Assembly (NCBI GenBank): GCA_030068145.1
Contig: JAPJBO010000491.1
Span: 62,001-126,000, forward strand
DNA: 64,000 bases
Direction: 5' to 3'
From: Diplonema papillatum
Lineage: Eukaryota > Euglenozoa > Diplonemea > Diplonemida > Diplonemidae
Part shown: piece after piece, positions 1 through 64,000 of the stretch
Position numbering within the stretch: position 1 is the first letter of the stretch
Layout of the letters: each line of letters begins with the position of its first letter
Notes under the pieces: generated by a model
Seen by the model: the letters and a program-made list of their open reading frames with translations, nothing else
What the model was told of the DNA's origin: nothing
The model's database searches: none
Position numbers and translations under genes: made by a program

Positions 1-43
1 GCCTGCCTCCCTTGAAAACGACCTGAGCTCGATTTCTACACTT

Positions 44-357
44 TGATCAAACTCACACTAATCTGAAACGATTACACTGGGGGCACAGCCAGCGGGCACA
101 GCGACGGAGTAGGCAGAAAAGCTCGGGCTGGTGTGGAACGCCGACTTCGGAGACCTTCAGGACGCGAGCGGCAAAAGCCTGCTGCACTCTCGTGTAGCAT
201 TGATCAAACTCACACTAATCTGAAACGATTACACTGGGGGCACAGCCAGCGGGCACAGCGACGGAGTAGGCAGAAAAGCTCGGGCTGGTGTGGAACGCCG
301 ACTTCGGAGACCTTCAGGACGCGAGCGGCAAAAGCCTGCTGCACTCTCGTGTAGCAG
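44..357. repeat. 157-bp tandem duplication
   Basis: Two nearly identical 157-bp units lie head to tail (44-200 and 201-357), each starting at TGATCAAACTCAC. The right end runs into the terminal part of the dispersed repeat family also seen at 11195-11460, 20401-20655 and 23122-23385, in reverse orientation (around 342-372, GGTACCAGGGAAAGCC on the minus strand). No gene is recognised in it. Confidence 0.85.
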
Positions 358-372
358 GCTTTCCCTGGTACC

Positions 373-1269
373 TGAACCTTGACGAAGATAATGAAGGTCG
401 CCAGCGAAGCTGTCGAAGAGGCCGGAGCTGGGCAGCTGCTTCCCGGTCGGCGGCTCGACAAAGTCGGATCGCTGCGCACCGTCGTCGTACCCCTGGGTAC
501 GAACCGCGCCCGCGGGTACAGAGACGATGCTCGTGCTCGCGTCGCAGCGAACAGGCACGCCTTCAATGGTGAGGCCTGGTTGACTGCAAGGTGACGAATT
601 CTACGAGGATGATGAAAGCGGCATCGCCGGAAATGGCGCACGACAACGCGGAGATGGGGGCCGGAGGCTGTGATGACAAATGTGCGCGCAGCGGCGAAGC
701 TTTGGGGAGAAGACAGCGCCTGTACCCGAGCACATTCGATCCTTTCCCTCCCGATACGTGGGGAATACGTCATCCCCCTCCTCCCACCCCGCGGAAGTCC
801 GGCCGTCTTCTCTCGAGCTGGGTGAGCCGCCGCCCTCTTATCACTGTCCTGAGAGCGTGGCGGTCGTCTCCCTTGCTTCTGCCGCCGAGTGGTCACCGTC
901 GATTCCGAACAACTTTTTTTCTGAGGTTAAAACCAGGGCATTAGCTTGGTTTCCGGCACATTTTCCAAGTTTGGACCGCTAACGGCTTTCTGCGTCCTCA
1001 CTGAGGAGTGGGCTCGACACAGCGCGACGTATCTTCACTATCTTCACGACAATGCTGGGCCCTGAGTGCCTCGGATTGCACATTGGCCACCTCTGCCGGG
1101 GGCCTGGGGGATGCAGTGCCATTTATTTTCTTCTTTTCCCCCGCCGGCTTTTCCAAAATTAGGACTGACGGTCCGCGTGTGGATACAGAAGCTAGTACCC
1201 TGGGGGGGTTAAAACATAAAAAAGGAATTGCCGACTTCTCACGCTATCTTCTGTCTCTCTCTTTCTCTC
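373..1269. other. region without recognised gene
   Basis: This GC-rich stretch has overlapping open frames on both strands, but none has a recognisable domain or convincing composition. It lies downstream of the CCAR-like gene, whose stop codon is at 1270. A polyadenylation region for that gene is expected here but was not identified. Confidence 0.4.
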
Positions 1270-4200
1270 TCAGGCTTGCTTTTTCGCTTGCGGCTGCGAC
1301 TCTTCGCCGTCGTCCCTCGGCCGTTTTTGTGGCTGGGGTGTGCCAACGGAGAGGAGCTTAAGGTGCAGGTAGCTGAATGTTGGCGTGTGGAGGTTGGCGC
1401 AAAGGGTTGATGCTGCGTGCGTCGTGAGCTCGTTGGATGAGCAGAGCAGCGCGGTGCGGATGGCGGACGTCTCGATGGACCCCTTGCAGGAGAGGTCGAA
1501 GTAGGAGAAGGAGTGCACGATCTCCGCGGGGAGGGGCGCCTGGACCAGGGTCTTTGCGACGGAGTCGGATTCGAGCTCGGATTTGCTTTCCTCCTCGTCT
1601 TGCTTCGCCCAATCTGCACGCATCGTCTGCTCCCGCTCGGCGAAGGCCGCCGTCAGGGCCCTGCTGCCGGCCACCCACGCCGCGTGCGCTTCGTCCGCCT
1701 CTTCCGCGGTCAAACCCTCGCTCGCGTCGGCGCGCTCCTTCGCGGCTTTGCTCTCGGCCGCGATCAGCTCCTCCTTCAGCGCCGCCAGCTGCCCCTCTCG
1801 CGCCGCCCGCGCCGCGGCCACCCGCCGGCTCCGCTCGTGCTTCTCGCGGTTCACCTCGTTGATGGCGTCGGAGCAGCTTCGCAAGAACGACCGCACGACA
1901 ACCGATGCGTACCTGTGTGCGCGATAGTGGAAATAGCTGAGCCGCAGCTCTTGAAGAAGAGGAAGCGTGAAAACAAGTTATTTGTGGACGCACGACAACC
2001 GATGCGTACCTGTGTGCGCGATAGTGGAAATAGCTGAGCCGCAGCTCTTGAAGAAGAGGAAGCGTGAAAACAAGTTATTTGTGGACGCACGACAACCTAT
2101 GCGTACCTGTGTGCGCGATAGTGGAAATAGCTGAGCCGCAGCTCTTGAAGAAGAGGAAGCGTGAAAACAAGTTATTTGTGGACTCACGACAACCGATGCG
2201 TACCTGTGTGCGCGGTGCGCGACAGTGTAAATAGCTGAGCTGAAACTCTTGAAGAAGAGGAAGCGTGAAAACAGGTTTTTAACTAGGGACTTTTCTAGAA
2301 GGTCCGTATTTAAAATCTCCGGTTGGCCGTAGGAGCTTTTCGTGTTGGAAGAAGTACGCCAAGTTGCGGTTCGCTATTTTTTTTAGAGTTAAAGTTCGCT
2401 TGAAATTCCGGGGGTTTAGGGTCTCCGTGTGACCGTTCATGAATTTTTACCAAATTCGTGCACGTTTTGCGGGAATTCTCCGTCGGTCACGCACTCCTGA
2501 GACGCGAGCAGTGAACGGAGAAAACACGAGAGGTCGGGTAACCCCCCGAGCTAGCCGCAGAAAGTGAGCGAACGGGCTAGCCCCGGAGGTCACGCCACCA
2601 AACCCAAGGGGGACGGAGGGTCGGAACCCATGCCCCACGGATCTCGCCGCCGAAGCAACGGAAGCTGGTATCCAGCAAGAAAGTGCACCCTCGCACGAGG
2701 GTATCCATGGCCGAACGGCCGTCGAAGGCAGAAAATGATAAAAAGAGTTGCAGGGAGGGCGGGTGGGAAATTTTTCCCCGCGATCCAAGTGCGCACCGAG
2801 GTGTCGTTTGTTTTACCTAGTAGAATTCCCCCGACAAATCAATAGGCTTTGCGGGGGGTTTTGCGGCGGTTTGCGGGGGTTTCGCGGCGGTTTGCGGCGG
2901 TTTGCGGCGGTTTGCGGCGGTTTGCGGCGGTTTGCGGCGGTTTGCGGCGGTTTGCGGCGGTTTGCGGCGGTTTGCGGCGGTTTGCGGCGGTTTGCGGCGG
3001 TTTGCGGCGGTTTGCGGCGGTTTGCGGCGGTTTGCGGCGGTTTGCGGCGGTTTGCGGCGGTTTGCGGCGGTTTGCGGCGGTTTGCGGCGGTTTGCGGCGG
3101 TTTGCGGCGGTTTGCGGCGGTTTGCGGCGGTTTGCGGCGGTTTGCGGCGGTTTGCGGCGGTTTGCGGCGGTTTGCGGCGGTTTGCGGCGGTTTGCGGCGG
3201 TTTGCGGCGGTTTGCGGCGGTTTGCGGCGGTTTGCGGCGGTTTGCGGCGTTTGCGGCGGTTTTGCGGTTTGCGGTTTGCGGCGGTTTGCGGCGGTTTGCG
3301 GCGGTTTGCGGCGGTTTGCGGCGGTTTGCGGCGGTTTGCGGCGGTTTGCGGCGGTTTGCGGCGGTTTGCGGCGGTTTTGCGGCGGTTTGCGGCGGTTTGC
3401 GGCGGTTTTGCGGCGGTTTTGCGGCGGTTTTGCGGAGGTTTTGCGGAGGTTTGCGGCGGTTTGCGGAGGTTTGCGGGGGTTTGCGGGGGTTTGCGGGGGT
3501 TTTGCGGGGTTTTGCGGGGGTTTGCGGGTATGTAAAAGGTTTTGTGACACTTAAATGGTTGAGACACTTTCACGGACACTTTCACGGGTAAAAGAGTGAC
3601 ACTTTCGGAAGGTCTTAGTTTCGTGTTGAGGCTGAATCTTGCCTCATCATGTATGTTTGATGCTAGCATCAAGTCTTCGTCGATTACTTCCCCGCATTGC
3701 ATACTGAAGGCAGTACTCCTCGACAGCGTCCGTGATCAGGAACGGGAACTCGAGCAGCGGGTGCAGGTTCGCCGGCGCTGCCGCCGCCGGCGGCGGGGAA
3801 GACTCCGCCTCGTCGTCGACGTTGATTTCGTCGCCCTTCGCGGTGCCGGGCGCCCTGCGCAGCGCCTCGATGGACCGGGCGCACGACGCCTGCAGCGCCG
3901 CGACCGTCACCAGCTGCGAGCACCCGGAGTGCACGCGGAGCGGCGTCGTCGTCTCCCACACCGCAGGGTACAGCAACAGCACCGACGGGCGGTCCGAGAA
4001 GTGCAGCTCCAGACACGAGTACCAAGTGGTCACAACGAGGTTGATTTGAGACACTTTCACGGGTAAAAAAAGTGACACTTTCGGGAATAAAAGGCTGAGA
4101 CACTTTTACGGGTAAAAAGGACGAGACACTTTCGGGTAAAAAGGTTGAGACACTTCAAAGGTTGGGACACTCTTACGGACACTTTCACGGGTAAAAAAGG

Positions 4201-7169
4201 TGAAACGTTCACGGGTAAAAAATGTGACACTTTCGGGAAAAAAGATTGAGACACTTTCACGGGTAAAAAGGTTGAGACACTTTCACGGGTAAAAAGGTTG
4301 AGACACTTTCACGGGTAAAAAGATTGAGACACTTTCACGGGTAAAAAGATTGAGACACTTTCACGGGTAAAAAGATTGAGACACTTTCACGGGTAAAAAG
4401 ATTGAGACACTTTCACGGGTAAAAAGATTGAGACACTTTCACGGGTAAAAAGGTTGAGACACTTTCACGGGTAAAAAATGTGACACGTTCACGTGTAAAA
4501 AAGTTGAGACACGTTCACGGGTATGTAAACAGGTTTTGAGACACCTTAAAAATTGAGACACTTTCACGGGTAAAAAGGTGACACTTTCGGAAAGTCTTAG
4601 TTTCGTGTTGAGGCGGTATCTTACCGCATCATGTATGTTTGAAGCTAGCATCAACTGCATACCGAAGGCAGTACTCCTCGACAGCGTCCGTGATCAGGAA
4701 CGGGAACTCGAGCAGCGGGTGCAGGTTCGCCGGCGCTGCCGCCGCCGGCGGCGGGGAAGGCTCCGCCTCGTCATCGACGTTGATTTCGTCGCCCTTCGCG
4801 GTGCCGGGCGCCCTGCGCAGCGCCTCGATGGACCGGGCGCACGACGCCTGCAGCGCCGCGACCGTCACCAGCTGCGAGCACCCGGAGTGCACGCGGAGCG
4901 GCGTCGTCGTCTCCCACACCGCAGGGTACAGCAACAGCACCGACGGGCGGTCCGAGAAGTGCAGCTCCAGACACGAGTACCAAGTGGTCACAACGAGGTT
5001 GATTTGAGACACTTTCACGGGTAAAAAAAGTGACACTTTCGGGAATAAAAGGCTGAGACACTTTTACGGGTAAAAAGGACGAGACACTTTCGGGTAAAAA
5101 GGTTGAGACACTTCAAAGGTTGGGACACTCTTACGGACACTTTCACGGGTAAAAAAGGTGAAACGTTCACGGGTAAAAAATGTGACACTTTCGGGAAAAA
5201 AGATTGAGACACTTTCACGGGTAAAAAGATTGAGACACTTTCACGGGTAAAAAGGTTGAGACACTTTCACGGGTAAAAAGATTGAGACACTTTCACGGGT
5301 AAAAAGATTGAGACACTTTCACGGGTAAAAAGATTGAGACACTTTCACGGGTAAAAAGATTGAGACACTTTCACGGGTAAAAAGATTGAGACACTTTCAC
5401 GGGTAAAAAGATTGAGACACTTTCACGGGTAAAAAGGTTGAGACACTTTCACGGGTAAAAAATGTGACACGTTCACGTGTAAAAAAGTTGAGACACGTTC
5501 ACGGGTATGTAAACAGGTTTTGAGACACCTTAAAAATTGAGACACTTTCACGGGTAAAAAGGTTGAGACACTTTCACGGGTAAAAAGGTTGAGACACTTT
5601 CACGGGTAAAAAGATTGAGACACTTTCACGGGTAAAAAGATTGAGACACTTTCACGGGTAAAAAGATTGAGACACTTTCACGGGTAAAAAGATTGAGACA
5701 CTTTCACGGGTAAAAAGATTGAGACACTTTCACGGGTAAAAAGATTGAGACACTTTCACGGGTAAAAAGGTTGAGACACTTTCACGGGTAAAAAATGTGA
5801 CACGTTCACGTGTAAAAAAGTTGAGACACGTTCACGGGTATGTAAACAGGTTTTGAGACACCTTAAAAATTGAGACACTTTCACGGGTAAAAAGGTGACA
5901 CTTTCGGAAAGTCTTAGTTTCGTGTTGAGGCGGTATCTTACCGCATCATGTATGTTTGAAGCTAGCATCAACTGCATACCGAAGGCAGTACTCCTCGACA
6001 GCGTCCGTGATCAGGAACGGGAACTCGAGCAGCGGGTGCAGGTTCGCCGGCGCTGCCGCCGCCGGCGGCGGGGAAGGCTCCGCCTCGTCATCGACGTTGA
6101 TTTCGTCGCCCTTCGCGGTGCCGGGCGCCCTGCGCAGCGCCTCGATGGACCGGGCGCACGACGCCTGCAGCGCCGCGACCGTCACCAGCTGCGAGCACCC
6201 GGAGTGCACGCGGAGCGGCGTCGTCGTCTCCCACACCGCAGGGTACAGCAACAGCACCGACGGGCGGTCCGAGAAGTGCAGCTCGAGAAACGAGTACCAA
6301 GTGGTCACAGCGGAGAGGTCGAGCCCGGTCTTCTCGAGCAGCAGCTTGGTCAGGAATGCCTGGGCGCGCATGGCGAAAGACACGCCTTCGGCGCCCGGCG
6401 GCACCTCGCCCCCGAACAGCATGCCGTCGAGCTTCGACAGCAGCCCGATGTAAGACGTCGGGTGCCGCCGGGCCGCGCTTGGCGCCGCCATCGACTGGAA
6501 GAACAGCAGGTACGCCTCCCGCTGCGGCGCTGCTTTTTCCTCTCCTCCCGCCGCCGCTGCTGCTGCTGCTGCTGCTCCCGCAGTTGGGGAGTCTGCCGAC
6601 GCGTCCGCTTTGCTCGCGGACAGCACTTGGAACGGCTTCACCTTCACGAATGGGCTGATTCCACCTTCCTCCGGCAGCGCCGGCATGTCGACCCAATGGG
6701 AGGTCACGCGGGTGAGCGACGGAGGCAGTGGTTTGCCGCCGCAGCGGTACTGGGTTTCTGCGACGGTGCGCACGCGGGTCTCGTAGAAAAAGGTCGTCTG
6801 CCGGGGCTGCGGCTTCGGCGGCGGCGGCGAAGGCAGCTTGTTCAGCGCGCTGGCGACCGCCTTCGGCGCCGTGAAGGCGGGGGAGGCGGCTTTGCGCGTC
6901 ACAGGGGACGGGACGTACTGCTGCTGCTGCTGCTGCTTCAGCTGCTGCTGCTGGACTGCCAGCAGGAAGGGCGCGGCGGCGGCGGCGGCGGCGCCGGGGG
7001 TAGTCGCGGCGGCGGCGGCGGCGGGGCTGTGCTTCGCCTTCGGGCTGGCCGCGACGGGCTTCACCGACGGCCTCCCCGGCAGGGTGCGGGCCAGGGGGCC
7101 CGGCCGTATCATCTGGCGCTGCGCGGGGCTGCCGGAGCCGACGCGCGGCGGCGTGATTCGCTGGCTCAT
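1270..7169 (-). CDS. CCAR1/DBC1-like protein, two exons
   Basis: The exons are 7169-5980 and 1912-1270, giving 610 residues. The donor (CG|GTATGC) and acceptor (CACACAG|GTACGC) join in phase. The N-terminus is Pro/Ala/Gln-rich with runs coded by CAG and GCC repeats. Residues about 280-325 match the conserved core of the DBC1 domain of CCAR1/CCAR2 (pattern TGxDLSxxTxWY...LLxPxVW). A charged coiled-coil-like stretch begins exon 2. Residues about 530-570 resemble the degenerate EF-hand near the CCAR C-terminus (SYFDLSCKGSI). The tail is basic (KRPRDD...AKKQ) and could be a nuclear localisation signal. In animals, CCAR proteins are nuclear coregulators of transcription and splicing; that role here is inferred. 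The SAP domain of animal CCAR1 was not seen, so the protein is short for the family. The intron is 4.07 kb and full of repeats, and the gene start is duplicated upstream, so the true start could differ. Confidence 0.8.
1894..2285. repeat. 97-bp tandem array repeating a 3' splice site
   Basis: Four units start at 1894, 1991, 2088 and 2185, with an exact 97-bp period and few differences. Read on the minus strand, each unit carries the intron end (CACACAG) and the first bases of CCAR-like exon 2 (GTACGCATCGGTTGTCGTGCG). Only the copy at 1894-1914 continues into the exon. The array therefore offers up to four candidate acceptors in a row. Confidence 0.85.
2380..2445. repeat. dispersed GGAGACCC-box repeat inside CCAR-like intron
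   Basis: The segment contains TTTAGAGTTAAAGTTCGC, then GAAATTCCGG, then TTTAGGGTCTCCG and TGACC. The same order of blocks recurs at 7240-7303 and 24230-24295, and shorter versions occur near 12797, 20690, 53010 and 53555. Copies sit in front of two gene starts and inside introns. Confidence 0.7.
2852..3530. repeat. 10-bp minisatellite (TTTGCGGCGG)n
   Basis: About 65 units of TTTGCGGCGG run with an exact period of 10. They become degenerate towards 3400-3530 (TTTGCGGGGG and TTTTGCGG variants). All frames on both strands stay open because the unit has no stop codon. It lies in the CCAR-like intron and is not coding. Confidence 0.95.
3596..4052. pseudogene. duplicated end of CCAR-like exon 1 (copy 2)
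   Basis: This minus-strand copy of the 3' part of exon 1 covers the DBC1-domain end (LELHFSDRPSVLL) down to the donor. The donor here reads A|GTATGC instead of CG|GTATGC. It is nearly identical to 4578-5008 and 5895-6305. It lies inside the intron and is cut off upstream where 26-bp repeats begin. If spliced in, it would disturb the protein, so it is called an exon relic. Confidence 0.85.
4053..4575. repeat. 26-bp minisatellite, first array
   Basis: The unit is GTTGAGACACTTTCACGGGT followed by AAAAAG, with a 26-bp period (for example 4271 to 4297). Arms of the array carry variants with missing segments. The same array recurs at 5010-5893, with the exon copy at 4578-5008 between them, so exon and array were duplicated together. 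Confidence 0.95.
4578..5008. pseudogene. duplicated end of CCAR-like exon 1 (copy 1)
   Basis: A second intronic copy of the exon 1 end, minus strand, with an intact GTATGC donor. It matches 5895-6305 almost base for base up to about residue VTTWYS, where the 26-bp repeat interrupts it. Confidence 0.85.
5010..5893. repeat. 26-bp minisatellite, second array
   Basis: The same 26-bp unit as 4053-4575, containing internal higher-order duplication: the block with the GTATGTAAACAGG variant occurs near 5500 and again near 5836. It ends directly at the real end of CCAR-like exon 1. Confidence 0.95.
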
Positions 7170-7199
7170 ATTGCTCTCGATCGACCCCGCTTCCCTCCC

Positions 7200-7310
7200 T
7201 CTTCGTTGCTACGCTGTCTTGCGAGTTTTGAGTTTTATTCCTTTTTAGAGTTAAAGTTCGCTTGAAATTCCGGGGTTTTAGGGTCTCCGTGTGACCGTTC
7301 ATGAATGGGT
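7200..7310 (-). promoter_or_regulatory. leader region of CCAR-like gene with GGAGACCC box
   Basis: Upstream of the ATG at 7169 the minus strand reads GGTCACACGGAGACCC, then CGGAATTTCAAG, then AACTTTAACTCTAAAAAGG, then a CT/AG-rich stretch. Because the same blocks recur before the membrane protein gene (around 53010-53050), this may be a shared promoter or 5'-leader element. It may equally be a mobile repeat that landed there. Confidence 0.4.
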
Positions 7311-7570
7311 TCTCTTAGTCTTGAGTTTTATTCCTTTTTAGAGTGTGAGTTGCATTTTGCGAACCCGGAACTGCCTCCTTAGAGAGAACAGGCAGCTTTT
7401 CGCTCAGTAGTAAAAAGGCCGCCTGCCGAGCGCTACGGCTTCGACGGAGGAGACGGCTGCTGAAGCTGCTTTCGCTGCCGCTGCTGAAGCTGCGTCTGCT
7501 GCTGCTGCTATTGCTTCTGCTGCTGCTGCGTCTGCTGCTGCTGCGTCTGCTGCTGCTGCTTCAGCTCAGC

Positions 7571-7601
7571 TGCTACTGGTGCTGCTGCTGCTGCTGTTTC
7601 A

Positions 7602-7680
<79 letters not shown>

Positions 7681-8410
7681 TGCCAGCAGGAAGAGCGCGG
7701 CGGCGGCGGCGGCGGCGCCGGGGGTAGTCGCGGCGGCGGCGGCGGCGGGGCTGTGCTTCGCCTTCGGGCTGGCCGCGACGGGCTTCACCGACGGCCTCCC
7801 CGGCAGGGTGCGGGCCAGGGGGCCCGGCCGTATCATCTGGCGCTGCGCGGGGCTGCCGGAGCCGACGCGCGGCGGCGTGATTCGCTGGCTCATATTGCTC
7901 TCGATCGACCCCGCTTCCCTCCCTCTTTGTTGCTACACTGTCTAGCGAGTTTTGAGTTTTATTCCTTTTTAGAGTGTGAGTTGCATTTTGCGAACCCGGA
8001 ACTGCCTCCTTAGAGAGAAAAGGCAGCTTTTCGCTCAAGTCGTTTCGGTCAGCGTTACTCGTCTCTGACCGTAGTAAAAAGGCCGCCTGCCGAGCGCTAC
8101 GGCTTCGACGGAGACGGCTGCTGAAGCTGCTTTCGCTGCCGCTGCTTCTGCTGCGTCTGCTGCTGCTGCTATTGCTTCTGCTGCTGCTGCGTCTGCTGCT
8201 GCTTCAGCTCAGCTGCTACTGGTGCTGCTGCTGCTGCTGTTTCAGCTGCTGCTGCTGCTGCTGCTGTTTCAGCTGCGGCTGCTGTTTCAGCTGCTGCTGC
8301 TGTTTCAGCTGCTGCTGCTGTTCAGCTGCTGCTGCTGCTGCTGCTGCTGCTGTTTCAGCTGCTGCTGGGGCAGGAAGGGTGCGGCGGCGGCGGCGGCGCC
8401 GGGGGTAGTG
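7571..8410. pseudogene. tandem copies of the CCAR-like gene 5' end
   Basis: The start of the gene is repeated upstream. A second ATG with the same N-terminus (MSQRITPPRVGSG) is at 7893, 724 bp from the first, with the same leader. It runs into a long CAG tract (minus strand) and stops at 7573. A third partial copy (about 8110-8410) keeps only the leader edge, the CTG tract and a worn GCC-rich block. The CTG tract differs in length in each copy, so the slippage is later than the duplication. Confidence 0.85.
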
Positions 8411-8559
8411 GTGGTGGTGGCGTGTGCTTCGCCTTCGAGCGTTGCGCCCTGCTGTCAGGAAGCCCGCGGTCCAAAAAAAGGGCAGAACAAAGCGGCAATG
8501 GATATGCTTGTTTCTGGTTGTTCACTGGAAAAGGAAAAGAGAAGTAAAAAAGCTCGGGG

Positions 8560-8605
8560 AAGCAAAAAAAAAAAAAAAAAAAAAAATGCAAAAAAAAAAT
8601 CGTAT
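8560..8605. repeat. poly(A) runs
   Basis: Two A-runs (about 23 and 9 bases) separated by TGC. They may be the tail of an old retroposed sequence or simple slippage; no source gene is seen. Confidence 0.5.
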
Positions 8606-8698
8606 CCTCTTCCGCTTCCTTTCAAGGGTCGCTTGGTTGTCGTGCCGAACTCGTGTCAAAGGCATGCTGCCACCGGCACATACCGTAATTGGATGATG

Positions 8699-8756
8699 GG
8701 TAAACCCTGGGACACCCCCCCAAAATGGGGCTGGGTGTTCCCAGGTTTTACCCGGT
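8699..8756. repeat. foldback hairpin, MITE-like
   Basis: The left arm GGGTAAACCCTGGGACACCC and right arm GGGTGTTCCCAGGTTTTACCC are near-complementary around a short loop. A half copy of the right arm recurs at about 8885-8912. This suggests a small foldback element. Confidence 0.6.
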
Positions 8757-9194
8757 TTGGCATATTTTTTTTTTTCGTCGCGACCCTGCTCAATACTCAG
8801 CTCGACCCCTAGATGCCGCTGTCATAGGAGGCTGCAGGACCACCACTGGTGCAGTCACGCGGGTGATTCTCTGGGAGACCCCTCCCCCGGGGTGTCCCAG
8901 GTTTTACCCGGTCTGTCATTTACCCGTTCCAGCTTTAGTCCAGTTCAACATTATTCCAATTACGGTAGTGTTGGGATACTGCAGTGTGCTACAATGTGGT
9001 GAGACGCTGGGGGGGGGGGGGGGGGTGGGTTTGGGCAGAAGAGACACAACTCGCAACAGCACGGTGCTGCGCATGTGGGCTCGTATCCGACCGCCGATAT
9101 GCTAAGAGCAATTTCCACCCCGGGTAAGCCTTCTTCGAAAGCACGAAATCCCGACACCCTGATGCTAGCGTGGAGAAAGAATGAGCGGCGAAGG

Positions 9195-10010
9195 GGAAAG
9201 GGGGTGGGATTGCAAGAAACGTGCTTGGAATGGGTATGTGCTCAACACCGCACTGGTCCCGTCTGCGCCGTGTTTCGGTCCTTCAAGCCACGGACACATA
9301 AAGGCGGACCATCATCAGCGCGGAACCTGAGTGTCTGCAGACAGGACAGCGGTGTGAGCCTGGTTTGTCAGGCGGCTGTTCGTAGCTCGGCACAGCCAGG
9401 ACCACCCGTGCTACTAGAGCACAGGCAAATCCGTCACGGGGAGAAGGCCCCTACAACCGTGTCTGAGCAATCAGTTAAAAAACTCAGGGCACTCGCCCTG
9501 ATTGTGACTGCGAAGGGGAAAGGGGGTGGGGGGAGCGCGTGTAAATGGGGAGGAAGGCCGTGGGTTTGGGTGGCAACGGAGACCACGGGAAAAAAAAGCG
9601 TGGTGGAATTCCCATGTATCCCAACACTTGCGATTTTTTTCGTTCCCTTATACTCCCCAATGGGATTGCCTTGGGCAAGGCAATCCCATTGGATATTAGG
9701 GAACAAAGTTTGAAGTGGTGGGGGGAAAAGGGAAATACACCAAAAAAAAAAAAAGCATTGGGGGATTGCAAGACGTGCTTGGAAGGGATATGTGCTCAAA
9801 CACCGCCTGCGCCGGTGGTTGTCGTTTGAGCCACGGACACAATGAGGCGGACCATCATCAGCGCGGAGCCTGGGTATCTGCAGACAGGAAAGCGCTGTGA
9901 GTCTGGTCTGTCAGGCGGCGAGTTCGTAGCTCGTCACAGGCACTAGAGCATAGTAGGCAAATTCGTCCCGGGGAGAAAGCCGCTACAACCGTGTCTGAGC
10001 AAACGCAGGT
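9195..10010. repeat. dispersed repeat family R1, two copies
   Basis: Two copies (about 9205-9450 and 9765-10000) share blocks such as GTGCTTGGAATGG, GCGGAACCTGAGTGTCTGCA, GACAGGACAGCGGTGTGAG and GGCGGCTGTTCGTAGCTC. Other copies are near 16960-17110 (reverse), 18140-18310, 20035-20105, 40395-40510, 43995-44100, 51240-51430 and 51720-51890. The family is also the unit of the 220-bp array at 17187-18135. It has no ORF and is probably a non-autonomous element. Confidence 0.75.
9636..9705. repeat. 36-bp hairpin with 16-bp perfect stem
   Basis: The arms CCAATGGGATTGCCTT and AAGGCAATCCCATTGG (9657-9692) are perfect complements around GGGC. Outer arms GTTCCCTTAT and ATTAGGGAAC extend the fold imperfectly. 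It may be a foldback element or a transcribed hairpin RNA. It lies between the two R1 copies. Confidence 0.7.
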
Positions 10011-10439
10011 CTCCGGGGTCAATGACCCAAGAAGGCGGCTTCTTTCGCGATAAGTGGCGCAAACCCGTTCCGGTGAGCTCTTCGAGGGCTGTCGCCAAAA
10101 CCGGAAAGGACCCTTAAAGACCTCACTTTTGCGGAGAAAAAGGGAACCCTACCACTCAGATGGCCCCTAAATGCAGAATAACTAGTTGGATGCTTGTTTA
10201 GGCTGAAGCAACGGCTGCAGAATAACAAACGAAAACAAGGCGAAGCCACAAGGGAAGGCGTTTACAACGAGAACCAACCCCCCCGCCACGGGTGATCCAC
10301 CTACTGTTTAGGAGAAATCTGCACAACCTTCCACAATCAGTGTTGACCCATAGTTCTGCGGAGTTCTGCAAAGCTCGGCAAAGTTGCGAAAGGTTGCAAC
10401 AAGTTGCCCATGACTTCCCACTAACGCAACACAGCCTAC

Positions 10440-10620
10440 GGCGGTGAAGAACGAAGCCCGCTCGAGTTACCGATGAAGCCCCTTGTCAATACCACCCAAC
10501 GACTGTAACACGCATGCACAATGCCGGATGCTAGCGTCTGTCAAGAGCATGCGTGGCACAGCCGTGTCTTAAAGGTGAGATGAGAGGCATTGACTCACTC
10601 TGTCAAAGGACAATACCACT
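10440..10620. repeat. dispersed repeat R2, copy 1
   Basis: This segment is about 80% alike to 12340-12512. Shared blocks include CTTGTCATTACCACCCAACG, GCTAGCGTCTG, AGCATGCGTG and ACTCACTCTGTCAAAGGAC. No ORF. A worn third remnant may lie near 50510. Confidence 0.7.
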
Positions 10621-10756
10621 AAACGCAACAAGAAATTCTGTGAAGACTTCTGCTAAGAAAATAGGTGGATCGCCCCAACTGTTCTCTTTCCTCGTTTGAA
10701 GCGCCCCCTGATTGTGACTGCGACTCCGCAAGGTCGCACTGACTGGCGGGGAAATA

Positions 10757-11040
10757 CTTGACGTAGCTGCTTCGACTCCGAATGGAAGGGAGGAAATATA
10801 GAGGTAGAGGGGAATACAATACAAACACAATCTGACTTGTTCTTCGCTTACACCGCCGTGTGTTGTTTTCTCACTCAGGACTTTGACGTGTTGTGTTTGT
10901 GTGATTTGTCGTGTAGGGATAGACCCGCATGACCTCACGTCCGTTCAACACGTGGTTCGGTAGATACAGCACTTGGGATCCCTTCTGTTCAGGCAGCATC
11001 GTCGAGCATTTCCTTTCAAGGTGGCGCTTATGTAAAGGAA
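10757..11040. repeat. dispersed repeat R3, copy 1
   Basis: Three copies (10757-11040, 11585-11875, 19738-20012) share the block order GACGTAGCTGCTTCGACTCC, AATACAA...CAAACACAATCTGA, TTTTCTCACTCAGGACTTT, GACCCGCATGACCTCACGTC, CACTTGGGATCCCTTC and GGCGCTTATGTAAA. Each ends in an A-rich run, as expected for a SINE-like retroposon. No RNA polymerase III box could be confirmed. Confidence 0.75.
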
Positions 11041-11194
11041 AAATGGGGGAAGAGGAAAAGACGAAGACGGGTGAGGAATGAGAGGAGAGCAGGACAAACA
11101 CTGCACGAACCGCGTACGTGTCACGCGGAGTGCCGAGTGCTGTGACACGCCCATCTGACGACAAGATAATGCTATTTTTTCCCGAGCGGAATTT

Positions 11195-11460
11195 GGTACC
11201 AGGGAAAGCCTGCTACACGGGAGCCAAGCTTCACGTGTTCGGCGGTACTGCAGAGCCACGGGCCTACGGGTCAACTGGCTACCAATTTCCCAAACTAAAG
11301 CATCAAGGCTTGGCGCACCTTGGGGCTTGGCGCTCGCGCTGAACACAAGCTCGTCGAGACGGTCAGCCGCAGGGCAGAGCGGACGGGGTTGTGACACTGT
11401 GCTGCCTCCGACTCAAGCTTTGCAAGCTGTGGTTGAGCGTCACGTTCCTGGACCAGGAGC
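11195..11460. repeat. dispersed repeat R4, copy 1
   Basis: A 255-265-bp element repeated at 20401-20655 and 23122-23385, over 90% alike. It starts GGTACCAGGGAAAGCCTGC and ends GTTCCTGGACCAGG. The two ends are imperfect inverted repeats (GGTACCAGGGAA against GGTCCAGGAAC), which fits a small MITE. It has no coding content. Confidence 0.75.
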
Positions 11461-11584
11461 GGCCTTTTTCTTCTTCTTCTTCCCGAGCGGAATAGTTGCT
11501 TTCTTCCACGAGGTAATACAGGTTGCCAACGAGGGTCCGTAGGGCTCGAGTGGCAATCTGGAAAAACGATGTGTAAATAAGAAA

Positions 11585-11875
11585 TACTCGACGTAGCTGC
11601 TTCGACTCCGAATGGAAGGGGGGAAATAGAGGTAAGGGGCAAATACAATGCAAACACAATCTGATTTGTTCTTCGCTTACACCACCGTGTGTTGTTTTCT
11701 CACTCAGGACTTTTGACCTGTTGTGTTTGTGTGATTTGTGGTGTAGGGTAGACCCGCATGACCTCACGTCCGTTCAACACGTGGTTCGGTAGTTACAGCA
11801 CTTGGGATCCCTTCTGATCTTTGTCGGGCAGCATCGTCGAGCATTTCCTTTCAAACTGGCGCTTATGTAAAAAAA
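11585..11875. repeat. dispersed repeat R3, copy 2
   Basis: Second copy of the R3 family. It lies directly after R4 copy 1 and ends in an A-run at about 11868-11877. Confidence 0.75.
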
Positions 11876-12339
11876 AACAACTTCTCGAGGTATGAGGGTT
11901 GCTTCACTGCGCAGCACCTGACTCTCATGCACACACACTGGCACACACACCAACAAGCTTGCTTGAGCGCTGAAGGCGCGTCTAGTGGGACTATCTTGTC
12001 CAGAGACAGCGATGCCTCCTCACCAATACCACGCAAACCGAGGTTGAAAAGGGGTAGTCACATGCACAAACAGGCTGTCCTCCGAACACCTAATCTTGTT
12101 TGCAGCTCTTCCTCCCCCCCTTTGTTGTGAAGGCCCGCTTTCGCGGTCTTTTCACCTGGATCACGTACCGGCCAGCTGCTTTTAAAGAGATGTTTCACTG
12201 GGGTTCTTCGTACTGCGTCTTGGCCTCTTTTTTCTCCACCGATAGCTATGTCGAGCCCACGACGGCAACAGGTAGGAGTCCAAAAGCGAAGCAACAACAC
12301 AGGCAGCCAAGCAGACCTCCCAGATAGGGGGGAACCTGC

Positions 12340-12512
12340 TGCGGTGAAGTAACGAAGCTCATCCGAGTGTCCGATGAACCCCTTGTCATTACCACCCAAC
12401 GACTGCGACGCGCGTGCAAAATGTCGGACGCTAGCGTCTGGCAAAGCATGCGTGACTCAGCCGTGTTTTAAAGAGGCATCGGCTCACTCTGTCAAAGGAC
12501 TATACCACGACG
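12340..12512. repeat. dispersed repeat R2, copy 2
   Basis: Partner of 10440-10620; see shared blocks there. Confidence 0.7.
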
Positions 12513-12562
12513 GCAGCAGGTAGACACAACGAGCATGACCTCAGGACAAGATATAGGATTCC

Positions 12563-12569
12563 ACACACA

Positions 12570-12660
<91 letters not shown>
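12563..12660. repeat. (CA)n microsatellite
   Basis: About 50 CA units, with CG interruptions at the left end. Confidence 0.95.
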
Positions 12661-12666
<6 letters not shown>

Positions 12667-12769
12667 CGATGAACTCCGGTCAACCTTTTTCGCCGATCAA
12701 ACCCTTTTTTCCCTTCTTCGACCCTGACCGAGTTTCGTGATCGACCTCGGCCAGGCCGATTGTTTCTTC

Positions 12770-13000
12770 TAGCGAAGATGTGGTCTAGAATGTCGGCGTT
12801 TTAAAATGTCTCCGGTTGACCGTAGAGGCTCGGCTTGGACGGGGGGGGATAGGTTGCCTAGCGTGTGCTTTACGGGTAGTGAAAGGTCCATCCATAATAT
12901 TATACTGGCACACCTTGACTATGGCTACCCGAGTTTGTGACCAATGAGGCCGACACCAAGAACTAATTCGCGTGTGAATTTCGTTGGCCCCCCCAGTTTA
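12770..13000. repeat. dispersed repeat R5 (GGAGACC-box element), copy 1
   Basis: It starts with TTTTAAAATGTCTCCGGTTG and continues to GACTATGGCTACCCGAG, TTTGTGACC, GACACCAAGAA and TTGGCCCCCCC. The same order is found at 20663-20845 and 24230-24445, so the short box described at 2380 and 7240 is the first part of a roughly 200-bp element. Confidence 0.7.
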
Positions 13001-14090
13001 ACTTTCTGGCGTTATTTGTGGATTAGAAGGGCGGTATTTTAAAGTTTCTGGTTAAACTTTCTGATCAACCACCAAAACACGCTGCCCATGTCTTGCTAAC
13101 CTGCGCAATACATTTTAACCCGCAAGATAGTTAAACCTCCCCTCTCGCATATAATTTACATCTATCTACGTCCAAGATATGCAAAAATATACACGGGATG
13201 TGAATTGGATACGAGTTTGGTACCGAAATTAGCCGATGATGTAAAGGTATGCAAAGTGTCTTCGGGTGCAAATGCATGCGAGTGGGGGGGTTAGTACTAA
13301 AAGCGGATGGGGCCACCTTTCACAAACGCACGGCGACCGCCTGGCGGCCTGGATCCTGATGCAAACGCGTTGGCATCCCTCCGGCCCCCAGAAGTCCTCC
13401 TGGATCATAAAGGACAAGCACATACACACACGCACACCCTCATTTTTCTAGCGTTTATTGTGGTTTAGAGGTTCGGTGTTTTCTTTTTGTATAAGCACCT
13501 AAATACTGGAGGAGGCTGCCAGCTGCAAAAGATCAAAGGAGGTAAATGTGCTGCAGCCCACACGAAACAAGGAGGTAAAAATGTGCTGCAGCCCACACGA
13601 CACACAGGTGAATCTGGGTGCAGTGGCGGGCGTAAGCGTTCAACAAAAAAGACCCACTTTGTAGTTGTATTGTTTATCCCCCTCTAGCCTCCTTCGAAGT
13701 AAGCACAAGCAGCCCCTCGAGTATTTCATTTCAGACTTTATGCAAGTTGCCCGGGGATAAATTCACCCCCTTTTAAGCGGAATACAGGTGGGAGGGGAAG
13801 GGTGCGGACGCAGACGGGTGTGGAAGTGGCAACACGAGGATTCTGTTCGGACGAAGAAATGCGTAGCTTTGTTGTTTTATTCGGGGTTTTTTTGTGCGGT
13901 CGACGATATACGTCGTTCGATGATGTCTGACGACTTTGTTTATTTGCTTGCTTTGTCTTCCTTGTGGACCTTTGATTCCTCCTTTCAAACAAAAACTTCT
14001 TCCTCTGGGACAATCCCCACTCACCAATCAGTTTTTTTTTTTTTTTTTTTTTTTTTACTTGTTTGCCGTCGAGGTGTCGTTTAGATGTGG
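13000..14090. other. region without recognised gene
   Basis: AT-richer, with a short duplication of AGGAGGTAAA...TGTGCTGCAGCCCACACGA (about 13540-13605) and a T-run at 14031-14055. No frame has a recognisable protein. R5-like fragments appear near 13030. Confidence 0.4.
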
Positions 14091-14154
14091 GTCTAAAATC
14101 GCTCCACGTCAATATTTGGTGCACGTTGAGTGCAGGAAAGTGCACTAGTTGAGC

Positions 14155-14400
14155 AGCGGCGGCCAAAGGTTTCCGCGACACCTGAAAACGAGGAACTCTT
14201 TCGCCAGTGACGGAGGGCCGGGGTCGAGGTCTTTTGCGCGGACTGCAACTTCCACTCGCCCCGGTGGGGCATCGGAGAGACTCCGGGTGCTAATTGAGCA
14301 GCACTTGCCGTAGCACCTGATGACGAGGAACTTTCTTTCGCCCGGTGACTAGGGCCGGTCAAGGTCTTGCACGGACTGGAGCATCGAAGAGACTTCAAGC
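14155..14400. repeat. about 125-bp diverged tandem duplication
   Basis: Two units share TTGAGCAGC, GACACCTGAAAACGAGGAAC / GCACCTGATGACGAGGAAC, CGCCAGTGACGGAGGGCCGG / CGCCCGGTGACTAGGGCCGG and GGACTG...CATCG.AGAGACT.C. Confidence 0.6.
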
Positions 14401-14439
14401 GGTGCGGATCGCACGGGGCTCACTCACTGTACTTCGACG

Positions 14440-14645
14440 AGGACAAGGCAGGCTGGTTTTACCCTGCCGACAGGTTCGCCCATGCCGACAGTAGTTGAGT
14501 ACTGCTGGAGAATCCAGCCGCATGCTTCTACAGATCGCATGGACCACTCACCATCACAGAATACACCCCGTCCGTGGGGACTTGGGGTTGTATCTTGGTG
14601 AGCCGGTCCACCCCCCAGCTGATACACTGCTGTAGTATACACAGG
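14440..14645. repeat. dispersed repeat R6, copy 1
   Basis: This segment is about 95% identical to 42025-42230. Shared blocks include GGCTGGTTTTACCCTGCCGA, AGTACTGCTGGAGAATCCAG and GGTGAGCCGGTCCACCCCCC. The second copy continues into CTGCTGTAGTATACA units. High identity points to recent movement. Confidence 0.75.
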
Positions 14646-14884
14646 GTGTCTCAAGCTGCACCGGCCCGCATGCACCCACGAGGTTGCAAGGGAGGGGCTT
14701 CAACAGACGAGCTTCGAAAGAGGAATTCCCGACCCACGGTACTTGGGTGGGCCGGCCCCCGGCGTACCAGCACGTTTTTAGAGTGCAAGTTCCCTTAGAG
14801 ATCCGGGGTTTTCATGGTCTACGGCCCACAATATCCAGACACTCGAAACGCTGGATACACATTCGGGCAGCGAACGAGACCTTG

Positions 14885-15140
14885 AGCCCCCCGTGAGCTG
14901 TTCGCGGCGGTGCCTTCGCGGGCGAAGCTTCCGCGGGGGTTCCTGTGGACGAAGGGTCCCATCGGCGAGTGGTGCCCGGAGCTCGCGAAGGACGTGCTGC
15001 CCTCGTGGCTGGCCCCAGGTGGGTGGATCCCCGCGGGGAGCAGATCTGCGGTGCCGAGCCCCGCAGCCGCGCCCCGCCCGAATTCGTCGCACGAAACCCC
15101 GCACCGTCGCGAGCCCAGCGGATGCGTAGGTGCCCTGCTG
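14885..15140. other. GC3-rich segment, possible orphan exon
   Basis: The plus-strand frame from about 14890 has very high GC in third positions and a protein-like, Trp-rich run (GFLWTKGPIGEWCPELAKD), but no ATG and no splice partner that can be proved. The minus-strand frame is also open and contains DEFGRG, which recalls the MutS Walker B motif, but nothing around it supports that reading. The family is not recognised. Confidence 0.25.
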
Positions 15141-15969
15141 GTGGTATCCACCGCTGCACCATGCTCGTGGGTTGTGTGTACACACCCACGAGTATGGCGC
15201 AGCACTTTATCCTGAAACTGGCAGGGCGCACGACAACAAACGCCAAGGACGCCTTGGGGAACGGAAGAGATAGTAGATAGAAAAGTTGCGGAGGTAAGTA
15301 ATAGTGGGCGAATGCGGTAATCATAGCGTGGATGCAAAGAGAGAGAGAGAGAGAGAGAGAGGAAGGCGGGTAGATTGGTTGGGTGCGGGTTTTTTTTTTT
15401 TTTTTTTTGGGTGGGGGGTTCTTTCTTTTTTTTCGTCTTTTTTTTTTTTTTTTCTTTTTTTTTGCCTGCTTCTTTTTATGCACTTGCTATTATTTTGCTC
15501 CCCCAGCATGCGAAACTCCCTGAGACACTCTCTCCCACCATGACGAGACGTCTGATACAGGAGGCAAAGTCATCTCTCAAGTTTATTTCTTGCGTTGCGA
15601 ATGGCAGCGTGGCGAACAACGCTCGATAACGTACGCGCATCTTTCGGGGTGGATATCTTACTAGCGAATTGCGATAATCTGTCTCCGGTCGTACGATAGA
15701 CTGCTGACGGACTGTGATAAACAGCGGCAGTTTCAGCTTAGTGCGAGTTTGATCAAAGTAACATCAAGGCAGCCCTTACAAAGACCAGCCACAGGCAACG
15801 CCGCGTAGGTGCGGGCTATTGACATTGGTCATCATGTTTCAAACCCCCGATTGCGCGTCACCTGGAAGCACCCAGAGGGTGTCGGTGGTACAAAGGTACA
15901 GTTGCCCGCAACCATCCGGCCATCAGCGGCAGGCAATTCGCTGCAGTTCCAGGAGATAGGGGTCGACAG

Positions 15970-16155
15970 GTGTGGATCAACTGTTCTCAAGGGACTGGCC
16001 TTCAGAGGCATTGGTGTGGATCAACTGTTCTCGAGGGACTGGCCTTCAGAGGTCTTGGGGGGGTCTTGGTGTGGATCAACTGTTCTCGAGGGACTGGCCT
16101 TCAGAGGTCTTGGTGTGGATCAACTGTTCTGAAGGTACTGGCCTTCAGAGGCTCG
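15970..16155. repeat. about 44-bp tandem repeat
   Basis: Four units of GTGTGGATCAACTGTTCT...GGGACTGGCCTTCAGAGG start near 15970, 16014, 16069 and 16113. Confidence 0.85.
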
Positions 16156-16294
16156 GGTACGCTGTGCCCAACCGGACCATCGGACCTGCCCGCCCACCAG
16201 TGTTGGATCCGATCGCACACAGGCTGGCAAGGCAGCCGGTTGGCCCGGCACCCACGTTACAGTACACGACCACCAGCAGCTCGAAGGACGTGTA

Positions 16295-16930
16295 GAACAC
16301 TGGCACGTCATAGAGCACCAACAGTATGAGCTGTCCTGCCCATTTGGTGGATCACAAGGCTGCACTAGCACGTCATAGCACCATCCCGCCCATTTGGTAG
16401 CTAGCAACGCTGCACTATCACATCATAGAGCCGCCCGTTTGGTAGCTCACAACGCTGCACTAGCACATCATAGAGCACCAACACAGTATGGGCTGCCCCG
16501 CCCATTTGGTGGATCACAAGACTGCACTAGCACGTCATAGCACCATCCCGCCCATTTGGTAGCTCGCAACGCTGCACTATCACATCATAGAGCCGCCCGT
16601 TTGGTAGCTCACAACGCTGCACTAGCACATCATAGAGCACCAACAGTATGGGCTGCCCCGCCCATTTGATAGATCACAAGGCTGCACAAGAACGTCATAG
16701 CACCATCCCGCCCATTTGGTAGCTCACAATGCTGCACTAGCACATCATAGAGCACCAACACAGTATGGGCTGCCCCGCCCATTTGATAGACCACAAGGCT
16801 GCACAAGCACGTCATAGCACCGTCCCGCCCATTTGGTAGCTCACAACGTTGCACTATCACATCATAGAGCCGCCCATTTGGTAGCTCACACCGCTGCACC
16901 AGCATGTCGTAGAGCACCAACAGTACGCGC
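16295..16930. repeat. higher-order tandem repeat
   Basis: A 45-60-bp base unit (CCCATTTGGTAGCTCACAAC, GCTGCACTAGCACATCATAG, AGCACCAACA) is arranged in larger blocks repeated at about 16330, 16500, 16660 and 16780. It runs straight into an inverted R1 copy at about 16960-17110. Confidence 0.85.
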
Positions 16931-17186
16931 TGTCCCGACGAGCTAGAACAGCTGCCGCCTGGCCAGCCAGGCTCACACCGCTGTCCTGTCTGCAGACACT
17001 CAGGTTCCGCGCTGATGATGGTCCGCCTTACGTGTCCGTGGCTCAAAGGACCGAAATACGGCGCTGAAGGGACCAGTGCGGTTGCACACGATCCATTCCA
17101 AGCACGTTCTTGCAATCCTCCCCCCTCATGAGGGCCGGGGAGGGGGCTACCAACTGGGCGCAGCTAAGACGACCCATGCTGCGTGA

Positions 17187-18135
17187 GCACGGGAGAACCC
17201 GTCTCAGGCAGGCAGAAGGACCGGCGACGCGGGAAAGTCACGCAGCGGGGAAGTGCAAGAATGTGCTTGGAATAGTTCTGTGCTCAACACTGCACCGTGT
17301 CTTCACATCTGCGCGGAACCTGAGAGTCTGCAGACAGCGGTGTGAGTCTGGATCGTCAAGCGGCTGTTCGTAGCTCATCACAGCCAGGACCTCTCACGCT
17401 ACGATAGCACGGGAGAACCCGTCTCAGGCAGGCAGAAGGACCGGCGACGCGGGAAAGTCACGCAGCGGGGAAGTGCAAGAATGTGCTTGGAATAGTTCTG
17501 TGCTCAACACTGCACCGTGTCTTCACATCTGCGCGGAACCTGAGAGTCTGCAGACAGCGGTGTGAGTCTGGATCGTCAAGCGGCTGTTCGTAGCTCATCA
17601 CAGCCAGGACCTCTCACGCTACGATAGCACGGGAGAACCCGTCTCAGGCAGGCAGAAGGACCGGCGACGCGGGAAAGTCACGCAGCGGGGAAGTGCAAGA
17701 ATGTGCTTGGAATAGTTCTGTGCTCAACACTGCACCGTGTCTTCACATCTGCGCGGAACCTGAGAGTCTGCAGACAGCGGTGTGAGTCTGGATCGTCAAG
17801 CGGCTGTTCGTAGCTCATCACAGCCAGGACCTCTCACGCTACGATAGCACGGGAGAACCCGTCTCAGGCAGGCAGAAGGACCGGCGACGCGGGAAAGTCA
17901 CTCAGCGGGGAAGTGCAAGAATGTGCTTGGAATAGTTCTGTGCTCAACACTGCACCGTGTCTTCACATCTGCGCGGAACCTGAAACTCTGCAGACAGCGG
18001 TGTGAGTCTGGATCGTCAAGCGGCTGTTCGTAGCTCATCACAGCCAGGACCTCTCACGCTACGATAGCACGGGAGAACCCGTCTCAGGCAGGCAGAAGGA
18101 CCGGCGACGCGGGAAAGTCACGCAGCGGGGGAAGT
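17187..18135. repeat. 220-bp tandem array of repeat R1
   Basis: Units begin at 17187, 17407, 17627 and 17847, and a partial one at 18067, with an exact 220-bp period and only a few base differences. The unit is an R1 element with its flank (CACGGGAGAACCCGTCTCAG). A dispersed element has become a local satellite. Confidence 0.9.
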
Positions 18136-18949
18136 GCAAGAATGTGCTTGGAATGGTTATGTACGCAACACTGCACCGTGTCTTCAGTCACACAGCCATC
18201 TGCGCGGAACCTGAGTGTCTGCAGACAGGACAGCGGTGTGAGTCTGGATCGGCAAGCGGCTGTTCGTAAATCATCACAGCCAGGGCCCCCCGTACGTCAC
18301 GGGGAGGAGGGGAGCGGAGGCACGAACGATGCTGATGCATGAGTCCGAGGAAGAAGGGCTGCTTCGCCCTGCCCGCCTCGCACTGCCCCACCCCAGAGCA
18401 CCGTTCACGGAGAAATGTCGATGGGAGAAGGGAACAAATATCCGGAGCTGGGGCTTGCACTGATAAACGAAGCAACGGACAACCAGCATCAACCGACCCA
18501 GGGTGACGAAAAGTGATGCGGCAAAGATTTCTTGCGTTTCTTCGCGTGCACAGGGTATAAACCTCTCTGGGGGTTCCTGCAGCACTTTTTCGTTGGCTCC
18601 ATTTTCTTCGTGTGCACCCGTTGTTCCGGAAATGTTCCCGTCGGTACGAATGTGCCTACATTACAAAAAAAGGAAAGGCGCGGATTACCAGGCTTACGCC
18701 CAGGCTCTTTATCAGATAGATAGGATGGTACCCTCGAAACCCCCGTATTGAGTAGTTCGTGCGTTTAAGTCGAACTATGAGTGCGTGAGCCCTTCCGAAG
18801 AAAGGTCCTCACACTGCGTAGTTCGTGCGGGGTTTGTGAAACGGCGAGGGCTACGTTTTATAAGTGTACTGGACTTTCTTTTGCCGCAGTGGCAAGTTAT
18901 ATAAGCCCTGTCAGGGACCGTTTAGACACTCAGTTAGCCAGCCAGCTGC

Positions 18950-19168
18950 ATATCATGCAGGGTCAAAACCTTGTGTCTTTTTGGAAATGGCCAAAAAAAA
19001 AAATTCCGGAAAAAAAATGGGTTTTTTGAATTTTAAAAGTTTGGAACAAACTCTGCAGTAATTTTTGAGGAAGTTGAGCAAAAAAAATTTTTCCCAAAAA
19101 AAATTTAGGGCTCCATCGGCCCCGCGGGAGCGTTTTAAAAGACACAAGGTTCTGACCCTGCATGATAT
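18950..19168. mobile_element. MITE M1, copy 1, about 27-bp terminal inverted repeats
   Basis: The ends are inverted repeats: ATGCAGGGTCAAAACCTTGT and onward to GTCTTTT on the left, AAAAGACACAAGG...TGACCCTGCAT on the right. The 160-bp interior is A/T-run-rich with no ORF. Copy 2 is at 63592-63809 and a solo right end is at about 20117-20148. Outside the shared core, both flanks are again inverted (ATATC / GATAT), so no direct target-site duplication is visible. Confidence 0.85.
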
Positions 19169-19348
19169 ATGGAGTATCAGGAGGTAGCCCTACCCCGTAT
19201 TGCGTAGCTCCCGCGTAGTTATTGCGTACTTTGTTACTTCGGTTTTCGGGGGGTACCATAGGAACGCACGAATATAGAAACGGCCCTTTCTGGGGGGCAG
19301 CTCGGACTGTGCAAGCACTCAAAGCTTTTAAGTATTTGTTTGTTTAGG

Positions 19349-19671
19349 CACACAGTGTGCTCTAGCGCCGAGAAGTGGAGGATTGAAACTGTGCGGTCCA
19401 TTTTGCGGGTGTGCCACACCCGCAAATCCACGTGTGCATCCAGTGTGATCACCTGTGCGGGCGGGTGTCCGCTGGATTCGCACTGGATTTGCGGCCCGAC
19501 ACTTGTTTCTTCGCGTGCACAGGGTATAAACCTCTCTGGGGGTGGGGGGTTTCCTGCAGCAGCTTTTTCGTTGGCTCCATTTTCTTCGTGTGCAACCGTT
19601 GTTCCGGAAATGTTCCCGTCGGTACAAATGTGCTTAACTTTGCCCCACCCGGTGCTGGAGTGCACATTGTG
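19349..19671. mobile_element. transposon-like element T1, copy 1
   Basis: The ends are inverted repeats of the type CACGGTGTGCTCCAGCACC, worn here to GTGTGCTCTAGCGCC on the left and GGTGCTGGAGTGCAC on the right. Next to the ends are TGCGGGTGTGCCACACCCGC palindromes. Its interior holds a sequence also present alone at 18530-18660 (CGCGTGCACAGGGTATAAAC). Other copies are at 25627-25943 and 26631-28710. Confidence 0.65.
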
Positions 19672-19737
19672 TAGAAATACACACAGGGTATGCGTGCGCT
19701 CGAGTAACGCGGTTCGCATGCCCTGTGTACTCGAAAA

Positions 19738-20012
19738 CACTCGACGTAGCTGCTTTGACTCCGAATGGAAGGGAGGAGATATAGAGGTAGAGGGGAAAAT
19801 ACAAGACAAACACAATCTGATTTGTTCTTCGCTTACACTACCGTGTGTTGCTTTCTCACTCAGGACTTTTGACCTTGTTGTGTTTGCGTGATTTGCCGTG
19901 TTGGGGTAGACCCGCATGACCTCACGTCCGTTCAACACGTACTTACAGCACTTGGGATCCCTTCGGTTCTTTGTCTAGCAGTTACTGTCGAGCATTTCTG
20001 GCGCTTATGTAA
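19738..20012. repeat. dispersed repeat R3, copy 3
   Basis: Third copy of R3, ending in a 14-base A-run. An R1 fragment follows at 20035-20105, then the solo M1 end. Confidence 0.75.
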
Positions 20013-20400
20013 AAAAAAAAAAAACGAGGGAAGGGGGATTGTAAGAACGTGCTTGGAATGGATGCGTGCTCAACACCGCACTGGCCCCGTCTGCGCCCTA
20101 TAGGCCACGAACACGTAAAGACACAAAGGTTTTGACCCTGCATGGTACGAAGACTGGAGCTAGACTAAAGACGGAAGTCCGACTTGCAGGACGAAGGCGC
20201 CGAGCTCAACTCCTTCAACAAAACCATTACCATGGTACCATGTAGGCACTGTGGCGCTTTGATTTAGTTGGTATGCTTCTTCATGGTTCATGCGGCAACA
20301 TGTCCTGGTTTAGACTGTTTCGTGCTTTATGGCCGGTCCTTTAGAGTCTCAGATCGGCCGTTTTGGTGTGTTTCGCTCTTTCCTTTTTATTGGCCGTCTT

Positions 20401-20655
20401 GGTACCAGGGGAAGCCTGCTACACGGGAGCCAAGCTTCTCGTGTTCGGCGGTACTGCAGAGCCACGGGCCTACGGGTCAAGTAGCTACCGATTTCCCAAA
20501 CTAAGCATCAAGGCTTGGCGCACCTTGGGGCTTGGCGCTCGTGCTGAACACAAGCTCGTCGAGACGGTCAGCCGCAGGGCAGGGTTGTGGCACTGTGCTG
20601 CCTCCGACTCAAGCTTTGCAAGCTGTGGTTGACCGTCACGTTCCTGGACCAGGAG
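20401..20655. repeat. dispersed repeat R4, copy 2
   Basis: Second copy of R4, followed directly by an R5 copy (20663-20845). Confidence 0.75.
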
Positions 20656-20662
20656 CGGCCTT

Positions 20663-20845
20663 TTTTAGCGTTTATTGTGGTTTAGAGGTTCGGTGTTTTA
20701 GGGTCTCCGGTTGACCATTGAGGCTGTGAGGCGGGTGGTAGGTATGCTTATACACTTTAACTACGGCTAGCCATGTTTGTAAGTGTTGCGACCGACACCA
20801 AGAAGAAATTCGCTTCGAATTTAGCCTTGGGCCCCCCACGCGCAT
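20663..20845. repeat. dispersed repeat R5, copy 2
   Basis: It carries GTTTTAGGGTCTCCGGTTGA, ACTACGGCTAGCCATG, GACCGACACCAAGAAGAAAT and CTTGGGCCCCCC. A further short repeat (about 20855-20910: TTGAGCATTGAGTTCT, AAGTGCCATCAAGGCAGGCG) recurs near 49295-49355. Confidence 0.7.
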
Positions 20846-21203
20846 GCATGTTGAGCATTGAGTTCTTTAAGGTGCAAGTGCCATCAAGGCAGGCGAGCAC
20901 TGCAAACCCGTCATGTTGAGCAGGGGTTGCCATGCAGCTCGTATCGGTCTGTAATATGCGTTCTTACTTTCTTTTAGGTTGAGGAGGACGTGCGGTGGGG
21001 AGGGTCGGGTAGTAGAAAGAGAAGGTTTGGCAACAGCAGGTGTAGTAGTAGTGGTGAAAACTCAGCAACTGGTTGTAGACCTAGCTGTAGTTTATGTGTG
21101 AACTGTTTGCTGCTAAAAAAAAAATTCTTTCTTGCGTAAGTGGCGACTGCTTGTTGTCCTCCGCAGTTAAGGTACTCTGAATGCACTCTGGCATCGTGGC
21201 TGG

Positions 21204-23030
21204 TTATCTGGTCGTAGCTCCTGGTTTGCGGTGTTTAGTTTTGCACCACGGTTTGTGGTGTCGTAGGCTTGTGAATTGTGGTTTGTTCGGTGTCTGTCCG
21301 TCGCTGTGACAGTACGGGCAAATCTCCCTTTTGCCTGCTGAGCTAGCAGGCGTGGTGCTGTGGCGTGGTGGTGTGCGTCGTAGTTTCTTCTTGCAAAAAC
21401 GCAGGTGGATGCTCAGGCCGTGGATGCCTTTTATTGCAGTGCCAGTTTTCGTCGTTCGTGTGTGGCAGTTCGGACATTGGAGTGCCTCCGTGTCGGGCGT
21501 GTGGCCCGGAGTAGGCTCTAGGCCACGCATTTCTTCGAGAATTTGTTGGGTTGGCGTGGCAGTGCCGCTGCTCTTGTCGGATGATGGGACGTCGGTGGTG
21601 GATTGAGAGCTGCGTTGTGCGGTTTCGTTCCCCGTGCGCGTTGGGGTCTGAAGTGCGGTGTGCGGTGTTGAGTTTGTCATTGCGTCGTCGTCGAGGTGGC
21701 AGGGAACCGGTTCGTGTACAGGTTCTGTTGGGTCAAACGTATAGAAGAGTACATTCGTACTCTGGTCGGTGTAGCCGCGATTGGCTGAATGCGTGACGTT
21801 GGCGTTGTCGAAGTGTGTCCATCTTGCGTCATTGTATGGGGTATCGTTTAACACGTGTACAGTGTAGTGTCCCGCGTTGTCTCGTCCTGCGTGGGCAACA
21901 ACTGCTCTGAGCCTCAGCGGTTGTGCCTGGTTAGGCACCTGCAGCGTTTGGTCAGCTGCAACCGCTTGGCGATTCTCCCTTGTGTGCTGGTTACGTGTTA
22001 TGCGTAGAACGAGGCTTCCTTGTATCCTGCTGATGCCGTGTTGCATGGTCGTCTTATTGGAGGTTCCGCACTCGCATCTGTACGTGTCCGGTTTGTGTGG
22101 GGCACAGTGGAAGTCCAGGCATCCTTGTACCGTGCTTGCAACAGGGGCGATGACAGCCACGTCGTTCCAGTGACCGTTCGTGTTGTTGTGCTTACATTTG
22201 GCACAACGTGTTGTCGTCGAGTACCAGTGTCGTATGGCGTCGAAGTTATCAGACTCGTCTGGTTGACAGCACGTGTGTGCTGCGTTTTCGTCTACGATTG
22301 ACGCGATTACCACCCTCATTGCTTCCTCAAAGTCGTGTTGTTGGCCCGCTTCGAAGGGATGTTTTAGGTTCTGGTGCAGTCTAACGACGGTGTCCGGTGT
22401 TCTTATCCGCTGTGTCCAGTCGTACGCAGCCAAAGTGCATTCCCCTGTTCCGTGAGCTGCACATGTGACATATTTCGATATCTGTTCGGCGAGGTTGGTG
22501 GCCGAGATCACGTTAAGTACCGCTTGTAAATAGCATGTATTTACAGCTGACAGGGTTTGCCGCATCGTGGTCTTGGGGTTCCTTGTTCTGGTAGTTATTC
22601 TTTTGGCGGCGAAGGCGGCGATTGCTGCGGCGACGGTGATTGGTGCGACGATACTTGTAACTCGTTCGGCGACTGAAAGCGGTCTAGGCGGTTGCAAGGG
22701 CTGCGAGTTGCGGGAAGACGGTTCGCTGGCTAGGTCTAACGGGATGAAGCTCGCCGGCTTGTGTTTTCCTGCGTACTCGGGTTCGTCGATACGCTGTTTT
22801 CCGGCTTTGCGTCTGGCAATCGAGAACCCGAGGAACGGCTTGAGTTGATTCAGAAGCCGTGGCAGGTTCGCGAACTCTTCAGTCAGCCAAGCGTTCCAAG
22901 GTGCGTACAGGACACGCGGGTTGTGTCCTCTCTCGATCATGGAGTACACGCTCCTTTGAATCTCCACGCGCAAGTCTTGCCAGTGGTTGGTCTGTCGTAT
23001 CGCTCTGATGAGAGCTTTTTTCTTCTTCTT
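21204..23030 (-). CDS. 5'-truncated RT-USP retroelement protein with zinc fingers
   Basis: The 589-residue frame opens from a non-ATG codon at 22973 and stays open up to about 23025. Its first part (KKALIRAIRQ...DLRVEI) aligns with the RT thumb of the 61303-63720 element (FKGALIRAAR...DLKVEI), so the rest of the RT is lost. Residues about 140-415 form a ubiquitin-specific protease: Cys box AVNTCYLQAVL (Cys147), QQHDFEEA, CxxC pairs at about 257/260 and 300/302, His box AGHYTVHV (His369) and WTHFDN (Asp389). The tail has two C2HC-type zinc fingers (Cys500/Cys503...Cys527 and Cys552/Cys555...Cys577), which may bind nucleic acid. A hydrophobic run lies at residues 105-124. The protease would cleave ubiquitin-like conjugates; its use to the element is unknown. 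The 5' break lies beside an R4 copy. It is probably a dead copy for retrotransposition, but its USP looks intact. Confidence 0.75.
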   Translation of the reverse strand, partial: KKKKKALIRAIRQTNHWQDLRVEIQRSVYSMIERGHNPRVLYAPWNAWLTEEFANLPRLLNQLKPFLGFSIARRKAGKQRIDEPEYAGKHKPASFIPLDLASEPSSRNSQPLQPPRPLSVAERVTSIVAPITVAAAIAAFAAKRITTRTRNPKTTMRQTLSAVNTCYLQAVLNVISATNLAEQISKYVTCAAHGTGECTLAAYDWTQRIRTPDTVVRLHQNLKHPFEAGQQHDFEEAMRVVIASIVDENAAHTCCQPDESDNFDAIRHWYSTTTRCAKCKHNNTNGHWNDVAVIAPVASTVQGCLDFHCAPHKPDTYRCECGTSNKTTMQHGISRIQGSLVLRITRNQHTRENRQAVAADQTLQVPNQAQPLRLRAVVAHAGRDNAGHYTVHVLNDTPYNDARWTHFDNANVTHSANRGYTDQSTNVLFYTFDPTEPVHEPVPCHLDDDAMTNSTPHTALQTPTRTGNETAQRSSQSTTDVPSSDKSSGTATPTQQILEEMRGLEPTPGHTPDTEALQCPNCHTRTTKTGTAIKGIHGLSIHLRFCKKKLRRTPPRHSTTPASSAGKREICPYCHSDGQTPNKPQFTSLRHHKPWCKTKHRKPGATTR

Positions 23031-23121
23031 TCTTCTTCTCTGGCCGTTTTGTCTTTTTGATCTCTTTTCTTTCTTTCCGACTTCTGCTTTTTTCGTCTTC
23101 GGTTTCAGGGAGAGCCTCTTA

Positions 23122-23385
23122 GGTACCAGGAAAGCCTGCTACACGGGAGCCAAGCTTCACGTGTTCGGCGGTACTGCAGAGCCACGGGCCTACGGGTCAA
23201 GTGGCTACCGATTTCCCAAACTCAAGCATCAAGGCTTGGCGCACCTTGGGGCTTGGCGCTCGCGCTGCACACAAGCTCGTCGAGACGGTCAGCCGCAGGG
23301 CAGAGCGGACGGGGTTGTGGCACAGTGCTGCCTCCGACTCAAGCTTTGCAAGCTGTGGTTGACCGTCACGTTCCTGACCAGGAGC
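23122..23385. repeat. dispersed repeat R4, copy 3
   Basis: Third R4 copy. It begins just upstream of the truncated RT-USP frame, separated by TTCTTCTTT-rich DNA. Confidence 0.75.
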
Positions 23386-23389
23386 GGCG

Positions 23390-24225
23390 TTTTTCTTCTT
23401 TTTTCTTCTTTCTTCTTCGGTTTCAGGGAGGAACTTCACAAAGTTTGCCGTATGCGCTGGAAGTGTGGGCTCCCTTACACATCAAGAAGAGACCGGCTCA
23501 AGCAGCCAGGACCAGATGTTTCGTTCTCGGTGACTCCTGGCTACTTATGTACACCCCCTTTCGCATATAATTTACATACCGCATACATGGCCGGTTGATA
23601 ACGTTACATAACGTTCTACAGGTATTACCGTGTAATTCACCGTATCGGCTAAATTCCGGCACCAAACTCGTAGGTAAGTTGCGGGCCGTGTTTAATTTGC
23701 ATTCTTGAATTTCTTCGGACGTAAACAATGTACATGCGAGAGGCGGCTTTAAGGTCCTTCCGGTTGCGCAAGGCCCGCTCTGGGTGCTTCATCGGTGCCG
23801 CAAGTGGGGAGGAGCGGGAGCTCGGATTTACTTTTTTCCTGGGCGGGCTAATATCAAGGTAAAGGCTTCAGTTTACCGGCGGCGCTGAGTTTGCGTAGTT
23901 ATCGCGGCAACAAGTTGTGTGGTGCGGCCTGTGGGTTCCCCCAACGGTGCCTGAATTCACGCAGTTCGAACTCCTTTTCTCCCTTTCGTTTTGTGTGGGG
24001 AAGAGCGGGTGGCGGTTCTCTCGCGGTGTTATATTGTGTTTCCGACGATCCCGTGGGACGTACAGATGATTGGCGTATTTTCTTATTGTTATTTTAAGAC
24101 TGAAAAGCTCTTCTTTTGCCCCATTTCAGGGTACTAGCTTCGACCAGTCGGCGGGGCTTGCAGACTTGGGCCAGACGTGGGTGTTTGGCAGCAGTAGATT
24201 CAGCTTCGCGCGGTCGGCCACGATA
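23390..24225. other. region without recognised gene
   Basis: No domain seen. At about 24035-24070 there is a block (TGTGTTTCCGACGATCCC, GGGACGTACAG) that also occurs just upstream of UTP18 exon 2 (45890-45925) and upstream of the polyglutamine gene (37765-37800). Confidence 0.4.
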
Positions 24226-24450
24226 TATTTTTAGAGTTAAAAGTTCGCTTGAAATTCCGGAGGTTTAGGGTCCCCGTGGGACCTTGTTAAATGGGTTCTC
24301 TTAGAGCAAGCAAGTGCTCTATGGTTACGGGTTGTATATTTGGTGTACATTTTCGTTATGGGTTATGGCTAGCCGTGTGTCCGGGACTGTTTGTGACCGA
24401 CACCAAGTACATTCCTTCGAGGATTGTAGTCTTGGGCCCCCCCGCGTTTT
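24225..24450. repeat. dispersed repeat R5, copy 3
   Basis: The fullest R5 copy: TTTTTAGAGTTAAAAGTTCG, GAAATTCCGG, TTTAGGGTCCCCG, then TTATGGCTAGCCG, TTTGTGACCGACACCAAG and CTTGGGCCCCCC. Confidence 0.7.
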
Positions 24451-25430
24451 ACAAGTACTGTTTTCTTGCAGATTTTAGACTGTATTCAAAACTGCAATAC
24501 GAAGCTAGTACCCTGATTCATTTTCCCCCCATTCGTGCATCATGCCGGGTCTTGCAGTTGCGAGAAAGTACGTAGTATCATCCACAAAGGCGCGGGCAGA
24601 CCAACACAAAAAAAAAAAAAGCAGAAACTCGTTACTCCTTTCTCGTTCCCTCGTTCCTTTGAATGTGCCTTTTTCCCCGTTTGTTTGTTGTTTGTATTGT
24701 TTCGCGCTTTTTCCGAGCATGTGCGGCTGTAAAGCACACACGAAGCTGGGATGTGGACTGGCCATTCGACATTCGTTCATTTTCCTCCTCTCTCTCTCCT
24801 CTTTTCCGTGAACGTTCTTTTTTGTTTGCCTTTGGTTTTCTTTTACTGGTTTTCTGTTTGTTCCTTTTTTCGCAGAATTAGCTTACCCCCCATTCGGCCA
24901 GTTGAAAGCTGGGTTCGCGTCGCGTGCCTCTGATAGGAATCTAGAGAGGTGCTGAAGAGGGCAGTGTGTAACACACGCACACAGCGTTCTGTTCTCCTTT
25001 GACCTCTGCAGCAGAGATATTCGTCAACACTGATGAGCTGAAGGGATTGAAACCAGGGGTGTATGAGGTACAACCCTGGTTCTGGGGGGTTTTGCTGACT
25101 ACCTCCAAGGTACACTGACCGACGGTACAAACCAAACTTTTTTGTTTGTGCGTTTTAGCCTACATGTGTTCTGGTGCCAACGTTCTTTTTGGCTGCAACA
25201 AATACTGTCTCCAGGGAAGCAGAAATTGGTTGTCGCAAAAAAGTGCATGTACAGTGAAAGTTAGAAAATCGTCCCTGTATGCAAAGTTAGAAAAAACGTT
25301 GCGTTTTCAAAAATCCGGGTATCCGGAGCAACAGTTCGCTCGAGAATCCGGGAGTTTAGTCTCCGTCGGGTAAAATGTCTTTTCAGAAGCGACTTGCAAG
25401 ATATCTTCGCGGCTTTTTTGACCTTCAGGC
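24450..25430. other. region without recognised gene
   Basis: CT-rich and T-rich tracts with an A-run at 24607-24621. A worn R5 start is present at about 25300-25375. No protein is recognised. Confidence 0.4.
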
Positions 25431-25626
25431 TAACACCCCCCCTCAGATGAAGAATAACTCTGCTTCGCGGTCTTTATTTGGAGTGAAAGTTGGCTTGAAA
25501 CTCCGGAGAGCAGAGAGTATGTAGTGTTTTTCTTCAAATTCGTGAAAACGGGTGGAAGAGAGATAAAAGGGTGGGGACGAAAGCACGCGCGAAGGGAAAA
25601 GAGAACACAGAAGGCGGTGGGGAAGT

Positions 25627-25943
25627 ACACGGTGTGCTCCAGCACCGGTGGGAGAAACGAACCTGTGCGGTCCATTTTGCGGGTGTGGCACACCCGCAAA
25701 TCCAGTGTGAGTCCCTGTGCGATCACCTGTTTTTTTGCGGTGGCCACTGGATTTCACACTGGGATTTGCGGGTGTCACACTGGATTTCACACTGGGATTT
25801 GCGGATGTCACACTGGATTTCACACTGGGATTTGCGGATGTCACACTGGATTTCACACTGGGATTTGCGGATGTCACACTGGATTTGCGGATGTGCCTAC
25901 ACACGTTGACTGCACAGTTCACTCCCCCACCCGGTGCTTGAGT
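25627..25943. mobile_element. transposon-like element T1, copy 2
   Basis: Inverted ends are ACACGGTGTGCTCCAGCACC on the left and CACCCGGTGCTTGAGT on the right. Inside are about five 31-bp units of GGATTTCACACTGGGATTTG with CGGATGTCACACT, the same unit that is expanded on the other strand in copy 3. Confidence 0.7.
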
Positions 25944-26261
25944 AAAACCGAGTAGTAAACATGTACTAATGGAGCGCTTTACTCCTCCTTCCCGAAAAGA
26001 ATGGACGTAAAAAAACAAAGGGGCCCACACCCAGAAAACGGGAAGAGTTTAGGAACCGGCGAATGATAGCTGGTTTTTGAATAACGTTCTTTTTTCCACC
26101 CCCAGGGCCCCCCCCCCCCCCCTTACCGAGGGCTCCGACGTAAGCAGAGTCAACCTTCCTCGAAGAAGCCAGCGGCGAGAAGGCGGCAACCATGGGTGCG
26201 GGCTGCAAGGGCCTGGGCTGCGGGGGATGCGTAACTCAGAGAACTCAAGCTCCACCCAGTG

Positions 26262-26486
26262 GCACACCAGTGGTCAACCATCAGTGGTCACCCACCAGTG
26301 GTCGCCACTTTGTAGTTGTGGTGTTTCACCCCCTCCAAAAGCTTCAATTTTCTAGCGGCATCGCGATGGCACCAGCTGCAGGGACGTAAGAGTGGGCATC
26401 CTGCGCTGAGTTTCCCCGTTGGCCACCGGCCCCGACCACTGGGTGACCACTGGTGGGTGACCACTGATGGTTGACCACTGGTGGGG
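26262..26486. mobile_element. MITE-like inverted repeat element
   Basis: Arms of about 40 bp (26263-26302 and 26433-26486) are inverted copies containing CCAGTGGTCAACCATCAGTG and GTCACCCACCAGTGGTC. Each arm is itself made of CAGTGGTC units. The loop is about 130 bp with no ORF. Confidence 0.65.
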
Positions 26487-26630
26487 TCTTTTTTGATTGT
26501 GGCCGCTTCCGGCCGGCACGAACCCCAGTTTGCCTGCGTTTCGTGTGGAATACGCACATTTCTTCCGAGACTTGGACTATTGTTGCATTAGTGGGGAGTC
26601 ACCAGAATGTCGATGAGACCACACTAAGTC

Positions 26631-28710
26631 ACACACGGTGTGTTCTAGCAGGAGGGGGGTCAACTGTACGGTCGAAGTGTCGGGTGTGGGTACACCCGTG
26701 TGACACCCGCAAATCCAGTGTGGAATCCAGTGTGACACCCGCAAATCCAGTGTGATATCCGGTGTGACACCGCAAATCCAGTGTGGAATCCGGTGCGACA
26801 CCCGCAAATCCAGTGTGGAATCCGGTGTGACACCCGCAAATCCAGTGTGGAATCCGGTGTGACACCCGCAAATCCAGTGTGGAATCCGGTGTGACACCAG
26901 CAAATCCATGGATCCAGTGTGGAATCCACCAGTGTGGAATCCAGTGTGGGATCCGGTGCGACACCCGCAAATCCAGTGTGGAATCCGGTGTGACACCCGC
27001 AAATCCAGTGTGGAATCCGGTGTGACACCGCAAATCCAGTGTGGAATCCGGTGTGACACCCGCAAATCCAGTGTGGAATCCCGTGTGGAATCCAGTGTGG
27101 AATCCGGTGTGACACCCGCAAATCCAGTGTGGAATCCGGTGTGACACCCGCAAATCCAGTGTGGAATCCGGTGTGACACCCGCAAATCCAGTGTGGAATC
27201 CGGTGTGACACCGCAAATCCAGTGTGGAATCCGGTGTGACACCCGCAAATCCAGTGTGGATCCAGTGTGGAATCCAGTGTGGAACCCCAGTGTGGAATCC
27301 AGTGTGGAATCCGGTGCGACACCCGCAAATCCAGTGTGGAATCCGGTGTGACACCCGCAAATCCAGTGTGGAATCCGGTGTGACACCCGCAAATCCAGTG
27401 TGGAATCCGGTGTGACACCCGCAAATCCAGTGTGGAATCCGGTGTGACACCGCAAATCCAGTGTGGAATCCGGTGTGACACCCGCAAATCCAGTGTGGAA
27501 TCTGCGCAAATCCAGTGTGGAATCCGGTGCGACACCCGCAAATGCAGTGTGGAATCCGGTGTGACACCGCAAATCCAGTGTGGAATCCGGTGTGACACCC
27601 GCAAATCCAGTGTGGAATCCCGTGTGGAATCCAGTGTGGAATCCGGTGTGACACCCGCAAATCCAGTGTGGAATCCGGTGTGACACCCGCAAATCCAGTG
27701 TGGAATCCGGTGTGACACCGCAAATCCAGTGTGGAATCCGGTGTGACACCCGCAAATCCAGTGTGGAATCCGGTGTGACACCCGCAAATCCAGTGTGGAA
27801 TCTGCGCAAATCCAGTGTGGAATCCGGTGCGACACCCGCAAATCCAGTGTGGAATCCGGTGTGACACCCGCAAATCCAGTGTGGAATCCAGTGTGGAACC
27901 CCAGTGTGGAATCCAGTGTGGAATCCGGTGTGACACCCGCAAATCCAGTGTGGAATCCGGTGTGACACCCGCAAATCCAGTGTGGAATCCGGTGTGACAC
28001 CGCAAATCCAGTGTGGAATCCGGTGTGACACCCGCAAATCCAGTGTGGAATCCGGTGTGACACCCGCAAATCCAGTGTGGAATCTGCGCAAATCCAGTGT
28101 GGAATCCGGTGCGACACCCGCAAATCCAGTGTGGAATCCGGTGTGACACCCGCAAATCCAGTGTGGAATCCAGTGTGGAACCCCAGTGTGGAATCCAGTG
28201 TGGAATCCGGTGCGACACCCGCAAATCCAGTGTGGAATCCGGTGTGACACCCGCAAATCCAGTGTGGAATCCGGTGTGACACCCGCAAATCCAGTGTGGA
28301 ATCCGGTGTGACACCCGCAAATCCAGTGTGGAATCCGGTGTGACACCCGCAAATCCAGTGTGGAATCTGCGCAAATCCAGTGTGGAATCCGGTGCGACAC
28401 CCGCAAATCCAGTGTGGAATCCGGTGTGACACCGCAAATCCAGTGTGGAATCCGGTGTGACACCCGCAAATCCAGTGTGGAATCCCGTGTGGAATCCAGT
28501 GTGGAATCCGGTGTGACACCCGCAAATCCAGTGTGGAATCCGGTGTGACACCCGCAAATCCAGTGTGGAATCTGCGCAAATCCAGTGTGGAATCCGGTGC
28601 GACACCCGCAAATCCAGCGAAACACCCGCAAATCTGTACAGGACACTGGATTTGCGGGTGTGGCACACCCGACAGTTACTCTTCCCCACCCAGTGCTGGA
28701 GCACACCGTG
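26631..28710. repeat. T1 copy 3 with about 2 kb minisatellite
   Basis: The left end (ACACGGTGTGTTCTAGCA) and right end (AGTGCTGGAGCACACCGTG) are T1 inverted ends. Between them are some 60 units of about 32 bp (GCAAATCCAGTGTGGAATCC, GGTGTGACACCC) with shorter variants arranged in higher-order blocks of about 280-370 bp (for example the CTGCGCAAATCCAG variant at 27500, 27800, 28085, 28365 and 28570). Very long frames on the minus strand are an artefact of the repeat. Confidence 0.85.
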
Positions 28711-29070
28711 GTCAAGGATCGCTTCGCGGTGCAACCCGCGGCAGTCGCAATCAGGACATTCCCTCCTTCGATTCAACAATTTGCAACAGGCGGCCTCCTC
28801 GAGTTTTTCCATTACAATATTTTCGAACAACGCAGTGGTAAGTTTTCAGAAAAGTAAAAGAAAAAGGGGGGGGGGGGGGGGAAGACAACACGTTTCGATG
28901 GACGCCTGGCTCTGGTCGTGGCTGGGTTCAAACCAGGCATTGGCAACCAGCTGCCGTGCGCGGGGCAAATACTCGGAGGGGCTGCCTAGGGTTGGCAGTA
29001 TTATTGAGCTGGCCGTTTATAATACAAATAATACAAATAATACAATAATACTGGTGTGGTCGGCATAGCC

Positions 29071-30310
29071 AGGGTGAACTACGGGGGAACTACGGGGAAC
29101 TGACCTTGGGGTGTCTTTTTGTTTTTGTGGTGGATTTTTTCAAACGCCACCAAACCGGGAGCTTTGGAGTGAGCAAAACGGTTCCTCTTGCTTGGGCTTT
29201 CCACGGCCAAGCCTTTTGAAAAATGGAGCCTTCGGGGTGTCGGGTGGTGTTTTCGTGACGCCGTGGCATGAAGGATTCGTTGGAAAGTAGACTCGAACGC
29301 TATCGTAGGACTCGCAGATGTCGGTTGGCTCACGCTCGCAGGAACCTAAGTAAAGCTCGCTACCGGGCCCCCTTCAACGTTCCCCAAGAGGACTGAACGA
29401 AAAGCGCACTTGCCACCATTGCGTGCTTGTACTGGTCCTTGAAAATAATCGCGTTATCGTGACGGATGGCAGAGGCCTGGCCGATCGAGATCTGCAGGAT
29501 ATCTTGGACAGCCCACAGATAAAATTGGCAGCACGCAATCAAGAGTCCGGTAGCTGATAAGAAGTTCTTGATAAACTGCATGCCCTCAGCATGCCATTCA
29601 AGGCTAATGTTGTTGTCGACAAACTGCTCTACGATCTCTGGATGCAGAGCCCGAAGACCCGAAAGCTTTGCCGTGTCCGAAGTCTCCCTCTCGCCAGCGA
29701 AAGAAGCAAACAAGCCAGAGCCTCTCCTTGCGCGCCATTCCGACACTCCAACCCCTCTTGGGTTTGGCAAGAAGGTGATCTGCAATCACGTTCAGAAGCC
29801 CAGGTGGCGTTTGCATCAGCTCCTCTACTCTGGGAGAAACCGGAAGCTCTCCGGAGATGGTACCTGCATTCCAACTCGTCCTCTTGGGAAAGGCCAGTCG
29901 ACGGCTGTACGCAAGTGGGCGGAGGTCCTGGGACTGCGAAGGCGTGACTACCCCACAAGAAGGACTCGCTGTCTCTCTGTTCTGCCCCTGCCGCCATAGC
30001 CATCTTATCCTCGGCCAAGCACCAGTTTCTCCTCCTGCAACGCAACCTTGCCTTCAGCATGGCCATTATTATTATGACCTGTCATTCTGGTTATCAACCT
30101 TACTCCTCGCTCGGGTTGCCGTCTTCGACCGCGACCGCCTCTGATAGTTTGGGTTAGAATGCAAATAGTCTGTGGCGATTTGCGGTACCGCGGTTATCTC
30201 TTCGTACGTGATGTGTCATTATTTCGCCTCTTTAGCTCAACTTGATCGTCGCGCTCAGGCCATGTTGAACTACGGGGGAACTGCGGGGAACTGGCCCACC
30301 GACCACACCA
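29071..30310. other. unidentified segment with relic coding signal
   Basis: Both edges carry GAACTACGGGGGAACT followed by GCGGGGAACTG-like blocks (29071-29105 and 30265-30297). Next to each is an inverted GGTGTGGTCGG / CCGACCACACC and ATAC-rich DNA, as at the ends of an insertion. Inside, the minus-strand frame 29785-29360 gives a protein-like run (LHPEIVEQFVDNNISLEWHA) that is broken upstream by a frame change. The family is not recognised. Confidence 0.35.
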
Positions 30311-30971
30311 AATACAATAATAAACAACAATACACCAGTACAATAATACACGGTGGACATGAGGCTAGCTTTTCTCCTCTAACCTTTCGTTGTTTCGTGA
30401 TCCTTGTATACATATGGTACGATGCCAAAACCCCCCCGGCTGGTAGGCAGTGTCAGCCGAAGGTGCTGAGCATTGGAAATCCCCACAAGCGAGATCTCAC
30501 GCCGGGATATCACTGCACTCCTTATAAATTTGATATGAATCCTTTGCCAGTGGACACTTGGACGAGACAAATGATGAGATAGTCCTACATAGTCAAGAAT
30601 ACCTGCGCCGCAGGCGCGGAAAAAAATTGGAGGCCTTGTCAGGGGCAGTACGAAGATCCCGAAAACTGGCATGGTGTCACACACAGCGGTCTGCCCAAAG
30701 AGTATTTGAGAGCACAAAGACTCCTGATAAGCATGAGGATAGACACTGTCCTTCCCTCTTCACAGTTTTGTGGTGGACTCAGTCAGTTTTGACGCCAAAT
30801 GTGACAACATGCTCGCACCATCAGCCACATCTTGTGCCCCAGGCGCGGTTTTTTGAAGCAGTCCATGCCGCAGGCGCCAAAGTCACACAGAAAGATTCGG
30901 CAAAGACTTCATGACCAGTACTAGTCGCGAGCTACACCCACACGTGTTCACTCCTACGCCAGGTACCAGAC

Positions 30972-31056
30972 CGGAGGAATTCCTCAGGTCCCCCCGGAGG
31001 AATTCCTCCGGGGCATTTTTCAGCACCTTTTTTTTTTGAGGAATTCCTCCGGTTTT
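30972..31056. repeat. three CCGGAGGAATTCCTCCGG-type palindromes
   Basis: GGAGGAATTCCTC occurs three times in 80 bp (about 30973, 31001 and 31039). The middle one is a perfect 18-bp palindrome. They could be binding sites for a dimeric protein, or remains of a foldback element. Confidence 0.6.
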
Positions 31057-31059
31057 TTC

Positions 31060-32320
31060 CTTAGTGGGAGCACTGGTGTCTTCTTCTTTTTTGCTTGGTT
31101 TCTTCTTCTCTGTTGCGGACCACTTCTTTTCTTTTCCAGGGGGAATGGTTCGCTCGAGGTCGACTCTTTTCGTCATTTTCGTTGTTGTTTTTTTTCTTTT
31201 GACTTTCACTGCCGGTGCTCCCGCTAGCCTCACTTTTGGTGAGAAATTCCAAAACCTGCTTTTGGGCCTTTTCTTTGTGCCCACCATAATACTCTCCTCC
31301 TCGCCCGTCTCGCTGCTCCGTACTCGCTGTTCTCGTCCTTGCTGCTGCGTGATGCCAGATTGATGGTGTGTAACAAACGTAGAAAGGTCATGCAGAGATT
31401 CTCGTGTGTATGCCACGAACTTCTTCGTGACGCCTCAGGACACTGGACTTGAAGAAAAAATGGGCAAGGGTGGGTGGGCAAGCGAGGGGTAAAATTACGG
31501 AGTTTTTCTCGGATGCGACAGGGTAATAACCTTTGTGCAAGTGTTAGTTCTCGTCGGAATAGTTATAATCTTCTAAGATCTTCGATCTTATACGACAAAA
31601 AAATTCCCCCGTGCTGTGCAGGTAATTAGCTTTCTGCCTCGGTTTGTCGACCAACTATCTGAGACCGAGAAGTTTCTCGAGGGGAGCACCAGAATCTTTC
31701 AAGGGGGGTCTGGGGGTTTTGCCCCCCCCCCGGCGAACGGTACGGTACACAGGTGGAGAAAGTTTGCACTTCTCAGTCTGTTTGTCACAATAAACACTGC
31801 ACATTCCTGGTGGAAGGCAACAGCCACCATTTCAAATCAACCACCACTGTGTGCTGGTAAATCATTACCACGAGGATGCAGACCAGAGATCACATGGAAC
31901 AAGGCACTTCTGTCGACTCGGAGAGAATCTGTCAATTCGGGCGGTTAAACTTTGCAGACCCATGTTCTTTATGCGACATGGTATCGGGATTTGTATCTTT
32001 CGTGGCACAAGTAGTGCAGTTCAGTGGTCTAGCTTGGTTTGCCGTTTATCTTTCTTGTTAGCAAGCACACGAGTGCGAGGTTTGAGGGCAGCAACGCGGC
32101 CGGTCCGAAATAAGCCCGAGGCAAGAAGTTCTGTCAAGAAATCCAGGGCTGCTTCTGATCCTCGACTCGACTCTCTTTCTCGGCTCCAGCCCCCGGCAGC
32201 CTCCGACCTACCCGCCAGCCCACCATGCCCAGCAGAGAGTAGACCGTGATGCAGTGCTTTGGCTACACGATACCACCAACGGGAAAAAGGTGAGGAACTC
32301 CTCACCCTCTTTTTTCGAGC
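31060..32320. other. region without recognised gene
   Basis: It starts with T/C-rich tracts; a Lys-rich minus-strand frame there (31416-30883) has no known domain. The part from about 31600 may be 5' sequence of the DIRS-like element or unrelated host DNA; its boundary is unknown. Confidence 0.35.
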
Positions 32321-32333
32321 CTCTTTTTTTTTT

Positions 32334-32438
32334 TTGGAACAACATACCACGCTGGACATGTCAGTACAAAAAAGAAAGTTGGCAGCGTTGGAACCTGCCA
32401 TGTAAAGATACAAAACAGGTCCTTCGCACACACAAATA
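32334..32438 (+). repeat. DIRS-like element, left 105-bp direct repeat
   Basis: Identical to 36356-36460. It ends 17 bp before the gag-like ATG, so it probably contains or adjoins the promoter of the element. Confidence 0.8.
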
Positions 32439-32455
32439 AAACACGTGCTAAAAAT

Positions 32456-33436
32456 ATGTCCGTTCTGAGAAGCGACTTCGACGGGGGCTCTTTCGACTGG
32501 TCTTCGATCCAGACGAAGGTGTCGGTGCCTCCGGGAATTATCCGAGCCGAGGAAGACGGCGCTTGCATTTTCCCGATGTGCTCAAAGAGCCATGCCGGGG
32601 AAGGGCTGACCCACTGCTTCAGATGCGGCCTCACGGCGATCGCGTATTGCCTGAAGGCAAACCTGGGGTGCAAGAGCACTGCCCAGGGCTTCGTGGACCG
32701 AATGGGGGAAGACGAATGGGTCTGCCCGGTCTGTACGTGGCTTCTGCAGCGGGGTCAGAAGTGGGAGGACGATCGGGAGATGGAAGGCGTGGACGCAGTA
32801 CTCGAGAGCCGTCCGAACCCGGGCTCAAACATCGCCGGCGTCGACGTCGACGAATTGCTCGAACAAACACCACCAGGGCCCTTAAAGGCGCTCGTAGAAC
32901 ATCTTCTTGCCCAAACCAAAACCCAAGAGGGAATTGGAGAGTTTGACATACGAATGGCAAACTCATGGGTACCGAAGGTTGCAACCTCTAACCAGAAGAG
33001 TCAGATGATGACCGAAGTGCGCTACCGTTACGGGCCCATTGAAGAAGACTTCAAGGCCAGTGTACCTGCGTACGTGCACGAGACCCGTGTCCTGTTTTCT
33101 GTCTTGGACAGACTCCTCCCTGTGCCGAAGGACTCGAGACAAGTCCTACAGGTTGCCCATCAACTGCTGGTTCGCCTCGAGGCCCTAAGAATCCGCAAGC
33201 TGCAGGGTATGCCTCAACAACTGGCTTGGGAGTCCAAGCTGCAGTTGGTAGATGCCTCTGAGTTCTCTCGCACAGTGTTAAGAAACGCCCTGCGAGCTGT
33301 CGAGGTGGCCAACGAGGAGGACAGGAGAAGGAGGAACACGGACGGGCTCAAGAGAGCCTCGTCCGAAGGTGAATTCTCCAAGAGGAGAAGGACCGAAACC
33401 CTCTCGAAGTCGGGAAACGGGCGGAAGTCCGTATGA
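32456..33436 (+). CDS. gag-like protein of DIRS-like element
   Basis: A 326-residue protein. Residues about 35-100 are rich in paired Cys/His (CIFPMC, HCFRCG, a Cys cluster, WVCPVC), arranged like a PHD or RING-type zinc-binding module; this is unusual for a gag but its position is that of ORF1 in DIRS elements. The C-terminus is very basic (RRRRNTDG...KRRRTE), as expected for RNA binding. The stop codon TGA (33434-33436) overlaps the ATG of the RT frame as ATGA. The recombinase frame is the same frame as gag and is separated from it only by this one TGA. Confidence 0.7.
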   Translation: MSVLRSDFDGGSFDWSSIQTKVSVPPGIIRAEEDGACIFPMCSKSHAGEGLTHCFRCGLTAIAYCLKANLGCKSTAQGFVDRMGEDEWVCPVCTWLLQRGQKWEDDREMEGVDAVLESRPNPGSNIAGVDVDELLEQTPPGPLKALVEHLLAQTKTQEGIGEFDIRMANSWVPKVATSNQKSQMMTEVRYRYGPIEEDFKASVPAYVHETRVLFSVLDRLLPVPKDSRQVLQVAHQLLVRLEALRIRKLQGMPQQLAWESKLQLVDASEFSRTVLRNALRAVEVANEEDRRRRNTDGLKRASSEGEFSKRRRTETLSKSGNGRKSV

Positions 33437-35955
33437 ACGACTCCCCCCGCGCCAAGTCCTCTCCAACCGCTGAAGCGGAGTCGGGGCCGCCCCCAGAAGG
33501 CCGACTACCTGATCAGCCCAGAGGCTGTCCAGGGGCTGCGTCAAGAGACGTTGAGAACGCTGGCCGAGTGTTACAAAGACACTACCTCCTCGGCTATGAC
33601 GTCGGTGGTGACCCGGGCTCAGCTATTCATTCAGCAGCTACGACAGTTGGACCCGGAAATCTCAAGAGAGATGGGTTTCCTCATGTGGCTGCAACGAAAA
33701 ATCGATGCGAAGGAAATCCAACCAGGCTCAGCCAGCCAGTACGTGACATACTGGATGATGGCCGATATCCCCCCGCTAAAGGCTTTTCGAAAAGCACTGC
33801 ACTTGAAGGAGAGAGAGCTCGAGAGAAGGGAACTCCTGGAGACGAAACTGGTCTCCAAGAGCCAGGTTCTTGGACTGCTGGCGAAATCCACAGGGTTATA
33901 CAAGGTGGCGTTGGCCGCCCAATGGAGCCTCGCGTCTCGTTTTGTGGACCTGGAACGTCTCCAGGTCGGACACATAAAGGAGAAACAAGAGTTTTTCCTC
34001 GTACTTCTCGTAGGGGGGAAGACCGACCCTACGCACCAAGGTCAAGGGATCCTCATACCGAAGACGGGATGGGTGTTCCAGACCGTGATCAGCTGGTGGA
34101 GACGACAGAGATCAACTCTCCTGCTTCCGGGCCTAAGCATCGCAGCCTACAACAAGTGGCTCAGAGGCCATCTTGGGGTCACCAGTCACATGATTCGCCA
34201 CAGTGCACTCACCGAGATCGCCCGGGTGGGTGGCGAACAAGCGGCGCAAGCAATGGGGAGGCACGTAGACGTGAAGAACGTGAGGTTCTATACCCCGATG
34301 GAGACTTGGGAGTCGACGAGCGGAACAATCCGGGGGGCCGGAATTCTGCAGTAGGTTTCGACCGTCCCTTCTGGGCTCCTAATGTGGCCCGCAGCTTAAG
34401 TAAACTGCATACATATGATTACGCCATGAGGTGGGTGGACCACGAGATGCCCCGAGGCTCCCGTGCCACAAAGGCCTGCTTTGAGGGCCTCGTCGACAGC
34501 ATCACTGAATCGTGGGTGGACACTGACCTGTTGCTACGAGACTTCCCTGCCTTAGAGATCAATTTGAAGTGGTTTCGAAATCCCGCTTTCCTCGAGGATA
34601 TCCTTTCGACCGAGTTCAAGAACGCCCCAGGCCCCCCTAACACTAAGTTGAAACAGCACCTTAAAAGACTAGAGGAAATCGGTCTCTGTGAGGCAGTCCC
34701 CCGGTCGGAGGCGGAAAGATCCTGGTTCCACGGCGCCTTCACAGTTGCTAAAAAGAAGGCCGGGGTACTCAGGTTCATTCTCTCGTGCAAGGGGGTGAAT
34801 GAAGCGGTGAGAATGTCGGGACACCCGGTTCCGCCATGCCACCTTCCCTCGTACAACTCAATGCTGCTGAAACTCATGCAATGTAACTTCGTTTGTGAGA
34901 ATGACGCGAAAGGTTTTTTTTACCAGTTTTTGCTGCCGACCTCAGTGAGAAAGTTTTTCTCGTTTAGAGTCGGGTCTGCGAAACGCAGGTTAACTCGGCT
35001 ACCGATGGGTTACTCGCCAGCACCTCAAGCGAGCCAAGCTGTGGCCGAGTCTATCGGTGGACTTGCGGCGAAGAGTTCTCCTTCTTCGGTTCACATCGAG
35101 TGGATCGACAATTTCATACTCGGAGACATACACGAGGAAAAGTTGTGGAACACCCAAAGACGATTGTGTTCGCTGTGCGACCGATACGGAATTGTACTTG
35201 GTGAGGAAGGCCGACCGACGTCCGAAGCCTCGCTCCTTGGAATGGAAGTGAATCTCCAAGACAAGAAGTGGAGACTGAGCACTACGTGGGTTCAAAACGT
35301 TGTGCCAGCCCTCCAATTGGTACTCCGCTGCAGGTCCCCGTTGAGAGATTTTTGGCGAGTCGCAGGCTGTATCATGTGGCGGTACCACGTCATGGCTCGG
35401 CCTCTCCACCACGTCAAGACGTTGTTGGGCTGGATGTCCTCCGTTTCCGCTCCGGACATCGCTTGGAGCGCCCTCTGCGATATCCCGGACCCTGTCCGTT
35501 CCATACTCACGAGAGAGGTCGACATACTAGCCTCGAACAGCTGGAAACGGTGGCTGCGGCCGGAATGCACGGTTCGGACTGTCTCCGACGCGTCTATGTC
35601 GGGATGGGCTTACGTTCTTACCGAAAAGAGCATTGCCCACGGTGTTTTCCCGAATCGCTATACTAAAAGCCACATCAACATAAAAGAGTTATACGCGGCG
35701 GTCCAGGCAGTAAAACGAATTTGCGTACCGGGCATCCGGTTCAGGATTCAGATCGAGGTGGACAACACAACTGTGGTCGCTATCCTGAATAAAGGTTATT
35801 CCCTGATATCTGAGACGCAAGAACTACTCGATGAGCTGGTTGAACTTCTGGACCGAAATTTTGTCGAGGCTATGCACGTCCCTGGATCCCTTAATGTGGC
35901 CGATAAATTCACCCGGATGGCCTACCAAAGACGCTGGTCTGGGTCCCTCCTCTAG
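33433..35955 (+). CDS. reverse transcriptase/RNase H of DIRS-like element
   Basis: An 840-residue frame starting in the ATGA overlap. The first 300 residues have no protein-like signal and mirror the recombinase frame. RT runs from about residue 310 to 660: motif A VCENDAKGFFYQ (Asp about 489), motif B RLPMGYSPAPQASQ, motif C EWIDNF (Trp557-Asn560). Motif C has Asp-Asn where most RTs have Asp-Asp. RNase H follows with all four acidic residues (SDASMSGWA about 717, IKELYAA, EVDNTTVV, NVADKFTR). RNase H makes the protein complete at its C-terminus; no methyltransferase or hydrolase domain follows. The Asp-to-Asn change could inactivate or retune the enzyme. Confidence 0.85.
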   Translation: MNDSPRAKSSPTAEAESGPPPEGRLPDQPRGCPGAASRDVENAGRVLQRHYLLGYDVGGDPGSAIHSAATTVGPGNLKRDGFPHVAATKNRCEGNPTRLSQPVRDILDDGRYPPAKGFSKSTALEGERAREKGTPGDETGLQEPGSWTAGEIHRVIQGGVGRPMEPRVSFCGPGTSPGRTHKGETRVFPRTSRRGEDRPYAPRSRDPHTEDGMGVPDRDQLVETTEINSPASGPKHRSLQQVAQRPSWGHQSHDSPQCTHRDRPGGWRTSGASNGEARRREEREVLYPDGDLGVDERNNPGGRNSAVGFDRPFWAPNVARSLSKLHTYDYAMRWVDHEMPRGSRATKACFEGLVDSITESWVDTDLLLRDFPALEINLKWFRNPAFLEDILSTEFKNAPGPPNTKLKQHLKRLEEIGLCEAVPRSEAERSWFHGAFTVAKKKAGVLRFILSCKGVNEAVRMSGHPVPPCHLPSYNSMLLKLMQCNFVCENDAKGFFYQFLLPTSVRKFFSFRVGSAKRRLTRLPMGYSPAPQASQAVAESIGGLAAKSSPSSVHIEWIDNFILGDIHEEKLWNTQRRLCSLCDRYGIVLGEEGRPTSEASLLGMEVNLQDKKWRLSTTWVQNVVPALQLVLRCRSPLRDFWRVAGCIMWRYHVMARPLHHVKTLLGWMSSVSAPDIAWSALCDIPDPVRSILTREVDILASNSWKRWLRPECTVRTVSDASMSGWAYVLTEKSIAHGVFPNRYTKSHINIKELYAAVQAVKRICVPGIRFRIQIEVDNTTVVAILNKGYSLISETQELLDELVELLDRNFVEAMHVPGSLNVADKFTRMAYQRRWSGSLL
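33437..34354 (+). CDS. tyrosine recombinase of DIRS-like element
   Basis: The clear recombinase frame is 33551-34354 (267 residues from its first listed start), but the frame is open back to the gag stop at 33434-33436 and that extension is protein-like, with an AT-hook-like KRSRGRPQK. Catalytic residues can be placed: Arg in ASRFVDLERL, a Lys in GGKTD, HMIR (HxxR), GRHVD (His) and RFYTP (Tyr nucleophile). It would integrate circular cDNA by strand exchange. It is read in the gag frame and overlaps the start of the RT frame. No ATG is needed if the TGA is read through; otherwise an internal start is used. The order gag-recombinase-RT, with the recombinase overlapping RT, is like DIRS-1 and unlike PAT or Ngaro. 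Confidence 0.85.
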   Translation, partial: TTPPAPSPLQPLKRSRGRPQKADYLISPEAVQGLRQETLRTLAECYKDTTSSAMTSVVTRAQLFIQQLRQLDPEISREMGFLMWLQRKIDAKEIQPGSASQYVTYWMMADIPPLKAFRKALHLKERELERRELLETKLVSKSQVLGLLAKSTGLYKVALAAQWSLASRFVDLERLQVGHIKEKQEFFLVLLVGGKTDPTHQGQGILIPKTGWVFQTVISWWRRQRSTLLLPGLSIAAYNKWLRGHLGVTSHMIRHSALTEIARVGGEQAAQAMGRHVDVKNVRFYTPMETWESTSGTIRGAGILQ

Positions 35956-36355
35956 AAGCTTTGATTTTCTTTGACGCAACCCATTGTGCTGGCCCTTGCT
36001 TGACCTCGGCCTCGTAGCGCCTTACTGGCAGCTCATTGCCGTTATCACAAGCGCTTCTCCGAGTGATGTGACGCGTCTGCAACATGTCTCACAGTCCCCA
36101 GTAAGAACTGAGGACCAGCCTGCGAAGATTCTTTCGGCAGTCCCGACAGAGTTTTCCAGCAAACAATGCCGAGAGGCCACAACGAGCGAAGTTGTTATAT
36201 GACAAGACTAAAATTACTGCACGGCAAGAGCCAACAAACAGCAGTACTAAAAAAGACCGAAGAGTGGTTCGGCGATCTTCCTCTTCCAACTTCCAACGAC
36301 TCTTGTACTTACCGACGTAAAAGGGGTACACGTGCTCAACGACGCCTTTTCTTTT

Positions 36356-36460
36356 TTGGAACAACATACCACGCTGGACATGTCAGTACAAAAAAGAAAG
36401 TTGGCAGCGTTGGAACCTGCCATGTAAAGATACAAAACAGGTCCTTCGCACACACAAATA
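36356..36460 (+). repeat. DIRS-like element, right 105-bp direct repeat
   Basis: Identical to 32334-32438. Confidence 0.8.
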
Positions 36461-36552
36461 CTTCCTGAGAGATTATTCCTCGCACTGTTTTCGCTAGCGG
36501 GAGCACTGTTCACTGCTTTCGTGTGTTTGTCTCATTTTTTTTTTTTTTTTTT

Positions 36553-37754
<1,202 letters not shown>

Positions 37755-38540
37755 CGGTGGTGTTTTTGTGTTGTCCGACGATCCCAGATGGGGTGTGCAG
37801 GTTGTTGCCTTTCGGTCTTTTAGCGTTTGTTGAGTTTGTGAAGCTCAGTTTAGTGCGTGCTTGTGGCGATCGAAGGGGTTTCCAGAGTGTCTATTCAAAG
37901 GATCAAATTGGATACATAAAGTCCTGGGTGCGCAAACAGTAGTAGTTTGAACTTGATATGCAGCAACAATCTGTGTGACGATAGACTGCACAAAGCTGCA
38001 GGACCCGCTGCTCCCTCTCGAAACCCGACTGTCCAATCACGGTCGCTTATTTGTTTGTGTGATTTGACCTGTACGCGTTCAGGTTAAACCGCTGTCAACG
38101 TTCCTTTTTAGCTGTCACAAGTATGCTCACTAAGGAGGTGGTTACTGGTTGTCGTAAAAAAGACAGGCGCTTCGTTTTGCTGGCGCGATGATCGTTTTCC
38201 CACTTGTATTTACCCTGTGTCGTTTTCAGGTAGGAAATTCTGAACAACCGTCAAAACACGCTGTCCGCGCCTTTTTAGCTTGCGCATACATTGGAAGCCC
38301 CAAGCCTGAACCTGAACCGGTGTTCTGGCGCAAGCTGCTTGGTGACAACCGGCGTCGAGGTATGTCTCCTGGAATGGTAAGTAAGACCACCGGATCACAC
38401 CATGGAAACTCGAAAGAGAACGCTGGTAGCGTGGTTGGGAGGAGATTAAGCCTAACGATGCTCACTCACTAGCAGGCTAACTTCCACCGGCACGTGCAAA
38501 CAAAGAAATGGCACGAACTCGGACTGCCATCCTCGACAGT

Positions 38541-39569
38541 AACAATCTTGTACTTGTTCGCCATCGGCCTCCGCGATATTTAACCTTGGCAAAGGGATAT
38601 TCATTCCTATCCTGGTCGATCCGAGCAAAACTGAGGCAGTCGGCAAGCCGTCTCGCATGGACGATCCGAATAGGTCCAGACGTTTCTAACAATCTTGTAC
38701 TTGTTCGCCATCGGCCTCCGCGATATTTAACCTTGGCAAAGGGATATTCATTCCTATCCTGGTCGATCCGAGCAAAACTGAGGCAGTCAGCAAGCCGTCT
38801 CGCATGGACGATCCGAATAGGTCCAGACGTTTCTAACAATCTTGTACTTGTTCGCCATCGGCCTCCGCGATATTTAACCTTGGCAAAGGGATATTCATTC
38901 CTATCCTGGTCGATCCGAGCAAAACTGAGGCAGTCAGCAAGCCGTCTCGCATGGACGATCCGAATAGGTCCAGACGTTTCTAACAATCTTGTACTTGTTC
39001 GCCATCGGCCTCCGCGATATTTAACCTTGGCAAAGGGATATTCATTCCTATCCTGGTCGATCCGAGCAAAACTGAGGCAGTCGGCAAGCCGTCTCGCATG
39101 GACGATCCGAATAGGTCCAGACGTTTCTAACAATCTTGTACTTGTTCGCCATCGGCCTCCGCGATATTTAACCTTGGCAAAGGGATATTCATTCCTATCC
39201 TGGTCGATCCGAGCAAAACTGAGGCAGTCGGCAAGCCGTCTCGCATGGACGATCCGAATAGGTCCAGACGTTTCTAACAATCTTGTACTTGTTCGCCATC
39301 GGCCTCCGCGATATTTAACCTTGGCAAAGGGATATTCATTCCTATCCTGGTCGATCCGAGCAAAACTGAGGCAGTCGGCAAGCCGTCTCGCATGGACGAT
39401 CCGAATAGGTCCAGACGTTTCTAACAATCTTGTACTTGTTCGCCATCGGCCTCCGCGATATTTAACCTTGGCAAAGGGATATTAATTCCTATCCTGGTCG
39501 ATCCGAGCAAAACTGAGGCAGTCGGCAAGCCGTCTCGCACGGACGATCCGAATAGGTCCAGACGTTTCA
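38541..39569. repeat. 147-bp satellite, seven copies
   Basis: Seven units start at 38541, 38688, 38835, 38982, 39129, 39276 and 39423, with an exact 147-bp period and only two or three base differences. The unit begins AACAATCTTGTACTTGTTCG. Because 147 is a multiple of three, both strands show long open frames. A diverged single copy is at about 39685-39790 (TGTACTCGTTCGCTATCGGC), probably the founder. Confidence 0.95.
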
Positions 39570-39965
39570 ACCTTAAACCCCAGTGAAGGAGCAATGATTA
39601 AGATTTGAAAGCATCTCCACTTCTCTTACCACTCATCGGTTTCAGGAACTTTTAAACCCTCTCTTCAAAGTTCTTTGCATCTTTCCATCACTGTACTCGT
39701 TCGCTATCGGCCTCCGGGAGACACTTAGCCTTGGCAGAGGGATACCTGCCGATTTGCTCAGCGTTCCCAAACTGAGCGACTCATGCTAGCAAGGAATTAA
39801 CCAACATGGCTCGTCGAGGAAACACGGGACTCTCACTCTGTAGATACCGGGAAGTACTAAATGCAAATGAGTACCACCAGAAATCGTCATTTTACCCTAT
39901 TTGGGGTGTACTTGGGAAGTTCTTAGTGTAGTAGTGTAGTAGTGAGTTAAGTTTTCTACGGTGGA

Positions 39966-40265
39966 TCACACCATTACAATCAATTGTTGTTGCGAAAAAG
40001 AAAGACGCGCACCTTCGTCGGGTTGCTTTTCCTGGTCGCCTTCGTTCTCGCTGTCTTCGGGCTCGCCTTCCGCCCGGCGAGTCACAGTGGCCAGCCTCTT
40101 CAGCAGCCAGCTGTACTCCGATCGCTCTTTCTCGTCAGTCTCCTCCGCAGCCGGAGAGGCAACAGGCGTGTCGTCTGCCGGGGCTTCGAAGTACAGAACG
40201 TCGGCGCTGCCTTCAGAGAAGCTGACGGCTTTCTTGAGGCGCTGGGAGAGCACGTCCAGAGTCAT
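39966..40265 (-). CDS. short acidic protein or first exon, unknown
   Basis: From the ATG at 40265 the frame gives 99 residues: MTLDVLSQRLKKAVSFSEG, then an acidic Pro/Glu-rich part. Codon use is GC3-rich, like the other host exons. A good donor (GACGAAG|GTGCGCG, about 40012) suggests this is exon 1 of a longer gene, but the next exon was not found. The function is unknown. Confidence 0.45.
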   Translation of the reverse strand: MTLDVLSQRLKKAVSFSEGSADVLYFEAPADDTPVASPAAEETDEKERSEYSWLLKRLATVTRRAEGEPEDSENEGDQEKQPDEGARLSFSQQQLIVMV

Positions 40266-40394
40266 CTCGGTCGGTTTGTGCGTGCTTCTCGGGTGTTTCT
40301 TTGTTGGTTGTGTATGTGTGCGTGAGCGTGTAATGCGGATTGCGGTTGCTTGTTTTCTGGTGTGATTTGAGGTTAGGTTCAAGACGCGGTTGAG

Positions 40395-40510
40395 GGGGAC
40401 GGAATAGATATGTGATCAACACCGCACACCACGGTCTCGTGTGCGCCATGTTTCGGTCATTTAAGCCACGGACACGTAAAGGCGCGGAACCTGAGTGCCT
40501 GCAGACGCAT
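40395..40510. repeat. R1 fragment
   Basis: Contains ATATGTGATCAACACCGCAC, CCATGTTTCGGTCATTTAAG and GCGCGGAACCTGAGTGCCTG. Confidence 0.65.
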
Positions 40511-40859
40511 GTCTCTTCAAAGGACATGTGGAGCAGGAAAGGCGAAAAGGTAGAGAAAGGGAGTGTAAGCCTCTCCTTTTTCGTACCTTCCCGAAGTAGA
40601 ATCCTCTCCGGAAGCCAAGATGCATGTACAAGCCACCCACTTGGTACGAGGTGGTTCACACGTCACACAACACGCGATAAAACGTGTGAAATCACGTGTC
40701 GTTTTCGTGCAAGACGCGACATAACGTGTGCAATTGTGCGTTATCTTCATCACAAGTGGGTCCAGACGCAGCTGGGTGAGTCGCCCTTGTATACGTTCAG
40801 ACCCCTTTTTCCGCCATCTTCGCACACCTCTTCTGATCGACTTCTAAATCCCGAGGGGC

Positions 40860-41480
40860 ATGAACACAACCCCTCAAACCAGTACACCTCCATCTGCATC
40901 CACCAACCTCCTCAAACCTGCACTATCCACTCATCGAGGGTGCGGTGCACTTTCAGCTACGTGCACTTTCAGCTACCCCGCTAGCCAGCATCGTCCCTCA
41001 AACCAAAACAGCTTCACTCTGCATCGACCCACCTCCTCAAACCTGCACTATCCACTCATCGAAGATGCTTTACATTTTTAGCTACCCCGCTAGTCAACAT
41101 CGCCCCTCAAACCAGTTCTACGTCATCAAGCACTTGTGCCAGCCAACCCAGCATGCTCACTCATCACGAAGATGCATTGGTTGTATGTAGCGACACGCGA
41201 CCAGCAGAGAAGATGCACGCCAACATTCGTAGCGACCCTCAGACCTCTCGCACCCCTCATACCAGTACTTTCTGTACCTGCCAACCCAGCACGATCACTC
41301 ATCATGAGAAGACAGCACCTGTTCCCCAGAGAAGATGCACTCTAACTTTCGTAGCGACCCTCAGACCTCTTGCAGCGGCCCCGCATACCAATGCAGTCTA
41401 TCGACACAGATTGCTGCTCCATAACAAGTTCAAACCAGTACCACTCATCAAACACCAGCCAACCCAGCACGCACTCTAGC
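40860..41480. repeat. diverged tandem repeats, TC/CA-rich
   Basis: Units of about 90-115 bp share CCTCAAACCAGTAC, CACCTCCTCAAACCTGCACT, ATCCACTCATCGA, AGCTACCCCGCTAG and AGCGACCCTCAGACCTCT. Frames running through it are not convincing genes. Confidence 0.7.
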
Positions 41481-41990
41481 CTTTAGCGACACTCAGACCT
41501 CTCACTGCAGCACTGCAGCCCCTTCGAAGAGTTCGCGACAATAAAAGAAAAGCAGAACAGGGGTCGACACAAGCTTCAATGATGTGTGCGTGTGTGTCGC
41601 GCACAGAATACGAATCTTCTAAGACCTCAAGGATCTTATAAAACAAAAGACGAAGGGCACGTAGCAAGATGGGGGGGATGTGTGGAAGAAGATGAAAAAA
41701 GAAGAAGGAAGAAAAACAAAAAAACGGCGAAAGTCGCGAGGGCAAGGCGGACTTTCTGGGCTGATTTCTTTTTATTTTTTCATGTTGTGGGAAGGGGGGT
41801 TTGCGGGGGGGGGTTTTTTGGTTGCGAGGACACGCTGGGGTGCCCTCGGTCTGTCTTTCGTTGATCCTGCGGTCTTTACTCGGGAAGAGGGAAGGGGCCG
41901 TTCATAGCGACGTTGCTTTTTGATCCTTCGATGGCTCTTCCTAACCTAGACAAGCAGAATTGTCTAAGGGTTGGATTATCACCCACGAAC

Positions 41991-42024
<34 letters not shown>

Positions 42025-42028
<4 letters not shown>

Positions 42029-42300
42029 CTGGTTTTACCCTGCCGACAGGTTCGCCCATGCCAACAGTAGTTGAGTACTGCTGGAGAATCCAGCCGCATG
42101 CTTCTACAGATCGTATGGACCACCCACCACCACAGAATGCACCCTGTCCGTGGGGACTTGGGGTTGTATCTTGGTGAGCCGGTCCACCCCCCAGCTGATA
42201 CACTGCTGTAGTATACACACACTGCTGTTGTACACACTGCTGTAGTATACACTGCTGTAGTATACACTGCTGTAGTAAACACCGCTGTAGTACGGTAACA
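42025..42300. repeat. R6 copy 2 with expanded tail
   Basis: Matches 14440-14645. Its last block (CACTGCTGTAGTATACA) is expanded to about six units at 42205-42295. Confidence 0.75.
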
Positions 42301-42629
42301 CAGGAACTGGAGCAAAGCGCAGGCACCACCCGAGCCCACAGCCGGAGAATTCGGGTGGGTTGAGGCGGGTCCTTCGAAGACTAATTTTTTTCTTCCCTTC
42401 CCTTTCCGATGATGATTACTTCGGGTGGCGTGGCGAGCTCGAATACCCACGCCAAGATCTGAGTGCAATGACCGAAGACTCAAGCCGAGACCGAGTGAAA
42501 TGAGGCCAGAAGCTGGCTGCGAATTGCCTTCTGGAGGTGATTTCGCCTTGTGTTCGCATTTTGCGGCCGTCCGACCACTTTTTCTGGCTTTCCGGAGCGT
42601 TTTGGGGGAGGCCACCCGGTTCAACTCCT

Positions 42630-42800
42630 GATAGCCTGTGCTGGCCTGTGATAGACTGCTGATAGACTGCTGATAGACTGTCCGATGCACTTCCAGGAGA
42701 AAACAAAATGTTTCCCCCGAAGAGCATGACAGACACCCTGTATGTAGATTCGTCAAGCCTCGCAGATTTCCTCGGGAAATCCGTGACTGGCTCAATCTTG
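42630..42800. repeat. dispersed repeat R7, copy 1
   Basis: An inverted match to 49565-49680: AAACAAAATGTTTCCCCCGA, ACACCCTGT and GTCAAGCCTCGCAGATTTCC. It is preceded by three GATAGACTGCT units. Confidence 0.65.
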
Positions 42801-42999
42801 GCTTGCAGACCTGCCGCAAATTCCCGGCCGCACAGAACCTTCTCACGACCGGCCCACCTCCGCGAGTGATGGTCGGGAGGCTCTGCAAGACTGTCCCGAG
42901 CCCCGGCCCTGCTGAGGAGCTGCAAGAGGAGGGTAAGCAGGGGCTTCAAACGGTTTCATCGCGAGGCTGGAACACGACCAGATGTGACCGTGGTAAGGG

Positions 43000-43350
43000 C
43001 CTCCCTCGTGCGGTGATGAGGGACGAAAACTGTCCTTCCACCCGAGAAGAACCCCCCTCGGCTTCAACAATTTTGTCTTCTAAGAAGGACGCGGGAATCG
43101 AATGTGGCCATGATATGTCTCTTCCTCGTGCATTGACCAGGGACGAACGGTCCTTCCACTCCGAGAAGCACCCCCCTCGGCTTCAACAATTTTGTCTTCT
43201 AAGAAGGACGCGGGAATCGAATGTGGCCATGATATGGCTCTTCCTCGTGCATTGACCAGGATCGAACGGTCCTTCCACTCCGAGAAGCACCCCCCTCGGC
43301 TTCAACAATTTCGTCTTCTAAGAAGGACGCGGGAACACGATCATGAGAGC
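43000..43350. repeat. about 118-bp tandem repeat, three copies
   Basis: Units share CCTCGGCTTCAACAATTT, GTCTTCTAAGAAGGACGCGG and CCTCGTGCATTGACCAGG. A fourth worn unit continues to about 43460. Confidence 0.85.
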
Positions 43351-44099
43351 CGCCTTGCCTTGTAACGCTGCGGGCCCTCTTCTTTCTCTCATGATGAGGG
43401 TCTTCCTCGTGCAGTAGTAAGGGGACGAATGCCGACACGGCGCGGGTCCTTCCCCTGCAGGAAGAACCCCGTATTTCCCGCGTCAACGGGTTTGGGTGTG
43501 TGTCACGAACGCCGTCACTTCCACTTCGAAAAGAACTCCCGACGATTTTGTCGTGTGAAAACGACCGCGTTCGGTTGTGTTCCTCGCCCGTCGTCTAATT
43601 GCGAGGGGGAAAGCCCCTCCCTCGATGAGGAAAGGACGAGGGCACGAACGACGCCACGCGTAAAACGGCTTTTCTCGTGTGAGAAGGTACGCTGTGGGTT
43701 TCCTGCCCAGTGCCCTAAACGTCAACGCTGAGAGATCCGTTCAAGCGCGGGTAAACTGCGGGGGTAAACATGACTCTCTGAAGGTAGCCAAATGCTTTGT
43801 CTTCTAATTAAAGACGCGCATGAATGGACCAATGAGATTCCTTCTGCCCTTACCTACTATCTGGTGAAACAGCAGTCCAGGGAACGGACTTCGAACTGGC
43901 CGCGGGGGAAAGAAGTCCCTGTTGAGTTTGACTCTAGTCTGACGTGTGTGCGTGAGTGACACTTCGGTGCCGGAGCTACAACAACAACAGGAGTTGACGT
44001 CTGGTTTGTCAGGCGGCTGTTCGCAACTCGACACAGGACCACCCATGCTACGAGAGCGCAGGCAACTCCGCCTCGGGGAGAAAAAGGCCCCTTACAACC

Positions 44100-44605
44100 G
44101 TGCCCAGCCCAACCTCGCTAGGAGAACACTCCTGGGGGAGGCCAGTTGCTTTGGGTGGGACGCAGTGCTCTCGGGACTTGTCCGAATGTGTGCCCGTGCG
44201 AAGAGATGGCGACAAAGCCGGCGATGCAGAACACCGCCCCTATTATTTGCATTCGAATCCATTGGACCAACCGAGCTGGATCTGGCAAGAAGCTTTGGAG
44301 CAGCACGCAGCGACGACAGACCGGGTTCCTCGCCGGGTTTGTGCTGGGTTCTTGCCGGTTATTTCCACGCCCTACGAAAGGGTGTGGATCACGCACAACA
44401 AGGCGGTTCCAGAGACCGGAACAGACGAGCTGCGAGCCACTGGACCTTCATTCCCCAACTCAAGGCAGGTGCCATGATGACGAGATGTGACCAGAAGAAA
44501 CGCTGCTTACAAATGGACCGTGTGCCGCACCTGCTTTTTGGTCGCATTACCCCAACGTCGCCATGAGGTCAAGGCACTGGACCTTCTCGGTGTCCCCGGC
44601 CTGTA
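44100..44605 (+). pseudogene. possible broken ORF, unknown
   Basis: The plus-strand frame 44100-44477 gives a protein-like run (YYLHSNPLDQPSWIWQEALE; STPYERVWITHNKAVPE). It is followed after two adjacent TGA codons, in the same frame, by another protein-like run (AAYKWTVCRTCFLVALPQRR) ending at a stop near 44613. The second run contains CRTC and LDLLGVPGLYVSRHRF. It looks like a decayed coding sequence or mobile-element relic. The 5' side is R1 repeat. The family is not recognised. Confidence 0.3.
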
Positions 44606-44943
44606 CGTCTCCCGACACCGCTTTCAGCGTCGCTAAGGCAGTCATAACGCCAAACCGCTCGTCGACGTCGACCGGAGGCGAGCTCAAGTCTCGCCCGATC
44701 TTCCACGCATGAGTGAGCTCTGCGCCTCACTCGCTGAGCTTGGGAACATCTCTGCCTGCTCGTGGGATGCGGAGCAACGAGATGCCGCAGATCACCTCTT
44801 GGCGTCTCGCTCGCCTGTGGACAGTGCGGTGCACGCGGCCACCGGGAGACGAGGACGAGGCGAACCCAGCTCGCAAGCTGGGGGAGGGAAGTGGCACATG
44901 CCACATGCGGCTGTCGCCAACCGATGCGGGCAGGGAGCCCCGG

Positions 44944-47900
44944 CTACGCTTCGGTGTAGTAGTTCAGCCGGAACATCAGCGCCCGGCCACGGTCGTTGCC
45001 TGCGTGTGTGTGTGTGCGTGTGTGTGTGTGTGTGGGTTGTTGATTGGGTCCGTTCAATGTTGTCCCTGGGTCTTGAGCCTGACGTATTGAAGTGATGCCA
45101 CAGGTGATGCGCTGTAATTTTGTTGAACGCTTACGCCCGCCGCTAACCCAGATTTACACATAGAAAGACCTCTCCCCCATCACAAAAGACCTCTTCTCCA
45201 CTGAACTAGAGGCCTCTCCCCCCACCCAAAAGGACCTCTCTCCCATACAGAAGGACCTCTCCCCCACCAAAAAAGACCTCTTCTCCACTGAACTAGCGGC
45301 CTCTCCCCCACCCAAAAGGACCTCTCTCCCGGCGCGACAGCATACCGAGGCACATCAGGCCGGAGTTCGGGGAGAAGTCGCCGCAGGTCGGCTTGCGGTA
45401 GTGGTGGCCGATGCGCGGGAAGTTCGCGAAGGTCGACAGCGACGGCACGTGCAGCAGGCGGGCCGCGTCCTTCTTCTTCTCGGACCCGCTGAGAATCAGC
45501 TCGCCGGTGCTGTTGAACTTCAGGATCGACACTTCGGTCGCCAGCGACATGAACGCCTTGTCGGGCACGGGCGGCGCTGCCACAGGGTCGGCCCCCCACG
45601 TCCCCGGTATGCTGTACAGGTTGACGACGCCGTTCGAGCTCCCGACTGCGTAGTGCTTTTCGGACACGGTGAGCGCCGTGCACAGGGTCGACCCTTCGTC
45701 TTCGTGCACGCGCAGCGGCCGCCGGGTCCGGACGTCCCACACGTAGACCTTCGAACCGCCGATGGTGTACAGCTGGTTCGGCGCGTTCATCCCCGACGCC
45801 GCCGCGAAGCAAGGGCCGTCGCCCTTCAGCGAGAACAGCGCGTTGTGCGTCGTGAGCGACACCACGTGTACGGATCCTGCGTTGATTTTTGTGTTTCCGA
45901 CGATGCCGTATGGGGCGTACAGATTGGTCTTTTTCTTAGAGTTAACGTTGCGCCTTTTGTGGGTCAGACATGCTCGAGAAGACTGCCTTTGTGCTTATGT
46001 TCGAAGGAAGCTAGAGCGAGAGAAACGATCCAACTACAAAGTGGATCCTTTTTGTTGAACACTTACGCCCGCCACTAAAGCCGGAGTTACCGGTGACAAC
46101 CGCCGCAGCTTTGTCGGCGGTGTTCGTAGGACCTGAAGGGCCCCCACCCTCGCCAATTCGACCTTCAACTCGCGTCTGGGGGCCTTGTGCCGCACATAGT
46201 TGTATTGCATGCGGACCAGCCTCAACAGATTGTTGCCGGCTTCTCGTTGTTTCGTGTGGCGGGCTTCTTAGGGCAACCCGCGAGATTGTCCTTAACCACT
46301 TCCGGACGAACTACCACTGTAGTGGTAGTTAACTCACGAACGCTCGCGGGTGTCACGTTCGCGGGCGAGAGGCCAAATAATGGTCGAAAGTGGTCGCTGT
46401 TTGCTGTATCGGAAAGATCCGACACAAATCTTTGAAATGCGTCCTTCACCGGGCAGAAATCCTGCTCCGACCTCCAACGGATACCTGAGATTTTCCCAAA
46501 TTAACCCTGCCCCCCTCCGTCCTTAAGTACACCCCGGACTCCCCACTCCGGATTGCGGAGTGGTTTTGCGGTCGTTTGTGCGGTCGTTTGTGCGGTCGGC
46601 CTCACTCCCTCAATGCGGGAGTGGCACTTCCTCAATGCAGGAGTGGCACTCCCTCAGATTATTGGGGGGATACCGTCCCGCTCTTAATTTATAGGCTCTT
46701 TATTCGCGCGCTCTTAATTAGCGGGGGTTTTAATTTACGCATAACTATTTTTTCATCGGCCCGAAGATTTTGGGCTGAAATTAATTAATTTCGTCCCGAC
46801 ATTTTGAAACTGAGGTACAGCAGACGGTACAGTACACGGTACGGTACAGACGGTACGGTACAGACAGAACGGTACGTTGTCAGGCCGAAAACGTAAAAGA
46901 AAAATGGCGAAAGACTCGCTAGCTGCAGGGCAAAACCGTTGGTGAAGAGTACGGCCGAGATAACGTTAGCGGGAAAAGGGGGGAAAGGCTTGCCAGTTCA
47001 CTCGTCCTTAACCCTCTGCGCTTCAGGCTCGCCTTCAGCACACGCTTCGAGGGTTCGTTTCTTCGCGAAGAAAGAGTTCAGTGTTGGTTGATTCTTCGGA
47101 GGGGGTTTCGCCTTCGACGGAGGGCGCCCTGGTCCGCGTTTGCCCGGAGGCTTTGCAGCAGGCTGCGTTGAACGTGTCGCGGGCACTGCCGCTGGGGCCA
47201 TCTCTTGGCTTGAGATTGGCAAGGTGATGTCAGAATTGCCTTCCTCCTCAACAGTCTCGACAAGATCCTTGTCCCAGTTTTTCTCCTCGTCGTAGAGGGC
47301 TTTGTACTTGTCAAACACGACAGTGATGGGGGCTCCTTTTGAGTCCACGGGTTGCTGAAGACCGAGTGCTCGGTGCACACCAGAGGCGGCCCATGAGTAC
47401 ACGATGGATTCACGGTTCAGGCGGTCAATATCTTGAGCAAGGCACTGGTACTTGACGTGGCGCTTGTAGGGTAATTTTCCCCATGGTGCTACCCCACCGT
47501 TTTCTCCAGGTCAGCTTCCGAATTTCATCCGCCGAAAGGACCGTTCGTTCGGTAGCCGGCTTACTCCCAAGTTCGACAACGCTGTCGTCAAGCGCCCTTT
47601 CGTCAACAGCCATGAAGAGCTCAGGGACGGAAGCCATGATTTTAATTTGTGGGGTCCTGTTTAGTGAATTTCTAATTTATGAATAATTATTTATTTTTGG
47701 CCGTATTCATAAATTAGAAATTCATAAATTAAGAGCGGGACGGTAGTCACTCCTCTTGGGATAGGCCCTGGCACAGGCGGAGCTCACCTGTTGCGATAAG
47801 TTTCATGAAGTACGCTGCTCCTAGGTTTTAGCACACAGCGCAACGCTGAGCCGGTCCGTCCCTATCTCTTGAAACTGCATCGAAGTGCCTGCCGCTGTTT

Positions 47901-49024
47901 ATCACAGTGAATCACGGTCCACCACGGTCTATCAGGTCCATCCCTAGTCCCTAGAGCTGCATAGAATTGCCCGGTGCTGTATTCTTCGGTCTATCACGGT
48001 TTATCAAGTGGGGATGGACCGGCTCAAACGCATCGGTAACGCAAGCGCACACACCTGTGTGGGAGCAGAAGGCGGCGCAGTCGGTCGGGAGCGGGGACGC
48101 GTTTTCGCTGAGGATCGAGAACTTCGAGAGGTTGCGCTCCTCCTTGCTGAAGCCCTTGACCATGGTCACCTGGCTGGTCTGCACGTCGACGACGGCGTAC
48201 TGCGGGCGCGACGCGGTGCAGACGATTTTGGACCCGACGCTGTTGAACTGCGCCGCGCGCACGGCGAGGTCCTTGAAGGTCAGCGTCTGCAGCTTGAGGC
48301 TCGTCACCCCGTCGGTCTGGAACAGCCGCAGCCGGTAGTCCGGAGAGGCCGTCATCAGCAGGTTCGCGTTCAGCGGGTGGAACTGCACCGCGCGCAGCGC
48401 CGCCTCCGACGGCTCGGCCTTGTTGCCGTCCTGCACCAGCTGGTAGTCCAAATCCCGGCTGGGCAGCACCTTGCCCCCGTCGACCACGGGGTGCGTTGAA
48501 GTGTACAGGTCCTTGTCCCACGCCTCCTCGTCGGAGATCCCGTCTTCCGACGCGTCGTCGTCGTCGCGCTCCGCGCGGGGCTGCGCCCACGACGGATTCG
48601 CCCGCGGCCTCTTCGCCGCCGCCAGCTTCTCGCCCGCGTTCATCCCTTCCGCGTCTTCGTCCTCCTCGTCCCACAGGCGCTTCTTCGTGGGGTTGTCGTC
48701 CGGGCGTATCGGTTGCTGTTCCTGCTGCTGTTCCGGTTGCTGTTCCGGCTGCTGCTGCTTCTGCTGTTGCAGCTCCTGCTGCTTCTGCTGCTGCTTCTGT
48801 TGCTGCTGTTGCTTCTGCTTCTGCTGCTGCTGTTGCGGCTTCTGCCGCTGCAGCTCCTGCTGCGGCTCCTGCTCCTGCTCCTGCTGCGGCGCACCCGCTC
48901 CGTTGGGTGCCGGCGCGTCCTTCTCCTCCGGCGCGGCGGCGGCGGAGGCCGCCACCGCCGCGCCCTTGCCGGCCTTTGCCGTCTTCTTCACGACCCTGCG
49001 CCGCATGACCTTTTTGATGACCAT
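44944..49024 (-). CDS. UTP18: UTP18, U3 snoRNP WD40 protein
   Basis: The exons are 49024-48055, 45876-45346 and 44999-44944, giving 518 residues, close to human UTP18 (about 556). All junctions are GT-AG and in phase: ACAG|GTGTGT with CGCAG|GATCC, then CTCG|GTATGC with CGCAG|GCAAC. The N-terminus is basic, then Ala-rich and Gln-rich low complexity, then an acidic linker. The conserved part starts at LRAVQFHPLNANLLMTASPD and continues through WD40 blades (KVYVWDVRTRRPL; SSNGVVNLYSI). The last exon encodes the family's end pattern NDRGRALMFRLNYY. UTP18 is a nucleolar subunit of the small-subunit processome needed for 18S rRNA maturation. Start 49024 is chosen because the upstream extension only translates the CA microsatellite. 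Intron 1 (2.2 kb) holds a transposon, and intron 2 holds a minisatellite. Confidence 0.93.
45170..45345. repeat. minisatellite in UTP18 intron 2
   Basis: Units of 26-27 bp and a larger block of about 115 bp are built from GACCTCTCCCCCA, AAAAGACCTCTTCTCCACTG and AACTAGCGGCC. The array abuts the splice donor of exon 2. Confidence 0.85.
46309..46330. repeat. 22-bp inverted repeat
   Basis: AACTACCACT and AGTGGTAGTT are perfect arms around GT, in UTP18 intron 1. Confidence 0.6.
46671..47745 (-). mobile_element. DNA transposon with 22-bp perfect inverted repeats
   Basis: The ends 46671-46692 and 47724-47745 are perfect 22-bp inverted repeats starting TACCGTCCCGCTC. If the outer TA is the target duplication, the element fits the Tc1/mariner/pogo superfamily. 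Subterminal DNA is AT-rich (ATTCATAAATTAGAAATTCA), unlike the GC-rich host. It sits in UTP18 intron 1 and carries one broken gene in the same orientation as UTP18. Confidence 0.75.
46998..47637 (-). pseudogene. transposon gene with AT-hook and PCNA-binding motif, frameshifted
   Basis: Frame 47637-47425 (MASVPELFMAVDERALDDSV) and frame 47402-46998 belong together: past a shift near 47485-47495 the second frame is open and protein-like (YKRHVKYQCLAQDIDRLNRE) up to the second ORF. The C-terminal part has an AT-hook-like KRGPGRPPSKAK followed by QPTLNSFF, a match to the PCNA-interacting (PIP) box QxxLxxFF. Drosophila pogo transposase is known to end in a PIP box, which supports a pogo-like origin, but no DDE catalytic motifs are present. 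At about 1.07 kb the element is probably an internally deleted, non-autonomous one. Confidence 0.5.
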
Positions 49025-49055
49025 TCTGCTACTCTTTTTCGTCACGCCCGCGCAC

Positions 49056-49079
49056 ACACACGCACACACTCACACACCC

Positions 49080-49130
<51 letters not shown>
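49056..49130. repeat. (CA)n microsatellite beside UTP18 start
   Basis: About 30 CA units starting 32 bp upstream of the UTP18 ATG on its minus strand, within the likely promoter or 5' UTR. Confidence 0.9.
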
Positions 49131-49564
49131 ACCCGCCTTCTTCGTTTTTTATTCCGGATCTGGATTTCGGGCAGAGATTTGGATGGGTTTGCAGGAAACG
49201 GCACTTTTTTTCGTTTGTGCGCACTAGCGGAACTCACCTGCGCTGGTAAGTTTCATGTGCGCTGCCAGCTGCTGGTTTTGAGTGCCAACGGCGCATTGTA
49301 TGTTTAGCATTGAGTTCTGTAAAGTGGAAGTGCCATGAAGGCAAGCGAGCACTGTATGCATAGCACAAAGATCGCGCGATGTCACGTGTTTGTCGGCACC
49401 GTAGTGGCAACCCCACACCATCTCGGTGCGGTCCCATGAATTCTCTGAGCAGGGTCGGCCTCGCGCGTGTCGCGCAGGAGGTGAGAAGTCTAATACCAGC
49501 TGTTTCAGAAGCTGCGTTGACTCAGATCGGCCGCGCTACACGACGCATGGCGGCCCCCTCGAGT

Positions 49565-49680
49565 GTGTACTTTCCCGTCTCACGGATTTTCCGAGGGAAT
49601 CTGCGAGGCTTGACGACAGGGTGTCTGTTCGTCGGAGGAAACATTTTGTTTGAGATTCTTCCGGTGCAGCACTGTCCACA
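49565..49680. repeat. dispersed repeat R7, copy 2
   Basis: Inverted partner of 42630-42800: GAATCTGCGAGGCTTGACGA, CAGGGTGTCTGT and GAAACATTTTGTTT. Confidence 0.65.
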
Positions 49681-49689
49681 ATCGAACAG

Positions 49690-51240
49690 CTGCAGAGCAT
49701 CTACCTCGGAAACGTATCCTAGCCGGGGTTTCAAGAGTGCTGCCAGACCGCCGAAGAGCCGGAGTTCTGAGACTGAACTAATGCCGCTGAGTTCGTGATT
49801 GCTGGCATCGGCGCCGGTGCCTTCCTCGCGGTTGCTTGCAGGGGTCGGAGCTGTCGCTTGCCCGCCCGCGTATCGGAGTGATGCTTTATTTGTGTCGCCC
49901 GGAGTTCTGCTCGAGGCGTGGTTGGCCTTAGCGCTGCGGCCGCCTGCCAGCTCGCTACTTTGCCGCGATCCTGTGCCTGGTATACGAAAGAGCTAGCTGG
50001 TATGAGGCTACATTGCTTATGATGCAACAGCCGATGTCAGTCGGGGACCGGCAGTTGGCGAGTAAAAGTACACGTACAGAATATTAAGCAAGAGAGGGTT
50101 AGCAGCGGTGGACAGACAGTATGGCATAAACTACCGGGCAATGCGGTTCGTCTAGGAACAGGCGTTGCCCTGGCGGTCTTCGGAAGCTGGGAAGGAACTT
50201 GGATACACTACGGGAAGCTTCTCTTTTTTTTGAAGCAGTACAATCGTACCGAAGGCGGCATTTCCGGGACGACAAAAAGTTAAACCAAGTCGGCCTGCTG
50301 ATCCAGGAGCTGGACACGCGAGGAGGAACCTTGGACCATCATCAATAGGCCAGTTTGATAATGTTTTGTCCGCGTCTCTCTGCATGCATCTTGCGCGGAG
50401 CAAAGCTCGTGACCGTGTCGCAAACGATCGTTTTGAACTCGGGTCGTGGGAGGGCTGGTCCAGATTAGTTAGCTATGTCACTAGTGCGGCGATGCGGGCC
50501 CCGTTTCGGAGTGTGATTGACTCACTCTCGTGATGAGCGTTCTTGCATTATGAATTACCAGCCTCTTTCATTTGCCAGTCTTTGATTTCATTTCATGCGT
50601 GGTTGACCATCCTGTTTGGGTGCGAAGTCCACGAAGGCTTTGGTCGGATTTCTCTGAGGTAAAACTCAAGACCAAAAATATTCAGAAAGAGACTTTGTCA
50701 CGCCTTCGCAGTTTCAGGGCCCGGTCCCACCCTGTCATATTCTTAGGGGCAATCTTCGTTAGGGGTACCAAACAATTCGTTTATTTCCTTAGGGGTACCA
50801 AGAAATGCCCTTAGGTCACATCACCAACAGGAGGAGAGGTAGTGAGGGTCAAGTGACATCGACCTCAGTCCGGCGACGTTCCACCACAACTGCTACCAAC
50901 AAGATCGAGCCGCGAGCGCTGCTTTCTCCGAGGAGGACGGCGCATGCTTTCAGCAACTACAACAACAAGGTCGAAAGGTTCTGGCAACTGACACTCGACT
51001 TATAAAGATGAAGTTCACATTTTTCGGAGAACTCGCGGTGTATTTTGCGTTGGCGTTCTCTCGTCATGGCGGCACGAATGCGCTCCGATGCAGTCCAGCG
51101 TGGCATCAAAGTCGTGTTGCGATGTGCAAGCATCTGCTGCGGCTTTCCCAAGGAACCGATAGCGCGCCGGCGCACCAATTCCGCCCGGGTGGTTGAGCAC
51201 AGGGGTAGTCAGCTTGGCAGATGCGGCGGCGTGGGAGAGT
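49690..51240. other. region without recognised gene
   Basis: No domain seen on either strand. It contains a short duplication of TTAGGGGTACCAA (about 50758 and 50790). Confidence 0.4.
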
Positions 51241-51430
51241 CGTGCGGCTGCAAGAACATGCTTCAACGGGTTCTGTGCTCGGCACCACCGTGTCTTAAGC
51301 CACGGACACACAACACAATGATCAGCGCGGAACCTGAGTGTCTGCTGCAAACGGTCAGGTGGCTCGGCGGTTTGTAGCTAGGGCCACCCACGCTACGAGA
51401 GCACAGGAAACCCCGTCTCAGGCGGGCAAA
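51240..51430. repeat. R1 copy with gene-end duplication beside it
   Basis: Carries GTCTTAAGCCACGGACACAC and GCGCGGAACCTGAGTGTCTG. A second copy (51720-51890) borders the real 3' end of the membrane protein gene, so R1 and the gene tail were duplicated as one unit of about 480 bp. Confidence 0.75.
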
Positions 51431-51660
51431 AGGACCGGTGACGTCGGAAAGTCGCGCGCCTGGGGCGCTCCGTTGCGGGCGAACGACATGTTGTCGAGCG
51501 CTTTGAGCGACGCCATCGCGGCCCGCGGGGACTGCGGGGGGACCGACGCGTTCGACATCATCCTCGCCCGGCCCTGGGGCGACAGGTTGCCGTATTCCAC
51601 GGGCACGGTGCCCGCTAGACTCGCGGGGGCCGCGCGCAGTTCATCTTGTAGCGCCTGGGT
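51425..51660 (-). pseudogene. duplicated 3' end of membrane protein gene
   Basis: The minus-strand frame repeats the last 70 or so residues of the gene at 51888-52904 (GTVPVEYGNLSPQGRARMMS ... ARDFPTSPVLLPA) with one residue lost and several silent differences. It has no start and is preceded by non-homologous DNA. Confidence 0.85.
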
Positions 51661-51887
51661 GTGTCTTGGATGCGGAGGGTACAAATGGTGAATCCGGTTT
51701 GGCAGGCAGATGTTGAGGCGTGGGGTGGGATTGCAAGAACATGCTTCGACTGGTTCTGTGTGTCTTAACACCGCACCGTGTCTCAAGCCACGGATACACA
51801 ATCTTCAGCGCGGAACCTGAGAGGTGTGAGTCTGGTCTGTCAGGCGGCTCGGGCCACCTACGCTACGAGAGCACAGAAGAAGCTGCA

Positions 51888-52904
51888 TCAGGCGGGCAAA
51901 AGGACCGGCGACGTCGGGAAGTCGCGCGCCTGGGGGGCTCCGTTGCGGGCGAACGACATGTTGTCGAGCGCTTTGAGCGACGCCATCGCGGCCCGCGGGG
52001 ACTGCGGGGGGACCGACGACGCGTTGGACATCATCCTCGCCCGGCCCTGGGGCGACAGGTTGCCGTATTCCACGGGCACGGTGCCCGCTAGACTCGCGGG
52101 GGCTGCGCTGCCCCGCCGCGCGCAGTTCATCTTGTAGCGCTTGGGGGTGTCTTGGATGCGGAGGGTGGTGACCAAGGGGATGACGATGCTGCTGACGGCA
52201 ACGAGCATGATCGAGAACAGAGTCATGTACCGTCCGTGGTACGTGAAGCCTCCGCAGTCACCCGGGGCGTGGAAACAGAACGAGATACCCACCATCCAAG
52301 AGGAGAACTCAAAGAGCGTCAGGACGACGACGATGCACACGAGGAGGATGTCCGGCAAGTCCCAGGCGAGCAGAATCTCGGTAACGGGCGCCGCCGTGTC
52401 GCTCTCCGGGTTCGGGAAGAGCGCGCTGAGCCGGTCGAAGCGTTTTTGCTGGAGCTCGCGGAAGATACGGCGGACCACGTACACGACGAGGGGCGCAACC
52501 AGAATGGTCGCGATGCTCGACGCGGCGTAGTAGCGCCGCAGGCTTCGGCACACGCCTTCGTTGAAGTCGGCCCCGGCGTTCACCACCCACACGAAGAACT
52601 GCCAGAAAGCGATGACGATGCAGTTCGCCCAATAGCAGGAGAACATTGCGACGTGCGCGAGCGCCCAAGACTCGGCCCCCACGTTCGGGACGAAAGGGTC
52701 ATGGTGGTAGTAGGGATCCGAGTTCGACAGCCGGTCGCTGCTCCGCGAGGCGTCGGAGAGGGACGCGCAGACCCACCTCCCAAACCGCTCTTCCCGCAGC
52801 TTCCTCTCCCTCGATTCTCCCTCCAACGACGACGGCTCGCGAAAGAGGCTCGGGGGCGCATGCCCCAGCGTGCTTTGCACAGGCTGGAACTCCAGCAACG
52901 TCAT
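51888..52904 (-). CDS. four-helix membrane protein, family unknown
   Basis: A single exon of 338 residues from the ATG at 52904. The N-terminal 80 residues are hydrophilic. Four hydrophobic segments follow: about 82-105 (HVAMFSCYWANCIVIAFWQF), 125-145 (AASSIATILVAPLVVYVV), 185-210 (DLPDILLVCIVVVLTLFEF) and 228-252 (TLFSIMLVAVSSIVIPLVT). After these comes a basic stretch and an Ala/Ser/Pro-rich cytosol-type tail. Two cysteines (FCFHAPGDCGG) lie in the loop before helix 4. The protein is probably in a cell membrane; the family is not recognised. Codon use is strongly GC3-rich, like the other host genes. Both ends of the gene exist as partial copies next to it. Confidence 0.7.
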   Translation of the reverse strand: MTLLEFQPVQSTLGHAPPSLFREPSSLEGESRERKLREERFGRWVCASLSDASRSSDRLSNSDPYYHHDPFVPNVGAESWALAHVAMFSCYWANCIVIAFWQFFVWVVNAGADFNEGVCRSLRRYYAASSIATILVAPLVVYVVRRIFRELQQKRFDRLSALFPNPESDTAAPVTEILLAWDLPDILLVCIVVVLTLFEFSSWMVGISFCFHAPGDCGGFTYHGRYMTLFSIMLVAVSSIVIPLVTTLRIQDTPKRYKMNCARRGSAAPASLAGTVPVEYGNLSPQGRARMMSNASSVPPQSPRAAMASLKALDNMSFARNGAPQARDFPTSPVLLPA

Positions 52905-53004
52905 CCTCCTCCCCCCCCCTGCCGTCGACAGCTCGTGGTCGGGCCAAGGCAGCTGATTCCTTTAGGCAGATTTTCCTTCCGGCGAAAGTTGTTTGGGTTA
53001 ATCT

Positions 53005-53065
53005 TTGGTGTTTGACTGTTTCGGGGTGAGAATTCCGAAGTCTCCGGGTGACCCTTGTCGAGAGG
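53005..53065 (-). promoter_or_regulatory. leader region with GGAGAC box
   Basis: The minus strand reads GGGTCACCCGGAGACTTCGG, then AATTCTCACCCCGAAAC, 100-150 bp upstream of the membrane protein ATG. It resembles the block before the CCAR-like gene (7240-7303) and is repeated at 53555-53600. Confidence 0.4.
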
Positions 53066-53159
53066 GTTTTTTTTTCAAGGTGGTGCGGTTATCTTCTCTT
53101 GTGTCTTTGTTCTGTTGCCTGTTGCCGACTTTTTGTGCGTCCACGCTTTGATGCGAACG

Positions 53160-53605
53160 CGCCCACCCCCCACACGAAGAACTGCCAGAAGGCGATGACG
53201 ATGCAGTTCGCCCAATAGCAGGAGAACATCGCGACGTGCGCGAGCGCCCAAGACTCGGCCCCCACGTTCGGGACGAAAGGGTGGTGGTAGTAGGGATCCG
53301 AGTTCGACAGCCGGTCGCTGCTCACCTCCCAAACCGCTCTTCCCGCAGCTTCCTCTCCCTCGATTCTCCCTCGGCTCGCGAAAGAGGCTCGGGGGCGCAT
53401 GCCCCAGCGTGCTTTGCACAGGCTGGAACTCCAGCAAACGTCATCCTTTCCCCCCTGCCGTCGACAGATAGTGGTCAGACCAAGGCAGCTGATTTCTTTG
53501 GGCCGAGTTTCCTACCGGCGGAAGTTGTTTGGTTAACTTCGTTGTTTTCAACCGTTTTGGAGTGAAAGTTCTCAAAGTCTCCGGATGACCTTTGTCGAGG
53601 TATCA
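53160..53605 (-). pseudogene. duplicated 5' end of membrane protein gene
   Basis: Repeats the leader and first 100 or so codons of the gene, up to the first membrane helix. The copy has deletions (the SSLEGES and VCASLSDASRSS parts are missing) and one extra T just after the ATG that shifts the frame, so it cannot make the same protein. Confidence 0.85.
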
Positions 53606-53619
53606 CGTATTGGTGCGAT

Positions 53620-55900
53620 TATCTGATGTATGCTAGTAGTGCGTTCACTCTTTGATACGAACGCGTCCACCTATCTAAGGATCGTGATCTCGTTAACAGT
53701 CAGCAACCTGACGAAACATTCCGCAAAGAGGCGGCCGTGCACCACACAATCATCGAGATAGAGCTCCCATTCTGTTCTTCAGCACGACTGCATGGCCGGT
53801 CGACTTTTCGACCGCAAAAAAAAGGGCAAACACAACCTGGCCTGTGGGTAAAATGGTCAACTGCGCGTCGGGGCTGCGGTGGTCCCACCACTCTCGGGTT
53901 CGGGTGGACACGTGTTGTTGTGTCGGCCAAATGCAGCCCCACGCACAGTTTCGCTGAGGGAGTTGATGCACCACAAAACCCGACAAGAGTTTTGAGTTTG
54001 AATGCAAAGAATCCGTAGCGATAATCTGCATCGCGCAATCCGACAAGAATGAGCTTCACACAGCCCTCGGGGCGTATGAAAAGAAAAAGTCAGGGTTTCC
54101 CACCCTCTCCAACCCCCGGTGACCTCGCCCAAGCTAAGCCTATTGCCCCCAAGTTGAGGTAGCCGCTCAACATTCCCTTGCGATAGTGGTATCAGCTACA
54201 AAGACATGTTCTTACTTCTCCCTTTTATACCTTGGCAGTTCTCGTCAGACAAGACGAAGAGCAGAAACTCCAGATCTCAAATGTCGTCCCCGTTGACGAG
54301 TCGGGTAGTTCCGTCCTTGCTATCCCGGGCCTGGCTTTTAGCCTGAACTAACGCAAAGCTTCTCACTTTCATTTCAAGGTCCCGTTTCAAGGTCCCGAAC
54401 TATAGCTATGTGTTGGGGGACGTCATGCAAGCAAACAGGTGGTAGTCCTGGGCAGAAACGGGAGGCTCGGATGCTGATCCGGTTCATCGTTCGATCGAAG
54501 CATCGATCGAAGAGCCTTTTGGGACGCGCCGAGCTTCCGGATTGTTGAATAGTTGCTACGGGCTCGTGATGAGCATTTGACAGAACCTGACCATCCGGGG
54601 ATTCTGTTGAGCACATAACTGCAAACGGAAGGAAAGAGAGGAGAATGTGCGCAGAAAATATTCGTTCCCTCGCGCTGTTTTTTCTTTCTTTTTTCAGATA
54701 CCTCACTTCTTTTCCGAAGTTCGGTGCGATCCCCGGGGGCAGAGGGAAGAAACCCCACGCAGCGAGTTCGAGTCCTTGCAGGCACGGTCGTTGTGGGAAG
54801 GAGCAGCGCGAGGAGGTGGGCTATCAAAGTGCGAAACACTCTGCTGCCTATACCATGCTTCATCATTCACGGCGAGCGCTTGCTTTGGGTAAGCTGGTTT
54901 GTTCACGGTAACATCGGTGGTCGACCCGTATGCGTATGGTGTACACATAAGCGCTTTCATCCCGATGAAGAGATTACGTGCAAGGCACCAATAACACCGT
55001 TCATTGAGCACAGGCCTTGATGCGAGGAGTGTGACGTGCGCCCTGGGGTGAGCCCCACTCGAGAGTTGAGTCGGTTGGAATACTTTCTGCTAGTATGCCC
55101 AGGTTTCCCCGGATCTCTCCTCACAACGTGCGGCCTGAGTGGACCTGAGACGAGCGCTGCAAAATAAAGATTAAAAGAGTTGGGAAAAGAAAAGGCGAAG
55201 GACTTAAAGAAGCAGTCGTAAAGGCGAACGTACGGGAGGAATGCGCGTGGGGTGCCGGACCCCTGCGCGTCACGAAGCCGGTGAGCAGCCGCATGGCCGC
55301 CTCGCAGCCTAGTGGTTCACGCGACGAGTGAGCACTCGTCATGTCATGCGATGAGTGGAAACGGGAACCGCCGCAGCCTCCGACGCCTTCTTGCGGGCCT
55401 GGCTCCCGCTCCTTTCTTTTCGCTTCAGCAGAACGGGGGATGGGAAAACGGAGATTGGGCTTAAAAAAAAGTGGGCATTGTTCCTGTGGTGTTCGGCATT
55501 CGTAGTTGAAGACCACGAATTCTGCCCATGTTGGCGAGCAAAGATTTCGATCGTTGTTCCCGTGAGTGTGGGTGTGTGTGTGTATGTGTGTGAGGATGAG
55601 AGGACCGGATACTGACAGGCCGGACTGCTGCCGTGTCAGCGATGTATGTGGAGGGCACGCATCGTCTTCCGTTCTGCTCCGGCCCCGGCCTCGTCGTGAA
55701 CGAGGGGTGAGAGTCTGGTGAAGAAACGCTCAAGAAGAACGGCCCGTCACAACACATGCAAAAACGTGGCGTTCCGAATAGGAGGGATAGGTCGACGATA
55801 CATTATTTTACTGGAAGGGGCGCCGCGCGCGATTTTCCGAGAAGATGGGAGCTGTTCTCTGAAGGAGAAGGGACGGGTGGTGGAGCCTGCATGAGCAAAT
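53620..55900. other. region without recognised gene
   Basis: Both strands were read; frames are short or lack protein-like composition. The distal promoter of the membrane protein gene and the 3' flank of the epimerase gene must lie within it. Confidence 0.4.
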
Positions 55901-55937
55901 CACGCTGTTCGCAATGGGAAGGCCCGCTCGCGTTCGT

Positions 55938-57892
55938 TCACTTCTGCATCTTGTCGAGGGACTCGGTGCTCTGCTGGACGACCTTCGACTGCGCGTAGAC
56001 GCTGACGTCAATTCCTGCTTTCTTGTCATCGGCGATGCGCTCGCTGATCCAGTTGTATGTCTCTCGAAGGCCGTCCTCCAGCTTGATGGACGGCTCCCAG
56101 CCGAGCACCTTGCGGATGAGCGAGTTCTCTGAGTTTCGCCCCCGGACACCCTCCGGTCCCGGTATGTGCTTCAACGCCATCTTCCGCCCGGTGAAGCTGA
56201 TCGCGAGGTTGCCGAGGTCGCTCATGCTCAGCATGAAATCGCTACCCAGGTTAAGCGGTTCGTGGAAGTCGGACTTGCACAGGCGCATGATTCCCTGCAG
56301 ACGAGGAGAAATATTGTAAAAAGAAAGTTGAGATTCGAACAGGAGGGTTTCCCGGTAATGAAAACTTTCGATCTGAGGGGAAGGCGCAGTGGTTGGTGAG
56401 CTGGCCCGTTCCCGGGTCGCTGTATGGCATCAACGAGCTGGTGCACTGCCTCGTTCCATCATCTTGAAAGTACCCAGGCGTGGTGCGCAAGAATGAAACC
56501 CGCGGCAGACCTAGAAAGTAGTGCACTCTTTTGATCCTCATCAGCTGATGACCAACCGCTTCAACGCAAAGGCTTCCTTGCCTATCCTTTTGGCACGGCA
56601 GCCAGCCCTCGCGCTTATCGTTATAACGCGGGCGCTGCGCACTGAGGAGAGATTGGGAATGTCGCTGTCGGGGGCCACAGGCCGTGCCCGTTCGGCATGA
56701 TGCTTCCTCGGCCTTGCAGTACAGATTTGTCCCAACATCCCCGCTGCCCCCTCCTTCCCGTATACTATAGCAGGGCTTATCATGAGAAGCCCCCGGAACC
56801 CGGCATTTCGACTGGTTCGAATCTCTCTGCAAAGAAATCATACCTCGACGCAGTCGTTGACGTGGGTGAAGGATCTGGTCTGTTTGCCGTCACCCCACAT
56901 TTCGAAGCTGTCCGTCGAGCACGCAGCCTTGCGGCAGAAGGCAGCAGGTGCCTTTTCTCTTCCTCCCTTCCACGTGCCCTGCGGGCCGTACACGTTGTGG
57001 AAGCGCGCGATATACGTCTGGTGGTTAGGTGGTTAAGTGTTAAAGCACAATAATCTGCATGGGATCCCCTGGTTCCTCAATCGTCGATGGGTTTGTCTTC
57101 GGTGACTCAGTTTGCATGGGGGCAATTACGTTGTTGTTGAAACTGTCTGCACCTGTACGCGGATCCCTCGTCGAGGAATGACGGGGGCGGGGGGGGGAAC
57201 GGGGCACTGCCTTCTTTCCAGGGATACTTGTATCGGCTGCTCCTTCGATTATCTACCCGGAAAACGCATAAGCACCTCAGGGGCACACGGGTGGGTGGAA
57301 ATCTCCCGTTTTCCCCCTGCGATTTCCCGACAGGGATGGAGGAGGCAGTATGCAAAGAAGGGCTGGATACCTTCATGTTGAAGTCCTGTCCGTAGTGCTT
57401 GACGAGCTCTTCAGTGGCGAGCTTCTCAAGGCCGTACGCGTCCTGCGGCTGCGCGGGCCATGCATCAGCTTCCTTCAGTCCCGGGTTTGCAGGGTCCTCT
57501 TGCTTCGTCTCGTTGTAGACGCATGCAGACGACGCGAAGAAGAAGAGCTTGACTCCGTTCGACCGTGCGGCCTCCATCACGTTGAACGAGATCATGACGT
57601 TGTTGTAGAAAAGCACGCTGTGGTTCGACTGGATAAAGCCCATCCCTCCCATGTCAGCCGCCAAGTTGTACACCTCCGAGCACCCTGCTGTCGCTTCTTT
57701 GCAGTTCTCCAGCGTCCTGAGATCAAGAAGCTTGAACTCGTTGCAGAACTCGTCCTCCTTCATAAATTCGTTTCTCTTCCAGTCTGCCACCACGACGTAC
57801 GCACCTTCGTTCTTGAACCTCTTCGCAAGATGCGACCCGATGAAGCCACCTCCTCCGCACACACAGATCTTGCGCTGTCCTTCGGTCGCCAT
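55938..57892 (-). CDS. GME: GDP-mannose 3,5-epimerase, three exons
   Basis: The exons are 57892-57371, 57017-56844 and 56294-55938, giving 350 residues; all introns are GT-AG and phase 0. It is an extended SDR-family enzyme: NAD-binding GGGGFIGSH (residues 13-21), NLAADMGGMGFIQSNHSV, catalytic Cys in SSACVY (Cys124), YGLEK (Tyr153, Lys157), then in exon 2 RFHNVYGPQGTWKGG with REKAPAAFCRKA, and in exon 3 GPEGVRGRNSENSLI. These match plant GME closely and all catalytic residues are kept. The enzyme turns GDP-D-mannose into GDP-L-galactose (and GDP-L-gulose) in the cytosol, for ascorbate and cell-surface sugars. Start 57892 fits the plant alignment after the variable N-terminus. Frames reading on past exon 1 are intron sequence. 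Confidence 0.95.
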
Positions 57893-58030
57893 TTTTGGGT
57901 TGTTTACTTTTGTCGTGTCGAGTGGAATGAACTGCAGGAATGTTGCATCGTGTTGTTAAACTTAAGAATTTAGGGCGGGCATGGCTTCTTCCGATGTTTT
58001 TTGGGTTCAAATTTAATTCACATGCGGAAC
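57893..58030 (-). promoter_or_regulatory. 5' flank of GME
   Basis: The 130 bp before the ATG. No TATA box is clear and the GGAGACC box seen before other genes is absent. Confidence 0.3.
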
Positions 58031-58158
58031 GTGCGGAAACGGTCCAAAAAGGAGAAGCAAAAACTTTGCCAGAATTAATATTTCCTGTCCAGGTACTCGA
58101 CCTTTTTTGGGACAGGCACGGTGCACTAGTCAAGGACTTTTTTGACTTTGACTAGTGG

Positions 58159-58188
58159 TTTTACTAGTCAAAATTTTGACTAGTAAAA
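58159..58188. repeat. 30-bp perfect palindrome
   Basis: TTTTACTAGTCAAAA and its exact reverse complement meet with no spacer. Further ACTAGTCAA / TTGACTAGT half sites lie at 58123-58158. It may be a protein binding cluster or the core of a foldback element. Confidence 0.7.
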
Positions 58189-58721
58189 TGACTAAAGGGG
58201 GGGTAGACCTATTATCCACCCGTTAACTTCTCATTGTGTGAGGCTCATCGACAATTTAACCTATGTTTTATGACGTACTCCCATTCTCCCAAACAGGTTC
58301 CTGCCAACTGGTTTTACTTCCTTCAACTGGTTTGGCAGAGCATTGGGACGCGATCCGTCAGGCGAGGCGGCCACGTACGCGGCGTTCTGCGTGCTGCTAC
58401 GTTTGGCAAACTGCTTGGTGACCCGTCACATGCAGTTTGGCAGGCGGCTGGTTCGCCGCAGGTAGCATTTCGAGCGCAGCGTTACCTCAGACGTTTTCGG
58501 GAACCTTTGGGTTCGTTACCGAGATCCTGAAGCTCGCTGCCAAACCAGGGAAGCTAAACCCAGAACTTGTCGAATGGGAAGGGCAGCGGAAGGGACATGC
58601 ACTGAAATCCGGACGCACTGCCTTGAAGGAATGAAACATGACCTCGAAGCGTTCACAGTTCTGCCTTCCTGTCGATGACGATAGCGCCCGTCCTGAGGGA
58701 GATCCGGGGCGACGTGGGCAC

Positions 58722-59264
58722 TCATACCTTGCATCTGCGCCTCTTCAGGGGCTGCTCATCGCCCCGGGACTCCGCACTGGTTGCGCCGCTCTCGGGTGTG
58801 CGGTACAGATGCTTCAACCTGACGGGGTTGTAAAACTGCACCGCTTCGACACAATCGGGCTCCTTCAAAACCCTCTTGCTGTAGTGACGGGCCATCGACT
58901 CTGTGGCCCAGTCTCCTACGTCCTGGAGAGCCGTCAGGTTGATGCCCGCCTTCAATAGCGTACAGCAGCCACCTATTCTGGCACTGTGGGTGCAGAAGGG
59001 CCTGCGGTTGCGCTGCGACTTGTGCCTCCCGTTCAACGTCTCCAGAATGCCTCTGGGACCCGCCCCTCCACACAGGGCCTTGTAGAAGGAGGGGTAGGTC
59101 GTGAAAGGACACAACAATTCGTTACCTGCAGCCAGACGCTTCAGGATTCCGAAAACCTTGACCGGACAGTACGGAACGGAGCGTTCGCCGGCGCCAGAGG
59201 CCCCTGCGCTCAGCCTCGGCATGGACAGAGGAGGGACTAGGTCTATAGCTTCGATCTCTAGCAC
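58722..59264 (-). pseudogene. tyrosine recombinase C-terminal fragment
   Basis: A 180-residue frame. The catalytic part shows THSARIG (HxxR), GDWATES (Trp at the His/Trp position) and RHYSKRVL (Tyr nucleophile); an Arg in KSQRNRRP may precede. It is not close to the recombinase at 33437-34354, so it comes from another element, of crypton or DIRS type. The preceding frame (59448-59122; LQLLAEHFTLLRTSSMQSLR) may be its shifted N-terminal part. No RT is nearby and no ends were found, so it is probably a relic. Confidence 0.6.
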
Positions 59265-59489
59265 GCTTGAAAACCCCTCGCGTCCGCAGAGACTGCATAC
59301 TCGAGGTACGCAGCAGGGTGAAGTGTTCCGCCAGAAGCTGGAGACCTGCGTTGAGCTGGCTCTGGGTCTCTATTTCTGAGAAGACCACTCTCAATTGAGC
59401 TAATCCCAGGGGCTCCTCCTGCTCAGGCTTGGGGGACTTCTTCTGCAAAGCTGCACGCTCTTAGGGACTTGCATCTGACACTCTACACT

Positions 59490-59733
59490 CTAAGCCGCTC
59501 GTTCCCACAAGAATGGGGTGCAGAAGAACAGGAAAAGGGATGAACATGAAAGGCAGAAACAGGACATGTGGGAGGAAGAGCACTTGAAAATGGGTGCCAC
59601 ATATGTACCACAGCTTGGAGGCAAGTCATTTTTTAAGGAGGAATCATCATCAGCTGTTTGCACAGCCCACTTGCAAAAGGAAAATGAAGAAGCAAATGAT
59701 GTTCGTAATGAAGGGAAAAGGCAGGGCCTTTAA
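59490..59733 (+). CDS. possible exon, charged protein, unknown
   Basis: The frame from the first listed start at 59518 gives 71 residues and is open further upstream. It is rich in Lys/Glu/Asp (RKRDEHERQKQDMWEEEHLK) and then GATYVPQLGGKSFFKEE. Base composition (AT-rich third positions) differs from the GC3-rich host exons and changes again after about 59940, which may mark a transferred or mobile segment. No family is recognised. Confidence 0.3.
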
Positions 59734-60363
59734 CATTGTGGTTGACCTTACCAGCTCCTCCTCCTAGTCGTACTTGCCGCATATTCAACTGTGAGGATTC
59801 CTATTCTAAAAGTGTAAGTGCTTTTGTTTGGTTCTATGTGTTGTCTAGGAAGCAGCTTCGTCTAGGAAAGCAAGTGGGTTTGCATCTTTTTGACCTGCAT
59901 AGGCCACTTGTGAAAGGTAGTCTTCCTCACGCGGAGTTGTGACACCACGCAAGATGAGGACGGTTATTTGCGCGCGCAGAAACGTGTCGTCGAGTATTCA
60001 GCGCCATCTGGTGGTCACCTTGCTCGCAAGACAAGCTGAAGAATAGGCATTTTCCGGCTACGAACCGCGGTTGCATTTCTATATCGCTCAGTCTGGACAG
60101 GAGTTCACTTACTTTCATTGTTGCAGGAAGGTGGGGGAGGAAACCCGATGGTCTTTCTAATTTGAGAACGATACATGAGAGGATGCTGTAACATTTGATT
60201 TCGTTGGTTGCGCATGTACACACATCGATTGCGGGATGAACTCGAAGATGGTAACACGAACATACAGTGTCTTTTTTGATTGGATAAACGTTATTGTGTT
60301 TGATGATTGTTGTGCTTGTCAATGTTGTTCTAGTTGTTGTTGTTTTTTTTGTTTGTGACAAGG

Positions 60364-60870
60364 TCAGAAAAGCCGGAACCGCTTACTGTTCCTCTTCGTT
60401 GGAACGCGGACAGAAGAGGAGGGTTCGGGGGGTTCGGGTTCGCTCTTCACTTCGTGCTGAGCTGGCACGCCGCCAGACAGGAGAATGAAGGGGTTCTGAG
60501 ATACCGCCTCCTCTTCACGGAGATTGTAGGGGTCAGGCTCACCCCCTGTAACGTTCAACCCGTTGTATGCGCTTTGCGATACAACACGTGGTGTGAACTC
60601 AGCAAGGCCCATCAGCCGAAGGTGTGGGGTCGGGTGTTTTCCTTTTCCTTTCTGGTGAACCGTCTTTGGATCCTGGGGGAGTGAAGTCATATGGCTCCAG
60701 GACCTCGTCGACATCAATCACCAAGAACTCCTCTGTCTTGCACACGAGCTCCTCTTCCTTGCACATGACAGCTGGTTCTGCATCGATGACCAGAACGTTC
60801 TCACTGTCGGCTGGAGTCGAATGACTTGCTTCTGCGGGAGGATTGCAAGTCTCCTCGGGGGGAAAAACTT
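60364..60870 (-). pseudogene. possible acidic ORF with frame change, unknown
   Basis: On the minus strand from about 60868 a frame encodes a repeated acidic motif (NVLVIDAEP...EFLVIDVDEV) and reaches KRKTPDPTPSADGPC. A second frame, 60717-60364, continues with PYNLREEEAVSQNPFILLSG and ends SKRFRLF. The two look like one broken gene. It lies downstream of the RT-USP element and could be related to it, but nothing proves this. Confidence 0.25.
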
Positions 60871-60945
60871 AGTTTAATGTTTAGGCAGAGTACTGCCTCG
60901 CATGCATGTTTGATGCTAGCATCAAGTCTTCGTCGAAGAAAGTGT
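60865..60945. repeat. copy of the sequence bordering the duplicated CCAR-like exon
   Basis: The block CTTAGTTTAATGTTTAGGC, then ATGTTTGATGCTAGCATCAA, then GTCTTCGTCGA matches 3618-3686 (beside exon copy 2) and more weakly 4597-4660 and 5914-5975. A short stretch of that intron is therefore a dispersed repeat. Confidence 0.65.
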
Positions 60946-61302
60946 AAAATAAAATAGGGGAAAGGGAAAAGGGTCGCAAGGAGTGTAAGACTCCGCAGGT
61001 AGGGTCTGGAACCTTGAGGGACTATTCCTCTGTATTCTTTTTTTCTTTTTTTCACCGCGGTGTTGTGTGCACCTCGTTCTTTGTCTCTGGTTTCGCTCTT
61101 GAACGCATACCAATCCAAAGTTAGAGCTCTTCAGTGGGTCCTTTGGACGGGGACTTTCGGTCCTGTTCCGGTGCTTTCACAACTTTCTGGTTCCAATGTT
61201 TATCGCATCCTTCCTTCGTCAGATTAAAAAAAGGGGGTTCTGGTTTGGGTTGTGGCTCGTAACCAACCGCCACGGGGCACTGCTTCCACTGAGTGAAAGT
61301 GT

Positions 61303-63600
61303 TTATATCTTCTCAAGGGAGACGATGTAACCGTTCGAAACGAACTTTCCGGCACATGCTTCCCATGAGAGCACTGATACTTGCTGGTCGTCATAACACA
61401 CCCATTCGTCTGCTTCTTTCATAATGGTGTAATAGTGCCCAGCATGTACTTTTCCAGTGTGGATTATGAAACCCGTCACCATGTACGTGTCTTCGCCAAT
61501 CCCAATGGTTGATTGGATTGGTGTGCGGGCTTTCACTTTTATCTCCTCGCCTGTCCTCTTCGACCGTTGGGCCCGTTTCAGTGCCACGTCCATCATATTT
61601 GGAAAGGCATAGACCTCTTTCGAGGAGCCTACCGTCTTTTTTCGGCATGTTGTACAGTCGAGGTCGACATCGGCTGCTCTCTTGTTCTTTACTTTGTTTA
61701 CAAGAGCTTCAACCGTCTCGGTGTAGGAGTTCTCCCTGTTTTTGAGCTCTACAAGGAGAAATGGTTCTAACACCGGCACCGCTGTCGAGGTCTCCTGACA
61801 CACTTTACAGGTGGTTCGCCGTGAGTATGTAACCATCGTTGGGTCATTGTTATCCCCCCTCACGCAGCTTCTCATCCATGTCAGCAGTTCGTGGGCATCA
61901 CGGTGTTCGGAGTCGTTCTCAGTTGTGCCGAAAACGAGACTTCGAATTTCTGCCATCGAACCATGGATGTCACGGCCAGCATCAAAATCCGTGAAAAGTC
62001 GACGGATTTTCAACTGTTCTTCATCCGGACGCTCAATAGTTTCGAGTTGGTTCCGGAAGTTTCGTTTGCGTGCCAGAAATTGGACGCTGGCGGCAAAGAA
62101 GCACGTGTTGCGAACGTTGGTGATGCCGTTGCGGTTGCGTTTGGGAGAACCTGTTGGTTCGTTTGAGGGCGAGACAGTCGTTGTGGTGTTTTCGGGCTCG
62201 GGCGGGTTGGGCGTCTGATGTGGTGGGGAGGTGGGTCGGTTCGGCTGTCGGGTGTTGATGAACGGCTTCTCTTCGTTCGTTGGGCGTCCTTCGTCATAGG
62301 CTTTCCCAACATAGTGGTAAAACTGTGTCAGCACCCGTGCGTCCAGTTCGTACTTGCCGTATGTCTGCACGACAAAAGTATCGAACGTGTGTCGCAGTTC
62401 ACGTCCGGAGAACCCACGATCTCGCAACCGGTAATACACCTTCATGATCTCGACTTTGAGATCAGGCATGTTGTTGCAGATGCGGGCTGCTCGTATCAGG
62501 GCACCTTTGAATATCGAGGTTCCGGTGTTTCGCGGGACCGTCGACTCGGCATGCGTGTATTTGATGGGGTACCATGGAAACTCTTCACCCTTGTCCAGAA
62601 CGGAGAGTCGGATGAAGTTGGCCTTGTTACCCCTCTCAACTCTAACGCGCATTCCCAAGAAGACTACGTCGTCAACGTCTTTCGACGTTTCCGAATATTC
62701 CATGCCGTAGATTGCTTCCGGTGGTGGTCGTGCACTCCAAGTCAGGAAGTCATCGATGAACCTGACGCTGTCGGCGTGGGCTCTGGCTTCTTCATGGCGT
62801 CCTTCCGTGATCAGGCTATCGATGTAAAGCTTTTCACACCAGTAGCAATACAGATTCGCCAGATCTGGGCTTGCGTTACCGCCCATTGGAATTCCAGTTA
62901 CCTGCTGGTAACATTGACCACCGTTCGTCACAAACGTGTTGCCGACAATGAATTCGACCAATTCCCGGATCTCCTCGACGTTGTATGCTGTCGCGTCCAT
63001 CGCGTCAGCATTGCTGAACTCGAACTGCTGCTTCGACCGTCGTGCCTTCAGGTCACAACCACGTTCCGCCTTCGCGTACTCGAATGCTTCCGACACAGCG
63101 AGCATGACGTACTCTACAATTCGCTGTTGCGGAATCTTTGTGTACATTTCTTTGAAATCGAATGTACGTGGGACCTTCTGGCGTAGCCGTGCGTAGTTTG
63201 TCTTAATGTGAACGGCTACGCCGTCAATTGATTCGACGACGAAGAAGCGACGTATCCCCGTCTTTGCCCGAGACGCTTCGTCCTTGCCTTGCAGTGTGGC
63301 TAGAACCAGTTTTAGGATGCCCGATGTCTCTTGGTGGGCTGGTGTTGTTGAGGCGCGCGTCTTCAATTGCTTCTTGTTGGGAGTTTTTTCAGCTTTTGCC
63401 TGCTGTTCGTCCGTTTTCTCCGTGTTTCCCTTCTCTGAAACGCCGGCAATGTACCGCATCCGAGGCTCGGGTTTGTGTAGCTTCGGAGTACCATATAGAT
63501 ATGGCAGGATGTTGGAGTGGGTGAAGTTGTGGGACTTGTTGAAGGTTTGGTGTTGCTGGAGAATGTCTGCCATCGAGGTGTCAACATGTTTGTACCATGC
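61303..63600 (-). CDS. RT-USP fusion protein of a Penelope-like retroelement
   Basis: The open frame is 63720-61303 (805 residues), but its first 41 residues are translated MITE M1, so native coding starts at about 63600. The RT spans residues about 70-470: YGTPKLHKPEPRMR, motif A RTFDFKEMYTKIP (Asp188), motif B GIPMGGNASPDLANLY, motif C RFIDDFLTW (Asp323/Asp324), thumb GALIRAARICNN and RDRGFSGRELRHTF. These patterns resemble Penelope-like RTs. A Pro/Thr linker (480-530) leads to a full ubiquitin-specific protease (531-805): Cys box NVRNTCFFAASVQFL (Cys540), EHRDAHELL, zinc-binding CxxC at 638/641 and 689/692, His box AGHYYTIM (His762), WVCYDD (Asp777/778), SNGYIVSLEK. No GIY-YIG endonuclease is present. 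The RT N-terminus is missing, cut at the MITE, so this copy is probably immobile though both enzyme cores look intact. Confidence 0.85.
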   Translation of the reverse strand, partial: AWYKHVDTSMADILQQHQTFNKSHNFTHSNILPYLYGTPKLHKPEPRMRYIAGVSEKGNTEKTDEQQAKAEKTPNKKQLKTRASTTPAHQETSGILKLVLATLQGKDEASRAKTGIRRFFVVESIDGVAVHIKTNYARLRQKVPRTFDFKEMYTKIPQQRIVEYVMLAVSEAFEYAKAERGCDLKARRSKQQFEFSNADAMDATAYNVEEIRELVEFIVGNTFVTNGGQCYQQVTGIPMGGNASPDLANLYCYWCEKLYIDSLITEGRHEEARAHADSVRFIDDFLTWSARPPPEAIYGMEYSETSKDVDDVVFLGMRVRVERGNKANFIRLSVLDKGEEFPWYPIKYTHAESTVPRNTGTSIFKGALIRAARICNNMPDLKVEIMKVYYRLRDRGFSGRELRHTFDTFVVQTYGKYELDARVLTQFYHYVGKAYDEGRPTNEEKPFINTRQPNRPTSPPHQTPNPPEPENTTTTVSPSNEPTGSPKRNRNGITNVRNTCFFAASVQFLARKRNFRNQLETIERPDEEQLKIRRLFTDFDAGRDIHGSMAEIRSLVFGTTENDSEHRDAHELLTWMRSCVRGDNNDPTMVTYSRRTTCKVCQETSTAVPVLEPFLLVELKNRENSYTETVEALVNKVKNKRAADVDLDCTTCRKKTVGSSKEVYAFPNMMDVALKRAQRSKRTGEEIKVKARTPIQSTIGIGEDTYMVTGFIIHTGKVHAGHYYTIMKEADEWVCYDDQQVSVLSWEACAGKFVSNGYIVSLEKI

Positions 63601-63809
63601 AAGGTCAAAACCTTGTGTCTTTTTGAAAATGGCAAAAAAAAAATTCCGAAAAAAAATGGGTTTTTTGAATTTTGAAAGTTTGGAACAAACTCTGCAGTAA
63701 TTTTTGAGGAAGTTGAGCAAACTTTTTTTTTTCTAAAATTTTTTTCAGAGCTCCATCGGCCCCGCGGGAGCGTTTTGAAAAGACACAAGGTTTTGACCCT
63801 GCATGGTAC
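63592..63809. mobile_element. MITE M1, copy 2, at the 5' break of the RT-USP element
   Basis: About 90% identical to 18950-19168. The inverted ends run GTACCATGCA.GGTCAAAACC on the left and GGTTTTGACCCTGCATGGTAC on the right. RT coding sequence stops at its left edge and does not resume on the right. Confidence 0.85.
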
Positions 63810-63866
63810 CGTGACTAAGTACGTGCGCTCGGCTAAGGCCGGCGCGTGGCGAGACTGGAGGCAGCA

Positions 63867-64000
63867 GTTAAAGTTCGGGGAACAGCAAAGTTCGGGCGAA
63901 GCTAAGTTCGGGCAATGCTAAGTTCTGGTTAAGCAAAGTTCGGGTGAAGCTAAGTTCGGGCGAAACAAAGTTCGGGCGAAGCAAAGTTCGGGCGAAGCTA
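63867..64000. repeat. 17-bp tandem repeat at window end
   Basis: About eight units of AAGTTCGGGCGAAGCTA with variants (GGCAATGCTA, GGTTAAGCA). The array runs off the window. Confidence 0.9.

Follow-up and report, generated by a model that had tools for sequence, protein, structure and literature searches.

A Penelope-like retroelement of Diplonema papillatum with a predicted C-terminal ubiquitin-specific protease domain

Introduction

A hammerhead ribozyme motif has been reported in many Penelope-like elements (PLEs), although it is perhaps not obligatory. Permuted PLEs of the Chlamys and Naiad types, in which the endonuclease lies at the N terminus, are said to have been described by Craig et al. 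2021. In the canonical Penelope/Poseidon PLEs, exemplified by Poseidon of Anolis, the reverse transcriptase (RT) and a C-terminal GIY-YIG endonuclease share one ORF, tandem or partial-tandem copies give rise to pseudo-LTRs, the preferred cut site is AT-rich and a hammerhead ribozyme is present (PMC11167929). Chlamys PLEs occur in Ectocarpus (PMC12477816), NeSL/Utopia LINEs carry Ulp1-like domains (PMC4640811) and ubiquitination-related domains are mentioned for giant planarian Gypsy elements (PMC6431247). For Diplonema, the part of the genome paper drawn on here lists LINE-1, SLACS, R2, jockey, TATE, MULE and Helitron types, and the word 'ubiquitin' is absent from its main text (PMC10161547). 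A fusion of a PLE with a ubiquitin-specific protease (USP) was not described in the literature searched, which comprised passages of main texts, so a published mention is possible.

The copy in the window

The window is the whole 64,000-nt stretch analysed here, on contig C491 of the D. papillatum assembly. The original prediction placed RT motifs and a complete USP in one uninterrupted frame, and both were recovered in a single 805-aa frame on the minus strand (Pfam UCH, E value 1.7e-18; RT motifs A, B and C aligning with relatives). The Cys box, QDAH-like box, two CxxC pairs and His/Asp boxes that had been called are all present in the USP. The features are as follows.

61303..63720, minus strand: open frame of 805 aa; residues 1-42 are flanking DNA, followed by RT, linker and USP
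63595..63720, minus strand: flanking DNA, in frame by chance and not part of the element, as element homology stops at 63594
60857..63594, minus strand: 5′-truncated family-1 PLE copy (unit positions 2982-5726 of 5726; blastn 99.49 % against the C510 tandem unit)
62275..63594, minus strand: RT part, from alignments with relatives
63157-63159, minus strand: Asp of RT motif A, from alignments with relatives
62881-62895, minus strand: RT motif B, from alignments with relatives
62749-62757, minus strand: RT motif C (IDD), from alignments with relatives
62128..62274, minus strand: RT-USP linker, rich in Pro and poorly conserved (between-family dN/dS 0.18-0.48, amino acid identity 0.42-0.44)
61306..62127, minus strand: USP domain (peptidase C19, Pfam UCH; residues 532-788, E value 1.7e-18)
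62101..62103, minus strand: predicted catalytic Cys (NTCFF), invariant in 7/7 aligned element USPs
61888..61902, minus strand: RDAHE (QDAH-like) box in an HRDAHE context, from the USP alignment
61798..61809, minus strand: first CxxC of a putative zinc site; its second Cys is not kept in P0012
61645..61656, minus strand: second CxxC of the putative zinc site; both Cys invariant in 7/7
61435..61437, minus strand: predicted catalytic His (HAGHYY), invariant in 7/7
61387..61392, minus strand: predicted catalytic Asp pair (WVCYDD); the second Asp is invariant in 7/7, and the first position holds Asn in P0008 and Asp otherwise
60857..61302, minus strand: element 3′ UTR; at other loci the corresponding sequence forms the partial 3′-end copy (pseudo-LTR) that precedes full-length copies
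60857..60933, minus strand: conserved 3′ terminus, ending TTTTTCCCCCC in the window copy and shared by three families and a fourth sequence

The frame is indeed open from 61303 to 63720; however, its first ~42 codons are flanking DNA, because element homology starts only at 63594, and what follows is only the 3′ part of an element. We therefore rejected the entire 805-aa frame as the element protein. Over 2,746 aligned columns, the window copy is 99.49 % identical to the C510 tandem unit (blastn).

In the window frame, RT motifs A (TFDFKEMYT), B (GIPMGGNASPDLAN) and C (RFIDD) align with those of relatives. Matches of the window RT to general models were weak (Pfam RVT_1, E value 0.073), and the frame was not recognized as a group II intron RT, the NCBIfam model group_II_RT_mat returning 19.7 bits (E value 3.8e-4) against a curated cutoff of 300 bits. 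The Pfam UCH match (PF00443) covers model positions 2-243 of 254. The window holds just the 3′ part of the element, with a 3′ UTR that extends to 60857.

Domain order in full-length copies

The full-length family-1 element is a 5,726-nt unit encoding a 1,408-aa protein with the order GIY-YIG endonuclease, RT and USP. Read from the first conserved Met, the proteins taken from families 1, 2 and 3 (one each) are 1,408, 1,422 and 1,441 aa long. In P0024, P0025 and P0026, Pfam placed a GIY-YIG domain at the N terminus (E values 5.3e-6, 3.0e-4 and 7.6e-6, the P0025 value corresponding to 21.5 bits, under the cutoff of 22.6) and UCH at the C terminus (E values 3.5e-18, 3.8e-18 and 8.2e-16), with the RT motifs in the same frame; the two domains span residues 209-296 and 1135-1391 of P0024. 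A motif scan found GIY-YIG in 25/54 rows, each time within residues 37-254 and N-terminal to the RT.

These copies contradict the original proposal that a deubiquitinase stands in place of GIY-YIG (in P0024, E value 5.3e-6 at 209-296), and we rejected replacement of the endonuclease by the USP. The window copy is without GIY-YIG because it is 5′-truncated. What stands of the proposed Penelope-like fusion is an RT joined in frame to an intact-looking USP which, judging from the predicted domains, is a C-terminal addition to a PLE with an N-terminal endonuclease rather than a substitute for GIY-YIG.

With GIY-YIG N-terminal to a PLE-type RT, the family has the permuted order of Chlamys/Naiad elements, from which it differs in its C-terminal USP; this comparison was made by description only. 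RT and GIY-YIG lie in one ORF, as expected of PLEs, and the family shares this feature and pseudo-LTR-forming copies with Penelope/Poseidon, whereas its N-terminal GIY-YIG, its junctions at C runs (7/13), the lack of an Rfam ribozyme and the added USP set it apart (PMC11167929, in the part drawn on here). As in NeSL/Utopia, a retrotransposon carries a cysteine protease of the ubiquitin-like-specific kind; however, those are RLE-type LINEs with an N-terminal protease of the Ulp1 family (PMC4640811, likewise in part). Cellular USPs of peptidase family C19 have the same catalytic boxes and overall domain, but the element USP is encoded in the same frame as a preceding RT and belongs to a multicopy element. 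The element probably resides in a diplonemid (Euglenozoa) rather than in an alga.

Copies and families in the genome

A protein search of the 271-Mb assembly (2,910 contigs) returned at least 57 matches, the window's own included, with a stop inside 2/57; 56 of 5,571 candidates were scored, so the counts are lower bounds. They comprised at least 25 rows of family 1 at 97-100 % identity (24 places and one further piece), at least five of family 2 at 79 % and at least 27 of family 3 at 71-72 %; frames of 1,448 aa were present in 11/25 family-1 rows. With at least 57 matches in several families, a single odd copy or an assembly artefact was rejected.

A genome search with Pfam UCH gave at least 149 matches, scored among 935 candidates. 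Reading this list by eye, we noted that 112 of the 149 scored matches had 76.5-85.9 bits, covered the model from position 1 or 2 to 240 and fell mostly into sets of identical score. Since such sets are expected of transposon copies, these 112 look like element copies, the remaining 37 being mainly host-like. All four of the 112 that were fetched proved to be element frames in which RT motifs are accompanied by UCH (E values 5.7e-23, 1.5e-20, 3.3e-23 and 1e-21); three also matched GIY-YIG at scores near its cutoff (22.9, 22.4 and 23.1 bits vs 22.6), while the fourth was without its N-terminal part. Families 1-3, with UCH scores of 59-67 bits, are absent from the list of 149.

By eye, a C2H2-like motif after the USP ends the frames of L016, L049, L050, L051 and L052, with all four fetched UCH matches among them; the proteins of families 1-3 end with the USP, with no motif after it. 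The fusion is present in one frame in three families and two further family types of this genome. One RT-USP protein, P0001, is 78 % identical to the window protein and is named 'Ubiquitin carboxyl-terminal hydrolase 26', a warning that some Diplonema genes annotated as ubiquitin hydrolases are transposon copies.

The annotated model P0014 contains the start of the USP only, whereas a close copy in L016 encodes the complete USP in its genomic frame (UCH, E value 1.1e-20), and for this reason we think that gene models mis-splice these element loci. Such mishandling, which costs P0014 most of the USP, lends something to the view that the fusion is artefact or chance, with RT and USP being separate genes or a host USP passively transduced by one copy. 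That view is nevertheless highly implausible, given the 57 or more scored genome matches in several families, a transcriptome-derived protein with both domains (P0013), a second RT lineage that also has RT-USP and purifying selection on the USP, the last three of which are described below.

Relatives and phylogeny

The original prediction suggested looking for the same fusion elsewhere, and we found it in P0013, P0018 and P0145. P0013, which derives from a EukProt transcriptome, has both RT and UCH (E value 2.5e-21) in a single chain, with no GIY-YIG detected, and probably comes from another diplonemid, its prefix Rhum being read as Rhynchopus humris. Transcripts showing RT and USP as separate genes would have spoken against the fusion; this transcriptome-derived chain instead carries both. 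P0018 (JGI, 1,235 aa) combines GIY-YIG, RT motifs and UCH (E value 2.3e-26), and P0145 has RT and UCH (E value 5.6e-27) on a contig (L032) in a gammaproteobacterial metagenome-assembled genome, presumably a stray eukaryotic piece. The three other contigs recovered, L029-L031, code for GIY-YIG and RT-like proteins that have no UCH.

Precomputed annotation gave UCH in 6/23 proteins found by protein search. Among 79 further distinct relatives scanned, taken from the best 120 of 482, there were 0 with UCH, 21 with GIY-YIG, one with Ulp1 (PF02902, P0126) and one with a chromodomain, suggesting that the USP is dispensable for most such elements. A protein search with alignment profile A1 returned two matches, one of them a query row, and profile A2 against solved structures matched a GIY-YIG intron endonuclease best, at an E value of only 0.13. 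No relative was present in the viral contigs scanned and PHROGs gave no match.

The trees were built without P0012 and P0011, which have only a short RT piece, and the RT trees hold unnamed relatives only. In the RT tree of 46 rows, USP bearers occupy two supported places: a clade of nine rows around the Diplonema proteins (support 100/100), and the pair P0018 and P0145 (99/96), both from metagenomic contigs, within a group that also holds P0146-P0148, which are without USP. P0014, P0015, P0019 and P0020, of the Diplonema clade, were not grouped as USP bearers in this count: P0015 ends in a finger-like motif, P0019 and P0020 are without USP in the proteins given, and for the element type of P0014 the genome does encode a USP (close copy in L016). 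A single RT clade of the seven USP bearers plus these four was rejected (p-AU 0.00036), for a group that was named after an earlier tree had been seen and in which P0018 and P0145 have an odd composition. As far as the RT alignments tell, the USP-bearing RTs are two lineages.

For the USPs themselves (10 element and 16 host-like), one clade of element USPs was not rejected (p-AU 0.198) in a tree with several long branches and a long-branch warning, and the element USPs stand beside none of the 16 host USPs compared. A single origin of all element USPs was considered and is not shown, as the RT tree rejects one clade and the USP tree gives p-AU 0.198. The USP may have been captured twice, exchanged between PLE lineages, or gained once and lost several times.

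Conservation of the USP domain

In all seven element USPs aligned (P0024-26, P0008, P0012, P0013 and P0018), the Cys, the His and the second Asp are invariant, and the first CxxC is not. The Cys, His and Asp/Asn boxes lie within the UCH domain, as predicted for a USP deubiquitinase.

Pairwise comparison of families 1-3 gave dN/dS values of 0.095, 0.114 and 0.116 for the USP (0.096-0.114 with less apt bounds that start inside the domain), 0.059, 0.067 and 0.075 for the RT, 0.295, 0.481 and 0.180 for the linker and 0.256-0.350 for the first 204 codons. These values are approximate because synonymous sites are near saturation (USP pS 0.69-0.73). Between L049 and L050, the ratios were 0.064 for the RT, 0.108 for the USP, 0.590 for the linker and 0.318 for the spacer after the USP; the finger-like end, with saturated pS and hence no dN/dS value, showed an amino acid identity of 0.47 over 40 codons. 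Judging from these ratios, the USP is under purifying selection, near the RT and below the linker, and the contrast within one polypeptide is clear. Selection tells us that the USP matters to the element and says nothing on what the USP cuts.

A use other than deubiquitination, in which the domain would be a tether to ubiquitin or a ubiquitinated host factor, or serve the structure or processing of the polyprotein, would suit a USP that is divergent and, in P0012, without a complete first CxxC. However, the invariant Cys, His and second Asp (7/7) count against this use, as does the lack of a ubiquitin-like domain for the USP to process, and we consider it improbable. No such domain was found in P0024-26 by Pfam at E ≤ 0.01, which also makes self-processing by the USP unlikely on the predicted architecture.

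Possible roles of the USP

Our preferred, though tentative, reading of the domain content is a PLE with a single GIY-YIG-RT-USP protein, whose USP would deubiquitinate the element's own protein or ribonucleoprotein (RNP) or the host factors engaging it. By analogy with PLEs in general, reverse transcription of the element RNA would take place at a nick in the target, often at a C tract. Deubiquitination by the USP would spare the element from ubiquitin-dependent turnover. Being part of the same polypeptide, the USP activity would act in cis on its own complex.

Alternatively, the USP may be brought to the target by the endonuclease and RT, in one group also by the C2H2-like motif, and may deubiquitinate H2A/H2B or repair factors, easing integration or expression. 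The fusion of the USP to a DNA-cutting enzyme is consistent with this role. Moreover, a profile of the diplonemid-clade USPs found its best solved-structure match in USP12/46 (E value 2.5e-21) and also matched USP8/Ubp8 entries, all of which we take to have histone links. However, single members of the clade match other USPs best (USP21 for the window protein, USP36 for P0013), and the USPs of P0018 and P0145 resemble USP15 best in sequence searches. Since the best match changes with the query, resemblance to host USPs is a weak hint of the source of the USP, and the USP tree places no element USP next to a particular host USP. The C2H2-like motif that ends the L016, L049, L050, L051 and L052 frames speaks a little for a role at chromatin; against this, it is not strongly kept (identity 0.47 over 40 codons between L049 and L050) and the family 1-3 proteins end at the USP. 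Taken together, we regard deubiquitination of chromatin or repair factors as rather unlikely, and retain action on the element's own complex or on host factors that engage it as the preferred reading. In the abundant families, the finger-like motif that follows the USP would fit a chromatin or target role as well as self-protection.

RT-USP proteins in two RT clades and an Ulp1 domain in a third lineage are what would be expected if ubiquitin/SUMO proteases were useful to such elements. It is conceivable, albeit doubtful at this stage, that at least two PLE RT lineages took up a USP, and a third Ulp1, as a functional component of the mobility protein that counters ubiquitin-based host restriction, and that most recognizable USPs of one flagellate are transposon-borne. 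If so, deubiquitinases would join the enzymes carried by retrotransposons, ubiquitin control of PLE mobility in euglenozoans would be suggested, and a Cys-to-Ala exchange would make it directly testable how an element equips itself against host turnover or chromatin.

Termini and integration sites

Tandem units are spaced by 5,726 nt on C510 and 5,850 nt on C2819. Eight of the family-1 loci fetched (L009-L016) contain a single full-length unit, L011 being without the last 16 nt, and in 8/8 a partial 3′-end copy adjoins the unit on its upstream side; this copy measures 92 nt in L011 and 379-388 nt in the other seven, and starts at unit position 5339 in 4/8. In sequence layout, these tandem and partial-tandem copies match the pseudo-LTR arrangement of PLEs. 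Five of the fetched copies are 5′-truncated (window, L002, L008, L019 and L020).

The genome contains 196 occurrences of a 22-base segment of the 3′ terminus and 0 of its reversed control; each full-length copy that has a pseudo-LTR is counted twice here, and the window copy, with one extra T, falls outside the count. At the 5′ side, 7/13 junctions adjoin at least four C (L008, L009, L010, L014, L016, L019 and L020), and at the 3′ side the ends mostly read TTTTCCCCCC, both being raw observations without a chance control. From these junctions we infer that C tracts may often serve as integration sites. The window copy itself has no C run at its 5′ junction. No clear target-site duplication was seen at the junctions inspected, where shared letters were mostly C runs.

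No hammerhead ribozyme reached the Rfam gathering score in the window, L009, L017, L021 or L028, nor was one found at E ≤ 10 in L009 (2900-9300) or L028. A loose CTGANGA...GAAA scan gave three forward-strand matches in the unit, one of them in the pseudo-LTR part. Finally, conservation across families extends over the 3′-terminal ~70 nt, and comparison of the predicted RNA fold of the 3′ terminus with shuffled sequences returned z-scores of -3.0 (window copy), -1.3, -0.9 and -3.5, two of the four folding better than their shuffles and two not.

Sequence conservation at the start of the element ORF

Comparison among the full-length family-1 copy L009 and the genomic loci L021 and L025/L027 revealed low synonymous divergence over codons 1–120 of the element ORF (pS 0.11–0.34, vs mostly 0.5–0.8 downstream), with pS at or below pN, or barely above it, across codons 61–120. 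Similarity extends to the 1-kb 5′ UTR, in which families 1 and 2 share 75–90 % identity. One possible explanation for the low synonymous divergence at the ORF start and the similar 5′ UTR is a signal in the RNA by which the template is recognised; another is exchange between families.

Related and annotated RT proteins

The related RT protein P0126 carries a Ulp1 peptidase at its C terminus (PF02902, E value 3.9e-6). Four annotated D. papillatum proteins (P0003, P0005, P0006 and P0007) contain the element RT fused to unrelated sequence, and the names borne by three of them are UNC93-like, dynein intermediate chain and STIP1-like; these are probably mis-joined gene models.

Repeats and other gene pieces in the window

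At the 5′ junction of the element lies a 37-nt inverted repeat (63592–63628 and 63773–63809; 92 % complementary, spacing 144 nt), which looks like a small inverted-repeat transposon and has an additional match, with three mismatches, at position 18950. A tandem repeat of a 16-nt unit, AAAGTTCGGGCGAAGC (~51 copies), also lies near the element (window 63868–64000; genomic locus L001, 4065–4886). Approximately 70 nt at 3614–3683 (- strand) are related to the element's 3′ terminus (85.7 % identity, with similar hairpins), perhaps representing a remnant of another family.

Other gene pieces and domain matches in the window

39383–43828, both strands: three scattered LSU rRNA pieces
57107–57892, - strand: NAD-dependent epimerase gene piece (E value 8e-30)
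58722–59264, - strand: Phage_integrase match (E value 6.6e-4; weak, under the cutoff)

The Phage_integrase match is perhaps a tyrosine-recombinase fragment from a DIRS- or Crypton-like element. As for the rRNA pieces, approximately 3,600 scattered 28S pieces have been reported in the D. papillatum genome (PMC10161547).
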